NCBI GenBank assembly: GCA_019456225.1
Contig: VRUI01000040.1
Span: 1 to 44,069 of the forward strand
Reading direction: 5' to 3'
From: Planctomycetota bacterium
GTDB lineage: Bacteria; Planctomycetota; Phycisphaerae; Sedimentisphaerales; Anaerohalosphaeraceae
Length of the DNA stretch: 44,069 nucleotides
Shown here: positions 1 to 44,069 of the stretch, one piece after another
Position numbering within the stretch: the first letter of the stretch is position 1
Layout of the letters: each line of letters opens with the position of its first letter
Made by a program: the position numbers and the translations under genes
The notes under the pieces: model-generated
Seen by the model: the letters and a program-made list of their open reading frames with translations, nothing else
Told to the model about the DNA's origin: nothing
Database searches by the model: none

Positions 1-212
1 AAAATATTTCGCATTAAAAGTAAAACAGGCCTTCGCAGCCTGATAAATTAACCAACTTTTTGGGAGTTGAACCAAAAAACAAGAAGTTGAAAGATTGTAG
101 TATGAAGGTAAAAACATTAAGAGCATGAAGAAAAGATTAAGTAAAAGGTGGTGAGTGTTTTGTTGTGTTTTGCTTACAACTTTTGTTGGTTGGTTTTGGA
201 TTTTTGAGGTTT

Positions 213-312
213 TATCCCTGCGCTTGCGCTTCGGGCTTTTGTTTGTTTTGGATTGTTTCGTTTTTTTGAATATCCAATATCCAACACGGAATATCGAATA
301 ACGAAGTAGAAG
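213..312. repeat. Dispersed repeat modules D and C upstream of the first gene
   Basis: Bases 215-243 carry module D (TCCCTGCGCTTGCGCTTCGG core) and 268-312 carry module C (GAATATCCAATATCC...GGAATATCGAAT). Copies of both recur in gaps across the window (about 2330-2520, 4130, 6550, 30350-30735, 35957-36088, 37620). The remaining part of the first 343 bases has no convincing gene. A small hairpin (CAGGC at 26-30, GCCTG at 38-42) is the only structure I see there. Confidence 0.75.
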
Positions 313-343
313 ATTTTGAGTCATTATTAGCAGGAGGGTTTTT

Positions 344-1153
344 ATGGGTTATTTGTTTGATTGTAGTGTTTGCGGGGGGCTTGTTATTGAAGAGGGCTGC
401 GCCGATGACTGGCGGGCACTTGCCGGGTATCATTACTGCGATGAGAAGGTGCCGGCGTATAAGGCTTTGTATGTGCTTCGGGACAGGCGGGACGGGCGGG
501 CATGCAGGCCTTTTAACGGGGTGGCCGGAGTAATCGTCTACTCTATGCCGGTTGCAAATATCCGTGGACGCAATATCGCCACGAGCGGGTATTTTACGGG
601 GCTTGGGGATAGGAGTATGCAGCTTGAACTTATCAATAAAAATATCCGGTGCATTCGGCGGGTTGTGATCGAGCCGAGGTACAGAGGGATCGGGCTTGCG
701 TCGAAACTTGTTCGCGAAACTATGCCGCTGCTTGGTGTTCCGTTCATTGAGTCGCTTGCGGTTATGGGGAACTTCAATCCTTTCTTCGAAAAGGCGGGGA
801 TGACGCCCTACCGTAAAGGACGCGATGTTAAGTCGGCTGTGCTGGCGGAAGTTCTGGCGTCCGTCGGGATCAGCGAAGAATTGTTTATCGATCCGCAGAA
901 AGTACATGAAATGATCGAAAAGCTTGGAAACAATGACAGGTTTTTCGTCTGTGACAGGATCGATAAATTTGTTAAGGCGTTCGGTAAACGCGGTAAGATG
1001 GTCCATAGCGTCGAGCGGACACGGTATGTGCTTGGGAAACTTTCGTTTTCGCCGGTTTATTATATTTGGTGTGAAGGTGTGAAAGGTGAGAAAGGTGTGA
1101 AAGGTGAGAAAGGTGTGAAAGGTGTGAAAAGTTTGAAAGGTGTGAAAGTGTGA
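344..1153 (+). CDS. GNAT-like acetyltransferase, phage packaging neighbourhood
   Basis: A 269-residue protein with the acetyl-CoA binding pattern of GCN5-related acetyltransferases at about residues 106-125 (RRVVIEP followed by RGIGLASKL). Substrate unknown. The N-terminus has four cysteines (C7, C10, C19, C32) that could hold a metal. ATG 344 is preceded by GGAGG at good spacing. It is followed at short distance by a ParB-like gene and terminase genes, a gene order common in phages, so it is probably phage cargo. The last 26 residues are KGV/KGE tripeptides encoded by a 9-nt tandem repeat; this tail is probably acquired rather than part of the fold. Confidence 0.75.
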   Translation: MGYLFDCSVCGGLVIEEGCADDWRALAGYHYCDEKVPAYKALYVLRDRRDGRACRPFNGVAGVIVYSMPVANIRGRNIATSGYFTGLGDRSMQLELINKNIRCIRRVVIEPRYRGIGLASKLVRETMPLLGVPFIESLAVMGNFNPFFEKAGMTPYRKGRDVKSAVLAEVLASVGISEELFIDPQKVHEMIEKLGNNDRFFVCDRIDKFVKAFGKRGKMVHSVERTRYVLGKLSFSPVYYIWCEGVKGEKGVKGEKGVKGVKSLKGVKV

Positions 1154-1177
1154 AAAGTTTGAAAGGTTTGAAAGGTT
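1068..1177 (+). repeat. 9-nt tandem repeat (GGTGTGAAA/GGTGAGAAA units)
   Basis: About twelve imperfect copies of a 9-nt unit (GGTGTGAAA, GGTGAGAAA, AGTTTGAAA, GGTTTGAAA). Because the period is a multiple of three, it extends the upstream reading frame as KGV/KGE tripeptides. The same unit family recurs at 12061-12125. Confidence 0.9.
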
Positions 1178-1205
1178 TTTTGTTATTTTTATCAGGAGAG
1201 ATTTT

Positions 1206-1820
1206 ATGAGTTGTAAGGTTATTGAACGAATTGGTGTTGATTTGCTTTTGGGGCATCCGGATAATCCTAATCGGATGAGTAAGAGTAATTTCAAGAAGCT
1301 TGTCGGGCATATCAAAGAGTCGGGCGATTATGAGCCTTTGATCGTTCGGCGACATCGGGAGAAAGAGGGATTCTATGAGATCCTTAACGGGCATCACAGG
1401 ACCGAAGTGCTGCGGGAGCTTGGTTACGACAAAGTCGACTGTGTGGTGTGGGACGTCAGCGATGAACGGGCGTTGATGCTGCTTGCTACGCTTAACCGGC
1501 TTAATGGAAGGAACGATGTCAAAAAGCGGGCAAGCCTGATCAATGAGCTTAGCGAAAAGTTCGACATAAAAGAGCTTACTGCCGCCCTGCCGGAAACAAA
1601 AAAGGCTATCGAAAAACTTAAAACGATCTCTGCATCCGAACCGGTTTTGCGGATTGAGGAATATGAGATTCCTGAAACGCTTGTGTATATCGTAACGGCA
1701 GAGCAAAAAGCGTTTGTCGAACGGATGGTCAATGATGCGATCGATCCGGGCAAAGGAGCTAGCGATGCTAAACGGCGGGCGTGGGCGATGGTTGAGATAC
1801 TTCGCTTCGCGAAGATCTAA
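1206..1820 (+). CDS. ParB/Srx-fold (ParB N-terminal-like) protein
   Basis: A 204-residue protein whose first 100 residues match the ParB N-terminal/sulfiredoxin-like fold: a region with HPDNPNRMS, the core motif LNGHHRTEVLRELGY at about 62-76, and the helix with ERALMLLATLNRLNG. In plasmid ParB proteins this fold binds CTP. Phage members beside terminases are often nucleases or methyltransferase-linked proteins of unknown role. There is no recognisable DNA-binding HTH after it, so it is not a partition ParB. The start is supported by AGGAG seven bases upstream of ATG 1206. It sits between the GNAT-like gene and the small-terminase-like gene on the same strand. Confidence 0.85.
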   Translation: MSCKVIERIGVDLLLGHPDNPNRMSKSNFKKLVGHIKESGDYEPLIVRRHREKEGFYEILNGHHRTEVLRELGYDKVDCVVWDVSDERALMLLATLNRLNGRNDVKKRASLINELSEKFDIKELTAALPETKKAIEKLKTISASEPVLRIEEYEIPETLVYIVTAEQKAFVERMVNDAIDPGKGASDAKRRAWAMVEILRFAKI

Positions 1821-1895
1821 AATGAATAATGACTATTGTATAATGTATAATGAATGAAATCGCCTTCGGCGGAGACTATTTTATAAGGGGAAATT

Positions 1896-2327
1896 ATGGG
1901 ACAGGTTAACAAGAGCGGTATTAAGAAACTTTCTAAGAGGCAGTTGGATGTGATAGATGATCTTTTTAAGGGCAGCTGCAATGAAACAAAGGTGATGAAA
2001 AAACATAAGGTCAGCAGAGGAGTTTATCGCAAATGGCTTGGTGATGAAAATTTCGTCGATGAGCTTGCGTTCAGGGTTGAGTCGGCGAAGAGGCAAAGCG
2101 AGATGATCATGGCGAAGCATGCGCCAAAAGCGGCGGATAAGCTGGTTACGCTTACAGATTCGGAAAAGGAAGAAACGGCGAGGAAGGCGTGCCTGGATGT
2201 AATGACACATCCGATGACGTTAAATTCGTCGAAAGCTGAAAGCAAAAACGTTCCTGATAATATCAGTACGGAGACGGCGGGCAGGCTGCTGAGAGCGCTG
2301 GCTAAAGATGAATGTGGGAAGGTTTGA
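1896..2327 (+). CDS. Phage small-terminase-like HTH protein
   Basis: A 143-residue protein with an N-terminal helix-turn-helix-like segment (about residues 12-48: SKRQLDVIDDLF, then NETKVMKKHKVSRGVYRKWL). This is the layout of DNA-recognition subunits of phage terminases and related homeodomain-like proteins. The remainder is helical and charged. It stands directly before the large terminase gene on the same strand, which is the usual position of terS. ATG 1896 has AAGGGG upstream. The gap to terL is not phage-like: it is filled by the host-type repeats at 2328-2520. Confidence 0.7.
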   Translation: MGQVNKSGIKKLSKRQLDVIDDLFKGSCNETKVMKKHKVSRGVYRKWLGDENFVDELAFRVESAKRQSEMIMAKHAPKAADKLVTLTDSEKEETARKACLDVMTHPMTLNSSKAESKNVPDNISTETAGRLLRALAKDECGKV

Positions 2328-2520
2328 ATATCCAATCCGTCACTACTGCCGGATCTTCGATATCCAACACGGAATCCGTCACTGCTGCCGGATCTTTGAT
2401 ATCGAATTATGAAGTAAAATAACATTTTGCTTGTTTTTTGGGATACTGCTTACAACTTTTGTTAGTTCGTTTTGGATTGCTGGGGTTTTATCCCTGAGCT
2501 TGCGTTTCGGGCTTTTATTT
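2328..2520. repeat. Dispersed repeat modules between the terminase genes
   Basis: Module C (GAATATCCAA) is interrupted twice by an inserted CCGTCACTGCTGCCGGAT-type unit (2337-2355 and 2382-2399), then module D lies at 2487-2520. The CCGTCACTGCTGCCGG unit recurs at about 20557 and 35969. Finding host intergenic repeats between terS and terL suggests long residence in this chromosome. Confidence 0.8.
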
Positions 2521-2553
2521 ATGGCGATTGTTTTGAAAATGGAGATATATGTA

Positions 2554-4023
2554 ATGGTTGATACTTTTTATGAGATTGAACGGGCGGGCGGTGTTTATGG
2601 TGCTTTGCGTAGGGTTGCTCCTGTTAGCCGTGAGGGGCTTGGCGATTATGTTAAGGTTTTTCTTGGGATCGATGTTCCTGATGTTTCGCACTGCGGGGGG
2701 CACTGCAGTCCGATGGATTATTTGTGGCACTGTTACAGCAGCGATTTTTCTTTCGGCAAATCTTCATCGAACGGTGATTGTGTTGTCTGGGCCAACCGGG
2801 GCGGATCCAAGACTGTTCTTGGGGCGGTGGCGACTTTGCTTGACTGCATATTTAAGCCACAGTGCCAGGTTCGGATACTTGGCGGTTCGCTGGAACAATC
2901 GAGCAGGATGTATGAGTATCTTGGCAAGTTTCTGGGCGGCAGCTTCGATGGGATGCTGGATGGGAGCATGCTTAAAGAAAAATGCGGTTTTGTCAACGGT
3001 TCTTCTGCGCAAATACTTACGCAGTCGGCAAAGAGTGTTCGGGGTGTTCATGTTCATAAGCTGCGGTGCGATGAGATCGAGCTGTTTAATAAAGAAGTGT
3101 TCGACGCGGCAAAATTCACTACGCGAAGTAGTGATAACATCAAGGCGTCAATGGAGATCATCAGTACGATGCACCGGCCTTACGGACTAATGCAGAAACT
3201 TGTCGACGAGGCAATCAAAAACGAGACGCCGATATTTAAGTGGTGTATGCTGGAGGTTATCGAACAATGCAGGGGACGCAGCTGCAGCAGGTGCGCCCTT
3301 GATGTTTACTGCCGGGGGAAAGCTAAAAATGCCGGCGGGTATATGAAGATCGACGACTGTATTACGCAGATGCGGCGGTCGAGTAAGGCCGGGTTTGAAT
3401 CTGAGATGCTTTGCAGGCGGCCGAACCTTGAAAACGCGGTGTTCTCCGATTTCGATACGAAGATCCATATCGCACCGGTGGAATACGACAGCAGTTTGCC
3501 GCTTTACCGGGCGATGGACTTTGGGTTTGTCAATCCGTTTGTGTGCCTTTGGATACAGGTTGACGGTGAAGGACGCGTTCGCGTGATCGACGAATATTTC
3601 CGCAGACGGGCGACTATCGAAATACATGCGAAAGAACTGATGGAACGAACGCCGTGCGGTGAAGAAAGTGTGACGGCGAGTTTTTGTGACCCGGCCGGGG
3701 CGTCAGTTAACGACGTATCAGGGACTAGCGCGGTGCGGGAACTTCGGGCGATGGGGATAAGGACAATATACTGCAATAGCAGGATACTTGATGGTGTCGA
3801 GCGGTTGCGTCGGATCGTGCGGGCAGGCGACGGCAGCAGCAGACTATTGATCAGCCCGAAATGTGTTCGGCTTATCGAAGCGATGGAGTGTTATCACTAT
3901 CCGGAAATAGGAGAGAGAGAGCTTCCGGAAAAGGACGGGGTCTATGACCACCCTATCGATGCGCTCAGGTACTTTCTGGTGAATGTTGACAAAAACGTCA
4001 AGCCGGAACGGAAAAGATATTGA
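2554..4023 (+). CDS. terL: Phage terminase large subunit
   Basis: A 489-residue DNA-packaging motor: an ATPase that pumps phage DNA into the capsid plus a nuclease that cuts it. The ATPase domain has a Walker A variant at residues 80-87 (ANRGGSKT) and a Walker B (LRCDEIE). The C-terminal nuclease half shows conserved acidic positions in YRAMDFGF, SFCDPAG and DHPIDALRY. I place the start at ATG 2554, with GGAG nine bases upstream. The open frame extends back to 2431, but that extension reads through a dispersed repeat also found near 200, so it is not credible coding. No portal gene follows. Complete and in frame. Confidence 0.93.
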   Translation: MVDTFYEIERAGGVYGALRRVAPVSREGLGDYVKVFLGIDVPDVSHCGGHCSPMDYLWHCYSSDFSFGKSSSNGDCVVWANRGGSKTVLGAVATLLDCIFKPQCQVRILGGSLEQSSRMYEYLGKFLGGSFDGMLDGSMLKEKCGFVNGSSAQILTQSAKSVRGVHVHKLRCDEIELFNKEVFDAAKFTTRSSDNIKASMEIISTMHRPYGLMQKLVDEAIKNETPIFKWCMLEVIEQCRGRSCSRCALDVYCRGKAKNAGGYMKIDDCITQMRRSSKAGFESEMLCRRPNLENAVFSDFDTKIHIAPVEYDSSLPLYRAMDFGFVNPFVCLWIQVDGEGRVRVIDEYFRRRATIEIHAKELMERTPCGEESVTASFCDPAGASVNDVSGTSAVRELRAMGIRTIYCNSRILDGVERLRRIVRAGDGSSRLLISPKCVRLIEAMECYHYPEIGERELPEKDGVYDHPIDALRYFLVNVDKNVKPERKRY

Positions 4024-4082
4024 AGACGCGAAGCGGACAGCGAACAGCGGACAGCGTAAGGTATACGGTAATAAATTGCGGG

Positions 4083-4155
4083 CGAGGCCATCGGGCACAG
4101 AGCGGGCGATGCCACCGGTCGGGTGGGATTATCCCTGCGCTTCGGGTTTCTGTTA
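4083..4155. repeat. Dispersed repeats after terL
   Basis: A 35-nt unit beginning CATCGGGCACAGAGCGGG and ending CCACCGGTCGG (4089-4123) recurs almost unchanged at 12137-12171. A short module D copy follows (about 4131-4155). This marks the right border of the phage-like cassette. Confidence 0.75.
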
Positions 4156-4443
4156 CCAGCCTAGTACTTCGAGTACTTTTGCTTCTTTTTGCCTGGCGTT
4201 TAGCCTGGCTTTGAACTTGTTTAGCTTTGAGATTCTTTCGTCGTACTGTAGTTCCGGGTTTTTGTAGAAATCTACGGCCAGTTCCAAAACGGTTATCTCA
4301 TCGGCTATTCTGTTTTGCTCCCTGCAAGTCCTTGCGATCTCATCAAAGTGGGGAAGTTGGCCGGGGTCGAATTGCTCATGAGACATTTCGATGGCTTCTG
4401 AAATCAACAACTGTATCTGATTGTTTTCAGTTTCATAATCCAT
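4153..4443 (-). CDS. Small helical protein of unknown function, sigma28-like promoter
   Basis: A 96-residue protein, predicted almost entirely helical, acidic at the N-terminus and basic near the C-terminus, with no signal peptide or membrane segment. I do not recognise the family. GGAG lies eight bases upstream of the ATG. A strong FliA-type promoter (TAAA-N16-GCCGATAA, 4505 to 4478) ends about 35 bases before the start, which makes a motility-related role, such as an export chaperone or regulator, a reasonable guess. That guess rests on the promoter only; sequence similarity to FlgN, FliT or FliS is not apparent by eye. Confidence 0.7.
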   Translation of the reverse strand: MDYETENNQIQLLISEAIEMSHEQFDPGQLPHFDEIARTCREQNRIADEITVLELAVDFYKNPELQYDERISKLNKFKARLNARQKEAKVLEVLGW

Positions 4444-4477
4444 TGTAAGGCTCCAAAATAAAATTTAATCAGGTATT

Positions 4478-4505
4478 TTATCGGCAATATGATGCCTTGA
4501 GTTTA
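4478..4505 (-). promoter_or_regulatory. Sigma28 (FliA)-type promoter
   Basis: On the minus strand the sequence reads TAAA, 16 bases, GCCGATAA. The -10 box is a perfect match to the enterobacterial FliA consensus and the -35 core matches; the usual spacing between these cores is 15. It lies about 35 bases upstream of the ATG at 4443. Confidence 0.65.
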
Positions 4506-4587
4506 GCTTATAAATGCTAAAAACTGAAAAAAGCGAATATCCAATAACCAAGTTGTTACAGCCTACAGGATGGCTTGGATGTCAAGT

Positions 4588-4628
4588 AAAAAGGGCTGTA
4601 GGGGGCATTTTATTGCTTCCTACAGTCC
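4588..4628 (-). terminator. Rho-independent terminator after the rhodanese gene
   Basis: On the minus strand a 10-base arm GGACTGTAGG pairs with CCTACAGCCC (one wobble), followed by five T. It lies about 70 bases past the rhodanese stop codon. Confidence 0.65.
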
Positions 4629-4695
4629 TCTCGTCAATTTGCCCTCCCTGACAGCGTCATGAAAAAAATCTCGTTTCCGGTGTGATCGCCTTTGC

Positions 4696-5058
4696 TCACA
4701 CTTCTACGGGCAAGTTGTGCTCCTTCCACGCCTCAAAGCCTCCGTCAAGCTCCATTACGGAATAACCGTTTTCGGCAAACTCCTTAGCGGCGGCAGCGGC
4801 AAGGTGGCACTCAAAGGAATAACAGTAAACGATGTTTACCTTATCCCTGCTGAGGCCCGCGAAACCGGCGTCGACTGCCCTGCACTTGTTTATTGCGCCT
4901 GGAATGTGTCCGAGATTGAAGTCCTGCGGCTGCCTTACGTCTATGATATGTATGTTTTCCTGACGTTTTATCATCTCATCAAGTTCTATCGGGCCGGTTG
5001 TAAACTCCATTTTTGCCTTGAAAAACTTGCTCGCTTTCTTTGGACTGGTAATTGTCAT
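4696..5058 (-). CDS. Rhodanese-like single-domain protein
   Basis: A 120-residue single rhodanese domain, a cytoplasmic sulfur-carrier fold. It has the family landmarks IIDVRQPQDFNLGHIPGA (about 38-55), the active-site segment VYCYSFECHLAA with candidate catalytic C79, and GYSVMELDGGFEAWK near the end. The active loop CYSFEC differs from the usual CxxGxRS and carries a second cysteine, C84, so the specificity is open. AAAGGG lies just before ATG 5058. A FliA-like promoter (CAAA-N16-GCCGATAA) sits about 65 bases upstream, which is unexpected for this family. A terminator follows at 4588-4628. Confidence 0.9.
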   Translation of the reverse strand: MTITSPKKASKFFKAKMEFTTGPIELDEMIKRQENIHIIDVRQPQDFNLGHIPGAINKCRAVDAGFAGLSRDKVNIVYCYSFECHLAAAAAKEFAENGYSVMELDGGFEAWKEHNLPVEV

Positions 5059-5124
5059 CGTTCTACCCTTTCTCTATTATCGTCAAAGTCCTCATATAAC
5101 TTACCTACCTTTATAAAGCTGATA

Positions 5125-5152
5125 TTATCGGCTCTAAGAATAAGTACGTTTG
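5125..5152 (-). promoter_or_regulatory. Sigma28-like promoter before the rhodanese gene
   Basis: On the minus strand CAAA, 16 bases, GCCGATAA. The -10 is perfect and the -35 core is one base off TAAA. The 16-base spacing is the same as at 4478-4505 and 25559-25586. Confidence 0.5.
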
Positions 5153-5224
5153 GTATGGGGAATTTGGTTTTGTTTAAATTTGGAAATTTTTAGAAAAAAC
5201 AGGATCGGGCAACTCTCAGGCGCG

Positions 5225-5389
5225 TTGGGCAAATACTAAATTCTAATATCTAAATCCTAAACAAATTCAAAATACTAATTACAGAAATCCAAAACCCTAT
5301 TCTGACGCAGTCAGAAACGTTTTGAGCATTAGAATTTTGATATTAGTGCTTGTTTTGTATTTAGAATTTAGTGCTTAGAGATTGGGCAA
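5225..5389. repeat. MITE-like palindrome flanked by an 8-bp direct repeat
   Basis: TTGGGCAA occurs at 5225-5232 and again at 5382-5389, flanking a 149-bp AT-rich, imperfectly palindromic element. Outer arms share ACTAAATTCTAA (left) with its reverse complement (right). The centre is a perfect 7-bp stem TTCTGAC/GTCAGAA with a GCA loop (5300-5316). There is no open frame of note inside. This fits a small non-autonomous insertion with a target duplication. It occupies most of the 5153-5425 gap. Confidence 0.65.
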
Positions 5390-5425
5390 CAGCCCCTCGC
5401 GCTCCCGCGCTTCTGTTTGCCGACA

Positions 5426-6400
5426 TTACGTTCGTTTTGCCCATCTGAATTTTGCTGATGATGATCTTGGGTTTTTTATTATTTCCCATTTTGCGGGGGT
5501 TATTGGTTTTTGGGATATTTCCTGGTATATGCCATCTTCAAGACCTGCTTTGAATGCTTGCTTGACGAGTTTGTCTTCTCCGCTCTGGAAACTCATTATC
5601 CCTATCACCGAGCCCGGGCTGAGGCAGTTGGGCCCATCTGTGAGTAATTTTTCGAGTGCGTCTATCTCGCCGTTTACCGCTATCCTGATAGCCTGGAATG
5701 TTCTTGCGGCTGGGTGGGCCGAACCAAACGGCAGGTTTTTGTTTTTCTTCTTCCAGGTTTTTTCGGTGAGGCCCTTGGCATTGATGACCAGGCGAACGAG
5801 CTGGTTTACGGTGGTGATGGGGCTTGAAAGCCGCTGGCCGGCGATCCACTGGGCGATGAGCTTGTGGTCCGGTTCGTCGGAGTATTTCCAGAGTATTTCC
5901 GAGAGGCGCTGCTCACTGAGTTCGGCAAGGAGGTCTGCGCCGGTTTTTTCGAGCCTGTCGTCCATTCTCATATCCAGGGGGCCGTCGCTTTTGTAGCTTA
6001 TGCCCCTGGCCGAGTCGTCAACCTGCATGCTTGAAATGCCCAGGTCTGCAAAGATGATGTCAAAACCGTTGGGAGCAGATTCGGCTTTGACGGCGGCGAT
6101 GGCTGAAAAGTTTTTGCGAAGAAAGATTGTTTCTGCTTTTAAGGCTAACAGTTTTTTGGAAGTGCATTCGAAGTGCTTTCCGTCGATTTCCATACCTACG
6201 TATTTTCCGGTTTCGCCGATGCGTTGTATGAATTTTTCGGCGTGTCCGCCGAATCCCATTGTGCAATCGGCGACGGTCTGGCCGCCGGATGGGTCGAGGG
6301 CTTTGAGGATCTCTTTTACAAGTACAGGTACGTGGGTGCCCTGGACGGTTTTGCCGCGTGCTCGTATTTTTGAGGGTGTTTTATTACCTTTATTTGACAT
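5426..6400 (-). CDS. rsmH: 16S rRNA (cytosine1402-N4)-methyltransferase RsmH
   Basis: RsmH (MraW) methylates N4 of C1402 in the decoding centre of 16S rRNA using S-adenosylmethionine. The 324-residue length is typical. Visible landmarks: HVPVLVKEILKAL near 23-35, the SAM-binding loop DCTMGFGGHAEKF at about 45-57, FADLGISSMQVDD, the LDMRMD segment, the inserted helical domain with EILWKYSDEP, and the C-terminal SFQSGEDKLVK region. It has a basic 20-residue N-terminal extension. In most bacteria rsmH opens the mra/dcw division cluster; here it stands alone between a rhodanese and an NtrC-type regulator. Confidence 0.95.
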   Translation of the reverse strand: MSNKGNKTPSKIRARGKTVQGTHVPVLVKEILKALDPSGGQTVADCTMGFGGHAEKFIQRIGETGKYVGMEIDGKHFECTSKKLLALKAETIFLRKNFSAIAAVKAESAPNGFDIIFADLGISSMQVDDSARGISYKSDGPLDMRMDDRLEKTGADLLAELSEQRLSEILWKYSDEPDHKLIAQWIAGQRLSSPITTVNQLVRLVINAKGLTEKTWKKKNKNLPFGSAHPAARTFQAIRIAVNGEIDALEKLLTDGPNCLSPGSVIGIMSFQSGEDKLVKQAFKAGLEDGIYQEISQKPITPAKWEIIKNPRSSSAKFRWAKRT

Positions 6401-6549
6401 TGCTTATAGGATCTCGTCGGCTTTGGATTCCCGCCTTCGCGGGAATGACAATATTGTATGACCGGCTCATATTAACTGTAATCATTATTAGTGCCCTGGT
6501 AAAGACATATGCAACTTCTGGTTGCATTATCTGCAATACCGCGTTTTTT

Positions 6550-6589
6550 GAATATCCAATATCCAACACGGAATATCGAATTACGAAGT
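6550..6589. repeat. Module C dispersed repeat
   Basis: An almost exact copy of the repeat at 268-307 (GAATATCCAATATCC...CACGGAATATCGAAT), directly beside the hairpin at 6590-6620. Confidence 0.8.
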
Positions 6590-6620
6590 AAAATAGCGTA
6601 GGCACGGCCTACGCTATTTT
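6590..6620. terminator. 14-bp perfect hairpin overlapping the NtrC stop codon
   Basis: Arms AAAATAGCGTAGGC and GCCTACGCTATTTT pair perfectly around an ACG loop. The stop codon of the minus-strand regulator (6614-6616) lies in the right arm. Both strands end the stem in four T, so it can act in either direction. Its core GTAGGCACGGCCTAC belongs to the dispersed hairpin family B. Confidence 0.75.
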
Positions 6621-8002
6621 ATTCCCATCATTGCTGCTTCTTTGTCGAGGCCGTATGTTTTCATTTTTTTGTACAGTGTTGTTCTGTTTACCTGCAGGAT
6701 CTTCGCGGTTTTTTGTCTGCTCCATTTGTTTGCTTCCAGGGCGGCTCGGATAATGGATCTTTCGGGCATAGCCAGTGCGTCTTTCAGGCTCTTTGAGATA
6801 AATGGTTCGTGGCCGGTAGATACCTGTTGTGCTTTCATGGCGACTGGCAGATCGTCGTGGTCTATATAGATTCCCTTGCTGAGCAGTACCGCCCTTTCGA
6901 TGACGTTTTCGAGCTGGCGTACGTTTCCGGGCCAGTGGTACCCCTGCATGTATCCCATAGCCTTTTCTGTGATGCCGTGTTTTGTTTTTCCGTGTGTCTG
7001 GCAGAATACTTTAAGAAACTTTTCGGCGAGCAGAGAGACGTCACCGGTTCTCTCGGCGAGCGGCGGGAGGTTTACGGTGAGGACATTAATACGGTAGAAG
7101 AGGTCTTCGCGGAAACGGCCCTGGCGGACTTCATCGGTGAGGTCCTTGTTTGATGCCAGGATGACTCGCGTGTCTGTTGTGATAGTCTCGTTGCTTCCGA
7201 CAGGCTCGAACTGGCGTGTCTGAAGGAATCTCAGGAGTTTTACCTGCATGGCAGGTGAGGCACTGGAAATTTCGTCTAGAAAGATGGTTCCTCCATCGGC
7301 TGCGAGGAACTTACCCTGTTTGTCGTTTACCGCACCGGTGAATGCGCCTTTGGCATGGCCGAACAATTCGCTTTCGAGGAGCGTCTCCGGTAGTGCTCCG
7401 CAACTGACTTCGACGAATGGCCCGCTTCGCTGGGGAGAACGGTAATGGACCGCACGGGCGATCATACTTTTGCCGGTTCCGGAATCGCCGGACATTAGTA
7501 TTGTTGTCTTGGTGTCTGAAACGGCTTCGATTATCTCGAAGACCTTTGCCATTTTGTAGTTCTGGCTGATGACGTTGTCGAGGCTGTACTTGTTTTCGAG
7601 CTGAAGGCGAAGCGAAGTGTTTTCGGTCATCAAAGAATGCTGGCGGAGCGCTCTTTCGACGGCGAGGAGGAGTTCGTCGTCAATAATAGGTTTTGTGAGA
7701 TAGTCGAAGGCGCCCTTTTTGATCGCTTCTACAGCACTTTCGATGGTACCGTATCCGGTTACCATAATTACCGCAGTCTGGGGGTAATCCCTGGCGATGA
7801 TGCCGAGAAGCTCGATACCGTCGCCGTCGGGCATGCTGACATCGGTGACGACGAGCGAGAAGTTTTGCCTGGCCATGCAGTCGATCGCGCCTTTGAAGGA
7901 TTCGGCTGGCGTGGTGTTATAGCCTTCCAGGCTAAGATACTCGCATAACGAATCTCGAATGATCTTGTCGTCGTCAACAATAAGTATGTCGTAGTTTTTC
8001 AT
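6614..8002 (-). CDS. NtrC-family sigma54-dependent response regulator
   Basis: A 462-residue enhancer-binding protein. The receiver domain (1-120) has DDD at 10-12 and phosphoacceptor D54 in TDVSMPD. The AAA+ domain has Walker A SGDSGTGKS, the sigma54-contacting GAFTGA loop, and Walker B GTIFLDE. The C-terminal Fis-type HTH is SRQKTAKILQVNRTTLYKKM. The start is ATG 8002 with GGAAAGG upstream; an upstream TTG at 8020 is less likely. It lies downstream of its histidine kinase on the same strand, so the two form a pair. The target is not evident: I found no clear sigma54 promoter (TGGC-N8-TTGC) in the window. Confidence 0.93.
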   Translation of the reverse strand: MKNYDILIVDDDKIIRDSLCEYLSLEGYNTTPAESFKGAIDCMARQNFSLVVTDVSMPDGDGIELLGIIARDYPQTAVIMVTGYGTIESAVEAIKKGAFDYLTKPIIDDELLLAVERALRQHSLMTENTSLRLQLENKYSLDNVISQNYKMAKVFEIIEAVSDTKTTILMSGDSGTGKSMIARAVHYRSPQRSGPFVEVSCGALPETLLESELFGHAKGAFTGAVNDKQGKFLAADGGTIFLDEISSASPAMQVKLLRFLQTRQFEPVGSNETITTDTRVILASNKDLTDEVRQGRFREDLFYRINVLTVNLPPLAERTGDVSLLAEKFLKVFCQTHGKTKHGITEKAMGYMQGYHWPGNVRQLENVIERAVLLSKGIYIDHDDLPVAMKAQQVSTGHEPFISKSLKDALAMPERSIIRAALEANKWSRQKTAKILQVNRTTLYKKMKTYGLDKEAAMMGIK

Positions 8003-8070
8003 GGTTATCAACCTTTCCAAACTGAGCCATTTGGCCAGTTTGAAAGAATTCAGATGTCAGAAAAATATTT

Positions 8071-8150
8071 GGCGGGCACGGCCCACTCTAAGGTTTTATC
8101 CCTGCGCTCGCGGTGTTACCGCTTTTTGTGAGCTTCGGGTTTCTGTTATT
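8071..8150. repeat. Hairpin B and split module D between kinase and regulator
   Basis: GGCGGGCACGGCCCAC (8071-8086) is a family B hairpin, followed by a diverged TACGG-like tag and a module D copy that is interrupted by an inserted CGGTGTTACCG segment. It fills most of the space between the two-component genes. Confidence 0.65.
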
Positions 8151-9246
8151 ATTTTGTTGGCAGGTATACTGTGAAAATGCTTCCGCCCTGGGCGTTGTTT
8201 ATTGCTTCTATTCTGCCTTTGTATTTTTCTATAATGTCTTTGCATATTGCCAGGCCGAGTCCGGTTCCGGCTCCTTCAGCTTTTGTCGTAAAGAACGGTT
8301 CGAAGATAGACTCGGCATGTTCCGGGAGAAAACCCGGGCCGGTGTCCTTAAACTCGACGGCGATCTCATCGGCGGTACCGGAAATTGTAATATCCAAAGA
8401 TCCATCGCCTTGAATCGCATCGGCGGCGTTTTTTATGAGGTTGCAGAAGACCTGAAAGAGGTTGTCGCCTCTGAACTTTTTGTCGATTATCTTCAGATCG
8501 TCAATGACTGCGATATCTACGCCGGAGCATTTTGGTTCCATGGCTTTTACGGCTTCGGTGACGATTTTCTCTATGGGTGCAAATTGCAGCGTAGGACACA
8601 TTCCTCGAGAGAACTCGAGTAGTTCTCCGATTATTCGGACCATTCGCATCAATCCCGATCTGCACTGGCTGAGGTAGCCGACAGGCTTTTCAAACTGCTT
8701 ATTCTCGATGGCCCTGATGGAAAGATTAATGTATCGTAGAATTCCGTCCATCGGGTTGTTTAGCTCGTGGGCGACTTTTCCGGCGACTTTACCAATGGCA
8801 GCGAGACGCTCTGCCTGAGATAGCTCATTTGCAATATTGTCTTTGCCGGTAATGTCTTCGATGACGGCAATGCCGCCGGTAATCTGGTTTGTGGAGTGGG
8901 ATTTCAAGGGAGTAATGATAATTCTCAAAAGGCGGACCGAATCCGGGCGTGAGTATTCAACAGAATCGAAGGTCGCTGTCTGTCCTGTTTCCACTACCTC
9001 GTCGAGTGAGGATTTCCAGTCGCCCCAGACTTTCTGGTCTCCGCCAACGGCAAGGGATCTGTCGAGACTCTCACCAAGGTCGAGCAGTTCGGCGGCGATG
9101 TCGTTGGCATGGATAACTCTCAAATCCGGAGCGAATGCGACCACTCCCATCGGAAGCGAGGCGAGCACAGAAGGTGAAATCTCCATGACATCGCCGGAAA
9201 AATCAGACATGTCAGGATTAAATTGTTTTCCATTTGATCTGGACAT
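8149..9246 (-). CDS. PAS-containing sensor histidine kinase (NtrB type)
   Basis: A 365-residue soluble kinase with an N-terminal PAS domain (about 25-135, MGVVAFAPDLRVIHAND), a HisKA dimerisation domain with phosphorylated H160 in AGKVAHELNNP, and a HATPase domain with N box CNLIKNAADA, G1 box DTGPGF, F box FEPFFTTK and G2 box GTGLGLAI. It has no membrane segments, so the signal is probably cytoplasmic, as in NtrB or AtoS-like soluble kinases. It is upstream of the NtrC-type regulator. A good sigma70 promoter lies 50 bases before the ATG; the ribosome binding site is weak. Confidence 0.93.
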   Translation of the reverse strand: MSRSNGKQFNPDMSDFSGDVMEISPSVLASLPMGVVAFAPDLRVIHANDIAAELLDLGESLDRSLAVGGDQKVWGDWKSSLDEVVETGQTATFDSVEYSRPDSVRLLRIIITPLKSHSTNQITGGIAVIEDITGKDNIANELSQAERLAAIGKVAGKVAHELNNPMDGILRYINLSIRAIENKQFEKPVGYLSQCRSGLMRMVRIIGELLEFSRGMCPTLQFAPIEKIVTEAVKAMEPKCSGVDIAVIDDLKIIDKKFRGDNLFQVFCNLIKNAADAIQGDGSLDITISGTADEIAVEFKDTGPGFLPEHAESIFEPFFTTKAEGAGTGLGLAICKDIIEKYKGRIEAINNAQGGSIFTVYLPTK

Positions 9247-9296
9247 AATTAGTCGTCAGTTATTAGGTATTTGATGTTAGATGTTAGATGTTTAGG

Positions 9297-9325
9297 ATTA
9301 TACACTAATTATTGAATATAATCAA
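9297..9325 (-). promoter_or_regulatory. Sigma70 promoter for the two-component pair
   Basis: On the minus strand TTGATT, 17 bases, TATAAT, with the -10 about 50 bases upstream of the kinase ATG. Upstream of it two TTGCAA palindromes (9335-9360 area) could be operator half sites. The rest of the gap from 9247 to 9704 is AT-rich, with a short tandem GATGTTA repeat near 9273-9291 and no gene that I can support. Confidence 0.65.
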
Positions 9326-9449
9326 CACTTTATGTTGCAAAAAAACAACATTATTGCAAAATTACCACAAAAAATTTTCCTAAATTAACAAAATGACCAT
9401 AAACGCTTGTATTTACAGGGGATAAAAATATTGCCTTGAAGTGGAAACC

Positions 9450-9457
9450 GCCGATAA
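9450..9457 (+). promoter_or_regulatory. Isolated sigma28 -10 box upstream of the PilZ gene
   Basis: A perfect GCCGATAA in a non-coding stretch 248 bases before the PilZ gene. There is no TAAA at 15 or 16 bases upstream, so this may be chance. Confidence 0.25.
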
Positions 9458-9704
9458 AAAGAGTGTTAGTGAATTAAAATCGAAAGAAATTGATTTTTTT
9501 GTTGTAATTCTTCAACATATAGCTATTGTTGTTTTTTACGGATTAAAAATATCGATGGATTTTGACTGCTTAAGTATTGCCTGTGTAAGACCTTAAGGAA
9601 GTTTAAAAAGGTTTTCTCCCAGGTAAGCACTCTGGTATAGCGTTTGCTATTATTTACCATGCCTTTATATTTTTCGAATACTCTCACTGTTAACAGGGAA
9701 GTTG

Positions 9705-10058
9705 ATGGATTCTGAAAAAGAAAGACGAATACATAAACGCTTGCAGTTGAAGATCTCGGTTCTTTGCCAGACCGTTGGGATCTGCGGCGGTAACGCCTTT
9801 ACGGGCAAAACCGTTGATGTAAGCCCCGGTGGGATTCTAGTTGAGTTTAACAGCCGTGGGCTTTCAGACGGCCAGCTGCTAAGCATCGAGATGTCAGTTC
9901 CTCCGACAGAGGGACTACTTGAATACGGAGGGCGATTTTCCAGCTATGCTCGTGTGATAAGGCTTGAAGATGCCAAGGCCGGAGTGGGTCCGGATTCATC
10001 TTCTATTGTTCAGACAGCGGCGCTGGAATTCTGCCAGTCTCCAAAATTGAGGCTTTGA
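9705..10058 (+). CDS. PilZ domain protein
   Basis: A 117-residue single PilZ domain, a cyclic-di-GMP receptor fold. The binding signature is complete: an arginine-rich N-terminus (RRIHKRLQ, fitting RxxxR) at about 7-14, followed by DVSPGGILVEF (fitting D/NxSxxG). The beta-barrel continues through YARVIRLED. Such stand-alone PilZ proteins adjust motility, adhesion or secretion in response to c-di-GMP. ATG 9705 follows AGGGAAG; a TTG immediately before it is possible but weaker. No operon partner is certain: a lipoprotein gene follows at 10132. Confidence 0.88.
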   Translation: MDSEKERRIHKRLQLKISVLCQTVGICGGNAFTGKTVDVSPGGILVEFNSRGLSDGQLLSIEMSVPPTEGLLEYGGRFSSYARVIRLEDAKAGVGPDSSSIVQTAALEFCQSPKLRL

Positions 10059-10131
10059 GGCAAAAAGCGTCAGGCGCCAGGCGGTGGTCTATGTGTTGAC
10101 ATTGGAGGGTCAATTCGTTAGAATCGTATCT

Positions 10132-11097
10132 ATGAGAAATTTTGTTTGGCTTATTTTTATATTTGTTTTCTTCGGCAGTATTGTCGGTTGCGATGAGCCG
10201 GTCAAAAAGCGTCCAGTCTTTTCACCAAACGGGATCAAAATCACCGATCTATTTCCGGAAAAATCGGAGAAGCAGCCGACGGCGATCAATTTCAAGATAC
10301 TCACTTTTAGGATCCCGGTCACTAATTACGGAGGGATGTCGGGAGCTTTTAATGGCCTTAGCAGAGATTTGATGCGATTTTCAAACCAGAAATCCTTCAA
10401 GGCCAACGGTTTTGCGGCAGGTCTTGGCAATTCAGAAACATGGCAAAGCGTCGGTAACTGTCTGCGGAAAGTCGGGGCCAAGCGAAAAAAGATCAGCACG
10501 CTTATAATCTATGAAGACATCGGGGAAGATCAGTACCCCGGAAACGAATTCATGATCGGCAACATCTCATCGAATACATTGGTATCCTATTACGATCTGA
10601 GCGGAAACAGCAGGAAGATGAACCTTACACCCGGATTGCTTCAATGGCGGTTCAAGGCCCGTAAGATCGCTCACAGACGGGGGCTGGTGCAGGTAAAGAT
10701 AGAAGGTCTTTTCAAACGCTGGCGGGATACTAAGCTTTCACGGCTGGAGGGATACGACACCGGAGAGATAGTCTTTAAGCCGACTTCGATGGTGATGAAT
10801 ATGAACGTGGGTGACTTCGTTCTTATCGGTGCTCTACCGCGAGCTATTTTTAGCGAACCAATTGATGATGAAAATCGTTTTGTTGTCTCTCCAGACGGTG
10901 ACTCGATAGAGCAAATGAGGCTCGTTGAGTTGTTTTTCAGGACCCGGGGGGATGTGATCATGCCTAAGGTGACCGAAGGCAAAGGTAAAGAGGTTCAAGC
11001 AGAAAAGGGTATAACCGGTGAAGTCTCTTATCATCGTGTCAAAGATGTCGACATTGTCGAGGTTTTCCTTATTGTCTGCATGGGAGTTGAAAATTGA
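10132..11097 (+). CDS. Predicted lipoprotein of unknown function
   Basis: A 321-residue protein with a classic lipoprotein signal: positively charged start MRNF, a hydrophobic stretch, and lipobox GSIVGC with the modified cysteine at about residue 20. I do not recognise the mature domain. It has mixed strand-rich sequence including a segment of short hydrophobic strands (MVMNMNVGDFVLIGALP) near the C-terminal third that resembles secreted carrier domains, but nothing diagnostic. I chose ATG 10132 because it starts the signal peptide; the frame is open further upstream to 10084. It overlaps the next gene by four bases (TTGA), so the two are co-translated. Confidence 0.8.
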   Translation: MRNFVWLIFIFVFFGSIVGCDEPVKKRPVFSPNGIKITDLFPEKSEKQPTAINFKILTFRIPVTNYGGMSGAFNGLSRDLMRFSNQKSFKANGFAAGLGNSETWQSVGNCLRKVGAKRKKISTLIIYEDIGEDQYPGNEFMIGNISSNTLVSYYDLSGNSRKMNLTPGLLQWRFKARKIAHRRGLVQVKIEGLFKRWRDTKLSRLEGYDTGEIVFKPTSMVMNMNVGDFVLIGALPRAIFSEPIDDENRFVVSPDGDSIEQMRLVELFFRTRGDVIMPKVTEGKGKEVQAEKGITGEVSYHRVKDVDIVEVFLIVCMGVEN

Positions 11098-12056
11098 CAT
11101 CGGGCCGCGATCACCAAGCCGACAAGTCTATCGTAGCGGTTACCAGGGCAAAGAGCTACCAGTCGAACGTCATAGAAGAGGCGGTCCTGAGGCAATTTGA
11201 ACTGCTTGGGGGGATCGACAGTTTTGTGAGCCGGGGAGATAGAGTCCTTATCAAGCCAAACTTCATTGCTCCGAGAGCGGCGTCAGATGCCGCACAGACT
11301 GACCCGGCGGTAGTGCTTGCAATTGCTAAATTGTTGAAAGAGGCCGGAGCAAAACCTTTCGTGGCAGACTCTCCGGCGTGGAAAAATACAGCGGCATGTG
11401 TAAAGATACTCGGGCTCGAGGGCCCGCTTAAAAAGCTTGGCGTGCCTGTTAGAAACATGGACAAACCCAGGCGTTTCAGGATCGCCGGAGCTAACATTGG
11501 CATTAGCAGCGTCGCCCTGGAAGCCGATAAGATCATTAATGTTCCCAAGCTCAAGGCTCACCAGCAGCTTGGCGCGACGTTCGCGGTTAAGAATATGTTC
11601 GGGTGTGTTTGCGGCAAAGAAAAGGCGTTCCGGCATTTTTCGCATGGACGGTCCCATGACAGATTCACCGAGATGCTTATCGGTATCTATAAATTGCTTG
11701 GCCCGGCGGTTAGTATTATCGATGGTGTTATCGCGATGGAGGGGATGGGGCCCTTGAGCGGAGAGCCGAAAGAAGTCGGGTTTTTGATCGGGTCGCGGGA
11801 CCCTATCGCTTGTGAGCTGGTTTGCTGTAAGATCGTTGACTTTGACCCTGGTGATCTGCCGATAATTCAGACGGCCGGGAGAATGGATTTCGGCTGCAGC
11901 GGGCATGAGAATGTTGAGGTTGTCGGTGACAACTATATGGAGTACAGGTGCAGAGATTTTAAACCGGCGATACAGTCACCGCTGTATTTTACGTTTCCGA
12001 GGATTTGCAAGAGTATTGTTAAGCAGTTGATTTTGATGATCAGGGGTAAGTCGTAA
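11094..12056 (+). CDS. DUF362 domain protein
   Basis: A 320-residue DUF362 protein, a family often linked to iron-sulfur or radical chemistry but without a settled function. Landmarks: DRVLIKPNFI near 43-52, DSPAWKNTAACVKILGL, INVPKLKAHQQLGATFAVKNMFGCV in the middle, and IIDGVIAMEGMGPLSGEP. There is no ferredoxin domain at the C-terminus, unlike the longer members. The start appears to be TTG 11094, overlapping the previous stop as TTGA, with GGAG eight bases upstream. Translational coupling to the lipoprotein gene is likely. The 3-prime flank is a 9-nt tandem repeat. Confidence 0.88.
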   Translation: MTSGRDHQADKSIVAVTRAKSYQSNVIEEAVLRQFELLGGIDSFVSRGDRVLIKPNFIAPRAASDAAQTDPAVVLAIAKLLKEAGAKPFVADSPAWKNTAACVKILGLEGPLKKLGVPVRNMDKPRRFRIAGANIGISSVALEADKIINVPKLKAHQQLGATFAVKNMFGCVCGKEKAFRHFSHGRSHDRFTEMLIGIYKLLGPAVSIIDGVIAMEGMGPLSGEPKEVGFLIGSRDPIACELVCCKIVDFDPGDLPIIQTAGRMDFGCSGHENVEVVGDNYMEYRCRDFKPAIQSPLYFTFPRICKSIVKQLILMIRGKS

Positions 12057-12060
12057 AGTG

Positions 12061-12125
12061 AGGTGCGAAAAGTGAGAAAGGTGAGAAAAGTTAGAAAGGT
12101 TAGAAAGGTTAGAAAGGTATGAAAT
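12061..12125 (+). repeat. Second locus of the 9-nt tandem repeat
   Basis: About seven units of GGTGAGAAA/GGTTAGAAA type, starting four bases after the DUF362 stop codon. Same unit and strand as the repeat at 1068-1177. Confidence 0.85.
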
Positions 12126-12136
12126 GTCTGGTTCCG

Positions 12137-12224
12137 GTCATCGGGCACGGAGCGGGCGATGCCACCGGTCGGAGATAAGATTTGGTTACTATTTATATTC
12201 GCGGGCTGGAAGCCCCCGCTACGA
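12137..12224. repeat. CATCGGGCAC repeat copy and hairpin A copy
   Basis: 12137-12171 nearly repeats 4089-4123. 12201-12224 is a family A hairpin (GCGGGC, loop TGGAA, GCCCCCGC) followed by a TACGA tag. Confidence 0.75.
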
Positions 12225-12226
12225 TT

Positions 12227-12802
12227 TTAGCCGCCCTTATACATGGTCTCTTGCATTTCAGTGTAATCCCGGGCCATTCTTTCGGCTTTGGTGGCGATAA
12301 TATTCAAGTTGTCGAGGCTTTCTACTGCGACAATTCGGCCTTTATCGTCAACCAGGATCACCGTATTGGCCTTTGGCTGATTATACACTTGCCAGGCGAC
12401 TCGACTCTCATCGCAAAGGGATATCAAGTTTATATCTTTGATATTGCAATGCTCTGTGCAGCCTGGTCCGTGAGGACATTTGCTTGTAGGCACAGATATC
12501 TGAGATACACTAATCGGTTCACCCCTGAAACTACTCGCCAATTCAACCAATGCAGGGACCAGACGACAACAAACCTCACCCGATGAACTGGTAAAGGCCA
12601 TAATTGAAATCGGCTGCTTTACTTCACTAAATGATGTCAGTTTACCTTCAGCAGTGGTGAAATTAAAGTCCGGTACAATTCTGCCGACAATACGGACCTC
12701 AGACGTAACAACACCGACTACCGGCTGATTAACACTTTCACCACAGCCGGCCAATACAATCAACATCACCCCTGCCATCAATGTAATCATTACATTTCTC
12801 AT
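12227..12802 (-). CDS. Thioredoxin-fold (AhpC/TSA-like) lipoprotein
   Basis: A 191-residue lipoprotein. The signal peptide ends in lipobox VLAGC at about residue 20. The mature part begins like a thioredoxin-fold redoxin (IVGRIVPDFNFTTAEGKLTSFSE), has MAFTSSSGEVCCRLVPALVELA at the active-site position and continues through NTVILVDDKGRIVAVES. The usual CxxC or single peroxidatic Cys is replaced by an adjacent pair CC, and an extra Cys-rich insert (SKCPHGPGCTEHC) follows. That could be a metal or disulfide site. I chose ATG 12802 because GAGGGTG is well placed; ATG 12817 is an alternative. Function unknown, probably envelope redox or copper-type handling. Confidence 0.8.
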   Translation of the reverse strand: MRNVMITLMAGVMLIVLAGCGESVNQPVVGVVTSEVRIVGRIVPDFNFTTAEGKLTSFSEVKQPISIMAFTSSSGEVCCRLVPALVELASSFRGEPISVSQISVPTSKCPHGPGCTEHCNIKDINLISLCDESRVAWQVYNQPKANTVILVDDKGRIVAVESLDNLNIIATKAERMARDYTEMQETMYKGG

Positions 12803-13030
12803 AATAGTCACCCTCATTTCCTGAACATAAAATATTCTTTTTACAAAATTGATTTGTTTCGTTTATTTGTACGATTTAAAAACCGCTGAGGTTTCGCAAT
12901 AATCGCTTCTGAAATGAATAAAAGGGACCTGATCCCGTTCGGGCGGTAACGAAGCGACCCCCGGGGTCGTTTTGGCACGAGCTAAATTACCCAAACCCCC
13001 GTAAACTGTACCAGGTACCTTTAAAAATTC

Positions 13031-13055
13031 TGTCGGCAGGATGCCGACGTTACGG
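13031..13055. repeat. Family A2 hairpin (loop AGGAT) with TACGG tag
   Basis: TGTCGGC, loop AGGAT, GCCGACG, then TTACGG. It is a near-identical copy of 28686-28710. The gap 12803-13060 also carries short palindromes (GGGACCTGATCCCG type, GGTACC pairs) but no gene. Confidence 0.75.
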
Positions 13056-13060
13056 GATCA

Positions 13061-13105
13061 AAAAAAAATCTCCTGCCCGGATTATTCGTTTGGACAGGAG
13101 ATTTC
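13061..13105 (-). terminator. Rho-independent terminator of the cysteine operon
   Basis: On the minus strand AAATCTCCTGTCC pairs with GGGCAGGAGATTT, followed by a run of eight T. It lies about 20 bases after the metY stop codon. Confidence 0.85.
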
Positions 13106-13125
13106 GGTCTCATCTATTGTTTTTG

Positions 13126-14412
13126 CTATTGGCTGGCTTTCAGGGCCTGCTCAAAATCAGCAATTATATCGTCTATATGCTCGGTACCGACCGAAACACG
13201 GATATAGTCCGGCGTAACACCGGCACTTTCCTGCTCGGCGTCGGTGAGCTGCTGGTGTGTCGTGCTCGCCGGATGGATCACAAGCGTCTTGCTGTCAAGG
13301 ACATTAGCAAGATGGCTTGCAAGTTTAACGCTATTGATAAACTTAATACCGGCATCTTTACCACCCTTGATCCCAAAGCCAAGTATAGCGCCCTGCCCGT
13401 CCGGCAGGAACTTCATAGCATTATCATAATCGGGATGCGACTTCAAACCAGGATAGTTCACCCAGTCAACAGCGCCATTGCCTTCAAGGTACTCGGCAAC
13501 CTTAAGAGCATTTTCGCAATGCCTCTCGGCGCGAAGATGAAGCGTCTCAAGCCCCTGCAAAAACAAAAACGCGTTAAACGGAGACATACACCCACCCATA
13601 TCACGCAGAAACTGCACCCTTGCTTTTAGAATATAGGCAAGATTACCAAAACACTTTACATATTCGACGCCGTGATAACTCGGATCCGGCTCGGTCATCT
13701 CAGGAAATTTGCCGCTGGCGGCCCAATCAAAATTACCCGAATCGATTATGATACCGCCAATACTGTTGCCATGGCCGCCGATCAATTTCGTACAACTGTG
13801 AACAACAATATCAATGCCATATTCGATAGGCCTGAAAAGCATCGGCGATGTGACAGTATTATCACAGATCACCGGAATATTATTATCGCGAGCGATCTTG
13901 ACGATGGCTTCAAAATCAATAACGTCGTTCTTAGGATTACCAATACTCTCGAAATACAGAAACCGTGTGTTTTCCTTAATCGCATCGGCAAAATTCTGCG
14001 GATCCTTAGGGTCAACAAAACTGCACTCGATACCAAGCTTCGGAAGCGTCTGGCTAAAGAGCGTATAGGTACCGCCATAAAGCGAGCTAGCCGAAACAAA
14101 ATGCTGACCGGCCTGAGTAATGTTCAGCACCGCCGCAGTGATCGCAGCCATCCCCGAACTAAACGCAAGCCCGGCAACGCCGCCTTCCATAGCCGCGACA
14201 CGCTTTTCCAGAACATCCGTCGTCGGATTCATCAGACGCGTATAGATATTGCCGAATTCCTTAAGCGCAAAAAGATTCGCCGCATGATCGGTATCCTTAA
14301 ACACATAGCTGGAAGTCTGATAGATCGGAACCGCCCTGCTTCCGGTATCGGAATCAACATCCTGTCCCGCATGAAGCGCCAAAGTTTCTAACCTTAATTT
14401 TTCGTCTGCCAT
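13126..14412 (-). CDS. metY: O-acetylhomoserine sulfhydrylase (MetY)
   Basis: A 428-residue PLP enzyme of the Cys/Met metabolism family that makes homocysteine (or cysteine) from O-acetylhomoserine (or O-acetylserine) and sulfide. The length and the start [25 protein letters not shown] are typical of MetY rather than the shorter MetB/MetC enzymes. PLP-binding K209 lies in [13 protein letters not shown], with [22 protein letters not shown] and the SSGMAAI phosphate-binding segment upstream. It is the last gene of the Rrf2-cysK-cysE-nadA-metY run and is followed by a strong terminator. Together with CysK and CysE it gives the operon both cysteine and homocysteine synthesis by direct sulfhydrylation. 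Confidence 0.95.
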
Positions 14413-14481
14413 TTTAAACCCCTTGTGATAAAATTGACTCGGCCTTGGGGCCGAATCCTCAATTAGTAATTCGTAATTATA

Positions 14482-15396
14482 TTACGCCGGTAATATTTCT
14501 ATCATCCGGTCCAGCGAAGCCTTTGCCCTGGACGCGATCTCTTGATCGACCGTAATCTTATACTTCATATCTTCAAGCGACCACAACACTTTTTCCAGAG
14601 TGATCTTTTTCATATTAGGGCACACAGCTTTTTCCGAAGCCGCATAAAATTCCTTATCCGGATTCTGCTTCTTCAGCGTATGAATTATCCCGACTTCAGT
14701 AGCGATTATAAAAGTCCTGGCATCGCTGGCCCTGGCAAACTTAAGCATCTGCCCGGTACTCAAAAGCTCATCGGCAACATCACAGATATCCATGGAACAC
14801 TCAGGATGAGCCATTACGACAGCATCCGGATGTTTTTCCTTCGTCGCCAAAACTTCTTCTACTGTTATCCGAACATGCGTCGGGCAGTATCCCGGCCAAA
14901 GAACCATATCCCGTCCGGTACGGACAGCGACAAACTGGCCAAGATTCTTATCCGGCACAAAAATGATCTTCCGACCAGCCGGCAAAGACGCCACCAGGTC
15001 AACAGCATTTCCGCTGGTGCAGCAATAATCGCTCTCGGCCTTAACCTCGGCCGTACTGTTTACGTAACAAACAACCAACGCTTCGGGATGCTCAGCTTTA
15101 AGCTTGATCAACTCTTCTGCGCTGATCATATCAGCCATCGGACATCCCGCATGGATCTCCGGAAGCAGAACAGTCTTATCCGGCGAAAGGATCGCAGCGG
15201 TTTCTGCCATAAACTTAACACCGCAAAAAACGATCACATCGGCTTTAGTCGTCGCAGCTTCAATACTAAGGCCAAGCGAATCGCCGACATAATCTGCAAG
15301 ATCCTGAATCTCGCCAGGCTGATAATTATGCGCCAGGATCACCGCATTACGCTGAGCCTTAAGCCTCTGTATTTTTTCAATAACTTCCAAACTCAA
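14482..15396 (-). CDS. nadA: Quinolinate synthase NadA
   Basis: NadA condenses iminoaspartate with dihydroxyacetone phosphate to quinolinate, the precursor of NAD, using a [4Fe-4S] cluster. The 304-residue form is the short, common one. Three cluster cysteines are placed as in the family: in VVCYVNSTAEVKAESDYCC, in HPECSMDICDVAD, and in KAVCPNMKKITLEKV. MAETAAILSPDK and the CTSGNA motif are also intact. The start appears to be TTG 15396 with AGGG upstream. nadB and nadC are not in the window. Its position inside a cysteine operon is unusual; the enzyme's Fe-S cluster demand for cysteine sulfur is a possible reason. Confidence 0.94.
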   Translation of the reverse strand: MSLEVIEKIQRLKAQRNAVILAHNYQPGEIQDLADYVGDSLGLSIEAATTKADVIVFCGVKFMAETAAILSPDKTVLLPEIHAGCPMADMISAEELIKLKAEHPEALVVCYVNSTAEVKAESDYCCTSGNAVDLVASLPAGRKIIFVPDKNLGQFVAVRTGRDMVLWPGYCPTHVRITVEEVLATKEKHPDAVVMAHPECSMDICDVADELLSTGQMLKFARASDARTFIIATEVGIIHTLKKQNPDKEFYAASEKAVCPNMKKITLEKVLWSLEDMKYKITVDQEIASRAKASLDRMIEILPA

Positions 15397-15423
15397 AGTA
15401 AAACCCTAAATTCCAGCTAATTG

Positions 15424-16347
15424 CTAATCGCTCTTCTTGACGCGGTGTGTGTAATGATCTTCCAGACCTTCGACAGTAACTGTAACTGACGGCTCGACAG
15501 ATTCTTTAAACCAGACATTACCGCCGATCACCGCGCCTTTGCCGATGACAATATCTCCGAGCAGTGTCGCCTCGGCATATATCGTCACATTGTCTTCAAT
15601 AGTCGGATGCCGTTTGCTGCCCTTTACTATGCGGCCTCTTTCATCTTTCGGAAAGCTAAGTGCCCCAAGAGTAACACCCTGGTAAAGTTTCACATTATCA
15701 CCGATAACGGCAGTCTCGCCGATAACGACACCGGTACCATGGTCGATAAAGAACCGGTTTCCGATCTGCGCTCCGGGATTTATATCGATACCGGTGCGGG
15801 AATGAGCGCTTTCACTCATAATTCGAGGTATCAGCGGTACTTCCTTAAGATACAGCTCATGGGCAATCCGATGGATAGCGATCGCAAAAATATACGGATA
15901 GCTGATAACGACCTCTTCAAACGAATTCGCCGATGGATCGCCGTCGTAAGCAGCCGCGACATCGCCTTTAAGCATCTCCCTTATATCGGGAAGTTTGTTA
16001 AGAAAGAATTCAACCGTATCTGCGGCAAGCTTTTGGCAATCGCACGTTACGCACTTGGTCATCTTGCACTTATAACGAAACGCAAGTTCAACCTGCTCGA
16101 GCAAAATCCCGCGAACCTGACAAATCAGCTCACCGGTAACATAATCAAGGTTCTCATGGGTGACCGTCCGTTTACCGGTGTAACCCGGGAAGATAAGCTC
16201 GATCAGCAGATCAATCGCCTCGAGTATCTTATCGCGCACAGGCATATTGGCGGCATCGATAAAGTTAATACCGCTATTCTCATCGTAAGTCGCAATAATC
16301 CGCTCAACAAGCTTACGAGTATCATATGTGTCAGATGAATCACTCAT
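15424..16347 (-). CDS. cysE: Serine O-acetyltransferase (CysE), long form
   Basis: CysE acetylates serine to O-acetylserine, the substrate of CysK. The 307-residue protein has a helical N-terminal half and a left-handed beta-helix C-terminal half with hexapeptide repeats (SAHSRTGIDINPGAQIG, HGTGVVIGETAVIGDNVKLYQGVTLG, HPTIEDNVTIYAEATLLG). Catalytic HSRTGIDI and HGTGVVIGE segments are intact. It has a Cys-rich insert (CKMTKCVTCDCQK) of four cysteines in the N-terminal half, not usual in enterobacterial CysE and possibly metal-binding. I prefer ATG 16347; an upstream TTG 16368 with AGGAAA is an alternative. It is between cysK and nadA. Confidence 0.93.
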   Translation of the reverse strand: MSDSSDTYDTRKLVERIIATYDENSGINFIDAANMPVRDKILEAIDLLIELIFPGYTGKRTVTHENLDYVTGELICQVRGILLEQVELAFRYKCKMTKCVTCDCQKLAADTVEFFLNKLPDIREMLKGDVAAAYDGDPSANSFEEVVISYPYIFAIAIHRIAHELYLKEVPLIPRIMSESAHSRTGIDINPGAQIGNRFFIDHGTGVVIGETAVIGDNVKLYQGVTLGALSFPKDERGRIVKGSKRHPTIEDNVTIYAEATLLGDIVIGKGAVIGGNVWFKESVEPSVTVTVEGLEDHYTHRVKKSD

Positions 16348-16408
16348 AATTATAAAAGTACCCGCCAAAGGCGGTTTCCTGCATTATTCATTATACATTA
16401 GACATTTC

Positions 16409-17329
16409 TTAGGTGTACATTTCAGTCGAAATATAACGCTCGCCGGTATCAGGCAGAACCACTACTATCGTCTTGCCGTGGTTTTCCTGTCTCTTGGACA
16501 ATTCGACTGCCGCATACATCGCAGCACCCGAGCTTATCCCGCAAAGAATACCCTCTTTACTGGCAAGACGCCTTGCCGTTTCCATCGCATCTTCGTTATC
16601 AACCTTGAAAACCTCATCAATTCCTTCAACGTTAAGCACTCCCGGAATGAATCCCGCACCGATACCCTGTATCTTATGCGGACCGGGAAGTTCGCCGGAC
16701 AAAACAGCAGACCCGGATGGCTCAACAGCAACCGCTTTAATATCCGGTTTTTTCTTTTTGAGGGCTTCGCTGCAGCCTGTTATCGTCCCGCCGGTACCAA
16801 CGCCGGCAACAAAAATATCTACAGAACCGTCGCAGTCCTGCCAAATCTCTTCGGCGGTAGTCGTGCGGTGAATCTCAGGATTAGCAGGGTTCAAAAACTG
16901 CTGTGCTACAAAAACATTCGGATTACCAGCTTTGATCTCATCAGCCTTTTCGATCGCACCTTTCATACCAAGTTCAGCAGGCGTCAAAACAATGTCGGCA
17001 CCAAGTATCTGCAAAAGACGACGACGCTCGACACTCATTGACTCAGGCATAGTCAATGTCAGATGATATCCCTTCGCCGCACAAACAATCGCAAGGCCAA
17101 TACCCGTATTACCGCTGGTAGGCTCGACGATCAGCGTCTCAGGATTGATAAGGCCGTCCTTTTCGGCCGCCTCGACCATCGACATGGCGATACGATCCTT
17201 GACACTGCCGCCGGGATTGAATGATTCGATCTTGGCAAGTATCACAGATTTACCGCTTCCAAGTTTATTGATCCGAACAAGCGGAGTGTGCCCTATAGTA
17301 TCCAGTATGTTCTCATGTATCCTGCTCAA
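16409..17329 (-). CDS. cysK: Cysteine synthase A (CysK)
   Basis: O-acetylserine sulfhydrylase, making cysteine from O-acetylserine and sulfide with PLP. The 306-residue length is standard. PLP lysine K44 lies in [11 protein letters not shown], the substrate loop is [12 protein letters not shown], the phosphate-binding loop is [10 protein letters not shown], and the C-terminal [17 protein letters not shown] is intact. It lies directly downstream of the Rrf2 regulator and upstream of cysE, which suggests that the two enzymes may form the usual cysteine synthase complex. Confidence 0.96.
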
Positions 17330-17400
17330 AACAAGCCCCCTTTCAAAATCTAAAGGTTCAAAATCTCACAACTAACATTTAACGACTTACAACTTACAAA

Positions 17401-17838
17401 CTAAATCTGATAATTAGCAGTTTTATCGCCCTTATTAGCCCTGTCAACCAGGTCCTGTAGAGTCTGAGACTCAAGCACATTCATCATAGCCGACTGAATG
17501 TCTGCCCAGACCTGACGAGTAACGCAATCGGTACACCGAACACAAAACTCAGGATGATCAACACACTCAACTGTAATCATTGGACCTTCAAGGGCAGTAA
17601 ATACTTCACTTACCTTGATATCAACAGGTGCCTTCGCAAGGAGATACCCGCCCTTTGGCCCGCGAATACTGCGAACAAGCCCATAAGCCTTCAAAGTAGA
17701 CATTAACTGCTCAAGATATTTATTGGATATATCCTCTCGTTCAGCAATCGTTTTGATCTGCATCGGCTTATTTCCATAATCAATAGCCAATTCCAAAACT
17801 GCCCGCAATCCATATCTGCTTCTAGTAGATAACTTCAT
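17401..17838 (-). CDS. Rrf2-family transcriptional regulator (IscR/CymR type)
   Basis: A 145-residue regulator with an Rrf2 winged HTH at 1-65 (MKLSTRSRYGLRAVLELA, the wing RGPKGGYLLA). The sensor region has four cysteines, C92, C99, C102 and C105. IscR uses three cysteines for a [2Fe-2S] cluster, while CymR lacks them and acts through CysK. This protein could therefore sense Fe-S status, cysteine synthase, or both. The start is ATG 17838 with AGGAG eight bases upstream. It is first in the cysteine operon, so it very probably controls it and itself. A CCGT-N4-ACGG dyad overlaps the -35 box. Confidence 0.92.
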   Translation of the reverse strand: MKLSTRSRYGLRAVLELAIDYGNKPMQIKTIAEREDISNKYLEQLMSTLKAYGLVRSIRGPKGGYLLAKAPVDIKVSEVFTALEGPMITVECVDHPEFCVRCTDCVTRQVWADIQSAMMNVLESQTLQDLVDRANKGDKTANYQI

Positions 17839-17872
17839 ATCAAAAACTCCTAAAACCCTATTAAACAACTGT

Positions 17873-17901
17873 AGTATACGGATCTAATCATTCCGTGTCA
17901 A
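17873..17901 (-). promoter_or_regulatory. Sigma70 promoter of the Rrf2-cys operon with a dyad
   Basis: On the minus strand TTGACA, 17 bases, TATACT, 35 bases upstream of the regulator ATG. The short dyad CCGT-GTCA-ACGG (17893-17904) covers the -35 box and is a candidate operator. Confidence 0.8.
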
Positions 17902-18038
17902 CGGTATCCCCAAAAAAAAATAAAAAAATAAATCCCAACTTCCTGCGACTAAAACAGTATTAATAGAACAAACGAGAGCTAATATCTGACATTTGATATC
18001 TGATGTCTAATATATGATGTCTAATAAAATTTTTTTGC

Positions 18039-18067
18039 TTGACCCTGACCTTTGTGACCAATAGAAT
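18039..18067 (+). promoter_or_regulatory. Sigma70 promoter before the glycosyltransferase gene
   Basis: TTGACC, 17 bases, TAGAAT, ending 56 bases before the ATG. Just upstream (17975-18027) is a diverged tandem repeat of TGATATCTGATGTCTAAT type. Confidence 0.6.
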
Positions 18068-18122
18068 GAGTACTGTGTGAATTAGATAAGCTAGAGTACA
18101 AGAGTACAGGAGAAACTAAATA

Positions 18123-20486
18123 ATGTTGAAAAAATCAACTAAAAAAATTGGATTCATATCTTCATTTTTACCAAATCAGTGCGGTATCGCTACATTCGCC
18201 TCCGACCTCATATCAAGCCTTGATTACGCTGCCGGCGACAAATTCGAACCACTCGTCGTTGCCATGCAGCCGGAAACAACATTCCAATACGCTTCACCGG
18301 TTAAATTTGAGATACGCAGCAAAGTCAAGAACGACTACATCTCCGCCGCAGATTACATCAACTTCAGTCACCTCGACGTAATATCGCTCCAGCATGAGTT
18401 CGGTCTCTTCGGCGGCAACGGAGGTTCACACCTGAACCTGCTGCTCCACAGGGTAAACGCACCGGTAATAACAACACTGCACACTGTACTGGAAGAGCCC
18501 GAACCACACTACTACCAGTCAATGCTGGACGTCTGCGAAGCGTCGCACAAAGTCATAGTAATGAACGAGCGCGGCGTAACGATGCTGCGGGACATCTACG
18601 GAGTAAGCGAAAAAAAGATCGAGCTGATCCCGCACGGAATACCGGATCTGCCATTCGTCGACAGCAGCTACTACAAGCACAAATTCGGTATGGACGGAAG
18701 AAAAACGATACTGACATTCGGTCTGCTCAGCAAGAACAAAGGTATAGAGTTAATGCTCCAGGCACTGCCGAAGATAGTAGAGCAGGACCCGACCGTTTTA
18801 TACATTATCCTCGGAACAACGCACCCGGGAGTCATCCGCAACGAAGGCGAAGAATACAGGTTCTCCCTCCAAAGACTGGTTAAGGAACTAGGCCTTCAGG
18901 ACAACGTGATCTTCCACAACCGTTTCGTAAACAGCGAGCGCCTCCACAACTTCCTCTGCGCAGCCGACATCTACGTAACCCCGTACTCCAACGAACAACA
19001 GTTGACAAGCGGAACCCTGGCATTTGCGGTAGGCACCGGAAAAGCTGTAGTATCAACGCCATACTGGGCAGCCCAGGAACTCCTGGCAGACGACAGAGGC
19101 CGACTCGTCAACTTTAAGGATCCCGAAAATCTTGCAGACACGGTCATCGACATCATCAAAGACGAAGCACAATTCGCCTCTCTCAGAAGAAAGTCATACG
19201 ACTACGGAAGAGACATCACATGGCCGATGATCGGAAAAAAATACTGGAAACTGCTCACCGGAAAACATTACCCCGTCAGAATCGCAGCCAAGAGACCTTT
19301 GATGATAGAGGAAGCCGTCTCAATACTGGAAGTACCGGAACCCCCTCTTGACCACTTGCTAAGAATGTCCGACGAGACAGGTCTCCTTCAGCATGCAAAA
19401 TTCATCACACCCGACAGAGACCACGGATACTGCACAGACGACAATTCACGTGCAATGATCGCAATGGCCAAATACTACGCACAGTACGCAGAACCAGAGG
19501 CACTCAGGCTTTTCGACACATACCTGTCATTCGTCTTCCACGCCCAGAACACCGACGGAACTGTCAGAAACTTCATGACTTATGACAGGAACTGGATCAA
19601 AGGCGAACCAAACCACGACTCTCTCGGAAGAACTCTATGGGCATTCGGAACGGCAATGGCAAAACCGCCGCTGACAAGATACCTGCCGATAATCAAGGAC
19701 TGCTTCGACAAATCCGTAAGCCACATACCAGGCCTTTCAATGCGGGGAAAAGCGTATGCCGTCTTCGGCATGGCCGACTACCTCCAGCAGTTCCCCGGTG
19801 CAAGCGACATCAAACGATATATCACAATGGTCGCGGACGAACTCGTTGACCATTTCGAAAAAAACGCCGATGAAAACTGGCAGTGGTTTGAGAATATTCT
19901 AACATACGACAACGCCGTCCTCCCGCACGCCCTCTATCTGGCGGCAATGACAATGGAAGAAGCAAAGTACCTCGATATCGCCCAGAGATCTTGCGCATTC
20001 CTGCTGGAAAACACATACAACGGAGAGCACTTCAGCTTCATCGGATGCAAGGGATGGTACAGGCAAAACGGAGACAGGGCATACTTCGACCAGCAGCCGC
20101 TGGAAGTTGCGAGCACAACAATGATGCTAAAAGCCGCATTCGACGCCACCGACAACAGGGAATACCTCAGGCTCCAGAGAAAAGCATTCCACTGGTTCCT
20201 CGGAGAAAACGACCTGCATATACCCGTCTACGACTTCAAGACAAAAGGATGCGCAGACGGACTCGAACCTGCCGGACTGAATCTCAACCAGGGAGCCGAA
20301 AGCATGCTAAGCTTTTTGCTGAGCCTGCTATGCACAGTGGAGGGATACAGCACAAGCCCAAAGTCCAGAAAAAACAACTCGATGGTCGCATCGGAAAAAT
20401 CAGAAATGAAAAAACACCCGTCACTAATAAAAGAGATACCGGCAAAACCAAGGCTAAGCATAAAAACAATAGACAAACCGGCATAA
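18123..20486 (+). CDS. GT4 glycosyltransferase fused to an alpha/alpha-toroid domain
   Basis: A 787-residue fusion. Residues 1 to about 390 are a GT-B fold GT4 glycosyltransferase: GIATFASDLISSLD at the N-terminus, QHEFGLFGG, HTVLEEPEP, the nucleotide-sugar domain start ILTFGLLSKNKGIELML, and the terminal signature SGTLAFAVGTGKAVVSTPYWAAQELL. Residues about 400-735 are a helical-repeat domain like six-hairpin glycosidases, with conserved acidic and aromatic segments (TPDRDHGYCTDDNSRAM, DQQPLEVASTTMM, GLNLNQGAESML). Whether the second half is catalytic is open. There is no signal peptide, so it acts in the cytoplasm. The tail after 740 is low-complexity, basic. AGGAG precedes ATG 18123. Confidence 0.9.
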   Translation: MLKKSTKKIGFISSFLPNQCGIATFASDLISSLDYAAGDKFEPLVVAMQPETTFQYASPVKFEIRSKVKNDYISAADYINFSHLDVISLQHEFGLFGGNGGSHLNLLLHRVNAPVITTLHTVLEEPEPHYYQSMLDVCEASHKVIVMNERGVTMLRDIYGVSEKKIELIPHGIPDLPFVDSSYYKHKFGMDGRKTILTFGLLSKNKGIELMLQALPKIVEQDPTVLYIILGTTHPGVIRNEGEEYRFSLQRLVKELGLQDNVIFHNRFVNSERLHNFLCAADIYVTPYSNEQQLTSGTLAFAVGTGKAVVSTPYWAAQELLADDRGRLVNFKDPENLADTVIDIIKDEAQFASLRRKSYDYGRDITWPMIGKKYWKLLTGKHYPVRIAAKRPLMIEEAVSILEVPEPPLDHLLRMSDETGLLQHAKFITPDRDHGYCTDDNSRAMIAMAKYYAQYAEPEALRLFDTYLSFVFHAQNTDGTVRNFMTYDRNWIKGEPNHDSLGRTLWAFGTAMAKPPLTRYLPIIKDCFDKSVSHIPGLSMRGKAYAVFGMADYLQQFPGASDIKRYITMVADELVDHFEKNADENWQWFENILTYDNAVLPHALYLAAMTMEEAKYLDIAQRSCAFLLENTYNGEHFSFIGCKGWYRQNGDRAYFDQQPLEVASTTMMLKAAFDATDNREYLRLQRKAFHWFLGENDLHIPVYDFKTKGCADGLEPAGLNLNQGAESMLSFLLSLLCTVEGYSTSPKSRKNNSMVASEKSEMKKHPSLIKEIPAKPRLSIKTIDKPA

Positions 20487-20493
20487 CAATAGT

Positions 20494-20609
20494 GTCGGCA
20501 TCTTGCCGGCTTCACGGTGCCCGAAAAAAGGGGACAGGTACAATCCGCCTTCGGCCCGTCACTGCTGCCGGGTAGACTCCCTTCGGGAACGTAACCAGTC
20601 CCCGTTTTT
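20494..20609 (+). terminator. Large hairpin with T run after the GT4 fusion, built from repeats
   Basis: GGGGACAGGTAC (20530-20541) pairs with GTAACCAGTCCCC (20591-20603), followed by GTTTTT. The loop contains a CCGTCACTGCTGCCGG repeat unit and short CTTCGG hairpins. A degenerate hairpin A (20494-20510) precedes it. Probably a terminator made of dispersed repeat pieces. Confidence 0.5.
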
Positions 20610-20624
20610 CCAATTAGTAATTAT

Positions 20625-20978
20625 CTATTCAATGATCTCTACTTCAGGTACTTTCATAACTTTCGGTTTCTGTTCTTCCGGTCGAAGTTTAAGTTCCGCT
20701 TCGCCCTTTTCATGCACCGGCGGAGAAACTACCACCTTCCTGGGAGCGACCTGGGAGGTCTTGGCCTTCTTTCGCGTACCAAACTGACCGCACCAGTTAC
20801 TATTGAAGACTTTCGGCCAGTGAATATCGGTGTGAATTTTACCGACTGATTCCATCTTCGTGACAAACATGCACGGATTCGGCTGAGGGGCATTACGTCT
20901 GCATTCACCAAAACCCTCGTCGGTCTTCTCGAAATACAGACAATTAAGACAACACATTCCTGCTATCGGAGCACTCAT
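20625..20978 (-). CDS. Small Cys-rich protein, possible metal-binding domain
   Basis: A 117-residue protein. The first 65 residues carry a recurring small-domain pattern: CCLNCLYFEK, then GECRRNAP, then PC, and finally WPKVFNSNWCGQF. The cysteines (C9, C10, C13, C26, C36, C63) suggest a zinc or Fe-S site. The last 50 residues are charged and low in complexity (KKAKTSQVAPRK, EVEIIE). I recognise the pattern as a common uncharacterised bacterial motif, not a named function. It has a ribosome binding site (AGGGAGG on the minus strand) just before ATG 20978. It stands alone. Confidence 0.82.
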   Translation of the reverse strand: MSAPIAGMCCLNCLYFEKTDEGFGECRRNAPQPNPCMFVTKMESVGKIHTDIHWPKVFNSNWCGQFGTRKKAKTSQVAPRKVVVSPPVHEKGEAELKLRPEEQKPKVMKVPEVEIIE

Positions 20979-21202
20979 CTCAAACCTCCCTTCAAAAAGG
21001 ATCAGATTTTAAGAACACACACAAAAAGCAAATCTTGCGTTCAACAAACACAATTATAACACCAAAACAAAAAAATGTCAAACACCAAAACAAACAGAGA
21101 AAGCCCATTTTAGCATCAAAACAAAGCATTAACAATTCATACTCGATAAAACAAACGGGATGTGATCCAATGTTGCCACTGGTTAAACATCAGACTATTT
21201 CA

Positions 21203-21370
21203 TTAAAACGACAGCAGCAGTTGCCAGATATACATATACCCCAGCGCATCGTTGTCTTCCCAGATACGTTTGAACAGTTCTTCGTCTCCATTGATGTCCG
21301 GCAGTTCTTTACGAACTTCATCCCAGGACAAACAGATGCCCGGCTTCACTTGATTTGTTTTCTCTGTCAT
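21203..21370 (-). CDS. 55-residue small protein downstream of the UroD-family gene
   Basis: A short reading frame starting ATG 21370, 11 bases after the UroD-family stop codon, with a strong AAAGGA ribosome binding site. The product is acidic, with WDEVRKELPDINGDEELFKRIW and a Trp/Tyr-rich C-terminus (GYMYIWQLLLSF). I do not recognise it. Spacing and binding site argue for real translation as a companion of the upstream enzyme. Confidence 0.65.
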   Translation of the reverse strand: MTEKTNQVKPGICLSWDEVRKELPDINGDEELFKRIWEDNDALGYMYIWQLLLSF

Positions 21371-21381
21371 AATATCGTCCT

Positions 21382-22566
21382 TTAGTAAACGCCGTAATCG
21401 CGTGTAAATTCCGTCATTGCTTTGACATTTTCGATAGAAGCTTCGTTTTGCATAATAGCCGACGCATCCATTATATACCCCCCGTCAGCGGCCACTTCGT
21501 CTATCACTTTTTTGCAGAACTTTCGCACATTATCCGGCGTCTCATACGCCAGCAGATAATTGGGTATCCCCCCGCTGATACAGAACTTGTGGCCGATCTT
21601 TTTGTGCACCTCGAAAACATCGTCCTGATCGACATGGAACACGATCGATCCGGCCGGCAGCTCCAGGAAGGAATCCAGATGATCCATCCAGCGGCCTTCG
21701 GCATAAAACAGTGTCTGGTGGCCGTTTCGCCAAATCTCTTCAATGATCGGCTTGAGTGTCGGCCACTGCAGGTTATGAAATTGCTCCTTATTGATGAACG
21801 GTGTGCATCCGCGATGCATCCAGAAACCTATCGGCACATTCTTATCCGGATCGGCCCCGGAAAGCGCGGTATGCAGCAGGTGCGGCATAAGCGCCTCGCA
21901 TGCCTTAAGAACTTTCTTGGGCCGTTCATGCAGATCCATGGTCAAACCAATGTACCCGCGAAGCTTATCGGCAAGAATATCAAAGGGAGCCTTGAAGATG
22001 CCCGAGATCGCCGAAACGGTTCCGGACTCGTTTTTCATTCTCTCGATCTGCGGTCCGAAGGCATTGAAATAGCTCAGCATAGCCATACCGCCCTTGAGGA
22101 AGGACAGATTGTTGCGAAGCGATGTTGCCTCGCCCTGGGCACTTACATACTTTGAGGCCCTCGGCAGCCAGACATTGAACAAAAACTCCGTCGGGTTTGC
22201 CGCCAGCTGGTCGTATTCGTCTTCCTTCATAAAGGCGTCGCCTTCAGGCGGTTCGCGATACTGAAACCCCGTGTCAACCGGCACATCGATACCCGGCACA
22301 CCATAGTATTTCAGCCCGATGGCCTGTGTAAGTCCCGTCCAGACGTATACCATGTTGGGGACGATCGCATCCCAGTCGAAGTCCGCGGCACATTTCAAAG
22401 CCGCCTCAAAGGCCATGTTATAGTCATGGCTGACCTGCTGGCAAGTATAACCGGCATATTTAGCCGTAAACTCGGCCACAAAAGGCCGAATCGGCACCAT
22501 ATCTGGTTTTTCATTCCGCATCGCGGTAACATACCGCTTTAGCCGCTGTTCATAAAGCTTTTCCAC
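21382..22566 (-). CDS. Uroporphyrinogen decarboxylase-family protein (methyltransferase-like)
   Basis: A 394-residue TIM-barrel protein of the UroD/MtaA superfamily. The start region LYEQRLKRYVTAMRNEKPDMVPIRPF is typical. It lacks the arginine cluster of true HemE; with the cysteine-bearing HKFCISGGIPNYLL and GCTPFI segments it resembles corrinoid-protein methyltransferases (MtaA, CmuA) or their uncharacterised relatives. No corrinoid protein gene is nearby. I prefer GTG 22566 with GAAAGG six bases upstream; the frame is open back to ATG 22605 and 22659. A 55-residue gene follows immediately. Substrate unknown. Confidence 0.83.
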   Translation of the reverse strand: MEKLYEQRLKRYVTAMRNEKPDMVPIRPFVAEFTAKYAGYTCQQVSHDYNMAFEAALKCAADFDWDAIVPNMVYVWTGLTQAIGLKYYGVPGIDVPVDTGFQYREPPEGDAFMKEDEYDQLAANPTEFLFNVWLPRASKYVSAQGEATSLRNNLSFLKGGMAMLSYFNAFGPQIERMKNESGTVSAISGIFKAPFDILADKLRGYIGLTMDLHERPKKVLKACEALMPHLLHTALSGADPDKNVPIGFWMHRGCTPFINKEQFHNLQWPTLKPIIEEIWRNGHQTLFYAEGRWMDHLDSFLELPAGSIVFHVDQDDVFEVHKKIGHKFCISGGIPNYLLAYETPDNVRKFCKKVIDEVAADGGYIMDASAIMQNEASIENVKAMTEFTRDYGVY

Positions 22567-22674
22567 ATCGAACCTTTCAATAAAGACAACCAACCTGCCC
22601 GGCATTCTACACGAAACATAAATCAGATACAATCCCAAAATAAATGGGACTAGGTCCATTTTGGATTAAAATAG

Positions 22675-23454
22675 CTATGTCCACATCATTTGGACTCTTC
22701 GGTATTTATATTCATCTTTGTGGGTTTCCCACCACTTGCGGAACACTTTTTGTACAGCTTTGAAATTTAGCCCAACGCCCGGTATTCTGGTATCCTCTGT
22801 ACCGTACACTCGACGTGGTATGCGTGTCAGTTTTTTTAAATGGTTCCATGCCCCTTCACATAAAACATCATCGGCAAGTAATTCTACAAGATACTCAATC
22901 ATTCCATCATGCTGGATACAGACTATGGTATCTAAAGTTTGTTTCCTGAGACTCCAATCAACTTTCGGATTTGCAGCGATTTTTTTCAGTAGTGGTAAAA
23001 ATGCTTTATGCGGTGATACAGAACCCAAATATTCAATCGCAACTACCGGCTTTAATCTCCCTAATACTTCCGGTACTTTTTCCTTTATCGCTACTTGCAG
23101 TTTCTGGCTGTATTTGGCCCACTCTTCTAGTTCCTGATCTTTCTTATTTTGGTCCTGTTCACTAAGTGGAGAATAAAAGTGATCCTGACCGGTTTCGGCC
23201 TTTATCTCTTTTAGAACTTTGAGCCTTTTGGATTCATCATCAGTATGAAGCTGGGCTACCAAACTTTCGATCTTTTTAATATCAATATTCTTAATGGCAG
23301 TTTCAGCCAAAACCTCAAGACTCTCCGTCTTATATGAGACATCAGGTTTCCTGGCAGCCTTGGCTTTAATTTCCCCCCGACAGCCTGCAAAGATTAAAAA
23401 CATTGACATTGCATATAGCATATATAATCGGAATAATCGGTTCAACTTTCTCAT
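22675..23454 (-). CDS. Predicted lipoprotein with HEAT-like helical repeats
   Basis: A 259-residue protein with a lipoprotein signal (MRKLNRLFRLYML..., lipobox IFAGC with Cys at about 25). The mature part is helical and charged, with pairs of helices resembling HEAT repeats (EVLGRLKPVVAIEYLGSVSPHKAFLPLLKKIA; LDTIVCIQHDGMIEYLVELLADD) and a C-terminal basic helix (FRKWWETHKDEYKYRRVQ). No enzyme motif. AGGAG lies eight bases before ATG 23454. The role is unknown, probably protein binding at the membrane. Confidence 0.8.
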   Translation of the reverse strand: MRKLNRLFRLYMLYAMSMFLIFAGCRGEIKAKAARKPDVSYKTESLEVLAETAIKNIDIKKIESLVAQLHTDDESKRLKVLKEIKAETGQDHFYSPLSEQDQNKKDQELEEWAKYSQKLQVAIKEKVPEVLGRLKPVVAIEYLGSVSPHKAFLPLLKKIAANPKVDWSLRKQTLDTIVCIQHDGMIEYLVELLADDVLCEGAWNHLKKLTRIPRRVYGTEDTRIPGVGLNFKAVQKVFRKWWETHKDEYKYRRVQMMWT

Positions 23455-23704
23455 TTTCTATTCTCCTATTGTCCTACTCAATAAATTAAACTTGCCTTTA
23501 GTAATACGTTTTCTCCTTGACATAACTGCATGCTAAAGATGCAACCAAACAAAGTCAACAATAAAAATCAAAAATCAAGATAGCCACAGACTGCCTATTC
23601 TAACAAAATAGAACAAAGTCCCATAACCATTTCCCTACGCATTGGCCAAAAATGCACTTTTTAAATTTTTTTTAAAAAAATTAAAGAAAATCAGAAAATA
23701 ATTA

Positions 23705-23744
23705 TTGACGTTTCATGAAATATGTTTTACATTTTATAAAACGT
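23705..23744 (+). promoter_or_regulatory. Sigma70-like promoter with nested dyads before the merR gene
   Basis: TTGACG, 17 bases, TACATT (23705-23733). A dyad ACGTTT (23708-23713) / AAACGT (23739-23744) spans both boxes, and GTTTTA/TAAAAC (23724-23742) overlaps the -10. Candidate operator for the MerR-type product. The rest of the 23455-23915 gap has no gene I can support. Confidence 0.5.
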
Positions 23745-23886
23745 AAACTATGTTAGTCCATACGGCAAAAAAAACGCTCAATGGAAACCTAAATTGTTGT
23801 CACGTTAGTCTTTTATGCGTGCGGCCTGATTCGCCGCTATTTACGCAAAACCCGGATCAGAAATTAGTACCGCTGTTTCCATAACA

Positions 23887-23894
23887 GCCGATAA
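23887..23894 (+). promoter_or_regulatory. Sigma28 -10 box just before merR-flgB
   Basis: A perfect GCCGATAA 22 bases before the merR ATG. At 15 bases upstream is TACC, a half match to TAAA. It may be a second, FliA-dependent promoter of this operon. Confidence 0.4.
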
Positions 23895-23915
23895 ACTGTA
23901 TTTAAGGGCAAATAG

Positions 23916-24191
23916 ATGGCAGATTTTCAAGTACCTGTAAAACTGTACCGCATCGGCGAAGTCGTTCGCTACACCCCATTTACCAGGCAGACAATCCACA
24001 ACTACACCACGATGGGGCTCATTCAGGAGATTGACTGGACAGAGGGCGGCCACCGTCTGTATGACGAATCCGTTTTCGAAAGGCTCAAAATGATACAGGA
24101 TATGAGAAAGACCAATAGCCTGATCGAAATAAGAAAGATATTATCGGCCTCAGGCCCCGATACAGACGACACACAAAGGAAAGCAGTCTAA
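23916..24191 (+). CDS. MerR-type HTH regulator, minimal form
   Basis: A 91-residue protein that is little more than a MerR winged HTH: YRIGEVVRYTPFTRQTIHNYTTMGLI (recognition helices) and HRLYDESVFERLKMIQDMRK (wing and start of the dimer helix). It lacks the long effector domain and cysteines of metal-sensing MerR proteins. It is 43 bases upstream of a FlgB-like gene and precedes flhG and fliA, so it may control flagellar expression in place of a FlrA- or FleQ-type master regulator. Dyads in its own promoter suggest autoregulation. Confidence 0.88.
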   Translation: MADFQVPVKLYRIGEVVRYTPFTRQTIHNYTTMGLIQEIDWTEGGHRLYDESVFERLKMIQDMRKTNSLIEIRKILSASGPDTDDTQRKAV

Positions 24192-24234
24192 TAAACATAT
24201 AAAACACAAGCGGAATTTCAGGGAAGAAAACCGT

Positions 24235-24666
24235 ATGAAGATAACAACCAGACAAACGGACAATGTAGTCGAGATTCTCAGCATGGTTCTCGAATTCACC
24301 GACCGCAGGGCCAAAGTCCTCCACAACAACATCGTAAACGTCAACACCGAAAACTACCGCCCTGCCGATCTCGACGCCGTCGCTTTCGCAGACCTCATGG
24401 GACGGGCGCTTTCGGCGCACCTGATCAGCGACCGGCTGATCCTGGTGGACTCGGAATACATTAAATTCGGCCCGAACGGAACTTTCGAGGCCATAACTGT
24501 CACAGACCCTCACGCATCCCAACTCCTGGCCGCTGACACAAAGCAGTACCTTAAACTGCAGATGAAAAAAATATCCGAAAACCTGATGAATAAAAAAGTT
24601 GCTGCTCAACTAATAGAACAAAAGCATTCGCAGAAAACATATTTAAATAACAAAACTAAGATCTAA
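24235..24666 (+). CDS. flgB: FlgB-like flagellar basal-body rod protein
   Basis: A 143-residue protein, close to FlgB in length. Its N-terminal part fits the flagellar rod signature (LEFTDRRAKVLHNNIVNVNTENYRPADLD, about 21-49; the conserved form has ANNIANxxTPxYKxxDxDF). The C-terminal helix with QLLAADTKQYLKLQMKKISENLMNKK fits the terminal coiled-coil helix of rod proteins. FlgB is the proximal rod subunit above the MS ring. Usually flgB is followed by flgC and fliE; here it is alone between a MerR gene and flhG. AGGGAAG precedes ATG 24235. Confidence 0.75.
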   Translation: MKITTRQTDNVVEILSMVLEFTDRRAKVLHNNIVNVNTENYRPADLDAVAFADLMGRALSAHLISDRLILVDSEYIKFGPNGTFEAITVTDPHASQLLAADTKQYLKLQMKKISENLMNKKVAAQLIEQKHSQKTYLNNKTKI

Positions 24667-24712
24667 CGACTAACGACCAACGACTAGTTAAACGCAGAGA
24701 GAAAATAAATAA

Positions 24713-25561
24713 GTGAATACTGAAACTACAAAGCATTTGCAGCAGATGATGAAGAATGAAACCGCCCGCCCAAAAGTCCTGGCAGTAACCAGCGGCAAGG
24801 GAGGCGTAGGAAAGACTAACATTGCGTCTAACCTCGCTATCTGTTTCGCCGCCAACAACAACAAGGTTCTCCTCTTTGACGCCGACCTCGGCCTGGGTAA
24901 TGTTGACGTAGTCATAAACGCCGACAGTAATTACAATCTCACTCACGTATTGTCCGGCTATAAGACTCTCGAAGAGATCATAACCATCGCACCCGGCGGA
25001 GTAGAGATCATCTGCGGCGGATCGGGAGTAGAAGAGCTCGCAAACATTTCGCCCTTCCAATTGCAAAGACTTCTCGACGATTTCGAAACATTGCAGAACA
25101 ACTCCGACATGATCGTAATAGACACAGGCGCCGGAATACACAACTCGACAATTTCATTCTGCCAGGCCGCCGACCACGTCGTAGTAGTAACAACCCCGGA
25201 ACCGGCCTCGATGACCGACGCATACGCAATGATAAAAGTACTCGCTTCAAGAGACTACCCCGGTCAGATCAGCCTTGTAGTAAACATGGCTGCTTCTGTC
25301 GTCGAGGGCAAAAGAATTTACCGGCAGATATCCCAGGTCGCAGCGAGATTCCTGAACATACAGATCTACGAAGCCGGAATAATCTGCAAGACAGAAAAAC
25401 TTGTAGCGTCAGTTAGAAAGAGGCTGCCGGTTGTACTGAACTATCCAAAATCGCGAATAACCGCCGATTTTGTAACGATGGCGGCAAGACTAACTAAAAC
25501 ACAAGTAAAAAGAATCGAACAGGAAAGCTTTTTCCGCAAGGTTGTTAACTTATTTCTCTAA
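24713..25561 (+). CDS. flhG: FlhG/FleN MinD-like ATPase
   Basis: FlhG is a membrane-associated ATPase that limits flagellar number and position with the GTPase FlhF. The 282-residue protein has a deviant Walker A SGKGGVGKTN (27-36) with the signature lysine, switch I DADLGLGNVDV, and Walker B MIVIDTGAGI. A C-terminal amphipathic segment (ESFFRKVVNLFL) could bind membrane like the MinD tail. The N-terminal HLQQMM resembles the FlhF-activating DQAxxLR segment only loosely. The start is GTG 24713. flhF is not in the window. The TAA stop overlaps the -35 box of the fliA promoter. Confidence 0.92.
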   Translation: MNTETTKHLQQMMKNETARPKVLAVTSGKGGVGKTNIASNLAICFAANNNKVLLFDADLGLGNVDVVINADSNYNLTHVLSGYKTLEEIITIAPGGVEIICGGSGVEELANISPFQLQRLLDDFETLQNNSDMIVIDTGAGIHNSTISFCQAADHVVVVTTPEPASMTDAYAMIKVLASRDYPGQISLVVNMAASVVEGKRIYRQISQVAARFLNIQIYEAGIICKTEKLVASVRKRLPVVLNYPKSRITADFVTMAARLTKTQVKRIEQESFFRKVVNLFL

Positions 25562-25586
25562 ACTCGCCCCGCTCAAACGCCGATAA
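25559..25586 (+). promoter_or_regulatory. Sigma28 promoter of fliA
   Basis: TAAA (25559-25562), 16 bases, GCCGATAA (25579-25586), starting in the flhG stop codon. This suggests that fliA is autoregulated. The leader is about 115 bases. Confidence 0.65.
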
Positions 25587-25710
25587 GGTTTTGTTCAGCA
25601 TGGGGCAGCAAAACAGCTTGAAAAACTGATTAGTATTTAAAGACGTTTGATTATCGGACGGCAATTGGATTATATGATATATTTTATAAATAAACACGGA
25701 GGTTTATAAC

Positions 25711-26493
25711 ATGAAAACAGCCCAGATCGAAAACATTCAGGAAGTATGGGATGGTTTTTTTGAAACCCATGATGAGTATTACCGCAACCTGCTCATGGAA
25801 AATTATCTCCGCCTGGTAAAATACACCGCCGACCGCATTTACGCAAAACTCCCCGACAAAGTCGAGCTCGATGACCTCGTCAGCGCGGGGATATTCGGGC
25901 TGATGGACGCCATCGACGCCTTTGATCCGGAAAGAGGCGTAAAGTTCGAGACATACTGTTCGCCAAGAATTCGCGGAGCCATCCTTGATGAACTTAGAAG
26001 CATGGACTGGGTACCGCGTTTGGTAAGGGCTCGCGCCCATCAACTGGAAAACGCGCTTCAGATTCTGGAAGCTCACCTGGGCAGAATGCCCACCGATGTT
26101 GAGATCGCCAACGAGATGAACCTCGAGATGCCGGACTTCCACAGACTGCAAAGAGACGCAAGCGCAACGGGACTGATCTCACTGTCAAACAAATTCTCCG
26201 AATCGGACGGCGACAAGGATGTCAGAGAGATCGACATTATCAAAGACAAGAAAAGCGCAAACCCACTGATAGAAGCCCAGAAGCGTGACCTGAAAAACCT
26301 GCTCACCAAGGGCCTGTCCAGGGCAGAGCGGCTTATCATTATACTGTACTACTACGAAGAAATGACAATGAAAGAGATCGGTGCGACGCTGGACCTGTCC
26401 GAGTCCAGGGTATCCCAGATGCACTCATCGATAGTGGCCCGTCTGAAGGCACAGATGAACGCAAGAAAAAAGGAATTCGCGGTAGCAAAGTAA
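25711..26493 (+). CDS. fliA: RNA polymerase sigma factor FliA (sigma28)
   Basis: A 260-residue sigma factor of the FliA/WhiG group. Region 2 is complete (LLMENYLRLVKYTADRIY, VELDDLVSAGIFGLMDAIDAFDPERGVKFETYCSPRIRGAILDELR), with the group signature SMDWVPRLVR. Region 3 is HQLENALQILEAHLGRMPTDVEIANEM. Region 4 is LSRAERLIIILYYYEEMTMKEIGATLDLSESRVSQMHSSIVARLK. GGAGG lies eight bases before ATG 25711. It is last in the merR-flgB-flhG-fliA run and has its own FliA-type promoter. No anti-sigma FlgM gene is visible nearby. Confidence 0.94.
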   Translation: MKTAQIENIQEVWDGFFETHDEYYRNLLMENYLRLVKYTADRIYAKLPDKVELDDLVSAGIFGLMDAIDAFDPERGVKFETYCSPRIRGAILDELRSMDWVPRLVRARAHQLENALQILEAHLGRMPTDVEIANEMNLEMPDFHRLQRDASATGLISLSNKFSESDGDKDVREIDIIKDKKSANPLIEAQKRDLKNLLTKGLSRAERLIIILYYYEEMTMKEIGATLDLSESRVSQMHSSIVARLKAQMNARKKEFAVAK

Positions 26494-26699
26494 TCGCTGT
26501 AGTGTGGGCATCGAGCCCGCGCATTTCAATAACAAGGGCGGCACTGGCAAGCAAAGGTTGCGGGTGCTCCAAACCCTCAAAATCGCAATTTCACATCACA
26601 AAATAGCAAGTAATTTCCGCAGGTATTCACAGGTATTCACTCGGAAAATTTCGCTTTTGTTTCACTATTTTTTCACCTATTTTCGTTTTGCAGGACTTT

Positions 26700-26924
26700 T
26701 CAATATCCACAATATCCTCTTATTTCGTCGATTTGAGCTTTCAAGGACGGTTTTTGGGTCGCCACAGATAGTTGATACAGTGGACCTATTTCGCTATGTA
26801 ATCTTGAGATTTCATAAGGAAAAGCCTTGTCTGCGTGTGTTGTGATGAGAGTTTTTAAAGTTGTGTTAAATGCATCCAAATTGCCTATCCTTCCAAAAAG
26901 ACCCGAAGAGTCGTTTCGTTGCAC
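26700..26924 (-). CDS. Short reading frame, possible gene remnant
   Basis: A 74-residue frame from GTG 26924. It contains protein-like segments (LDAFNTTLKTLITTHADKAF; KPSLKAQIDEIRGYC) but no clear ribosome binding site, and a stop lies just upstream. I do not recognise it. It follows two other short frames downstream of tRNA-Val and may be the end of a decayed gene. Confidence 0.35.
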   Translation of the reverse strand: MQRNDSSGLFGRIGNLDAFNTTLKTLITTHADKAFPYEISRLHSEIGPLYQLSVATQKPSLKAQIDEIRGYCGY

Positions 26925-26949
26925 ATGTTAATATTCAGGCTGATTTCGG

Positions 26950-27042
26950 TCAGTTTGAGTAATTAATAAAAAAGTCGGGTCGAACTGGTTTACGTTCCAA
27001 CTCAACGTTTTCGGGTGTTTCTATTTTATCGAAGTCAAACAT
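26950..27042 (-). pseudogene. 30-residue frame resembling the start of a longer protein
   Basis: ATG 27042 with AAGGA upstream begins FDFDKIETPENVELERK, which resembles the N-terminus of RDD-type membrane proteins, but the frame stops after 30 residues with no membrane segment. It overlaps the preceding frame by eight bases. Probably a truncated gene. Confidence 0.3.
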
Positions 27043-27217
27043 TCATTTCCTTATATAGGACATTGAAAGCCCTTATTATAGCAACATCATAGTATTTTTC
27101 AACTACATTTGTATAAATCTGGCCGTTGATACGGTAACTTTTAGGCCGACGCCACGTGCAACCCCACAAAACCCCTCTCTCAGCCAGTTCACGCCCACTG
27201 GTCAGGATGACATTAAT
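27035..27217 (-). pseudogene. 5-prime truncated coding fragment abutting the tRNA-Val terminator
   Basis: A 60-codon open stretch that looks coding (ELAERGVLWGCTWRRPKSY, then YTNVVEKYYDVAIIRAF) but has no start codon or binding site. It begins exactly at the end of the tRNA terminator. It is likely the tail of a gene cut when something inserted or was deleted beside the tRNA. Family not recognised. The rest of the 26494-27034 gap holds a tandem AGGTATTCAC pair (26620-26640) and no other gene. Confidence 0.35.
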
Positions 27218-27255
27218 GCAAAAAAGGCTTGTAAGTTATTAACCTACAAGCCTTT
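27217..27255 (-). terminator. Rho-independent terminator of tRNA-Val
   Basis: On the minus strand AAAGGCTTGTA and TACAAGCCTTT form an 11-bp perfect stem with an 11-base loop, followed by a T run. Confidence 0.85.
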
Positions 27256-27262
27256 AAGTTAG

Positions 27263-27336
27263 TGGGCGGTATTGGACTTGAACCAACGACCCCCTGCGTG
27301 TCGAGCAGGTGCTCTAGCCGACTGAGCTAACCGCCC
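27263..27336 (-). tRNA. tRNA-Val(GAC) with unusual C33
   Basis: The minus strand folds as a complete cloverleaf: acceptor GGGCGGT/ACCGCCC, D stem GCTC/GAGC, anticodon stem CCTGC/GCAGG, T arm GTTGG/CCAAT with TTCAAGT loop. CCA is not encoded. The anticodon loop reads TCGACAC, so the anticodon is GAC (27300-27302) but position 33 (27303) is C instead of the near-universal U. All stems are intact, so it looks functional apart from this base. Confidence 0.88.
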
Positions 27337-27453
27337 CGATGGGAGTATAATATCTATATTTTAGTCTGAAATGCAAGTGTTTAACGTGAAATTTTATTAT
27401 TTATTGAAAATTTTTGCCGGATCGCATCCGTAAAAGCCTTTCAATCAATAGCG

Positions 27454-28356
27454 TTACGGTTTATGGAGGAAGCCTATTGTTGATTCCATTATGCGGTTGT
27501 GGATTTGGGCGGTTTTGTCTTCTTTTGTTTGCTCCTGGAGGTCCTGGAGGTTTGCCCGACAAAAATGACAGCCGAGCTTGTTGAGGTGGAAGTCGACGTA
27601 TTGGGCCCAGGGTTTTTCGAGAGTTTCGAGCAGATATGCGCCGATGGTGCTTCGCTTTGGGCAGCTTGGCCGGGCAGACTCCCACACCTCGGTGAGCATA
27701 CTCTCAATCCCGGATTCACCGAGAGAAGGCAGGTCGCATTTTTGGATATAACCGCGAACCTGTTTTATGCAGCGATGCTTTATCACGGCTATGTGCTGCT
27801 GGGAGATGTCCATCACCTTTGCGATGTTCGAGTTTGAGAGCTGACTATAGAACAGCAGCTCAACGATCTGTAGTTCGCGAAAGCTGAGGTTGGCTTTGTG
27901 ATTTTTGACAAGTGCGTTAAGGGCCTCGCCGAGGCTGGCCAGCTGAGCGGAGCGATCCTCGTCTCTGCCGACATAACTGCTTGCCGTCAGTTCCTCAGAA
28001 GCCAGATTCGAGAAGGGATTGGACGGTGAATCCTCAGATGCCCCCTTAGCGTAGACATCCTGTATTAGCGTGATATGCCTGGAATGGGGCGAACGGTATG
28101 TGTCGGATATCTTTCGGCGGAGGATGGCGAAGAGATAACTTTCGACGGGGGATTCCTGCCTGAATGCCGGGAGGGATTTGATGAAGGCGATGAATGTTTC
28201 CTGGACGACGTCCTCGGCGTCTGCGCGCTGGGGGAGCTTTGCCCTGGCGAAGGACACTAAACGTCCCCTGAAGCGGTCTATCAGCTGAGACCAGGCTCCC
28301 TGATCGCCAGAGCGGATTCTATCGATCAGATATTTGTCCGCTGCTGTTGGTTTCAT
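27454..28356 (-). CDS. ECF-type sigma factor with C-terminal extension
   Basis: A 300-residue ECF sigma factor. Region 2 (about 10-75) reads IRSGDQGAWSQLIDRFRGRLVSFARAKL, then ADAEDVVQETFIAFIKSLPAF and ESYLFAILRRKISDTYR. Region 4 (about 150-200) has LSFRELQIVELLFYSQLSNSNIAKVMDISQQHIAVIKHR. About 100 residues follow that most ECF factors lack, ending with a C263-H-F-C266 motif after FHLNKLG, which resembles a zinc-binding anti-sigma motif. No separate anti-sigma gene is visible. Planctomycetes are known for ECF factors linked to Ser/Thr kinases, and a kinase and an FHA protein are encoded just upstream. The promoter side has helically phased TACCG repeats. Confidence 0.9.
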   Translation of the reverse strand: MKPTAADKYLIDRIRSGDQGAWSQLIDRFRGRLVSFARAKLPQRADAEDVVQETFIAFIKSLPAFRQESPVESYLFAILRRKISDTYRSPHSRHITLIQDVYAKGASEDSPSNPFSNLASEELTASSYVGRDEDRSAQLASLGEALNALVKNHKANLSFRELQIVELLFYSQLSNSNIAKVMDISQQHIAVIKHRCIKQVRGYIQKCDLPSLGESGIESMLTEVWESARPSCPKRSTIGAYLLETLEKPWAQYVDFHLNKLGCHFCRANLQDLQEQTKEDKTAQIHNRIMESTIGFLHKP

Positions 28357-28388
28357 GTTTTTGTATTAATCCGGTTTTCGGCCGGGTT

Positions 28389-28420
28389 TACCGTTTTTTA
28401 CCGTTTTTTTACCGTTTTTG
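28389..28420 (-). promoter_or_regulatory. Three phased TACCGTTTTT repeats upstream of the ECF gene
   Basis: TACCG begins at 28389, 28399 and 28410, each followed by a T run, that is, every 10-11 bases, one DNA helical turn. They lie 33 to 64 bases upstream of the ECF start codon. Possible binding array for a regulator or a bent promoter element. Confidence 0.45.
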
Positions 28421-28604
28421 AATATGCGGAATTTTAAATGTCCAGTATATCTCTATATATCTGCGTTTTCGGGCTGAAATCGCATATTTCTCGCCCGCAG
28501 CACAGTTGACTTACCCTGTCTTTTTACCGGTCTTTTTTTAGTATATCCGGTGTGTTGTCCCGGGCTGGTATGTTTTGCCCTTTCGGGGCATAAACAACAC
28601 AACC

Positions 28605-28710
28605 GCGTGCACACGGCCCACCCTACGGTCGATTTTGCTGTGCAAAACACACTGCTGCGTGCTGGAAGCCCGCAGTACGGAGCTATGTCGGCAGGATGCC
28701 GACATTACGG
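28605..28710. repeat. Three consecutive hairpin repeats (B, A, A2) with TACGG tags
   Basis: Right half of a B hairpin with CCCTACGG (28605-28627), an A hairpin with arms CTGCGTGC/GCCCGCAG and AGTACGG (28655-28680), and an A2 hairpin TGTCGGC/GCCGACA with TTACGG (28686-28710). They fill the end of the gap between the ECF gene and the membrane protein. Confidence 0.8.
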
Positions 28711-28711
28711 A

Positions 28712-30277
28712 TCATGCCAATTTCAGTAAAACTACCACTACTACGATTATACCAACGATTGTTAGTATCCGCAATACTGCTGTGTAGTATCCCCTGGTCG
28801 CGGCGTTTAGTATGAGGTATATTACGCAGATGACCAGTGCAATTCCGATTGCTGAGAGTATGTGGTATGTCCAGGATTGTCTTTCGATGTTATAACGTCT
28901 TATCTTATTCTTAGCCAACGGCATTATACGGTCAGGTGAGACATCGAGCAGTAACGCGTGCCTGTAGATCGGAGCTGCCGAACCCGTGAAGGACTGTTGG
29001 AAATTGTCTACGACTATTCCATGCTGATAAAGCTCTTGACGTGAAAGGGAAAATCCTGCCCTGCTTCGGCCTGATTTTGGCATTGACCTGTGTATATCAA
29101 GTATCATTCGATTAACGATCTGCTGGGCCTGCCTGGTGGCCTGCCTGACTGCCCAGTCAAAGCTGTTACAGGCAGTTTGCGAATAAGCTATCGCCAACTG
29201 TCTTTGCGGGCAGGTATTCTGGAACGCCGAGAAATTGTCCAACCACGGTTTTTCGGTAAATCTAACAGAAAAAGACGATGAAGATTTTTTCAGATGGATG
29301 GCTGCCTTAAAATTACCATTGCTGAAATCAGAATCATTTAAATAGGTATTTACGCGCCGGCCATTTACCCTAATATTACTGACATGGCCGGGTGATTCGG
29401 TAAGTTCCATGGAAACCCACGAATCATTTTGTGTGAAAGACTCCTTGCCGGCGGCGACGGCGTAGCACTCGGTATCCGGCAGTACGTTCTGGAAGATGCC
29501 TACTGCTTCTTCAATCAGCCCGTCGGCGAATTGATCCTTATAAGTTAGCAGAGCGAGTTTTTTGGGTATCGCATGGCCGTTGAGGGCCATTTCTCTGACC
29601 TTCTTGTCGGCACGTGCGGCAATGCCTCGCAAGGCGGCGGATCTGGAAAAGTATACGTCTGCCTGGAAATCTTTTTCGATTCCGGGTGACCATACGGCCG
29701 GGAGGGGTTTGTCGCGGGCATTATCGGCCGGCAGTAGAGTAGTTGCGGTTTCCGTTACTTGATCGGAAGGGGCGGGTACGTCTGCAAAATGTACGAAGAA
29801 AATGCCAAGAAGTGCCAATCCGGCCACTCCCAGCGGGATAAGGAGGACTGCCCACTTTTTGCGGGTTATTGCAATGATTATCAAGACGACCAAACCTATG
29901 AGAGCTAAAAGTGTGACTATCAAAAGGGATGGTTTCGCATACTCAGAAGAGTGAACTTGCCTGGAGGTGTCGAAGGTCCGTGTTACTTTGATGTTGCTGT
30001 CGGTATTGTATTCGACTGCGCGAGCGGGGCGGTCTGAATTACCGTCATGTTCATAAGGATCGGCAGGTGCGGATGCGAGATGCACGTCCGTTGTTCTGTC
30101 GTACTGAACCTCGACTGAGCTGGGCATCATTGTATACCAAAAACCGGCAGAGACAACCACCAGGCCGAAGGGGATAAATAGCAGTGCCCACTTTTTATTG
30201 GCTATCGCGTAGATTATCAGGGTTAGCATGCCTGCGGCGAGCAATAGAATGATTGGTAAAGCTACAACAACATCCAT
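28712..30277 (-). CDS. Membrane protein with duplicated N-terminal TM module
   Basis: A 521-residue protein of unknown function. Two related hydrophobic units open it: LTLIIYAIANKKWALLFIPFGLVVV (about 19-43) and LIIIAITRKKWAVLLIPLGVAGL (about 130-155), each with a KKWA(L/V)L(F/L)IP core, so an internal duplication. A soluble region of about 280 residues follows, then two C-terminal membrane helices (about 465-520, ending VVVVVLLKLA). The soluble part includes a conjugation-like run of helices (FDWAVRQATRQAQQIVNRMI) but no known motif. AAGGA precedes ATG 30277. It lies between the Ser/Thr kinase and the ECF gene. Confidence 0.82.
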   Translation of the reverse strand: MDVVVALPIILLLAAGMLTLIIYAIANKKWALLFIPFGLVVVSAGFWYTMMPSSVEVQYDRTTDVHLASAPADPYEHDGNSDRPARAVEYNTDSNIKVTRTFDTSRQVHSSEYAKPSLLIVTLLALIGLVVLIIIAITRKKWAVLLIPLGVAGLALLGIFFVHFADVPAPSDQVTETATTLLPADNARDKPLPAVWSPGIEKDFQADVYFSRSAALRGIAARADKKVREMALNGHAIPKKLALLTYKDQFADGLIEEAVGIFQNVLPDTECYAVAAGKESFTQNDSWVSMELTESPGHVSNIRVNGRRVNTYLNDSDFSNGNFKAAIHLKKSSSSFSVRFTEKPWLDNFSAFQNTCPQRQLAIAYSQTACNSFDWAVRQATRQAQQIVNRMILDIHRSMPKSGRSRAGFSLSRQELYQHGIVVDNFQQSFTGSAAPIYRHALLLDVSPDRIMPLAKNKIRRYNIERQSWTYHILSAIGIALVICVIYLILNAATRGYYTAVLRILTIVGIIVVVVVLLKLA

Positions 30278-30303
30278 TATTTTTTATCCTTATATTGAAT
30301 ACA

Positions 30304-30735
30304 GCGTGTGCTGAAGCACACCCTACGATATTGTTTATTTAAGCACAGTTATTATCCCTGCGCTTGCGCTTCGGGCTCCTGTTTTTTTTTATCGTAAAGC
30401 ACAATGCTGTGGGCTGGAAGCCCACAGTATGGAGCAACGTGGGCACCCACCTACGCTAAAGCTTCGGTGCGGCAAGTAGCCCATCCTACGATTTATTTTG
30501 TTCTGGGCGTTTCTTGAATATCCAATAACGAACAAGGAACACCCAATGTCCAAGTACACTGTGGGCTGGAAGCCCACAGTACGGAACAGCGTGGGCACGG
30601 CCCACCCTACGGAATAAAAGCGAATATCGAATATCCAAGTACACTGTCGGCTGGAAGCCGACAGTATCCCGATAAATCGGGACTTCGCTTTGCTCAGCGG
30701 CCCGGCGCTTGCGCTTAGGGCTGCTGTTTTTTTCA
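30304..30735. repeat. Dense cluster of dispersed hairpins and modules
   Basis: In order: hairpin GTGTGCT/AGCACAC with CCCTACGA (30304-30328), module D (30350-30390), hairpin A CTGTGGGC/GCCCACAG (30407-30433), a degenerate B, module C (30512-30555), a second hairpin A (30559-30584), hairpin B GTGGGC/GCCCAC with loop ACG and CCCTACGG (30591-30612), module C (30620-30640), hairpin A with arms CTGTCGGC/GCCGACAG (30644-30670) and module D (30700-30732). Open frames across it are repeat artefacts. It lies between the kinase and membrane-protein genes. Confidence 0.85.
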
Positions 30736-30741
30736 TACGGT

Positions 30742-33291
30742 TTAGTTATTGTCATTTTTGTATACTGGCGGCATTTGCTGCGGCTGCTGGGGTTTTGGGG
30801 GCCAGGCCAGTATTACTATCGATACTATAAAATATATTCCCGCGAAAATCAGATTTTCATTTACCCTGCCGTCAAATAGTTTTGACGAATTGCCATTAAA
30901 GACATTTTGCAGAGATTCAACAGTATAACTTCCACGAAGTGACTCATGCGTTATCAGTATTGAGATAACGAAACCTGACATTGCTGCAATCGAACGTAAC
31001 ATGTGCAATATACCATGGCGGCGGCGAGCGATTATTATCGATGTCGCCGCGAGAGCTCCGGTTATCAACGCACCCAAAAAGAGTATCATATTAAGCAGAA
31101 CCGGCCACCCCTCGCCAAGATCCCGATTGAGTTCGCCGGCCAACTCGGGGATTGCGCCCCCTATAATGACCGGCAGACGCAAAGCTGCTGCTATGCCCAG
31201 TATTAATGCAATAAACAGCAGGACGTATCCGAGTCCGGCAAGGAGATATGCGAAGGGCTTGAAGGACGGTTTGTAGAAGCTCGAGGCGAAGGACGACTGT
31301 GAGGCGTATTGAGTTTGCGGCGGGGCTGTCGGTTGGGACTGAGTTGAATCGTTACCTGTTTCAGTTGTCTTTGCAGGTTCGGCGGTTTGTGGTTGCGCTT
31401 TTTCATCGGCGCGCTCGCGCTTCGGGCTTTTGTTTATCTCCGGGATTTCGGATTCGTTTTCCCATATCATAAGCTTTCGTCCTTTCTTATCGGTGAACTG
31501 GCCGGTTAGGATCATTATCGCGTCGATGAGTTGCCCTATCCCGAACATTCCACCCGTAAACAGCCAGAGTATTCCTGTTCCGATCTTGCCTACGTAAAAA
31601 CGGTGCATTCCGCCAATACCACAAAAAAATCCGCATGTCAGGATCATCGCCCAGATACGTTTGTATGGCGAGATATTTGACGGAAGCATATCGCGTGGGT
31701 AGACCGGTTTTGGAGCGGGCGTTGACGGCGATTGCGATTTTGTTTTATTGCCGGCCGGTGCAAATGGTGAGGCGATCTGGACAGCGAAAGCGGTTCCGGC
31801 GAAAATACATGCAAGCAGATTGGGAGGGAAACTTGCGATGTGCCCGGCGATCCAGCCGATAAAACCAACCCAAAGAGCAGACCATAAAGATAACCGCTGG
31901 GGCCTGTCAGGCGAACAAAGCTTCCACCAGTCAACAAGATACATACCAATGCAAACTACAATAAGCGCAAACAAACTTCCTTTTCCTTTTGGAGTAAAGC
32001 CGGCCATGGAAGATAATATAATTATCCCAACTAGGGGTAGCGATACTGCAAAACTCATGAGTCCACGGCGGGAAAAATCTGGCATTTCTTCCAACTTTAC
32101 AAGCCACAATCGCCTGTAGATAATAATAATCGCAGAAGTCATGGCAATGACAAGAAATACCAATGGGATTCCTATTACTCCAACACGAAGACCAATCCCA
32201 CCAAATGCGGTGCCGGCCATTGCGACAAATGCGACTGTTACAAAAAATAAAACCCTTCGCTGGCTGCTGTTTACATCGTCAGCGGCATCTGCATCGAACC
32301 ATTGGCGGCCGGCATTGTTCATTCGGCTCTTTGCCTGGGCAAGGCGGGTATTTACGGTCTTTCTAACGTGTTCGGCTCTTTCGGCGACTGGGTCTTCGCG
32401 TCGCGGGAGGTCGTGTCCCATTTTTTTGCCTATGCGCTCGGCAACCATTGACAGTGAATTCGGAGAAAAATGTGACATGCTGTTACGGACCTGCTCTGAG
32501 CCGAATACGTCTTCGACCAGTTCTTGTACCGTCTGGTATCTTTCGGCGGGGTCCTTGCAGAGGGCCTTTTTTATTACGCGCCTGAAGGGCTGCTCTATAT
32601 TGTCGAGTTGGGCGTCGGCGGTCAGGTGTTTCATTAGTACTTCGGCGGGGCTTGCTCCGAAGAACGGCACCTGGCCGGTGAGCATTTCGTACAGCAAGAT
32701 GCCGAGAGCGTATATGTCTACCGAGCGGTCGTACCGCCCTGCCCCTATCTCCGGGGCCATGTAGTGAACGGTGCCTACCGTGATGGTCTGGGCGGAGTTT
32801 TGGCTGGCGTTGATGGCTTTGCTCAGGCCGTAGTCGCCGATCTTTACCGCTCCGTTTTCATAAAAGATGTTGCTGGGTTTGAGATCGCGGTGGACTATTC
32901 CGCATTCGTGGAGGTACGACAGGCCTTTTGCGATCTCTCGCAGGAAGAACGCTGTCTTTTGTGTGCCGAGTCCGCTGGGGGAATCTTTGATCAACTCCGA
33001 AAGTGACGGGCCGGCGACGAATTCCATTATTACGAACGGTTTGTTCTCGGCGTTGTACTTGACGTCGAAGATGCTTACCAGGTGCGGGCTTTTCAGGTTC
33101 ATGCACTGTTTGATGCCGCGCAGTTCGATCTGCTCATAGTTCTGGACTACCTTTAACGCGACCTGACGGCCGGAGTCGCTGACGGCATAGTAAACCTCGC
33201 CGAAACCGCCGAAACCGGCACCACGCTCGATGGTATATCCGTCCAGCGGTCTGTCACCATATTTGTATTGAAATTGCCTCACGTTGTCCAT
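30742..33291 (-). CDS. Ser/Thr protein kinase with TM2 domain
   Basis: An 849-residue PknB-type kinase. The N-terminal kinase domain (about 19-270) has the Gly-rich loop GAGFGGFG (24-31), ATP-binding K47, catalytic HRDLKPSN at 134-141, and GTVHYMAPE. The metal-binding motif is D153-Y-G instead of DFG. About 340-510 holds several membrane helices. A TM2 domain follows ([20 protein letters not shown], about 553-590), then a Pro/Gln/Thr-rich linker and a further four-helix membrane region to the end. The linker encodes [11 protein letters not shown] from a module D repeat copy. It is directly downstream of the FHA protein gene (ten bases), so the FHA protein is probably a phosphopeptide-binding partner. 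Confidence 0.93.
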
Positions 33292-33301
33292 TTCTTATTT
33301 A

Positions 33302-34885
33302 TTATTGATTATTTATTATTGCTTCCTTGATTACCAATGACATTTTTCCTATTGTTATCGGTTTGTTTATTGTCAGACCTTTGCGGCTGTCGTATCGTTT
33401 TTCATCTACTTCTATGTTCTGGTCGGTTCGGCACAGGAGTTTTCCATTTTGTTTGAACAGTACTATCTGGTCTTTCATCTGGTTTGCTCGAATATGGTTT
33501 TTAATGCCCGGGCCGATGAGGATTTCGCGATCCATCAGGATTATGTTTCTTGTGTCGGCGTTTGGCAGCCTTGCGCTTGCCAGCGAAATGACCGCCGTTG
33601 CGCTTGCTGCGTTTGGTACATTAAACTTCATCCTGCATCGCATTGAAAGGGAAATTTTGTCGCCGTCTTCAAGCAGTTTGTCGGTTACGGGTTTTTCGTT
33701 AACGCCAACAGGCTCCGTTGAGCGGATGAAGTAATCGCCCTCTACGCGGTCTATCGTTGCAACGGGCAGGGACGGTTGGGCCATGAGGCCTATCAGCGGC
33801 CGCTGCGAAGAACTGATCGGGCCTATTGTCGCGGGCGTTTCGCCTATCACCAGGTAGCTTCCGACCCCGTCGATCTGCATGAGGAAATTGTTCGGCAGTG
33901 TTTGGTTTGTGTTTTCATGGATCAATGGATTCTCCTTTTGCACATCTAAAGCTGCGGGGTGGATGTCTTCGGAAACAACTTCAGGCGACTGCTGGTGCGA
34001 GAAGAGCATTGATAAGGGACCTACCATTAGATCGTCGATCGCTTCGGCGGCTTTCTGGGCGTCTTTTATTGCCTCATCCAACCACTTTGCCTTTGGCAGG
34101 ATAGTCTTTAGCCTGCGGAGGGTCTCCTGTGCCCTGGGCATATCTCTACAGTTCAAAGATTCGGCTGCGATGCGGCATTGGGCGAGAGCGTATGTGAAAT
34201 CTTTTGTCTGGGTCGAATCGGGGCATAGGGATGATAGTTTGCAAAGGCAGTCGGCAGCGTGGTCTAGCCGGCCGCTGTTTAGTTTTTCGGTGATGACGGC
34301 TGCGAGTTTGTTAGCGGCGAGCGTTATTGTCCGGGCGGCTGCGGAGTTTGTGTGCGATTGTAATTTGGCAGCGGTGAGGATTCTTACGGCGTTATCGAGG
34401 TCGTCGCGTTCGATTGCTTCGTTTGCTTTTGAGATTACCGCGGCGGTCTTTGTGCCTATCGCCGAGGCCTGCTGAGTGAGGATCGCAGCTTGGGCGCTTT
34501 CGGGAGCCTTTTCCAATATCGCTCTGCCGAGAGAGACCATTCCGTTTTGGATATTGACTCTGGCATCTTCTATGATGGCTTGCTGCTTGGCTTGGGCGAA
34601 GCGGTTGTCCTCGATAGATTTGCATATATCGGCTCGGAGTTTGGCGGCGTCTGTCAGATTGCCGGCGAGTTTGTCGGCCTTGTTGCAATCGGCGAGGGCA
34701 CTGTCTATTCTGGACGCTTGAAGATGGGCGTTGCCGCGGACTATCAAAGCGATGGCGAGTTTTTTTGCGAGCTTTTGACCGGGCCGCTGGTTAAGCAGGT
34801 TGCCGGCGGCGATAAGATCACTTGCCTCGTCAAGACGACCGTCGGCATATGCTGCTTTAGCTTGTTTTAGTTTTAGATTCAACAC
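33302..34885 (-). CDS. FHA-domain protein with N-terminal helical repeats
   Basis: A 527-residue soluble protein. Residues 1-300 are helix-rich with TPR-like alternation (KLKQAKAAYADGRLDEASDLI; RGNAHLQASRIDSALADCNKA; NEAIERDDLDNAVRILTAAKL). The C-terminal 200 residues contain two degenerate FHA-like units: VGSYLVIGETPATIGPI through EDGDKISLSMRCRMKF, and REILIGPGIKNHIRA through PITIGKMSLVIKE. FHA domains bind phosphothreonine. The start is GTG 34885 with GAGG eight bases upstream. It directly precedes the Ser/Thr kinase, so it is a likely kinase substrate or adaptor. Confidence 0.85.
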   Translation of the reverse strand: MLNLKLKQAKAAYADGRLDEASDLIAAGNLLNQRPGQKLAKKLAIALIVRGNAHLQASRIDSALADCNKADKLAGNLTDAAKLRADICKSIEDNRFAQAKQQAIIEDARVNIQNGMVSLGRAILEKAPESAQAAILTQQASAIGTKTAAVISKANEAIERDDLDNAVRILTAAKLQSHTNSAAARTITLAANKLAAVITEKLNSGRLDHAADCLCKLSSLCPDSTQTKDFTYALAQCRIAAESLNCRDMPRAQETLRRLKTILPKAKWLDEAIKDAQKAAEAIDDLMVGPLSMLFSHQQSPEVVSEDIHPAALDVQKENPLIHENTNQTLPNNFLMQIDGVGSYLVIGETPATIGPISSSQRPLIGLMAQPSLPVATIDRVEGDYFIRSTEPVGVNEKPVTDKLLEDGDKISLSMRCRMKFNVPNAASATAVISLASARLPNADTRNIILMDREILIGPGIKNHIRANQMKDQIVLFKQNGKLLCRTDQNIEVDEKRYDSRKGLTINKPITIGKMSLVIKEAIINNQ

Positions 34886-35028
34886 GGCTTTGCCTCAAAG
34901 TGTCAAATGATTTCTGATTGCAGACTGACTGTTATGTCGCTTGCGCTCCATGCTTTTGCTGCAAACCTTTATTATACCGTTTTTTGGCGAATTTCGCAAA
35001 TCAAAGCGGGCGGCTTTGGAAAGCTGCG

Positions 35029-35835
35029 TTAATTGGCCTCTGCTACCGCATTTTGTGCTGCTTTTGCTGAGAAATATTCGTCTATCTGGCCGGTTAGCTC
35101 GGTCTCGGTGACTTCGTCGAAAGGAATTGTCTGGACGAACAGGTTTTCGTGGGCCAGGACGCGTTCGGCGACTTTAAGGCGTTTTTTGACATCGTTAATG
35201 AGCTTTTCTGTCTTGGCGAGCTTGCTGTTGTCGACATGTATGCCTGACTCGATCGCTGAGGCCTTTAGAAGCCTGTGCTGGATTTCGAGGTTTTCGATCT
35301 TGCTGGCTAGCAGACGTTTTCGGCCCTTGGTCTTTTCGAGCATATCCATCGACGATTGCAGAACTGATTGTCTTGTCGCCAGCAGCTTAATCTTGCTTGC
35401 CAGAACCAGCTCAGACTCTTTAAAGCGGTCAAACCTCCATGAAAGGTCGTCTTTTACCTGCTGACGAGAAAATTGTTTTCCATGGAAGCTGAAGACTTTA
35501 TCGCTGGTTTTGAGGTAATTTCTGAGCTGAGCAACCCTGGACCACTGGTCATTGACGGACTTTTCGCCCTCTGAAACCTCGTTTTTCAGGGCTGCGACTT
35601 CTACCTCTTCTTTGGCGATGAGGCCGATATTTGCGTGCATTTCGGGGATTATCTCCTGTAGAAGGTCCCTTGCACGGCGAAGCTCAAACTCGACAGGAAC
35701 CGAATCCTTGATCACCGTTCTGGCCCATTTTCCCGAGGTTTTGACGTAACTGACTAGATCTTTGCCAAAAAAGAAGGTTCCGGCTACCGATAGACATGCG
35801 ATTAAAAACAACCCTTTTTTACATCTTTTAAACAT
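35029..35835 (-). CDS. Membrane-anchored coiled-coil protein of unknown function
   Basis: A 268-residue protein with one N-terminal membrane helix (GLFLIACLSVAGTFFFG, about 6-23) and a long, charged, coiled-coil body (ELRRARDLLQEIIPEM to KLINDVKKRLKVAERVLA). The bulk probably lies outside the cytoplasm. No enzyme motif. The overall pattern, single TM plus coiled coil, resembles uncharacterised proteins seen in Planctomycetes. ATG 35835 has AAGGAG eight bases upstream. It lies about 140 bases upstream of the FHA-kinase genes on the same strand and may belong to that signalling group. Confidence 0.8.
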   Translation of the reverse strand: MFKRCKKGLFLIACLSVAGTFFFGKDLVSYVKTSGKWARTVIKDSVPVEFELRRARDLLQEIIPEMHANIGLIAKEEVEVAALKNEVSEGEKSVNDQWSRVAQLRNYLKTSDKVFSFHGKQFSRQQVKDDLSWRFDRFKESELVLASKIKLLATRQSVLQSSMDMLEKTKGRKRLLASKIENLEIQHRLLKASAIESGIHVDNSKLAKTEKLINDVKKRLKVAERVLAHENLFVQTIPFDEVTETELTGQIDEYFSAKAAQNAVAEAN

Positions 35836-35956
35836 AATAATGCTCCTTAAATAAGACTGCGTTTCCAAAACTTTGCCATAGCTGCCGATCAGCTATATAG
35901 ACGTAGTCGCAATAGGGAGGGGAAGATTACAGGAAAAAATGAAAAATGTTTAAAAA

Positions 35957-36088
35957 AGCGAATATCCAATCCGTCACTGCTGCCGGATCTTCGACATCCA
36001 ACACGGAATAACCAATAACCAAGTACAATGTCAGCAAGATGCCCGCAGTACGGGGGATTATCCCTGCGCTTGCGTTTCGGGCTCCTGT
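35957..36088. repeat. Dispersed repeats overlapping the CBS gene 3-prime end
   Basis: Module C with an inserted CCGTCACTGCTGCCGG unit (35957-36026), a degenerate hairpin A with CAGTACGG (36029-36053) and module D (36056-36088). Module D carries the stop codon and the last residues of the minus-strand CBS protein. Confidence 0.8.
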
Positions 36089-37428
36089 ATGGTTTTTTTT
36101 GCTGCGTTTAGATCGGAGAGGTATGAGCTTATTCTTGCCGGTAGAGCCTGGATCAGCTGGCGGTTTGTGGTTGTGGTGTTGTCTGATTCGAGCTTTAGGA
36201 GTGCCCGGATTTTAAATACGTTGAATGGGGTTACAATACCCAGCACTTTGCCTTCGTCGGCTACCAGCAGCGGGCACATGTTAAGCTGTCGCATTTTTTT
36301 CATTATCGCCGTGCATGTCGCATCTGAATCGATTGTTTTTACCTGTCTGGACATTACCCATTTGACGGCGATGTTGAATGTCGCGTCGGAACCTCTGCGC
36401 TGCCATTTTGCGATATGGGGTCTTAGGGATTCGCTGACCGGTCCGGTCAGATCGGTTCTGGAGACGATACCGGCGATCCGGCTATCGTCTGTGACTATTG
36501 CGTAGTAGCTGTCCTTTACGAGCATCTGGTCAAGAACTCTGGAGATCGTATCTTCTGCGTCTACACAGACGATGTTTGTCTCCATGATCTGGCGGGCGCG
36601 AATCGCCAGCAGAGCTGCCGGATTGCTTGCGGTGTAACCGGAGGCAACGCGAAACGATGTCGAATTCACCGATGTTTCAGACGGCTTGATTGCGCCGGCC
36701 TTATCGGTATTATTCGTCACAGCATCTGTGAACTGTGCCTGGATATTCTGTATTTGCTGCTGTTTTGTCGGCGTCGCTTTCCGTGCCTCTTGCTGGAGGG
36801 CTTTTAGTTTTTCGATCTGAGCTTGTAGTTTTTGTTCGGCCTTGAGCCGGGCGGCCGCTTCGTTTAGAGCCCTTTCTTCGGCATTGCGGCGGGCGGTTCG
36901 TTCTGACTCGACGCGATGGGCGGCATCTTCGGAGATGCTGAGAACCACTTCGTCGGCTTGGCGTTTTATCCGGTTGATCTCATCGGTAAAAGATGTGATC
37001 TCCTCGTGTGATTTCGCTTTGATCCTGAACACTTTTTTACCTCCCTGGTGTTGTCGTCGCCGGGGCTGAATGTCAGTATTTTGCCGCGGCGGGAAAACCG
37101 GCTCACTGGCCGGCTGTGTGGGCCGGGCAGAGACATTGGCAGCGGCCGGGGCCGGGGAAGTCGGCGCAGAAACCGGATTGGCCAGATTTACCTGCAAGGG
37201 CTGCTCTGCGGGCCGGGTAATATTGCCGGGGCCCAGGCCGAGGCGTTTTGCACGAGCTTTGGCTTGGGCGGCGCCTTTGGCCTTTGCCTTGGCTTTGGCC
37301 CCCTTTTTGCCGGTGCAGGAAGGATCCCGCGGCCAATGCTTATTGCCGCAGATCTTACAAGTCGGGACAAACCGCTTGGAACGTGGGGAAGTTGTCAGAT
37401 GTACCGTATTATTCTGTTCGTTATCCAT
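36058..37428 (-). CDS. Zinc-knuckle, coiled-coil and double CBS protein
   Basis: A 456-residue cytoplasmic protein. Near the N-terminus is a small zinc site, C24-K-I-C27, H31, C38 (TCKICGNKHWPRDPSC). An Ala/Lys-rich then Pro/Ala-rich linker follows, a charged coiled coil (about 155-215), and a CBS pair at about 270-420: ARQIMETNIVCVDAEDTISRVLDQM with GIVSRTDL, then VKWVMSRQVKTIDSDATCTAIM with GIVTPFNVFK. CBS pairs usually bind adenine nucleotides. The last eight residues, EPETQAQG, come from a dispersed repeat (module D) that supplies the stop codon. The start is ATG 37428; a TTG eight codons earlier is weaker. Confidence 0.85.
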   Translation of the reverse strand: MDNEQNNTVHLTTSPRSKRFVPTCKICGNKHWPRDPSCTGKKGAKAKAKAKGAAQAKARAKRLGLGPGNITRPAEQPLQVNLANPVSAPTSPAPAAANVSARPTQPASEPVFPPRQNTDIQPRRRQHQGGKKVFRIKAKSHEEITSFTDEINRIKRQADEVVLSISEDAAHRVESERTARRNAEERALNEAAARLKAEQKLQAQIEKLKALQQEARKATPTKQQQIQNIQAQFTDAVTNNTDKAGAIKPSETSVNSTSFRVASGYTASNPAALLAIRARQIMETNIVCVDAEDTISRVLDQMLVKDSYYAIVTDDSRIAGIVSRTDLTGPVSESLRPHIAKWQRRGSDATFNIAVKWVMSRQVKTIDSDATCTAIMKKMRQLNMCPLLVADEGKVLGIVTPFNVFKIRALLKLESDNTTTTNRQLIQALPARISSYLSDLNAAKKTIQEPETQAQG

Positions 37429-37547
37429 TACAAACCTAAATCCAGATCCCAATTAACGCGAAAACCCAAAAAATCAGGCCGCACACTGTTATACATCGGA
37501 AAAAAAGCGGAAAAACTGTAATTTTGTCGATAAAAACCAGAAAATAG

Positions 37548-37668
37548 CGTACAAGGAATAACTAATATCCAAGTTTACAGCATGGGCACAGCCCATCCTA
37601 CAGTTTATTTTATTTTTGGCGTTTATCGAATATCCAATAACGAACAAGGAACAGCCAATAACCAATTG
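37548..37668. repeat. Module C copies and a B hairpin
   Basis: Two module C copies (37548-37575, 37626-37668) flank a B hairpin (CATGGGC/GCCCATC, loop ACA, followed by CTACAG; 37581-37602). Beyond these, 37429-37684 has no gene. Confidence 0.75.
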
Positions 37669-37684
37669 AAAACCTGATTTGTAA

Positions 37685-38488
37685 TTACCTGAGCGGTCCC
37701 CATATTTCGACCATTAGATCGTACAGCACCGGGTCGTGCTCTTTTAGTTCGGCGGCTACGAAGGGGTAGAAATCATTGCGGTAGAAATATGCCTCTGTGC
37801 CTTCGGCGAAATATTCCTTGTGGTCGGTTGCGGCGTAATGGCGAACTCTTCTACCCGTGTACAGCAGCACCTTATCGTAAAGTCCTGCCGCCATTGCCTT
37901 TTTGTATGCTTTGATAATTCTCGGATCGTTGAAACCGAGAACCTGATCGTGGTAAGAGTGTGCCAACTCGTGGAGGATGACGGCGGGATGCTTGATCATC
38001 TGGTGGCGGCTGAGAAGAGCCTTGGCCCGTGTAACATGAACCTGTTTGACCAGACGCGGGTCATGGCCGTTGTTTTTTAGCCATTGGGCTCCCGGGTGAT
38101 ACTGCATGGCACCGAGCGTTGGATGATGATGCTCGATCCATATCTCAAGCTTTCGCATTTCCTTAAGTTGTTTTTTCGGCAGCAGGATCGCGATTCGCTG
38201 GAGATGGTTGGCTAACATCTTTAGTGCATCGGCGCCAGCGGCGGCATGGGTACCTTTAAGCATTTGCGGATCAACGTTTACCGTCCAGCCTTCGATATTT
38301 TTTACGACCGGGTCAAATCGAACGGCCTCGACCTTTTTCGCAGCCTTTTTCGGCTTTTGGGAAACGGGATCGGCCATGGCGGGCTTTGACTCGGTTTGAG
38401 AGTTGACAGGGTCAACACATCCTGAGATCAGCAGGGATATTGCGGTAAGGGTAAAACAAAGCTTATGGATAACTTTAGAGGACATCAT
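37685..38488 (-). CDS. Lipoprotein with HExxH metallopeptidase motif
   Basis: A 267-residue secreted protein. Lipobox LLISGC puts the lipid-modified Cys at about 24. A zinc-binding motif HELAH with the context PAVILHELAHSYHDQVLGF (about 187-205) matches gluzincin-type metallopeptidases; a downstream DHKEYFAEGTEAYF segment supplies a plausible third ligand (Glu). Substrate unknown. I chose ATG 38488 with GAGG upstream because it starts the signal peptide; the frame is open back to 38551. It lies alone between the CBS gene and uxaC. Confidence 0.82.
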   Translation of the reverse strand: MMSSKVIHKLCFTLTAISLLISGCVDPVNSQTESKPAMADPVSQKPKKAAKKVEAVRFDPVVKNIEGWTVNVDPQMLKGTHAAAGADALKMLANHLQRIAILLPKKQLKEMRKLEIWIEHHHPTLGAMQYHPGAQWLKNNGHDPRLVKQVHVTRAKALLSRHQMIKHPAVILHELAHSYHDQVLGFNDPRIIKAYKKAMAAGLYDKVLLYTGRRVRHYAATDHKEYFAEGTEAYFYRNDFYPFVAAELKEHDPVLYDLMVEIWGPLR

Positions 38489-38622
38489 AAATAAACCTCG
38501 ATAAATAGTTTTCGTATCTAATCCTTTAAAGTAGAGTTGCGCCAGAACCACACGACTATACTATCGTATAATGGTTTATTTTGCAATGATAGAATAAATG
38601 GAGCCTGTTATTTTTTTTCGCG

Positions 38623-40035
38623 TCAAATCTCCATCGGGAAGTATTCAACCGCATTCTTATAACAAATATTCTCGACCATCTCACCAAGCAGCTCCATATC
38701 GTCCGGCAACTCGCCGTTTTCAATATCAGTGCCGATTATATCACAAAGGATCCTGCGGAAATATTCATGACGAGGATACGACAAAAGGCTCCGCGAATCG
38801 GTAAGCATCCCGACAAACCGGCTGAGCAGACCTAGATTCGACAACGCATTGATCTGTTTTGTCATCCCGTCCTTCTGGTCCAGGAACCACCAGCCGGAGC
38901 CAAACTGCATCTTACCGGCAACCGATCCATCCTGAAAATTACCGATCATCGTCGCCATAAGCTCATTATCGCGCGGGTTAATATTATACAGTATCGTCTT
39001 AGCAAGCCGATTTTCCCGATCAAGCCGATCCAGCATCTTCGACAAAGCCTTTGCGATAGGCTCATCGCCGATAGAATCAAACCCAGTATCCGGACCAATC
39101 TGTTTAAGCAAACGCGACGAGTTACTGCGGATCGGCCCAAAATGGAACTGCTGCACCCAGCCTTTAGCATGGTCCATGATCCCAAGCTCATAGATCATAG
39201 CCGACTTGAATTTCAGTTGATCGCCCCAATCAAGCTCCCTGCCGCTTCGGATCTTATCAAAGATAGCATCGATTTCATATTGCGTATAATCTTCCGCATA
39301 AGCGGTCTCAAGCCCATGATCGCTCATCCTGCAGCCCATCTCGTGGAAGAACCCATGCCGAAGACCGATAGCCTCGATATAAGCCGAAAAGTTGTTGATC
39401 TCAATATCCGTCAGTGACGCCAGCGAATCGATCCACTCATTAAGCTGCGCAATATTTTCCGTCGCCATCGACTTATCCGGCCGCCACGTCGGATAAACCT
39501 TAACCTCAAAACCATCGTCGGCAATTTTCTTATGATGCGCAAGACTGTCCAGAGGATCGTCTGTTGTGCACACAAGTTTGACATTCATCTTCCGCATAAT
39601 ATTGCGAGCCGAAAACTCCGGCGAATTCAGCATCTCGCTGGTCGTATCATAAATCTCCCTTGCCGTATCCGGGCCAAGCAGCTTACCGGTAATCCCAAAC
39701 GGTTTCTTAAGCTCAAGATGCGTCCAGTGATAAAGCGGGTTTCGCAAGCAGTACGGAACCGTCTCGGCCCACTTGGCAAACTTCTCATAATCGCCCGCAT
39801 CGCCCGTGCAAAACCGCTCGGCAACGCCATTGGACCGCATCGCCCGCCACTTATAGTGATCGCCGTACAGCCACGCCTGCGTAATATTTTCAAACTGTAC
39901 GTCTTCGGCAACCTGCTGCGGAATCAAATGGCAGTGATAATCATAAATTGGCATTTTAGCGGCATGTTCATGATAAAGAAAACGCGCACTTTTGCTATGC
40001 AGCAAAAAATCATCAGTCAAAAACGTAGAAGACAT
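38623..40035 (-). CDS. uxaC: Glucuronate isomerase UxaC
   Basis: Uronate isomerase converts glucuronate to fructuronate and galacturonate to tagaturonate, the first step of uronate catabolism. The 470-residue length is standard. Landmarks: the metal site IYDYHCHLIPQQVAED near residue 30, RNPLYHWTHLELKKPFGI, CTTDDPLDSLAHH, WVQQFHFGPIRSNSSR, and the C-terminal MLTDSRSLLSYPRHEYFRRILCDIIG. The start is ATG 40035 with GGGA upstream; a TTG six codons earlier is less likely. No other uronate gene (uxuA, uxaB) is in the window, so it is a detached pathway gene. Confidence 0.96.
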   Translation of the reverse strand: MSSTFLTDDFLLHSKSARFLYHEHAAKMPIYDYHCHLIPQQVAEDVQFENITQAWLYGDHYKWRAMRSNGVAERFCTGDAGDYEKFAKWAETVPYCLRNPLYHWTHLELKKPFGITGKLLGPDTAREIYDTTSEMLNSPEFSARNIMRKMNVKLVCTTDDPLDSLAHHKKIADDGFEVKVYPTWRPDKSMATENIAQLNEWIDSLASLTDIEINNFSAYIEAIGLRHGFFHEMGCRMSDHGLETAYAEDYTQYEIDAIFDKIRSGRELDWGDQLKFKSAMIYELGIMDHAKGWVQQFHFGPIRSNSSRLLKQIGPDTGFDSIGDEPIAKALSKMLDRLDRENRLAKTILYNINPRDNELMATMIGNFQDGSVAGKMQFGSGWWFLDQKDGMTKQINALSNLGLLSRFVGMLTDSRSLLSYPRHEYFRRILCDIIGTDIENGELPDDMELLGEMVENICYKNAVEYFPMEI

Positions 40036-40350
40036 AAATATCCCAAAAATCAAAACGATAAAACCAAATTCAGTTAAGCAATCCTAAATGCCCCCCCTAA
40101 ATAAGTCAAGAACATATAATATTCCAAAACAAAACTTGAGCGAGTATATTTAGCGGCATGCTATGCGACCCCTTTTTCTGACTTGCAGAAACTTTCCAAA
40201 AACGACAAACTGTCCAGGTCGCCTTTTTGCTTTCCGATGAACCTTTCGGCTGAGTGAAAAACGCACTCCGAAACTTTGCCTGTGAGATAATCGGCCCGGC
40301 AAAAGCGGCTTAGAATCACAATAAACGGCGAATACTGTAATTATGACAAA

Positions 40351-40896
40351 ATGGCCGAGCTTGTTGAAAATGAAATCGAGGTTGTTGTACCATCGTTTAA
40401 ACAGGCGACACAATACTATTCAGATGAATGCACAGTCAAAAAATTTGATAAGTCTCGTTTTATTTACGATAAGGACAAAGATGTTTACACCTGCCCTGAG
40501 GGCAAAACACTATCTTATCAAGGAATTAACAATACTAAGAAATGCTACCTTTATGGTGGAGGCAGCCAGTGCTGCAAATGTCGCCATTTTGGAGTATGTA
40601 CAAAAAGCGAAAGGAGAGGCCGTCGGATAGTTAGATATTTTAATCAGGGATTTCGCGATGAAATGGCCAGCCATTATGACAAGCCTGCGTCTAAGAAGAT
40701 TTATCGAAAACGTAAGCAAAATGCCGAGCTTCCGTTCGGTCATATAAAACGAAACCTCAACTCCGGACATTTTTTATTGCGAGGCCTTGACGGAGTCCGA
40801 GCCGAGATGAGTTTGCTGGCAACGTGCTTCAATATGGTTAGACTAATAAATATCTTCGGCGTAAGTGTGCTTATTGCCAGACTAAAAACGGCGTAG
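40351..40896 (+). pseudogene. IS1182-type transposase, 5-prime truncated
   Basis: About 181 residues of the C-terminal half of an IS1182-family (DDE) transposase: FIYDKDKDVYTCPEGK, the Cys cluster around CYLYGGGSQCCKCRHFGVC, and the conserved end with ELPFGHIKRNLNSGHFLLRGLDGVRAEMSLLATCFN. The N-terminal half with the first catalytic residues is missing. In-frame codons run back only to a stop at 40288. Nothing recognisable of the 5-prime part remains in 40036-40350, which otherwise holds no gene. It is a dead insertion remnant. Confidence 0.85.
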
Positions 40897-41041
40897 TGTA
40901 CTGGCAATCACCTCAAAAAGAGGAAATCGAAGCAATTCGAAGCAAAATCGGATCAAATTTTAAGCCTCAAAAATAAAATAACGAAAAAACCGACAAAATA
41001 TTATCAAAATTCTCACCGAATCCACAAATCGGCGTTTCGAA

Positions 41042-41063
41042 GGGTTGTTATGTAACAGCCTCA
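41042..41063. repeat. Possible right end of the IS remnant
   Basis: GGGTTGTTATGTAACAGCC is an imperfect palindrome (GTTGTTA/TAACAGC) about 150 bases after the transposase stop, where an IS end would lie. No matching left end is found. The rest of 40897-41178 shows no gene. Confidence 0.3.
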
Positions 41064-41178
41064 TTATCCGGATGAGCCGCATTATTCTGCAAAACCTGAA
41101 AATTTATCTGGACAAAGCAATCGGGATTTAGATAATAAAAACCTTGATTTAGCGGCGTTATCTGCTGATTCACTAAAA

Positions 41179-41252
41179 GTCCCCGTAGCTCAACTGGATA
41201 GAGTGTTGGCCTCCGAAGCCAAAGGTTATAGGTTCGAATCCTATCGGGGATA
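41179..41252 (+). tRNA. tRNA-Arg(CCG), likely prophage attachment site
   Basis: Complete cloverleaf: acceptor GTCCCCG/CGGGGAT, D stem GCTC/GAGT, anticodon stem TTGGC/GCCAA with loop CTCCGAA (anticodon CCG at 41213-41215), T arm ATAGG/CCTAT with TTCGAAT. CCA is not encoded. A tyrosine recombinase gene follows 140 bases downstream, the usual arrangement when the tRNA 3-prime half is the phage att site. Confidence 0.93.
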
Positions 41253-41392
41253 TTTTGTAAGTCTTTGTAAATACTGGGTTTATAGCGGCTTATTTTTTCG
41301 ATTTGACGCGTTTTTTATGGCGTATAACTTTAGATATAACTTTTGCGAGTTTAATTAGAACTCGTAGTACCGTTATATTTAAGGAAATTGTC

Positions 41393-42664
41393 ATGGCAGC
41401 AACAAAAAAACGTACAGTAAAATCAAGTAAAAAAAACAATCAATCCGTATTGCCGGGAAGTATCTATCTCAACAAAAACCGCTACTGGTGGAAGGTCCAG
41501 CTACCGGGAGAACCGTCAATCAAAGCTCGTCCCCTAAGACCCATCGGAGCCAGGTACGCTACCACAGACAATAGTACAGCGATTGAGGTCGCCAGGGCTT
41601 TACTGGAAAAACATCTCTTCGAGACCAGCCAGAATTGTCAGGGTGAGATAGTCAACATAGCAAGTCTTGTACGAGCATACATGGAATATGCCAACGAATA
41701 TTACGTTGATTCTGAGGGTAATCCAACAAGTGAGCCAGTCAGTATCAAATACGCTCTTAAGCCTTTGGTTGAATTATTTGCAAATCTGCTAATTGAAGAG
41801 TTTGGCCCGCTGAGATTAAAAGAGGTCCGTCAAAGGATGATAGAGTCTGGAAGTTGCCGTAAGCTCATTAACAAGCGGATTAGTATTATCAGAAGGATGT
41901 TCAAGTGGGCTGTGTCGGATCAGATCGTTTCGCCAGTGATTCTCCACGGCCTTCAAGCCGTTGTTGGCTTAAAGCGAGGCCGCAGCAAAGCAAAGGAAAG
42001 CAAGAGGGTACTACCAGTTGACGAAAAATACGTTTATATGGTGCTTCCCTTTACTACAAAGGTTCTTGCCGCTATGGTTGAACTTCAACTCCTTACCGGA
42101 ATGAGACCCGGAGAAGTTGTGATACTGAGGCCGTGTGACATCGACCGCAGCGGTGCAATCTGGCATTATTACCCGTATAAGTATAAGACTCAGCACCTGG
42201 AGGACCCTACATTAAGGCGGATAATCTCTATCGGGCCAAAGGGACAGGAGATACTCAGGCCGTTTTTGCTCAGGCAGGAAGATGCCTACTGTTTTACTCC
42301 GGAAGAATCAGAAAGAGACAGGAGGGCAACACAGTTTAAATTGCGCAAAACCCCACTTTCATGCGGCAATAAACCTGGAAGCAACAAAAAGGAAGATCCC
42401 AGCCGTAAACCTGGCATTGCTTATGACTCAACCAGCTACGGCAAAGCGATTCTTTATGCAATCAAGGCTGCGCAAAGGGCAGGGCTGGACATCCCTCATT
42501 GGACGGCATACCAGCTAAGGCATACCACGGCTACCAAGGTCAGGAAAGAATTCGGCTACGAGTCAGCAGGTGCCGCTCTGGGGCATACCAATATGAGTGC
42601 TACTGCTATTTATGCTGAGCGGAATCAGGGGCTGGCGGATGAGGCGGCTTTGAAATTTGGATGA
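41393..42664 (+). CDS. Tyrosine recombinase (phage integrase)
   Basis: A 423-residue site-specific integrase. The N-terminal part (SAM-like DNA-binding region with an unusual basic start, RTVKSSKKNN) is followed by the catalytic domain: Arg I in LTGMRPGEVVIL, the box II RH pair in YQLRHTTATK (Tyr instead of the usual His at the first position), GH in AALGHTN, and nucleophile Y in SATAIYAER. It immediately follows tRNA-Arg on the same strand, so it probably integrates the prophage into that tRNA. I prefer ATG 41393 with AAGGAA upstream; the frame is open back to TTG 41303. It converges with the phage genes on the other strand. Confidence 0.94.
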   Translation: MAATKKRTVKSSKKNNQSVLPGSIYLNKNRYWWKVQLPGEPSIKARPLRPIGARYATTDNSTAIEVARALLEKHLFETSQNCQGEIVNIASLVRAYMEYANEYYVDSEGNPTSEPVSIKYALKPLVELFANLLIEEFGPLRLKEVRQRMIESGSCRKLINKRISIIRRMFKWAVSDQIVSPVILHGLQAVVGLKRGRSKAKESKRVLPVDEKYVYMVLPFTTKVLAAMVELQLLTGMRPGEVVILRPCDIDRSGAIWHYYPYKYKTQHLEDPTLRRIISIGPKGQEILRPFLLRQEDAYCFTPEESERDRRATQFKLRKTPLSCGNKPGSNKKEDPSRKPGIAYDSTSYGKAILYAIKAAQRAGLDIPHWTAYQLRHTTATKVRKEFGYESAGAALGHTNMSATAIYAERNQGLADEAALKFG

Positions 42665-42684
42665 TTGATAATTGTGGCGGTAGG

Positions 42685-42707
42685 GGGCAGGTTATTTCCT
42701 GCCCTTT
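42685..42707. terminator. Hairpin between converging integrase and phage genes
   Basis: GGGCAGG (42685-42691), loop TTATTT, CCTGCCC (42698-42704), then TTT. It overlaps the stop codon of the minus-strand gene and could stop transcription from both sides. Confidence 0.6.
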
Positions 42708-42943
42708 ACCTCCGCCTTGATCTCATCAACACCTTTGATGATATATTCGATCTTCGTCTCCATCCGGACGATTGCTTTATCAGATTCAGTTGTCTGCGAA
42801 GACACATTTTCAACGCGATCTGTAAGCGTATCGATCCCGATAGAGTTTGCATGGATCTTAGCATTCTGATTAGCCCAGGTTATGCCCCACCCGATTAAAA
42901 TACCTGCAAGAGCAAAAAGTGTTAATAAAGATTTCGGTTTCAT
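42692..42943 (-). CDS. Small membrane-anchored phage protein, holin-like
   Basis: An 83-residue protein with one N-terminal membrane helix (LLTLFALAGILIGWGITWA, about 5-23) followed by a coiled-coil-like charged segment (DTLTDRVENVSSQTTESDKAIVRMETKIEYIIKGVDEI). This is the build of small XhlA- or Rz-like phage lysis accessory proteins, but no diagnostic motif is present. It is 11 bases downstream of the adaptor gene in the same minus-strand prophage operon. Confidence 0.75.
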   Translation of the reverse strand: MKPKSLLTLFALAGILIGWGITWANQNAKIHANSIGIDTLTDRVENVSSQTTESDKAIVRMETKIEYIIKGVDEIKAEVKGRK

Positions 42944-42954
42944 TTTCGTCTCAC

Positions 42955-43743
42955 TTAAATGTCTCTATATTCGACAAGGACCGTCTCAATATCCTGTTCC
43001 AGATTATCGATTAGCTTTGTGATCTCTGCCTCGTATGCCTCAGCATGCTTTGAAATCTCGGGAAATGACTTATCAAATTCGTACGTCATGGCTTCAGCAT
43101 CGTCGTCGGTGTTGACCGAACCAGTGAACCCATCATCAACAGTAACTGTCTTATCGTCAGCGGTTCCGTCGGCATCAGTATCCGTCGTAACGTCCTGGTC
43201 CTGGGTGACGTCCTCAAGTATGTCCCGGTTAGTGATCTTCTTGTTGTTCAGCCGGAGCTTTTCAAAGAGCTGACCTCTGTACAATGCCGCCAGCACACCC
43301 TCGAAGATTGCCTCATTAAATTCAGGACCAAGCAGAATATCAGTCCACGTTTCCGGATGGAATCCGGCAAAATCCACATCAACCGCATAAACCGCATCAG
43401 GGACCGGCCACATGTAGATTCTTCCATGCCGACGGGCATAGTACAAAGGCTGGGCGGCAATAGCCGCCGTACCATCAGCGAGTGCCTTCAGGTAGTCGCG
43501 GTAGGTCTTTTTCTCAAGTAGACCAACGCCGGATATCGAACATTCATAAATCCGCTTCAGTCCTTCTGGTTCGTCATACTCGTATTGATCGACAACCGTA
43601 TTGATCGTAGAAACAGACGTATAGAAATCGGCACGGCTTGTAATGTCGTAAAGAACCCCGTCAACTTCGGTATTGATACTCGTAACACCGCTGCCCGTTC
43701 CAATTCTTGCCATGATCACATTTAAAACTTGTGCACCAGTCAT
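42955..43743 (-). CDS. Phage adaptor (head-tail connector-like) protein with Ca-binding loop
   Basis: A 262-residue protein that matches the general pattern of phage adaptor proteins: short N-terminal helix, DQYEYDEPEGLKRIYECSI, PLYYARRHGRIYMWPVPD and then HPETWTDILLGPEFNEAIFEGVLAALYRGQLFEKL. After residue 180 comes an Asp-rich insert with D188-x-D190-x-D192-G193, a dockerin or thrombospondin-3 type calcium loop, followed by the C-terminal helix. AAGGGA precedes ATG 43743. It is in the same operon as the holin-like gene and a partial upstream phage gene. Confidence 0.75.
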   Translation of the reverse strand: MTGAQVLNVIMARIGTGSGVTSINTEVDGVLYDITSRADFYTSVSTINTVVDQYEYDEPEGLKRIYECSISGVGLLEKKTYRDYLKALADGTAAIAAQPLYYARRHGRIYMWPVPDAVYAVDVDFAGFHPETWTDILLGPEFNEAIFEGVLAALYRGQLFEKLRLNNKKITNRDILEDVTQDQDVTTDTDADGTADDKTVTVDDGFTGSVNTDDDAEAMTYEFDKSFPEISKHAEAYEAEITKLIDNLEQDIETVLVEYRDI

Positions 43744-43904
43744 ATCAGTCCCTTCAATTCAACATTCTTCGTTTCGTTTTAGCGCGGAGTTTTTTAAGCT
43801 GGCAAGGCCGAAGGTCTGCGATGAGCACAGGCGTATTGAAATACGTCGCGCATCATCGACATGGCCGCACAACACCGCCAGCGGGGAAAAAGAACCGCTA
43901 AAAC

Positions 43905-44069
43905 CTAGCTCCAGCCAAAGATTCCTGTACCATAGTAACCCTCACCGAAGCCCGGCGGGTCTGTCAAATACTCGACTTCGCCCGTATACCTGTTAAGATA
44001 GCGACCACGAGGAATCCATACCCGATCATACATACCAGCCGCAGCGGGCGACAAAGGAAAAGGTATCGC
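43905..44069 (-). CDS. C-terminal part of a phage protein (runs off the window)
   Basis: The last 54 codons of a minus-strand gene that starts beyond the window. The end reads MYDRVWIPRGRYLNRYTGEVEYL and then a Gly/Tyr-rich tail (FGEGYYGTGIFGWS). Probably a structural gene of the same prophage. The 160-base gap to the adaptor gene holds a CGTATT/AATACG hairpin (about 43831-43844). Confidence 0.7.
   Translation of the reverse strand, partial: AIPFPLSPAAAGMYDRVWIPRGRYLNRYTGEVEYLTDPPGFGEGYYGTGIFGWS

Follow-up and report, generated by a model that had tools for sequence, protein, structure and literature searches.

Packaging genes at the edge of a contig

The window analysed here, a stretch of 44,069 nucleotides from a Planctomycetota genome, begins with four genes that resemble the packaging end of a phage, and the question is whether they are the residue of a dead prophage or part of a system that the host has kept. 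Pfam and PHROGs profiles confirmed the order given in a preliminary description of the sequence (GNAT, ParB-like, TerS, TerL) at positions 344–4023. The features in and around this region are:

156–311, unstranded: dispersed host repeats upstream of the GNAT gene (89-nt element at 156–244, ATATCC-type element at 267–311)
344–1153, + strand: GNAT-like protein of the MK0520/COG2401 kind, member of the packaging operon (phrog_886, 4.6e-13)
1206–1820, + strand: protein with a ParB-like N-terminal domain (PF02195, 3.7e-9; phrog_723, 1.1e-19)
1896–2327, + strand: TerS, small terminase subunit (phrog_2538, 1.6e-10)
2334–2520, unstranded: dispersed host repeats in the TerS–TerL gap (ATATCC-type element at 2334–2420, 89-nt copy at 2432–2520)
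2554–4023, + strand: TerL, large terminase subunit (PF17289, 5.6e-5; phrog_2, 6.7e-22)
4537–4559, unstranded: degenerate ATATCC-type repeat about 500 bp past TerL (70% identity to the reference copy)

A 9-bp minisatellite (repeat D1) makes up the final ~30 codons of the GNAT-like gene. For TerL, a TTG start at 2431 would lie inside a repeat, so that an ATG at 2521, 2539 or 2554 is the likelier start. The Walker B and RNase H aspartates of the enzyme are intact in the motif columns of the alignment. Its Walker A motif reads ANRGGSKT; 42 of the 43 aligned rows carry glycine before the lysine, and the serine is unique to the window's TerL. As had been described, nothing phage-like follows TerL: the downstream genes, all on the opposite strand, are host genes (a 96-aa ORF with no Pfam match, rhodanese, MraW/RsmH, a sigma-54 response regulator and a histidine kinase).

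The repeats around the cassette are dispersed host repeats. The 89-nt element at 156–244 and its second copy at 2432–2520 are 84% identical, and the ATATCCAATATCCAACACGGAAT-type (ATATCC-type) elements occupy 267–311, 2334–2420 and 4537–4559. The same elements recur in the window at 6549, 8091, 30348, 31411, 35996 and 36058, as well as on another contig of the genome (C110), while a shuffled control gave no copies. Host-style repeats thus stand before the first gene and between TerS and TerL as first reported, but not right after TerL, the clearest one there being some 500 bp downstream.

The window starts at base 1 of its contig (C89), an edge that left two upstream genes of the operon outside the view of the preliminary description. 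These genes, encoding an HTH protein and an ABC ATPase, end contig C110, where they adjoin host genes; a normal complete prophage immediately to the left, which would have spoken against the preliminary reading, is not there. Profile searches of the window's own assembly (95.8% complete) found no portal, capsid or GTA-type hub. Hub-like matches on its contig C112 were discarded as a GTA-type hub, being part of a tail module beside an ORF of likely tape-measure length. Portal (PF04860) and capsid (PF05065) genes of the HK97 type were also rejected as the missing head genes: they occur sporadically, in only 6/59 and 8/34 genomes, and those of the window's genome sit in an ordinary prophage on contig C98.

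The assembly devoid of capsid genes, the Gly-to-Ser change in Walker A and the host repeats inserted between cassette genes would all fit a decayed prophage, in which the cassette is the remnant of a dead phage and TerL is intact by chance. With its own head genes absent from the assembly and serine in Walker A, the function of the system in the window's strain is uncertain, and the missing head genes may reflect decay in that strain alone.

The packaging operon is conserved across Phycisphaerae

Far from being absent in relatives, TerL is conserved, with its catalytic motifs, in 47 of 59 of them (47–67% identity) as well as in 19 of the 21 further genomes sampled from the class. The gene is nearly universal at the level of both order and class. 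The operon has the same order class-wide, HTH-ABC-GNAT-ParB-TerS-TerL; the GNAT-like orthologue is present in 45/59 relatives, and where relatives have retained the operon, the ParB-like gene mostly holds its position and TerS mostly precedes TerL. At the surveyed Phycisphaerae loci no portal lies beside TerL, and the genes after it have no phage similarity. Selection on the operons was tested on TerL and on the capsid protein described below. The ratio dN/dS among relatives, a check proposed at the outset, was 0.09–0.22 for TerL, indicating strong purifying selection, and 0.07–0.22 for TerL and capsid together. The TerL gene is broken by a stop in a few relatives (G045, G021 and G239), which counts in favour of decay. 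In family f4 and in genome G006 the operon includes a housekeeping gene, RpiB, and a divergent gene for an XRE+S24 repressor is found in families f5 and f8–f10.

A head-tail operon elsewhere in the same chromosomes

The preliminary description had also advised looking elsewhere for portal, capsid and tail genes, and relatives' chromosomes do carry a cluster with portal, scaffold, capsid and baseplate-hub genes. This separate head-tail operon encodes a portal, a scaffold, an SU10-type capsid protein, a protein in the connector position, tail-like proteins, a gp27/VgrG-like baseplate hub, and small membrane and lipoprotein genes. The portal, of the SPP1 type (PF05133 only), was found away from TerL in 28/34 genomes, nearly always as a single copy, and some portal regions contain one stop. 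The capsid gene matches PF17236 (1.3e-84) and no other family; the scaffold matches PF06810 (8e-7). A fold search with the protein after the capsid (c4) gave no PDB match.

The head-tail cluster is usually single-copy, and its distance to the packaging operon ranges between a few kb and 980 kb. In single-contig genomes the distance is about 10 kb (G046), 165 kb (G006), 690 kb (G042) or 980 kb (G037); the two operons are still neighbours in L159, L171 and G252, the last with its packaging and head parts within ~30 kb. No tape-measure or tail-tube proteins were recognised, and of the 35 good genomes of the order just 16 gave matches to the hub (A7), some of these being prophage homologues. Some lineages may thus have no tail, or a diverged one.

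Co-occurrence and inheritance

Among 294 sampled genomes, TerL and capsid were both present in 37, each occurred singly in 4, and neither was present in 249 (kinship ignored). In the class sample (n=21), both were found in the same 19 genomes and neither in the same 2. Their pairwise distances are also correlated (Mantel r 0.87, p 1e-4, kinship ignored). We took the GTDB family labels of the genomes as host relations for the two trees. The TerL tree required 8 changes over 9 families, which is the minimum, and the capsid tree 8 changes over 8 families (minimum 7). This close tracking of host families by TerL shows the long residence first proposed for the cassette, and by these trees and distances the TerL/capsid system has been mostly vertically inherited, co-diversifying with its hosts.

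These data weigh against a decayed prophage. For the class, this reading is contradicted by an operon intact throughout and under purifying selection, and by its co-occurrence with a conserved head cluster. As an unselected relic would not last so long in many lineages, we consider this reading improbable.

The same patterns bear on the idea that the genes belong to an ordinary temperate phage, or to a phage satellite, that is common among Planctomycetota and has been acquired repeatedly. Two phages, Nickievirus nickie and Escherichia phage Cyrano, carry ParB, an ABC ATPase and an MK0520-like GNAT together, as here, and in nickie this module lies just upstream of TerL, portal and capsid, with contiguous head genes. 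Their genomes, however, measure 108–112 kb, and their ABC and GNAT proteins are only ~26–32% identical to those here. Likewise, Sporosarcina phage Lietuvens shares the SU10-type capsid family PF17236, but in this and other phages with such a capsid the identity is at most 33% and the gene lies within an ordinary single phage genome. Close capsid relatives were found in 226 genomes, against only two viral contigs (IMG/VR), and close TerL relatives in no viral contig; the named matches are Planctomycetota, mostly Phycisphaerae. Given also that as much as 980 kb separates the operons on complete chromosomes, that the TerL tree follows host families with minimum changes, that even the closest phage proteins reach no more than 33% identity, and that no integrase or replication genes were seen by eye in the gene maps, a repeatedly acquired phage or satellite is a highly improbable source.

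A probable gene-transfer-agent-like system

Of the two alternatives in the preliminary description, decay or retention for a system resembling a gene transfer agent (GTA) with dispersed loci, the second is the better supported, given a usually single-copy head cluster elsewhere that co-occurs with TerL. We consider it probable that the cassette is the packaging operon of an ancient, vertically inherited GTA-like system of Phycisphaerae, and that other Planctomycetota have a related one. The most likely product of the system is a particle into which bacterial DNA is packaged.

GTAs are defined as particles built from tailed-phage proteins that carry mostly random host DNA, are endogenized, often at several loci, do not package their own genome whole, are inherited vertically and deliver DNA to cells (Kogay et al. 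2022, PMC9662315). Here, TerS, TerL, portal, scaffold, capsid and hub resemble tailed-phage proteins by Pfam, PHROGs or fold similarity. The packaging and head loci lie ~10–980 kb apart on single-contig genomes; the larger distances hint that the system's own genome may be too spread to be packaged whole, and the contiguous packaging, head and tail genes of an intact prophage are not what we found.

For three groups of GTAs the genetic basis is formally established (PMC9662315). The alphaproteobacterial RcGTA and CcGTA (Rhodogtaviriformidae) are, like the system here, chromosomal and vertically inherited, with packaging and head-tail genes and dispersed accessory loci. They have HK97-type capsids and portals, whereas by Pfam family the capsid here is PF17236 only and the portal PF05133 only, outside the HK97 type of Rhodogtaviriformidae. 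The packaging operon here further differs in holding ParB, ABC ATPase and GNAT genes and in being parted from the head genes, and the host belongs to another phylum. BhGTA/VSH-1 (Brachyspira) and BaGTA (Bartonella), independently exapted tailed-phage particles (PMC9662315), also have different hosts.

Mechanistically, both operons would be switched on before packaging, probably under the HTH protein (sigma-region-4/antitermination-Q-like). In families f5 and f8–f10, the divergent LexA/CI-like S24 repressor probably holds this regulation off, much as in Caulobacter, where the LexA-like repressor RogA controls the CcGTA activators, including an antiterminator (PMC9632790, PMC11150451), and holds off gafYZ. 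TerS would then load TerL onto the host chromosome, with ParB, ABC and GNAT helping to prepare or choose the DNA. In turn, TerL would dock at the portal and fill the capsid with host DNA, and after cell lysis the particles would carry it to relatives.

The ParB-like and ABC ATPase partners could also point to a packaging operon recruited to a task inside the cell that involves no particles (DNA processing, segregation or defence), the head cluster being a separate element. The separation of the two operons in many genomes and the RpiB gene inside the operon would agree with this, but the packaging genes go closely together with the capsid gene, in occurrence as in divergence, and the two operons are near neighbours in L159, L171 and G252, which argues otherwise. 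As to defence, the defence-system models gave no convincing match, PADLOC yielding only generic MTase, mad and DndF matches. A purely cellular role is accordingly very unlikely.

For the GTA-like system, a plausible though tentative history is a single capture before Phycisphaerae split from at least one other planctomycete class, followed by unbroken retention while the operons slowly became scattered; ParB, ABC and GNAT would be dedicated factors for selecting host DNA, and the GTA lineage would be of phylum age. The capsid gene is also found in families f32, f53, f83, f85 and f93, and in f32 a fused ABC-GNAT gene precedes TerL.

No planctomycete GTA is described in the non-preprint literature searched, which does record a 21.9-kb extrachromosomal phage set free by the Phycisphaerae strain ZRK32 (PMC10945688). 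A genome scan that saw the packaging half alone would label the cassette prophage debris. If our reading is true, Phycisphaerae hold an independent, class-wide GTA lineage whose capsid gene occurs in over 200 genomes, and the domestication of phages into machines for DNA exchange is both old and recurrent. The scattered operons would exemplify GTA fragmentation, the TerL/TerS/ParB/ABC/GNAT operon would make the choice of host DNA by a GTA testable, and Planctomycetota would have a route of gene exchange.

A packaging operon probably interrupted by an assembly break

Pfam and PHROGs searches, together with a repeat comparison, confirmed the four packaging genes and the interleaved repeats of the preliminary description, which had read them as a cassette without a phage, either decayed or kept as a gene transfer agent (GTA)-like system. 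Copies of these repeats also lie in this genome (4.45 Mb in 152 contigs, 95.8% complete) at sites distant from the cassette, and a 9-bp minisatellite (GTGAAAGGT, window 1065–1180) has expanded into the GNAT gene's 3' end, adding about 25 residues of VKGEKG repeats. On the opposite strand 3' of TerL, Pfam identifies host genes: a rhodanese, MraW/RsmH, a sigma-54 response regulator and a histidine kinase.

Of 59 genomes from the order, 47 retain a terL relative, usually single copy and at 47–67% identity, and in other families of the class identity is mostly 38–48% (294-genome phylum sample). Gene order and orientation are likewise preserved in families f1, f4, f5, f7, f9 and f10, some without single genes; in f8 the ParB gene, and in part the TerS gene, were not detected, and several f1 and f2 genomes have a solitary TerL with the GNAT gene at another place. 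In f32, from another class, a single ABC-GNAT fusion protein of ~430 aa lies directly 5' of TerL, followed in three genomes by a conserved adenylate-cyclase-like gene (both at L087, L088 and L089), and a related scaffold-capsid cluster occupies a separate site from TerL. In f4 and in G006 the operon contains a gene recognised by eye as ribose-5-phosphate isomerase B, placed between GNAT or TerS and TerL.

Relatives also carry two genes 5' of GNAT, encoding a small ABC ATPase and a double-HTH protein with weak similarity to sigma-70 region 4 and antitermination-Q. Their counterparts here lie at the start of contig C110, with window-type repeats between them.

Operon genes outside the window (L-numbered loci oriented with TerL on +)
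C110 420–1142, minus, ABC ATPase gene, own-genome counterpart
C110 1245–1721, minus, double-HTH protein gene, own-genome counterpart
L022 8254–8682, isomerase B gene
L024 9120–9557, isomerase B gene
L025 9039–9476, isomerase B gene
L023 5327–5755, isomerase B gene

Beyond the HTH gene follow a methyltransferase, a response regulator and two genes named by eye as a sodium-solute symporter and an acetyl-CoA synthetase, so the left neighbour is no prophage. Window position 1 is the first base of contig C89, and the HTH-ABC-GNAT-ParB-TerS-TerL operon is most simply read as cut by an assembly break between the two contigs.

The head-tail half at dispersed loci

The preliminary description had named a system with dispersed loci as one of two alternatives, and a genome search located portal, capsid and tail-like genes at such loci in relatives. 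Of 34 tested genomes, 28 carry an SPP1-type portal (PF05133), nearly always as a single copy and not adjacent to TerL. Around the portal gene, throughout the class, lie genes for a scaffold (PF06810), for an SU10-type major capsid protein (PF17236, E 1.3e-84) and for a protein of ~220 aa, along with tail-like genes; neither a tape measure nor a tail tube was recognised. Many genomes also encode nearby a ~600-aa protein whose predicted fold resembles the gp27/gp44/VgrG baseplate hubs (best E 2.4e-11). A capsid alignment scan of named genomes matched 226 genomes, against two close matches in IMG/VR; the 80 retained all bear Planctomycetota titles, and the names Phycisphaerae, Sedimentisphaerales, Anaerohalosphaeraceae and Phycisphaeraceae cover most of them. 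The two IMG/VR contigs (L198, L197), filed as viral, both bear the GTA-type capsid gene, L198 also most head-tail genes with TerS, and may be misfiled host chromosome.

HK97-type portal and capsid genes were considered as the missing head and rejected, being sporadic and marking ordinary prophages. The window's genome has such a prophage (C98, L036); a tail module on C112 (L203), which encodes proteins distantly related to c9, c12 and c13 of the GTA tail, may be part of the same one.

Linkage of the two halves

TerL and capsid occur together in 37 genomes of the phylum sample, TerL only in 4, capsid only in 4 and neither in 249 (Fisher p 7e-38, a statistic that ignores shared ancestry of the genomes). 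Within the class sample, the same 19 genomes carry both and the same two neither. TerL and capsid distances are correlated (r 0.87, p 1e-4), and both trees group by genome family. In single-contig genomes the halves are separated by about 10 kb (G046), 165 kb (G006), 690 kb (G042) and 980 kb (G037), and in G252 they lie within about 30 kb; in G152 even portal and capsid are separated, by 69 kb. L159 and L171 have the two operons in divergent orientation, packaging upstream of portal, and between them stand a few small genes and one that by eye encodes a sugar kinase. The simplest reading is a single ancestral neighbourhood, later broken up.

Terminase integrity

Across 43 aligned rows the catalytic columns of TerL (Walker B DE, RNase H D/D/D-x-x-D) never vary, and close pairs gave dN/dS of 0.09–0.22 in the proposed selection check. 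Walker A is GGGKT or near it in every row except the window's, which alone reads GGSKT (2806–2829), with Ser for Gly just before Lys; the change may be neutral, compensated or inactivating. A few relatives carry a stop-broken TerL; the stops splitting it in G239 (L078 9332–10774) and G045 (L033 9905–11380; both loci turned, TerL on +) may reflect local decay or sequencing error.

Head genes were not found in the window's own assembly. An assembly gap is plausible, since contig ends fragment the same cluster in G041 and G007; together with the Walker A change, their absence may instead mark loss in this lineage.

Descent, regulation and a proposed mechanism

The nearest phage proteins reach at most about 33% identity. 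Phages nickie and Cyrano carry a ParB, ABC and GNAT packaging module of the ancestral type, followed in nickie by TerL, portal and capsid. Three of the six published features that define a GTA (PMC9662315) are found in the Phycisphaerae system, and its capsid and portal families (SU10-type PF17236, PF05133) do not fit Rhodogtaviriformidae. For a further feature, an own genome too scattered to be packaged whole, the distances of up to 980 kb between loci are suggestive.

A divergent XRE and S24 repressor, with autopeptidase Ser and Lys in most, lies just 5' of the HTH gene in f8, f9, f10 and one f5 genome. In Caulobacter, CcGTA is repressed by the LexA-like RogA, which targets the activator pair GafYZ, GafZ being an antiterminator (PMC9632790, PMC11150451). 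The arrangement here would parallel RogA over GafYZ structurally.

From the observed co-occurrence and protein identity we infer, as the most likely scheme, induction, packaging and delivery. Upon induction the HTH regulator would be made and both operons switched on; TerS, with its ParB, ABC and GNAT partners, would supply host DNA to TerL, which would fill SU10-type capsids via the portal, and a hub-bearing or short tail would deliver the DNA.
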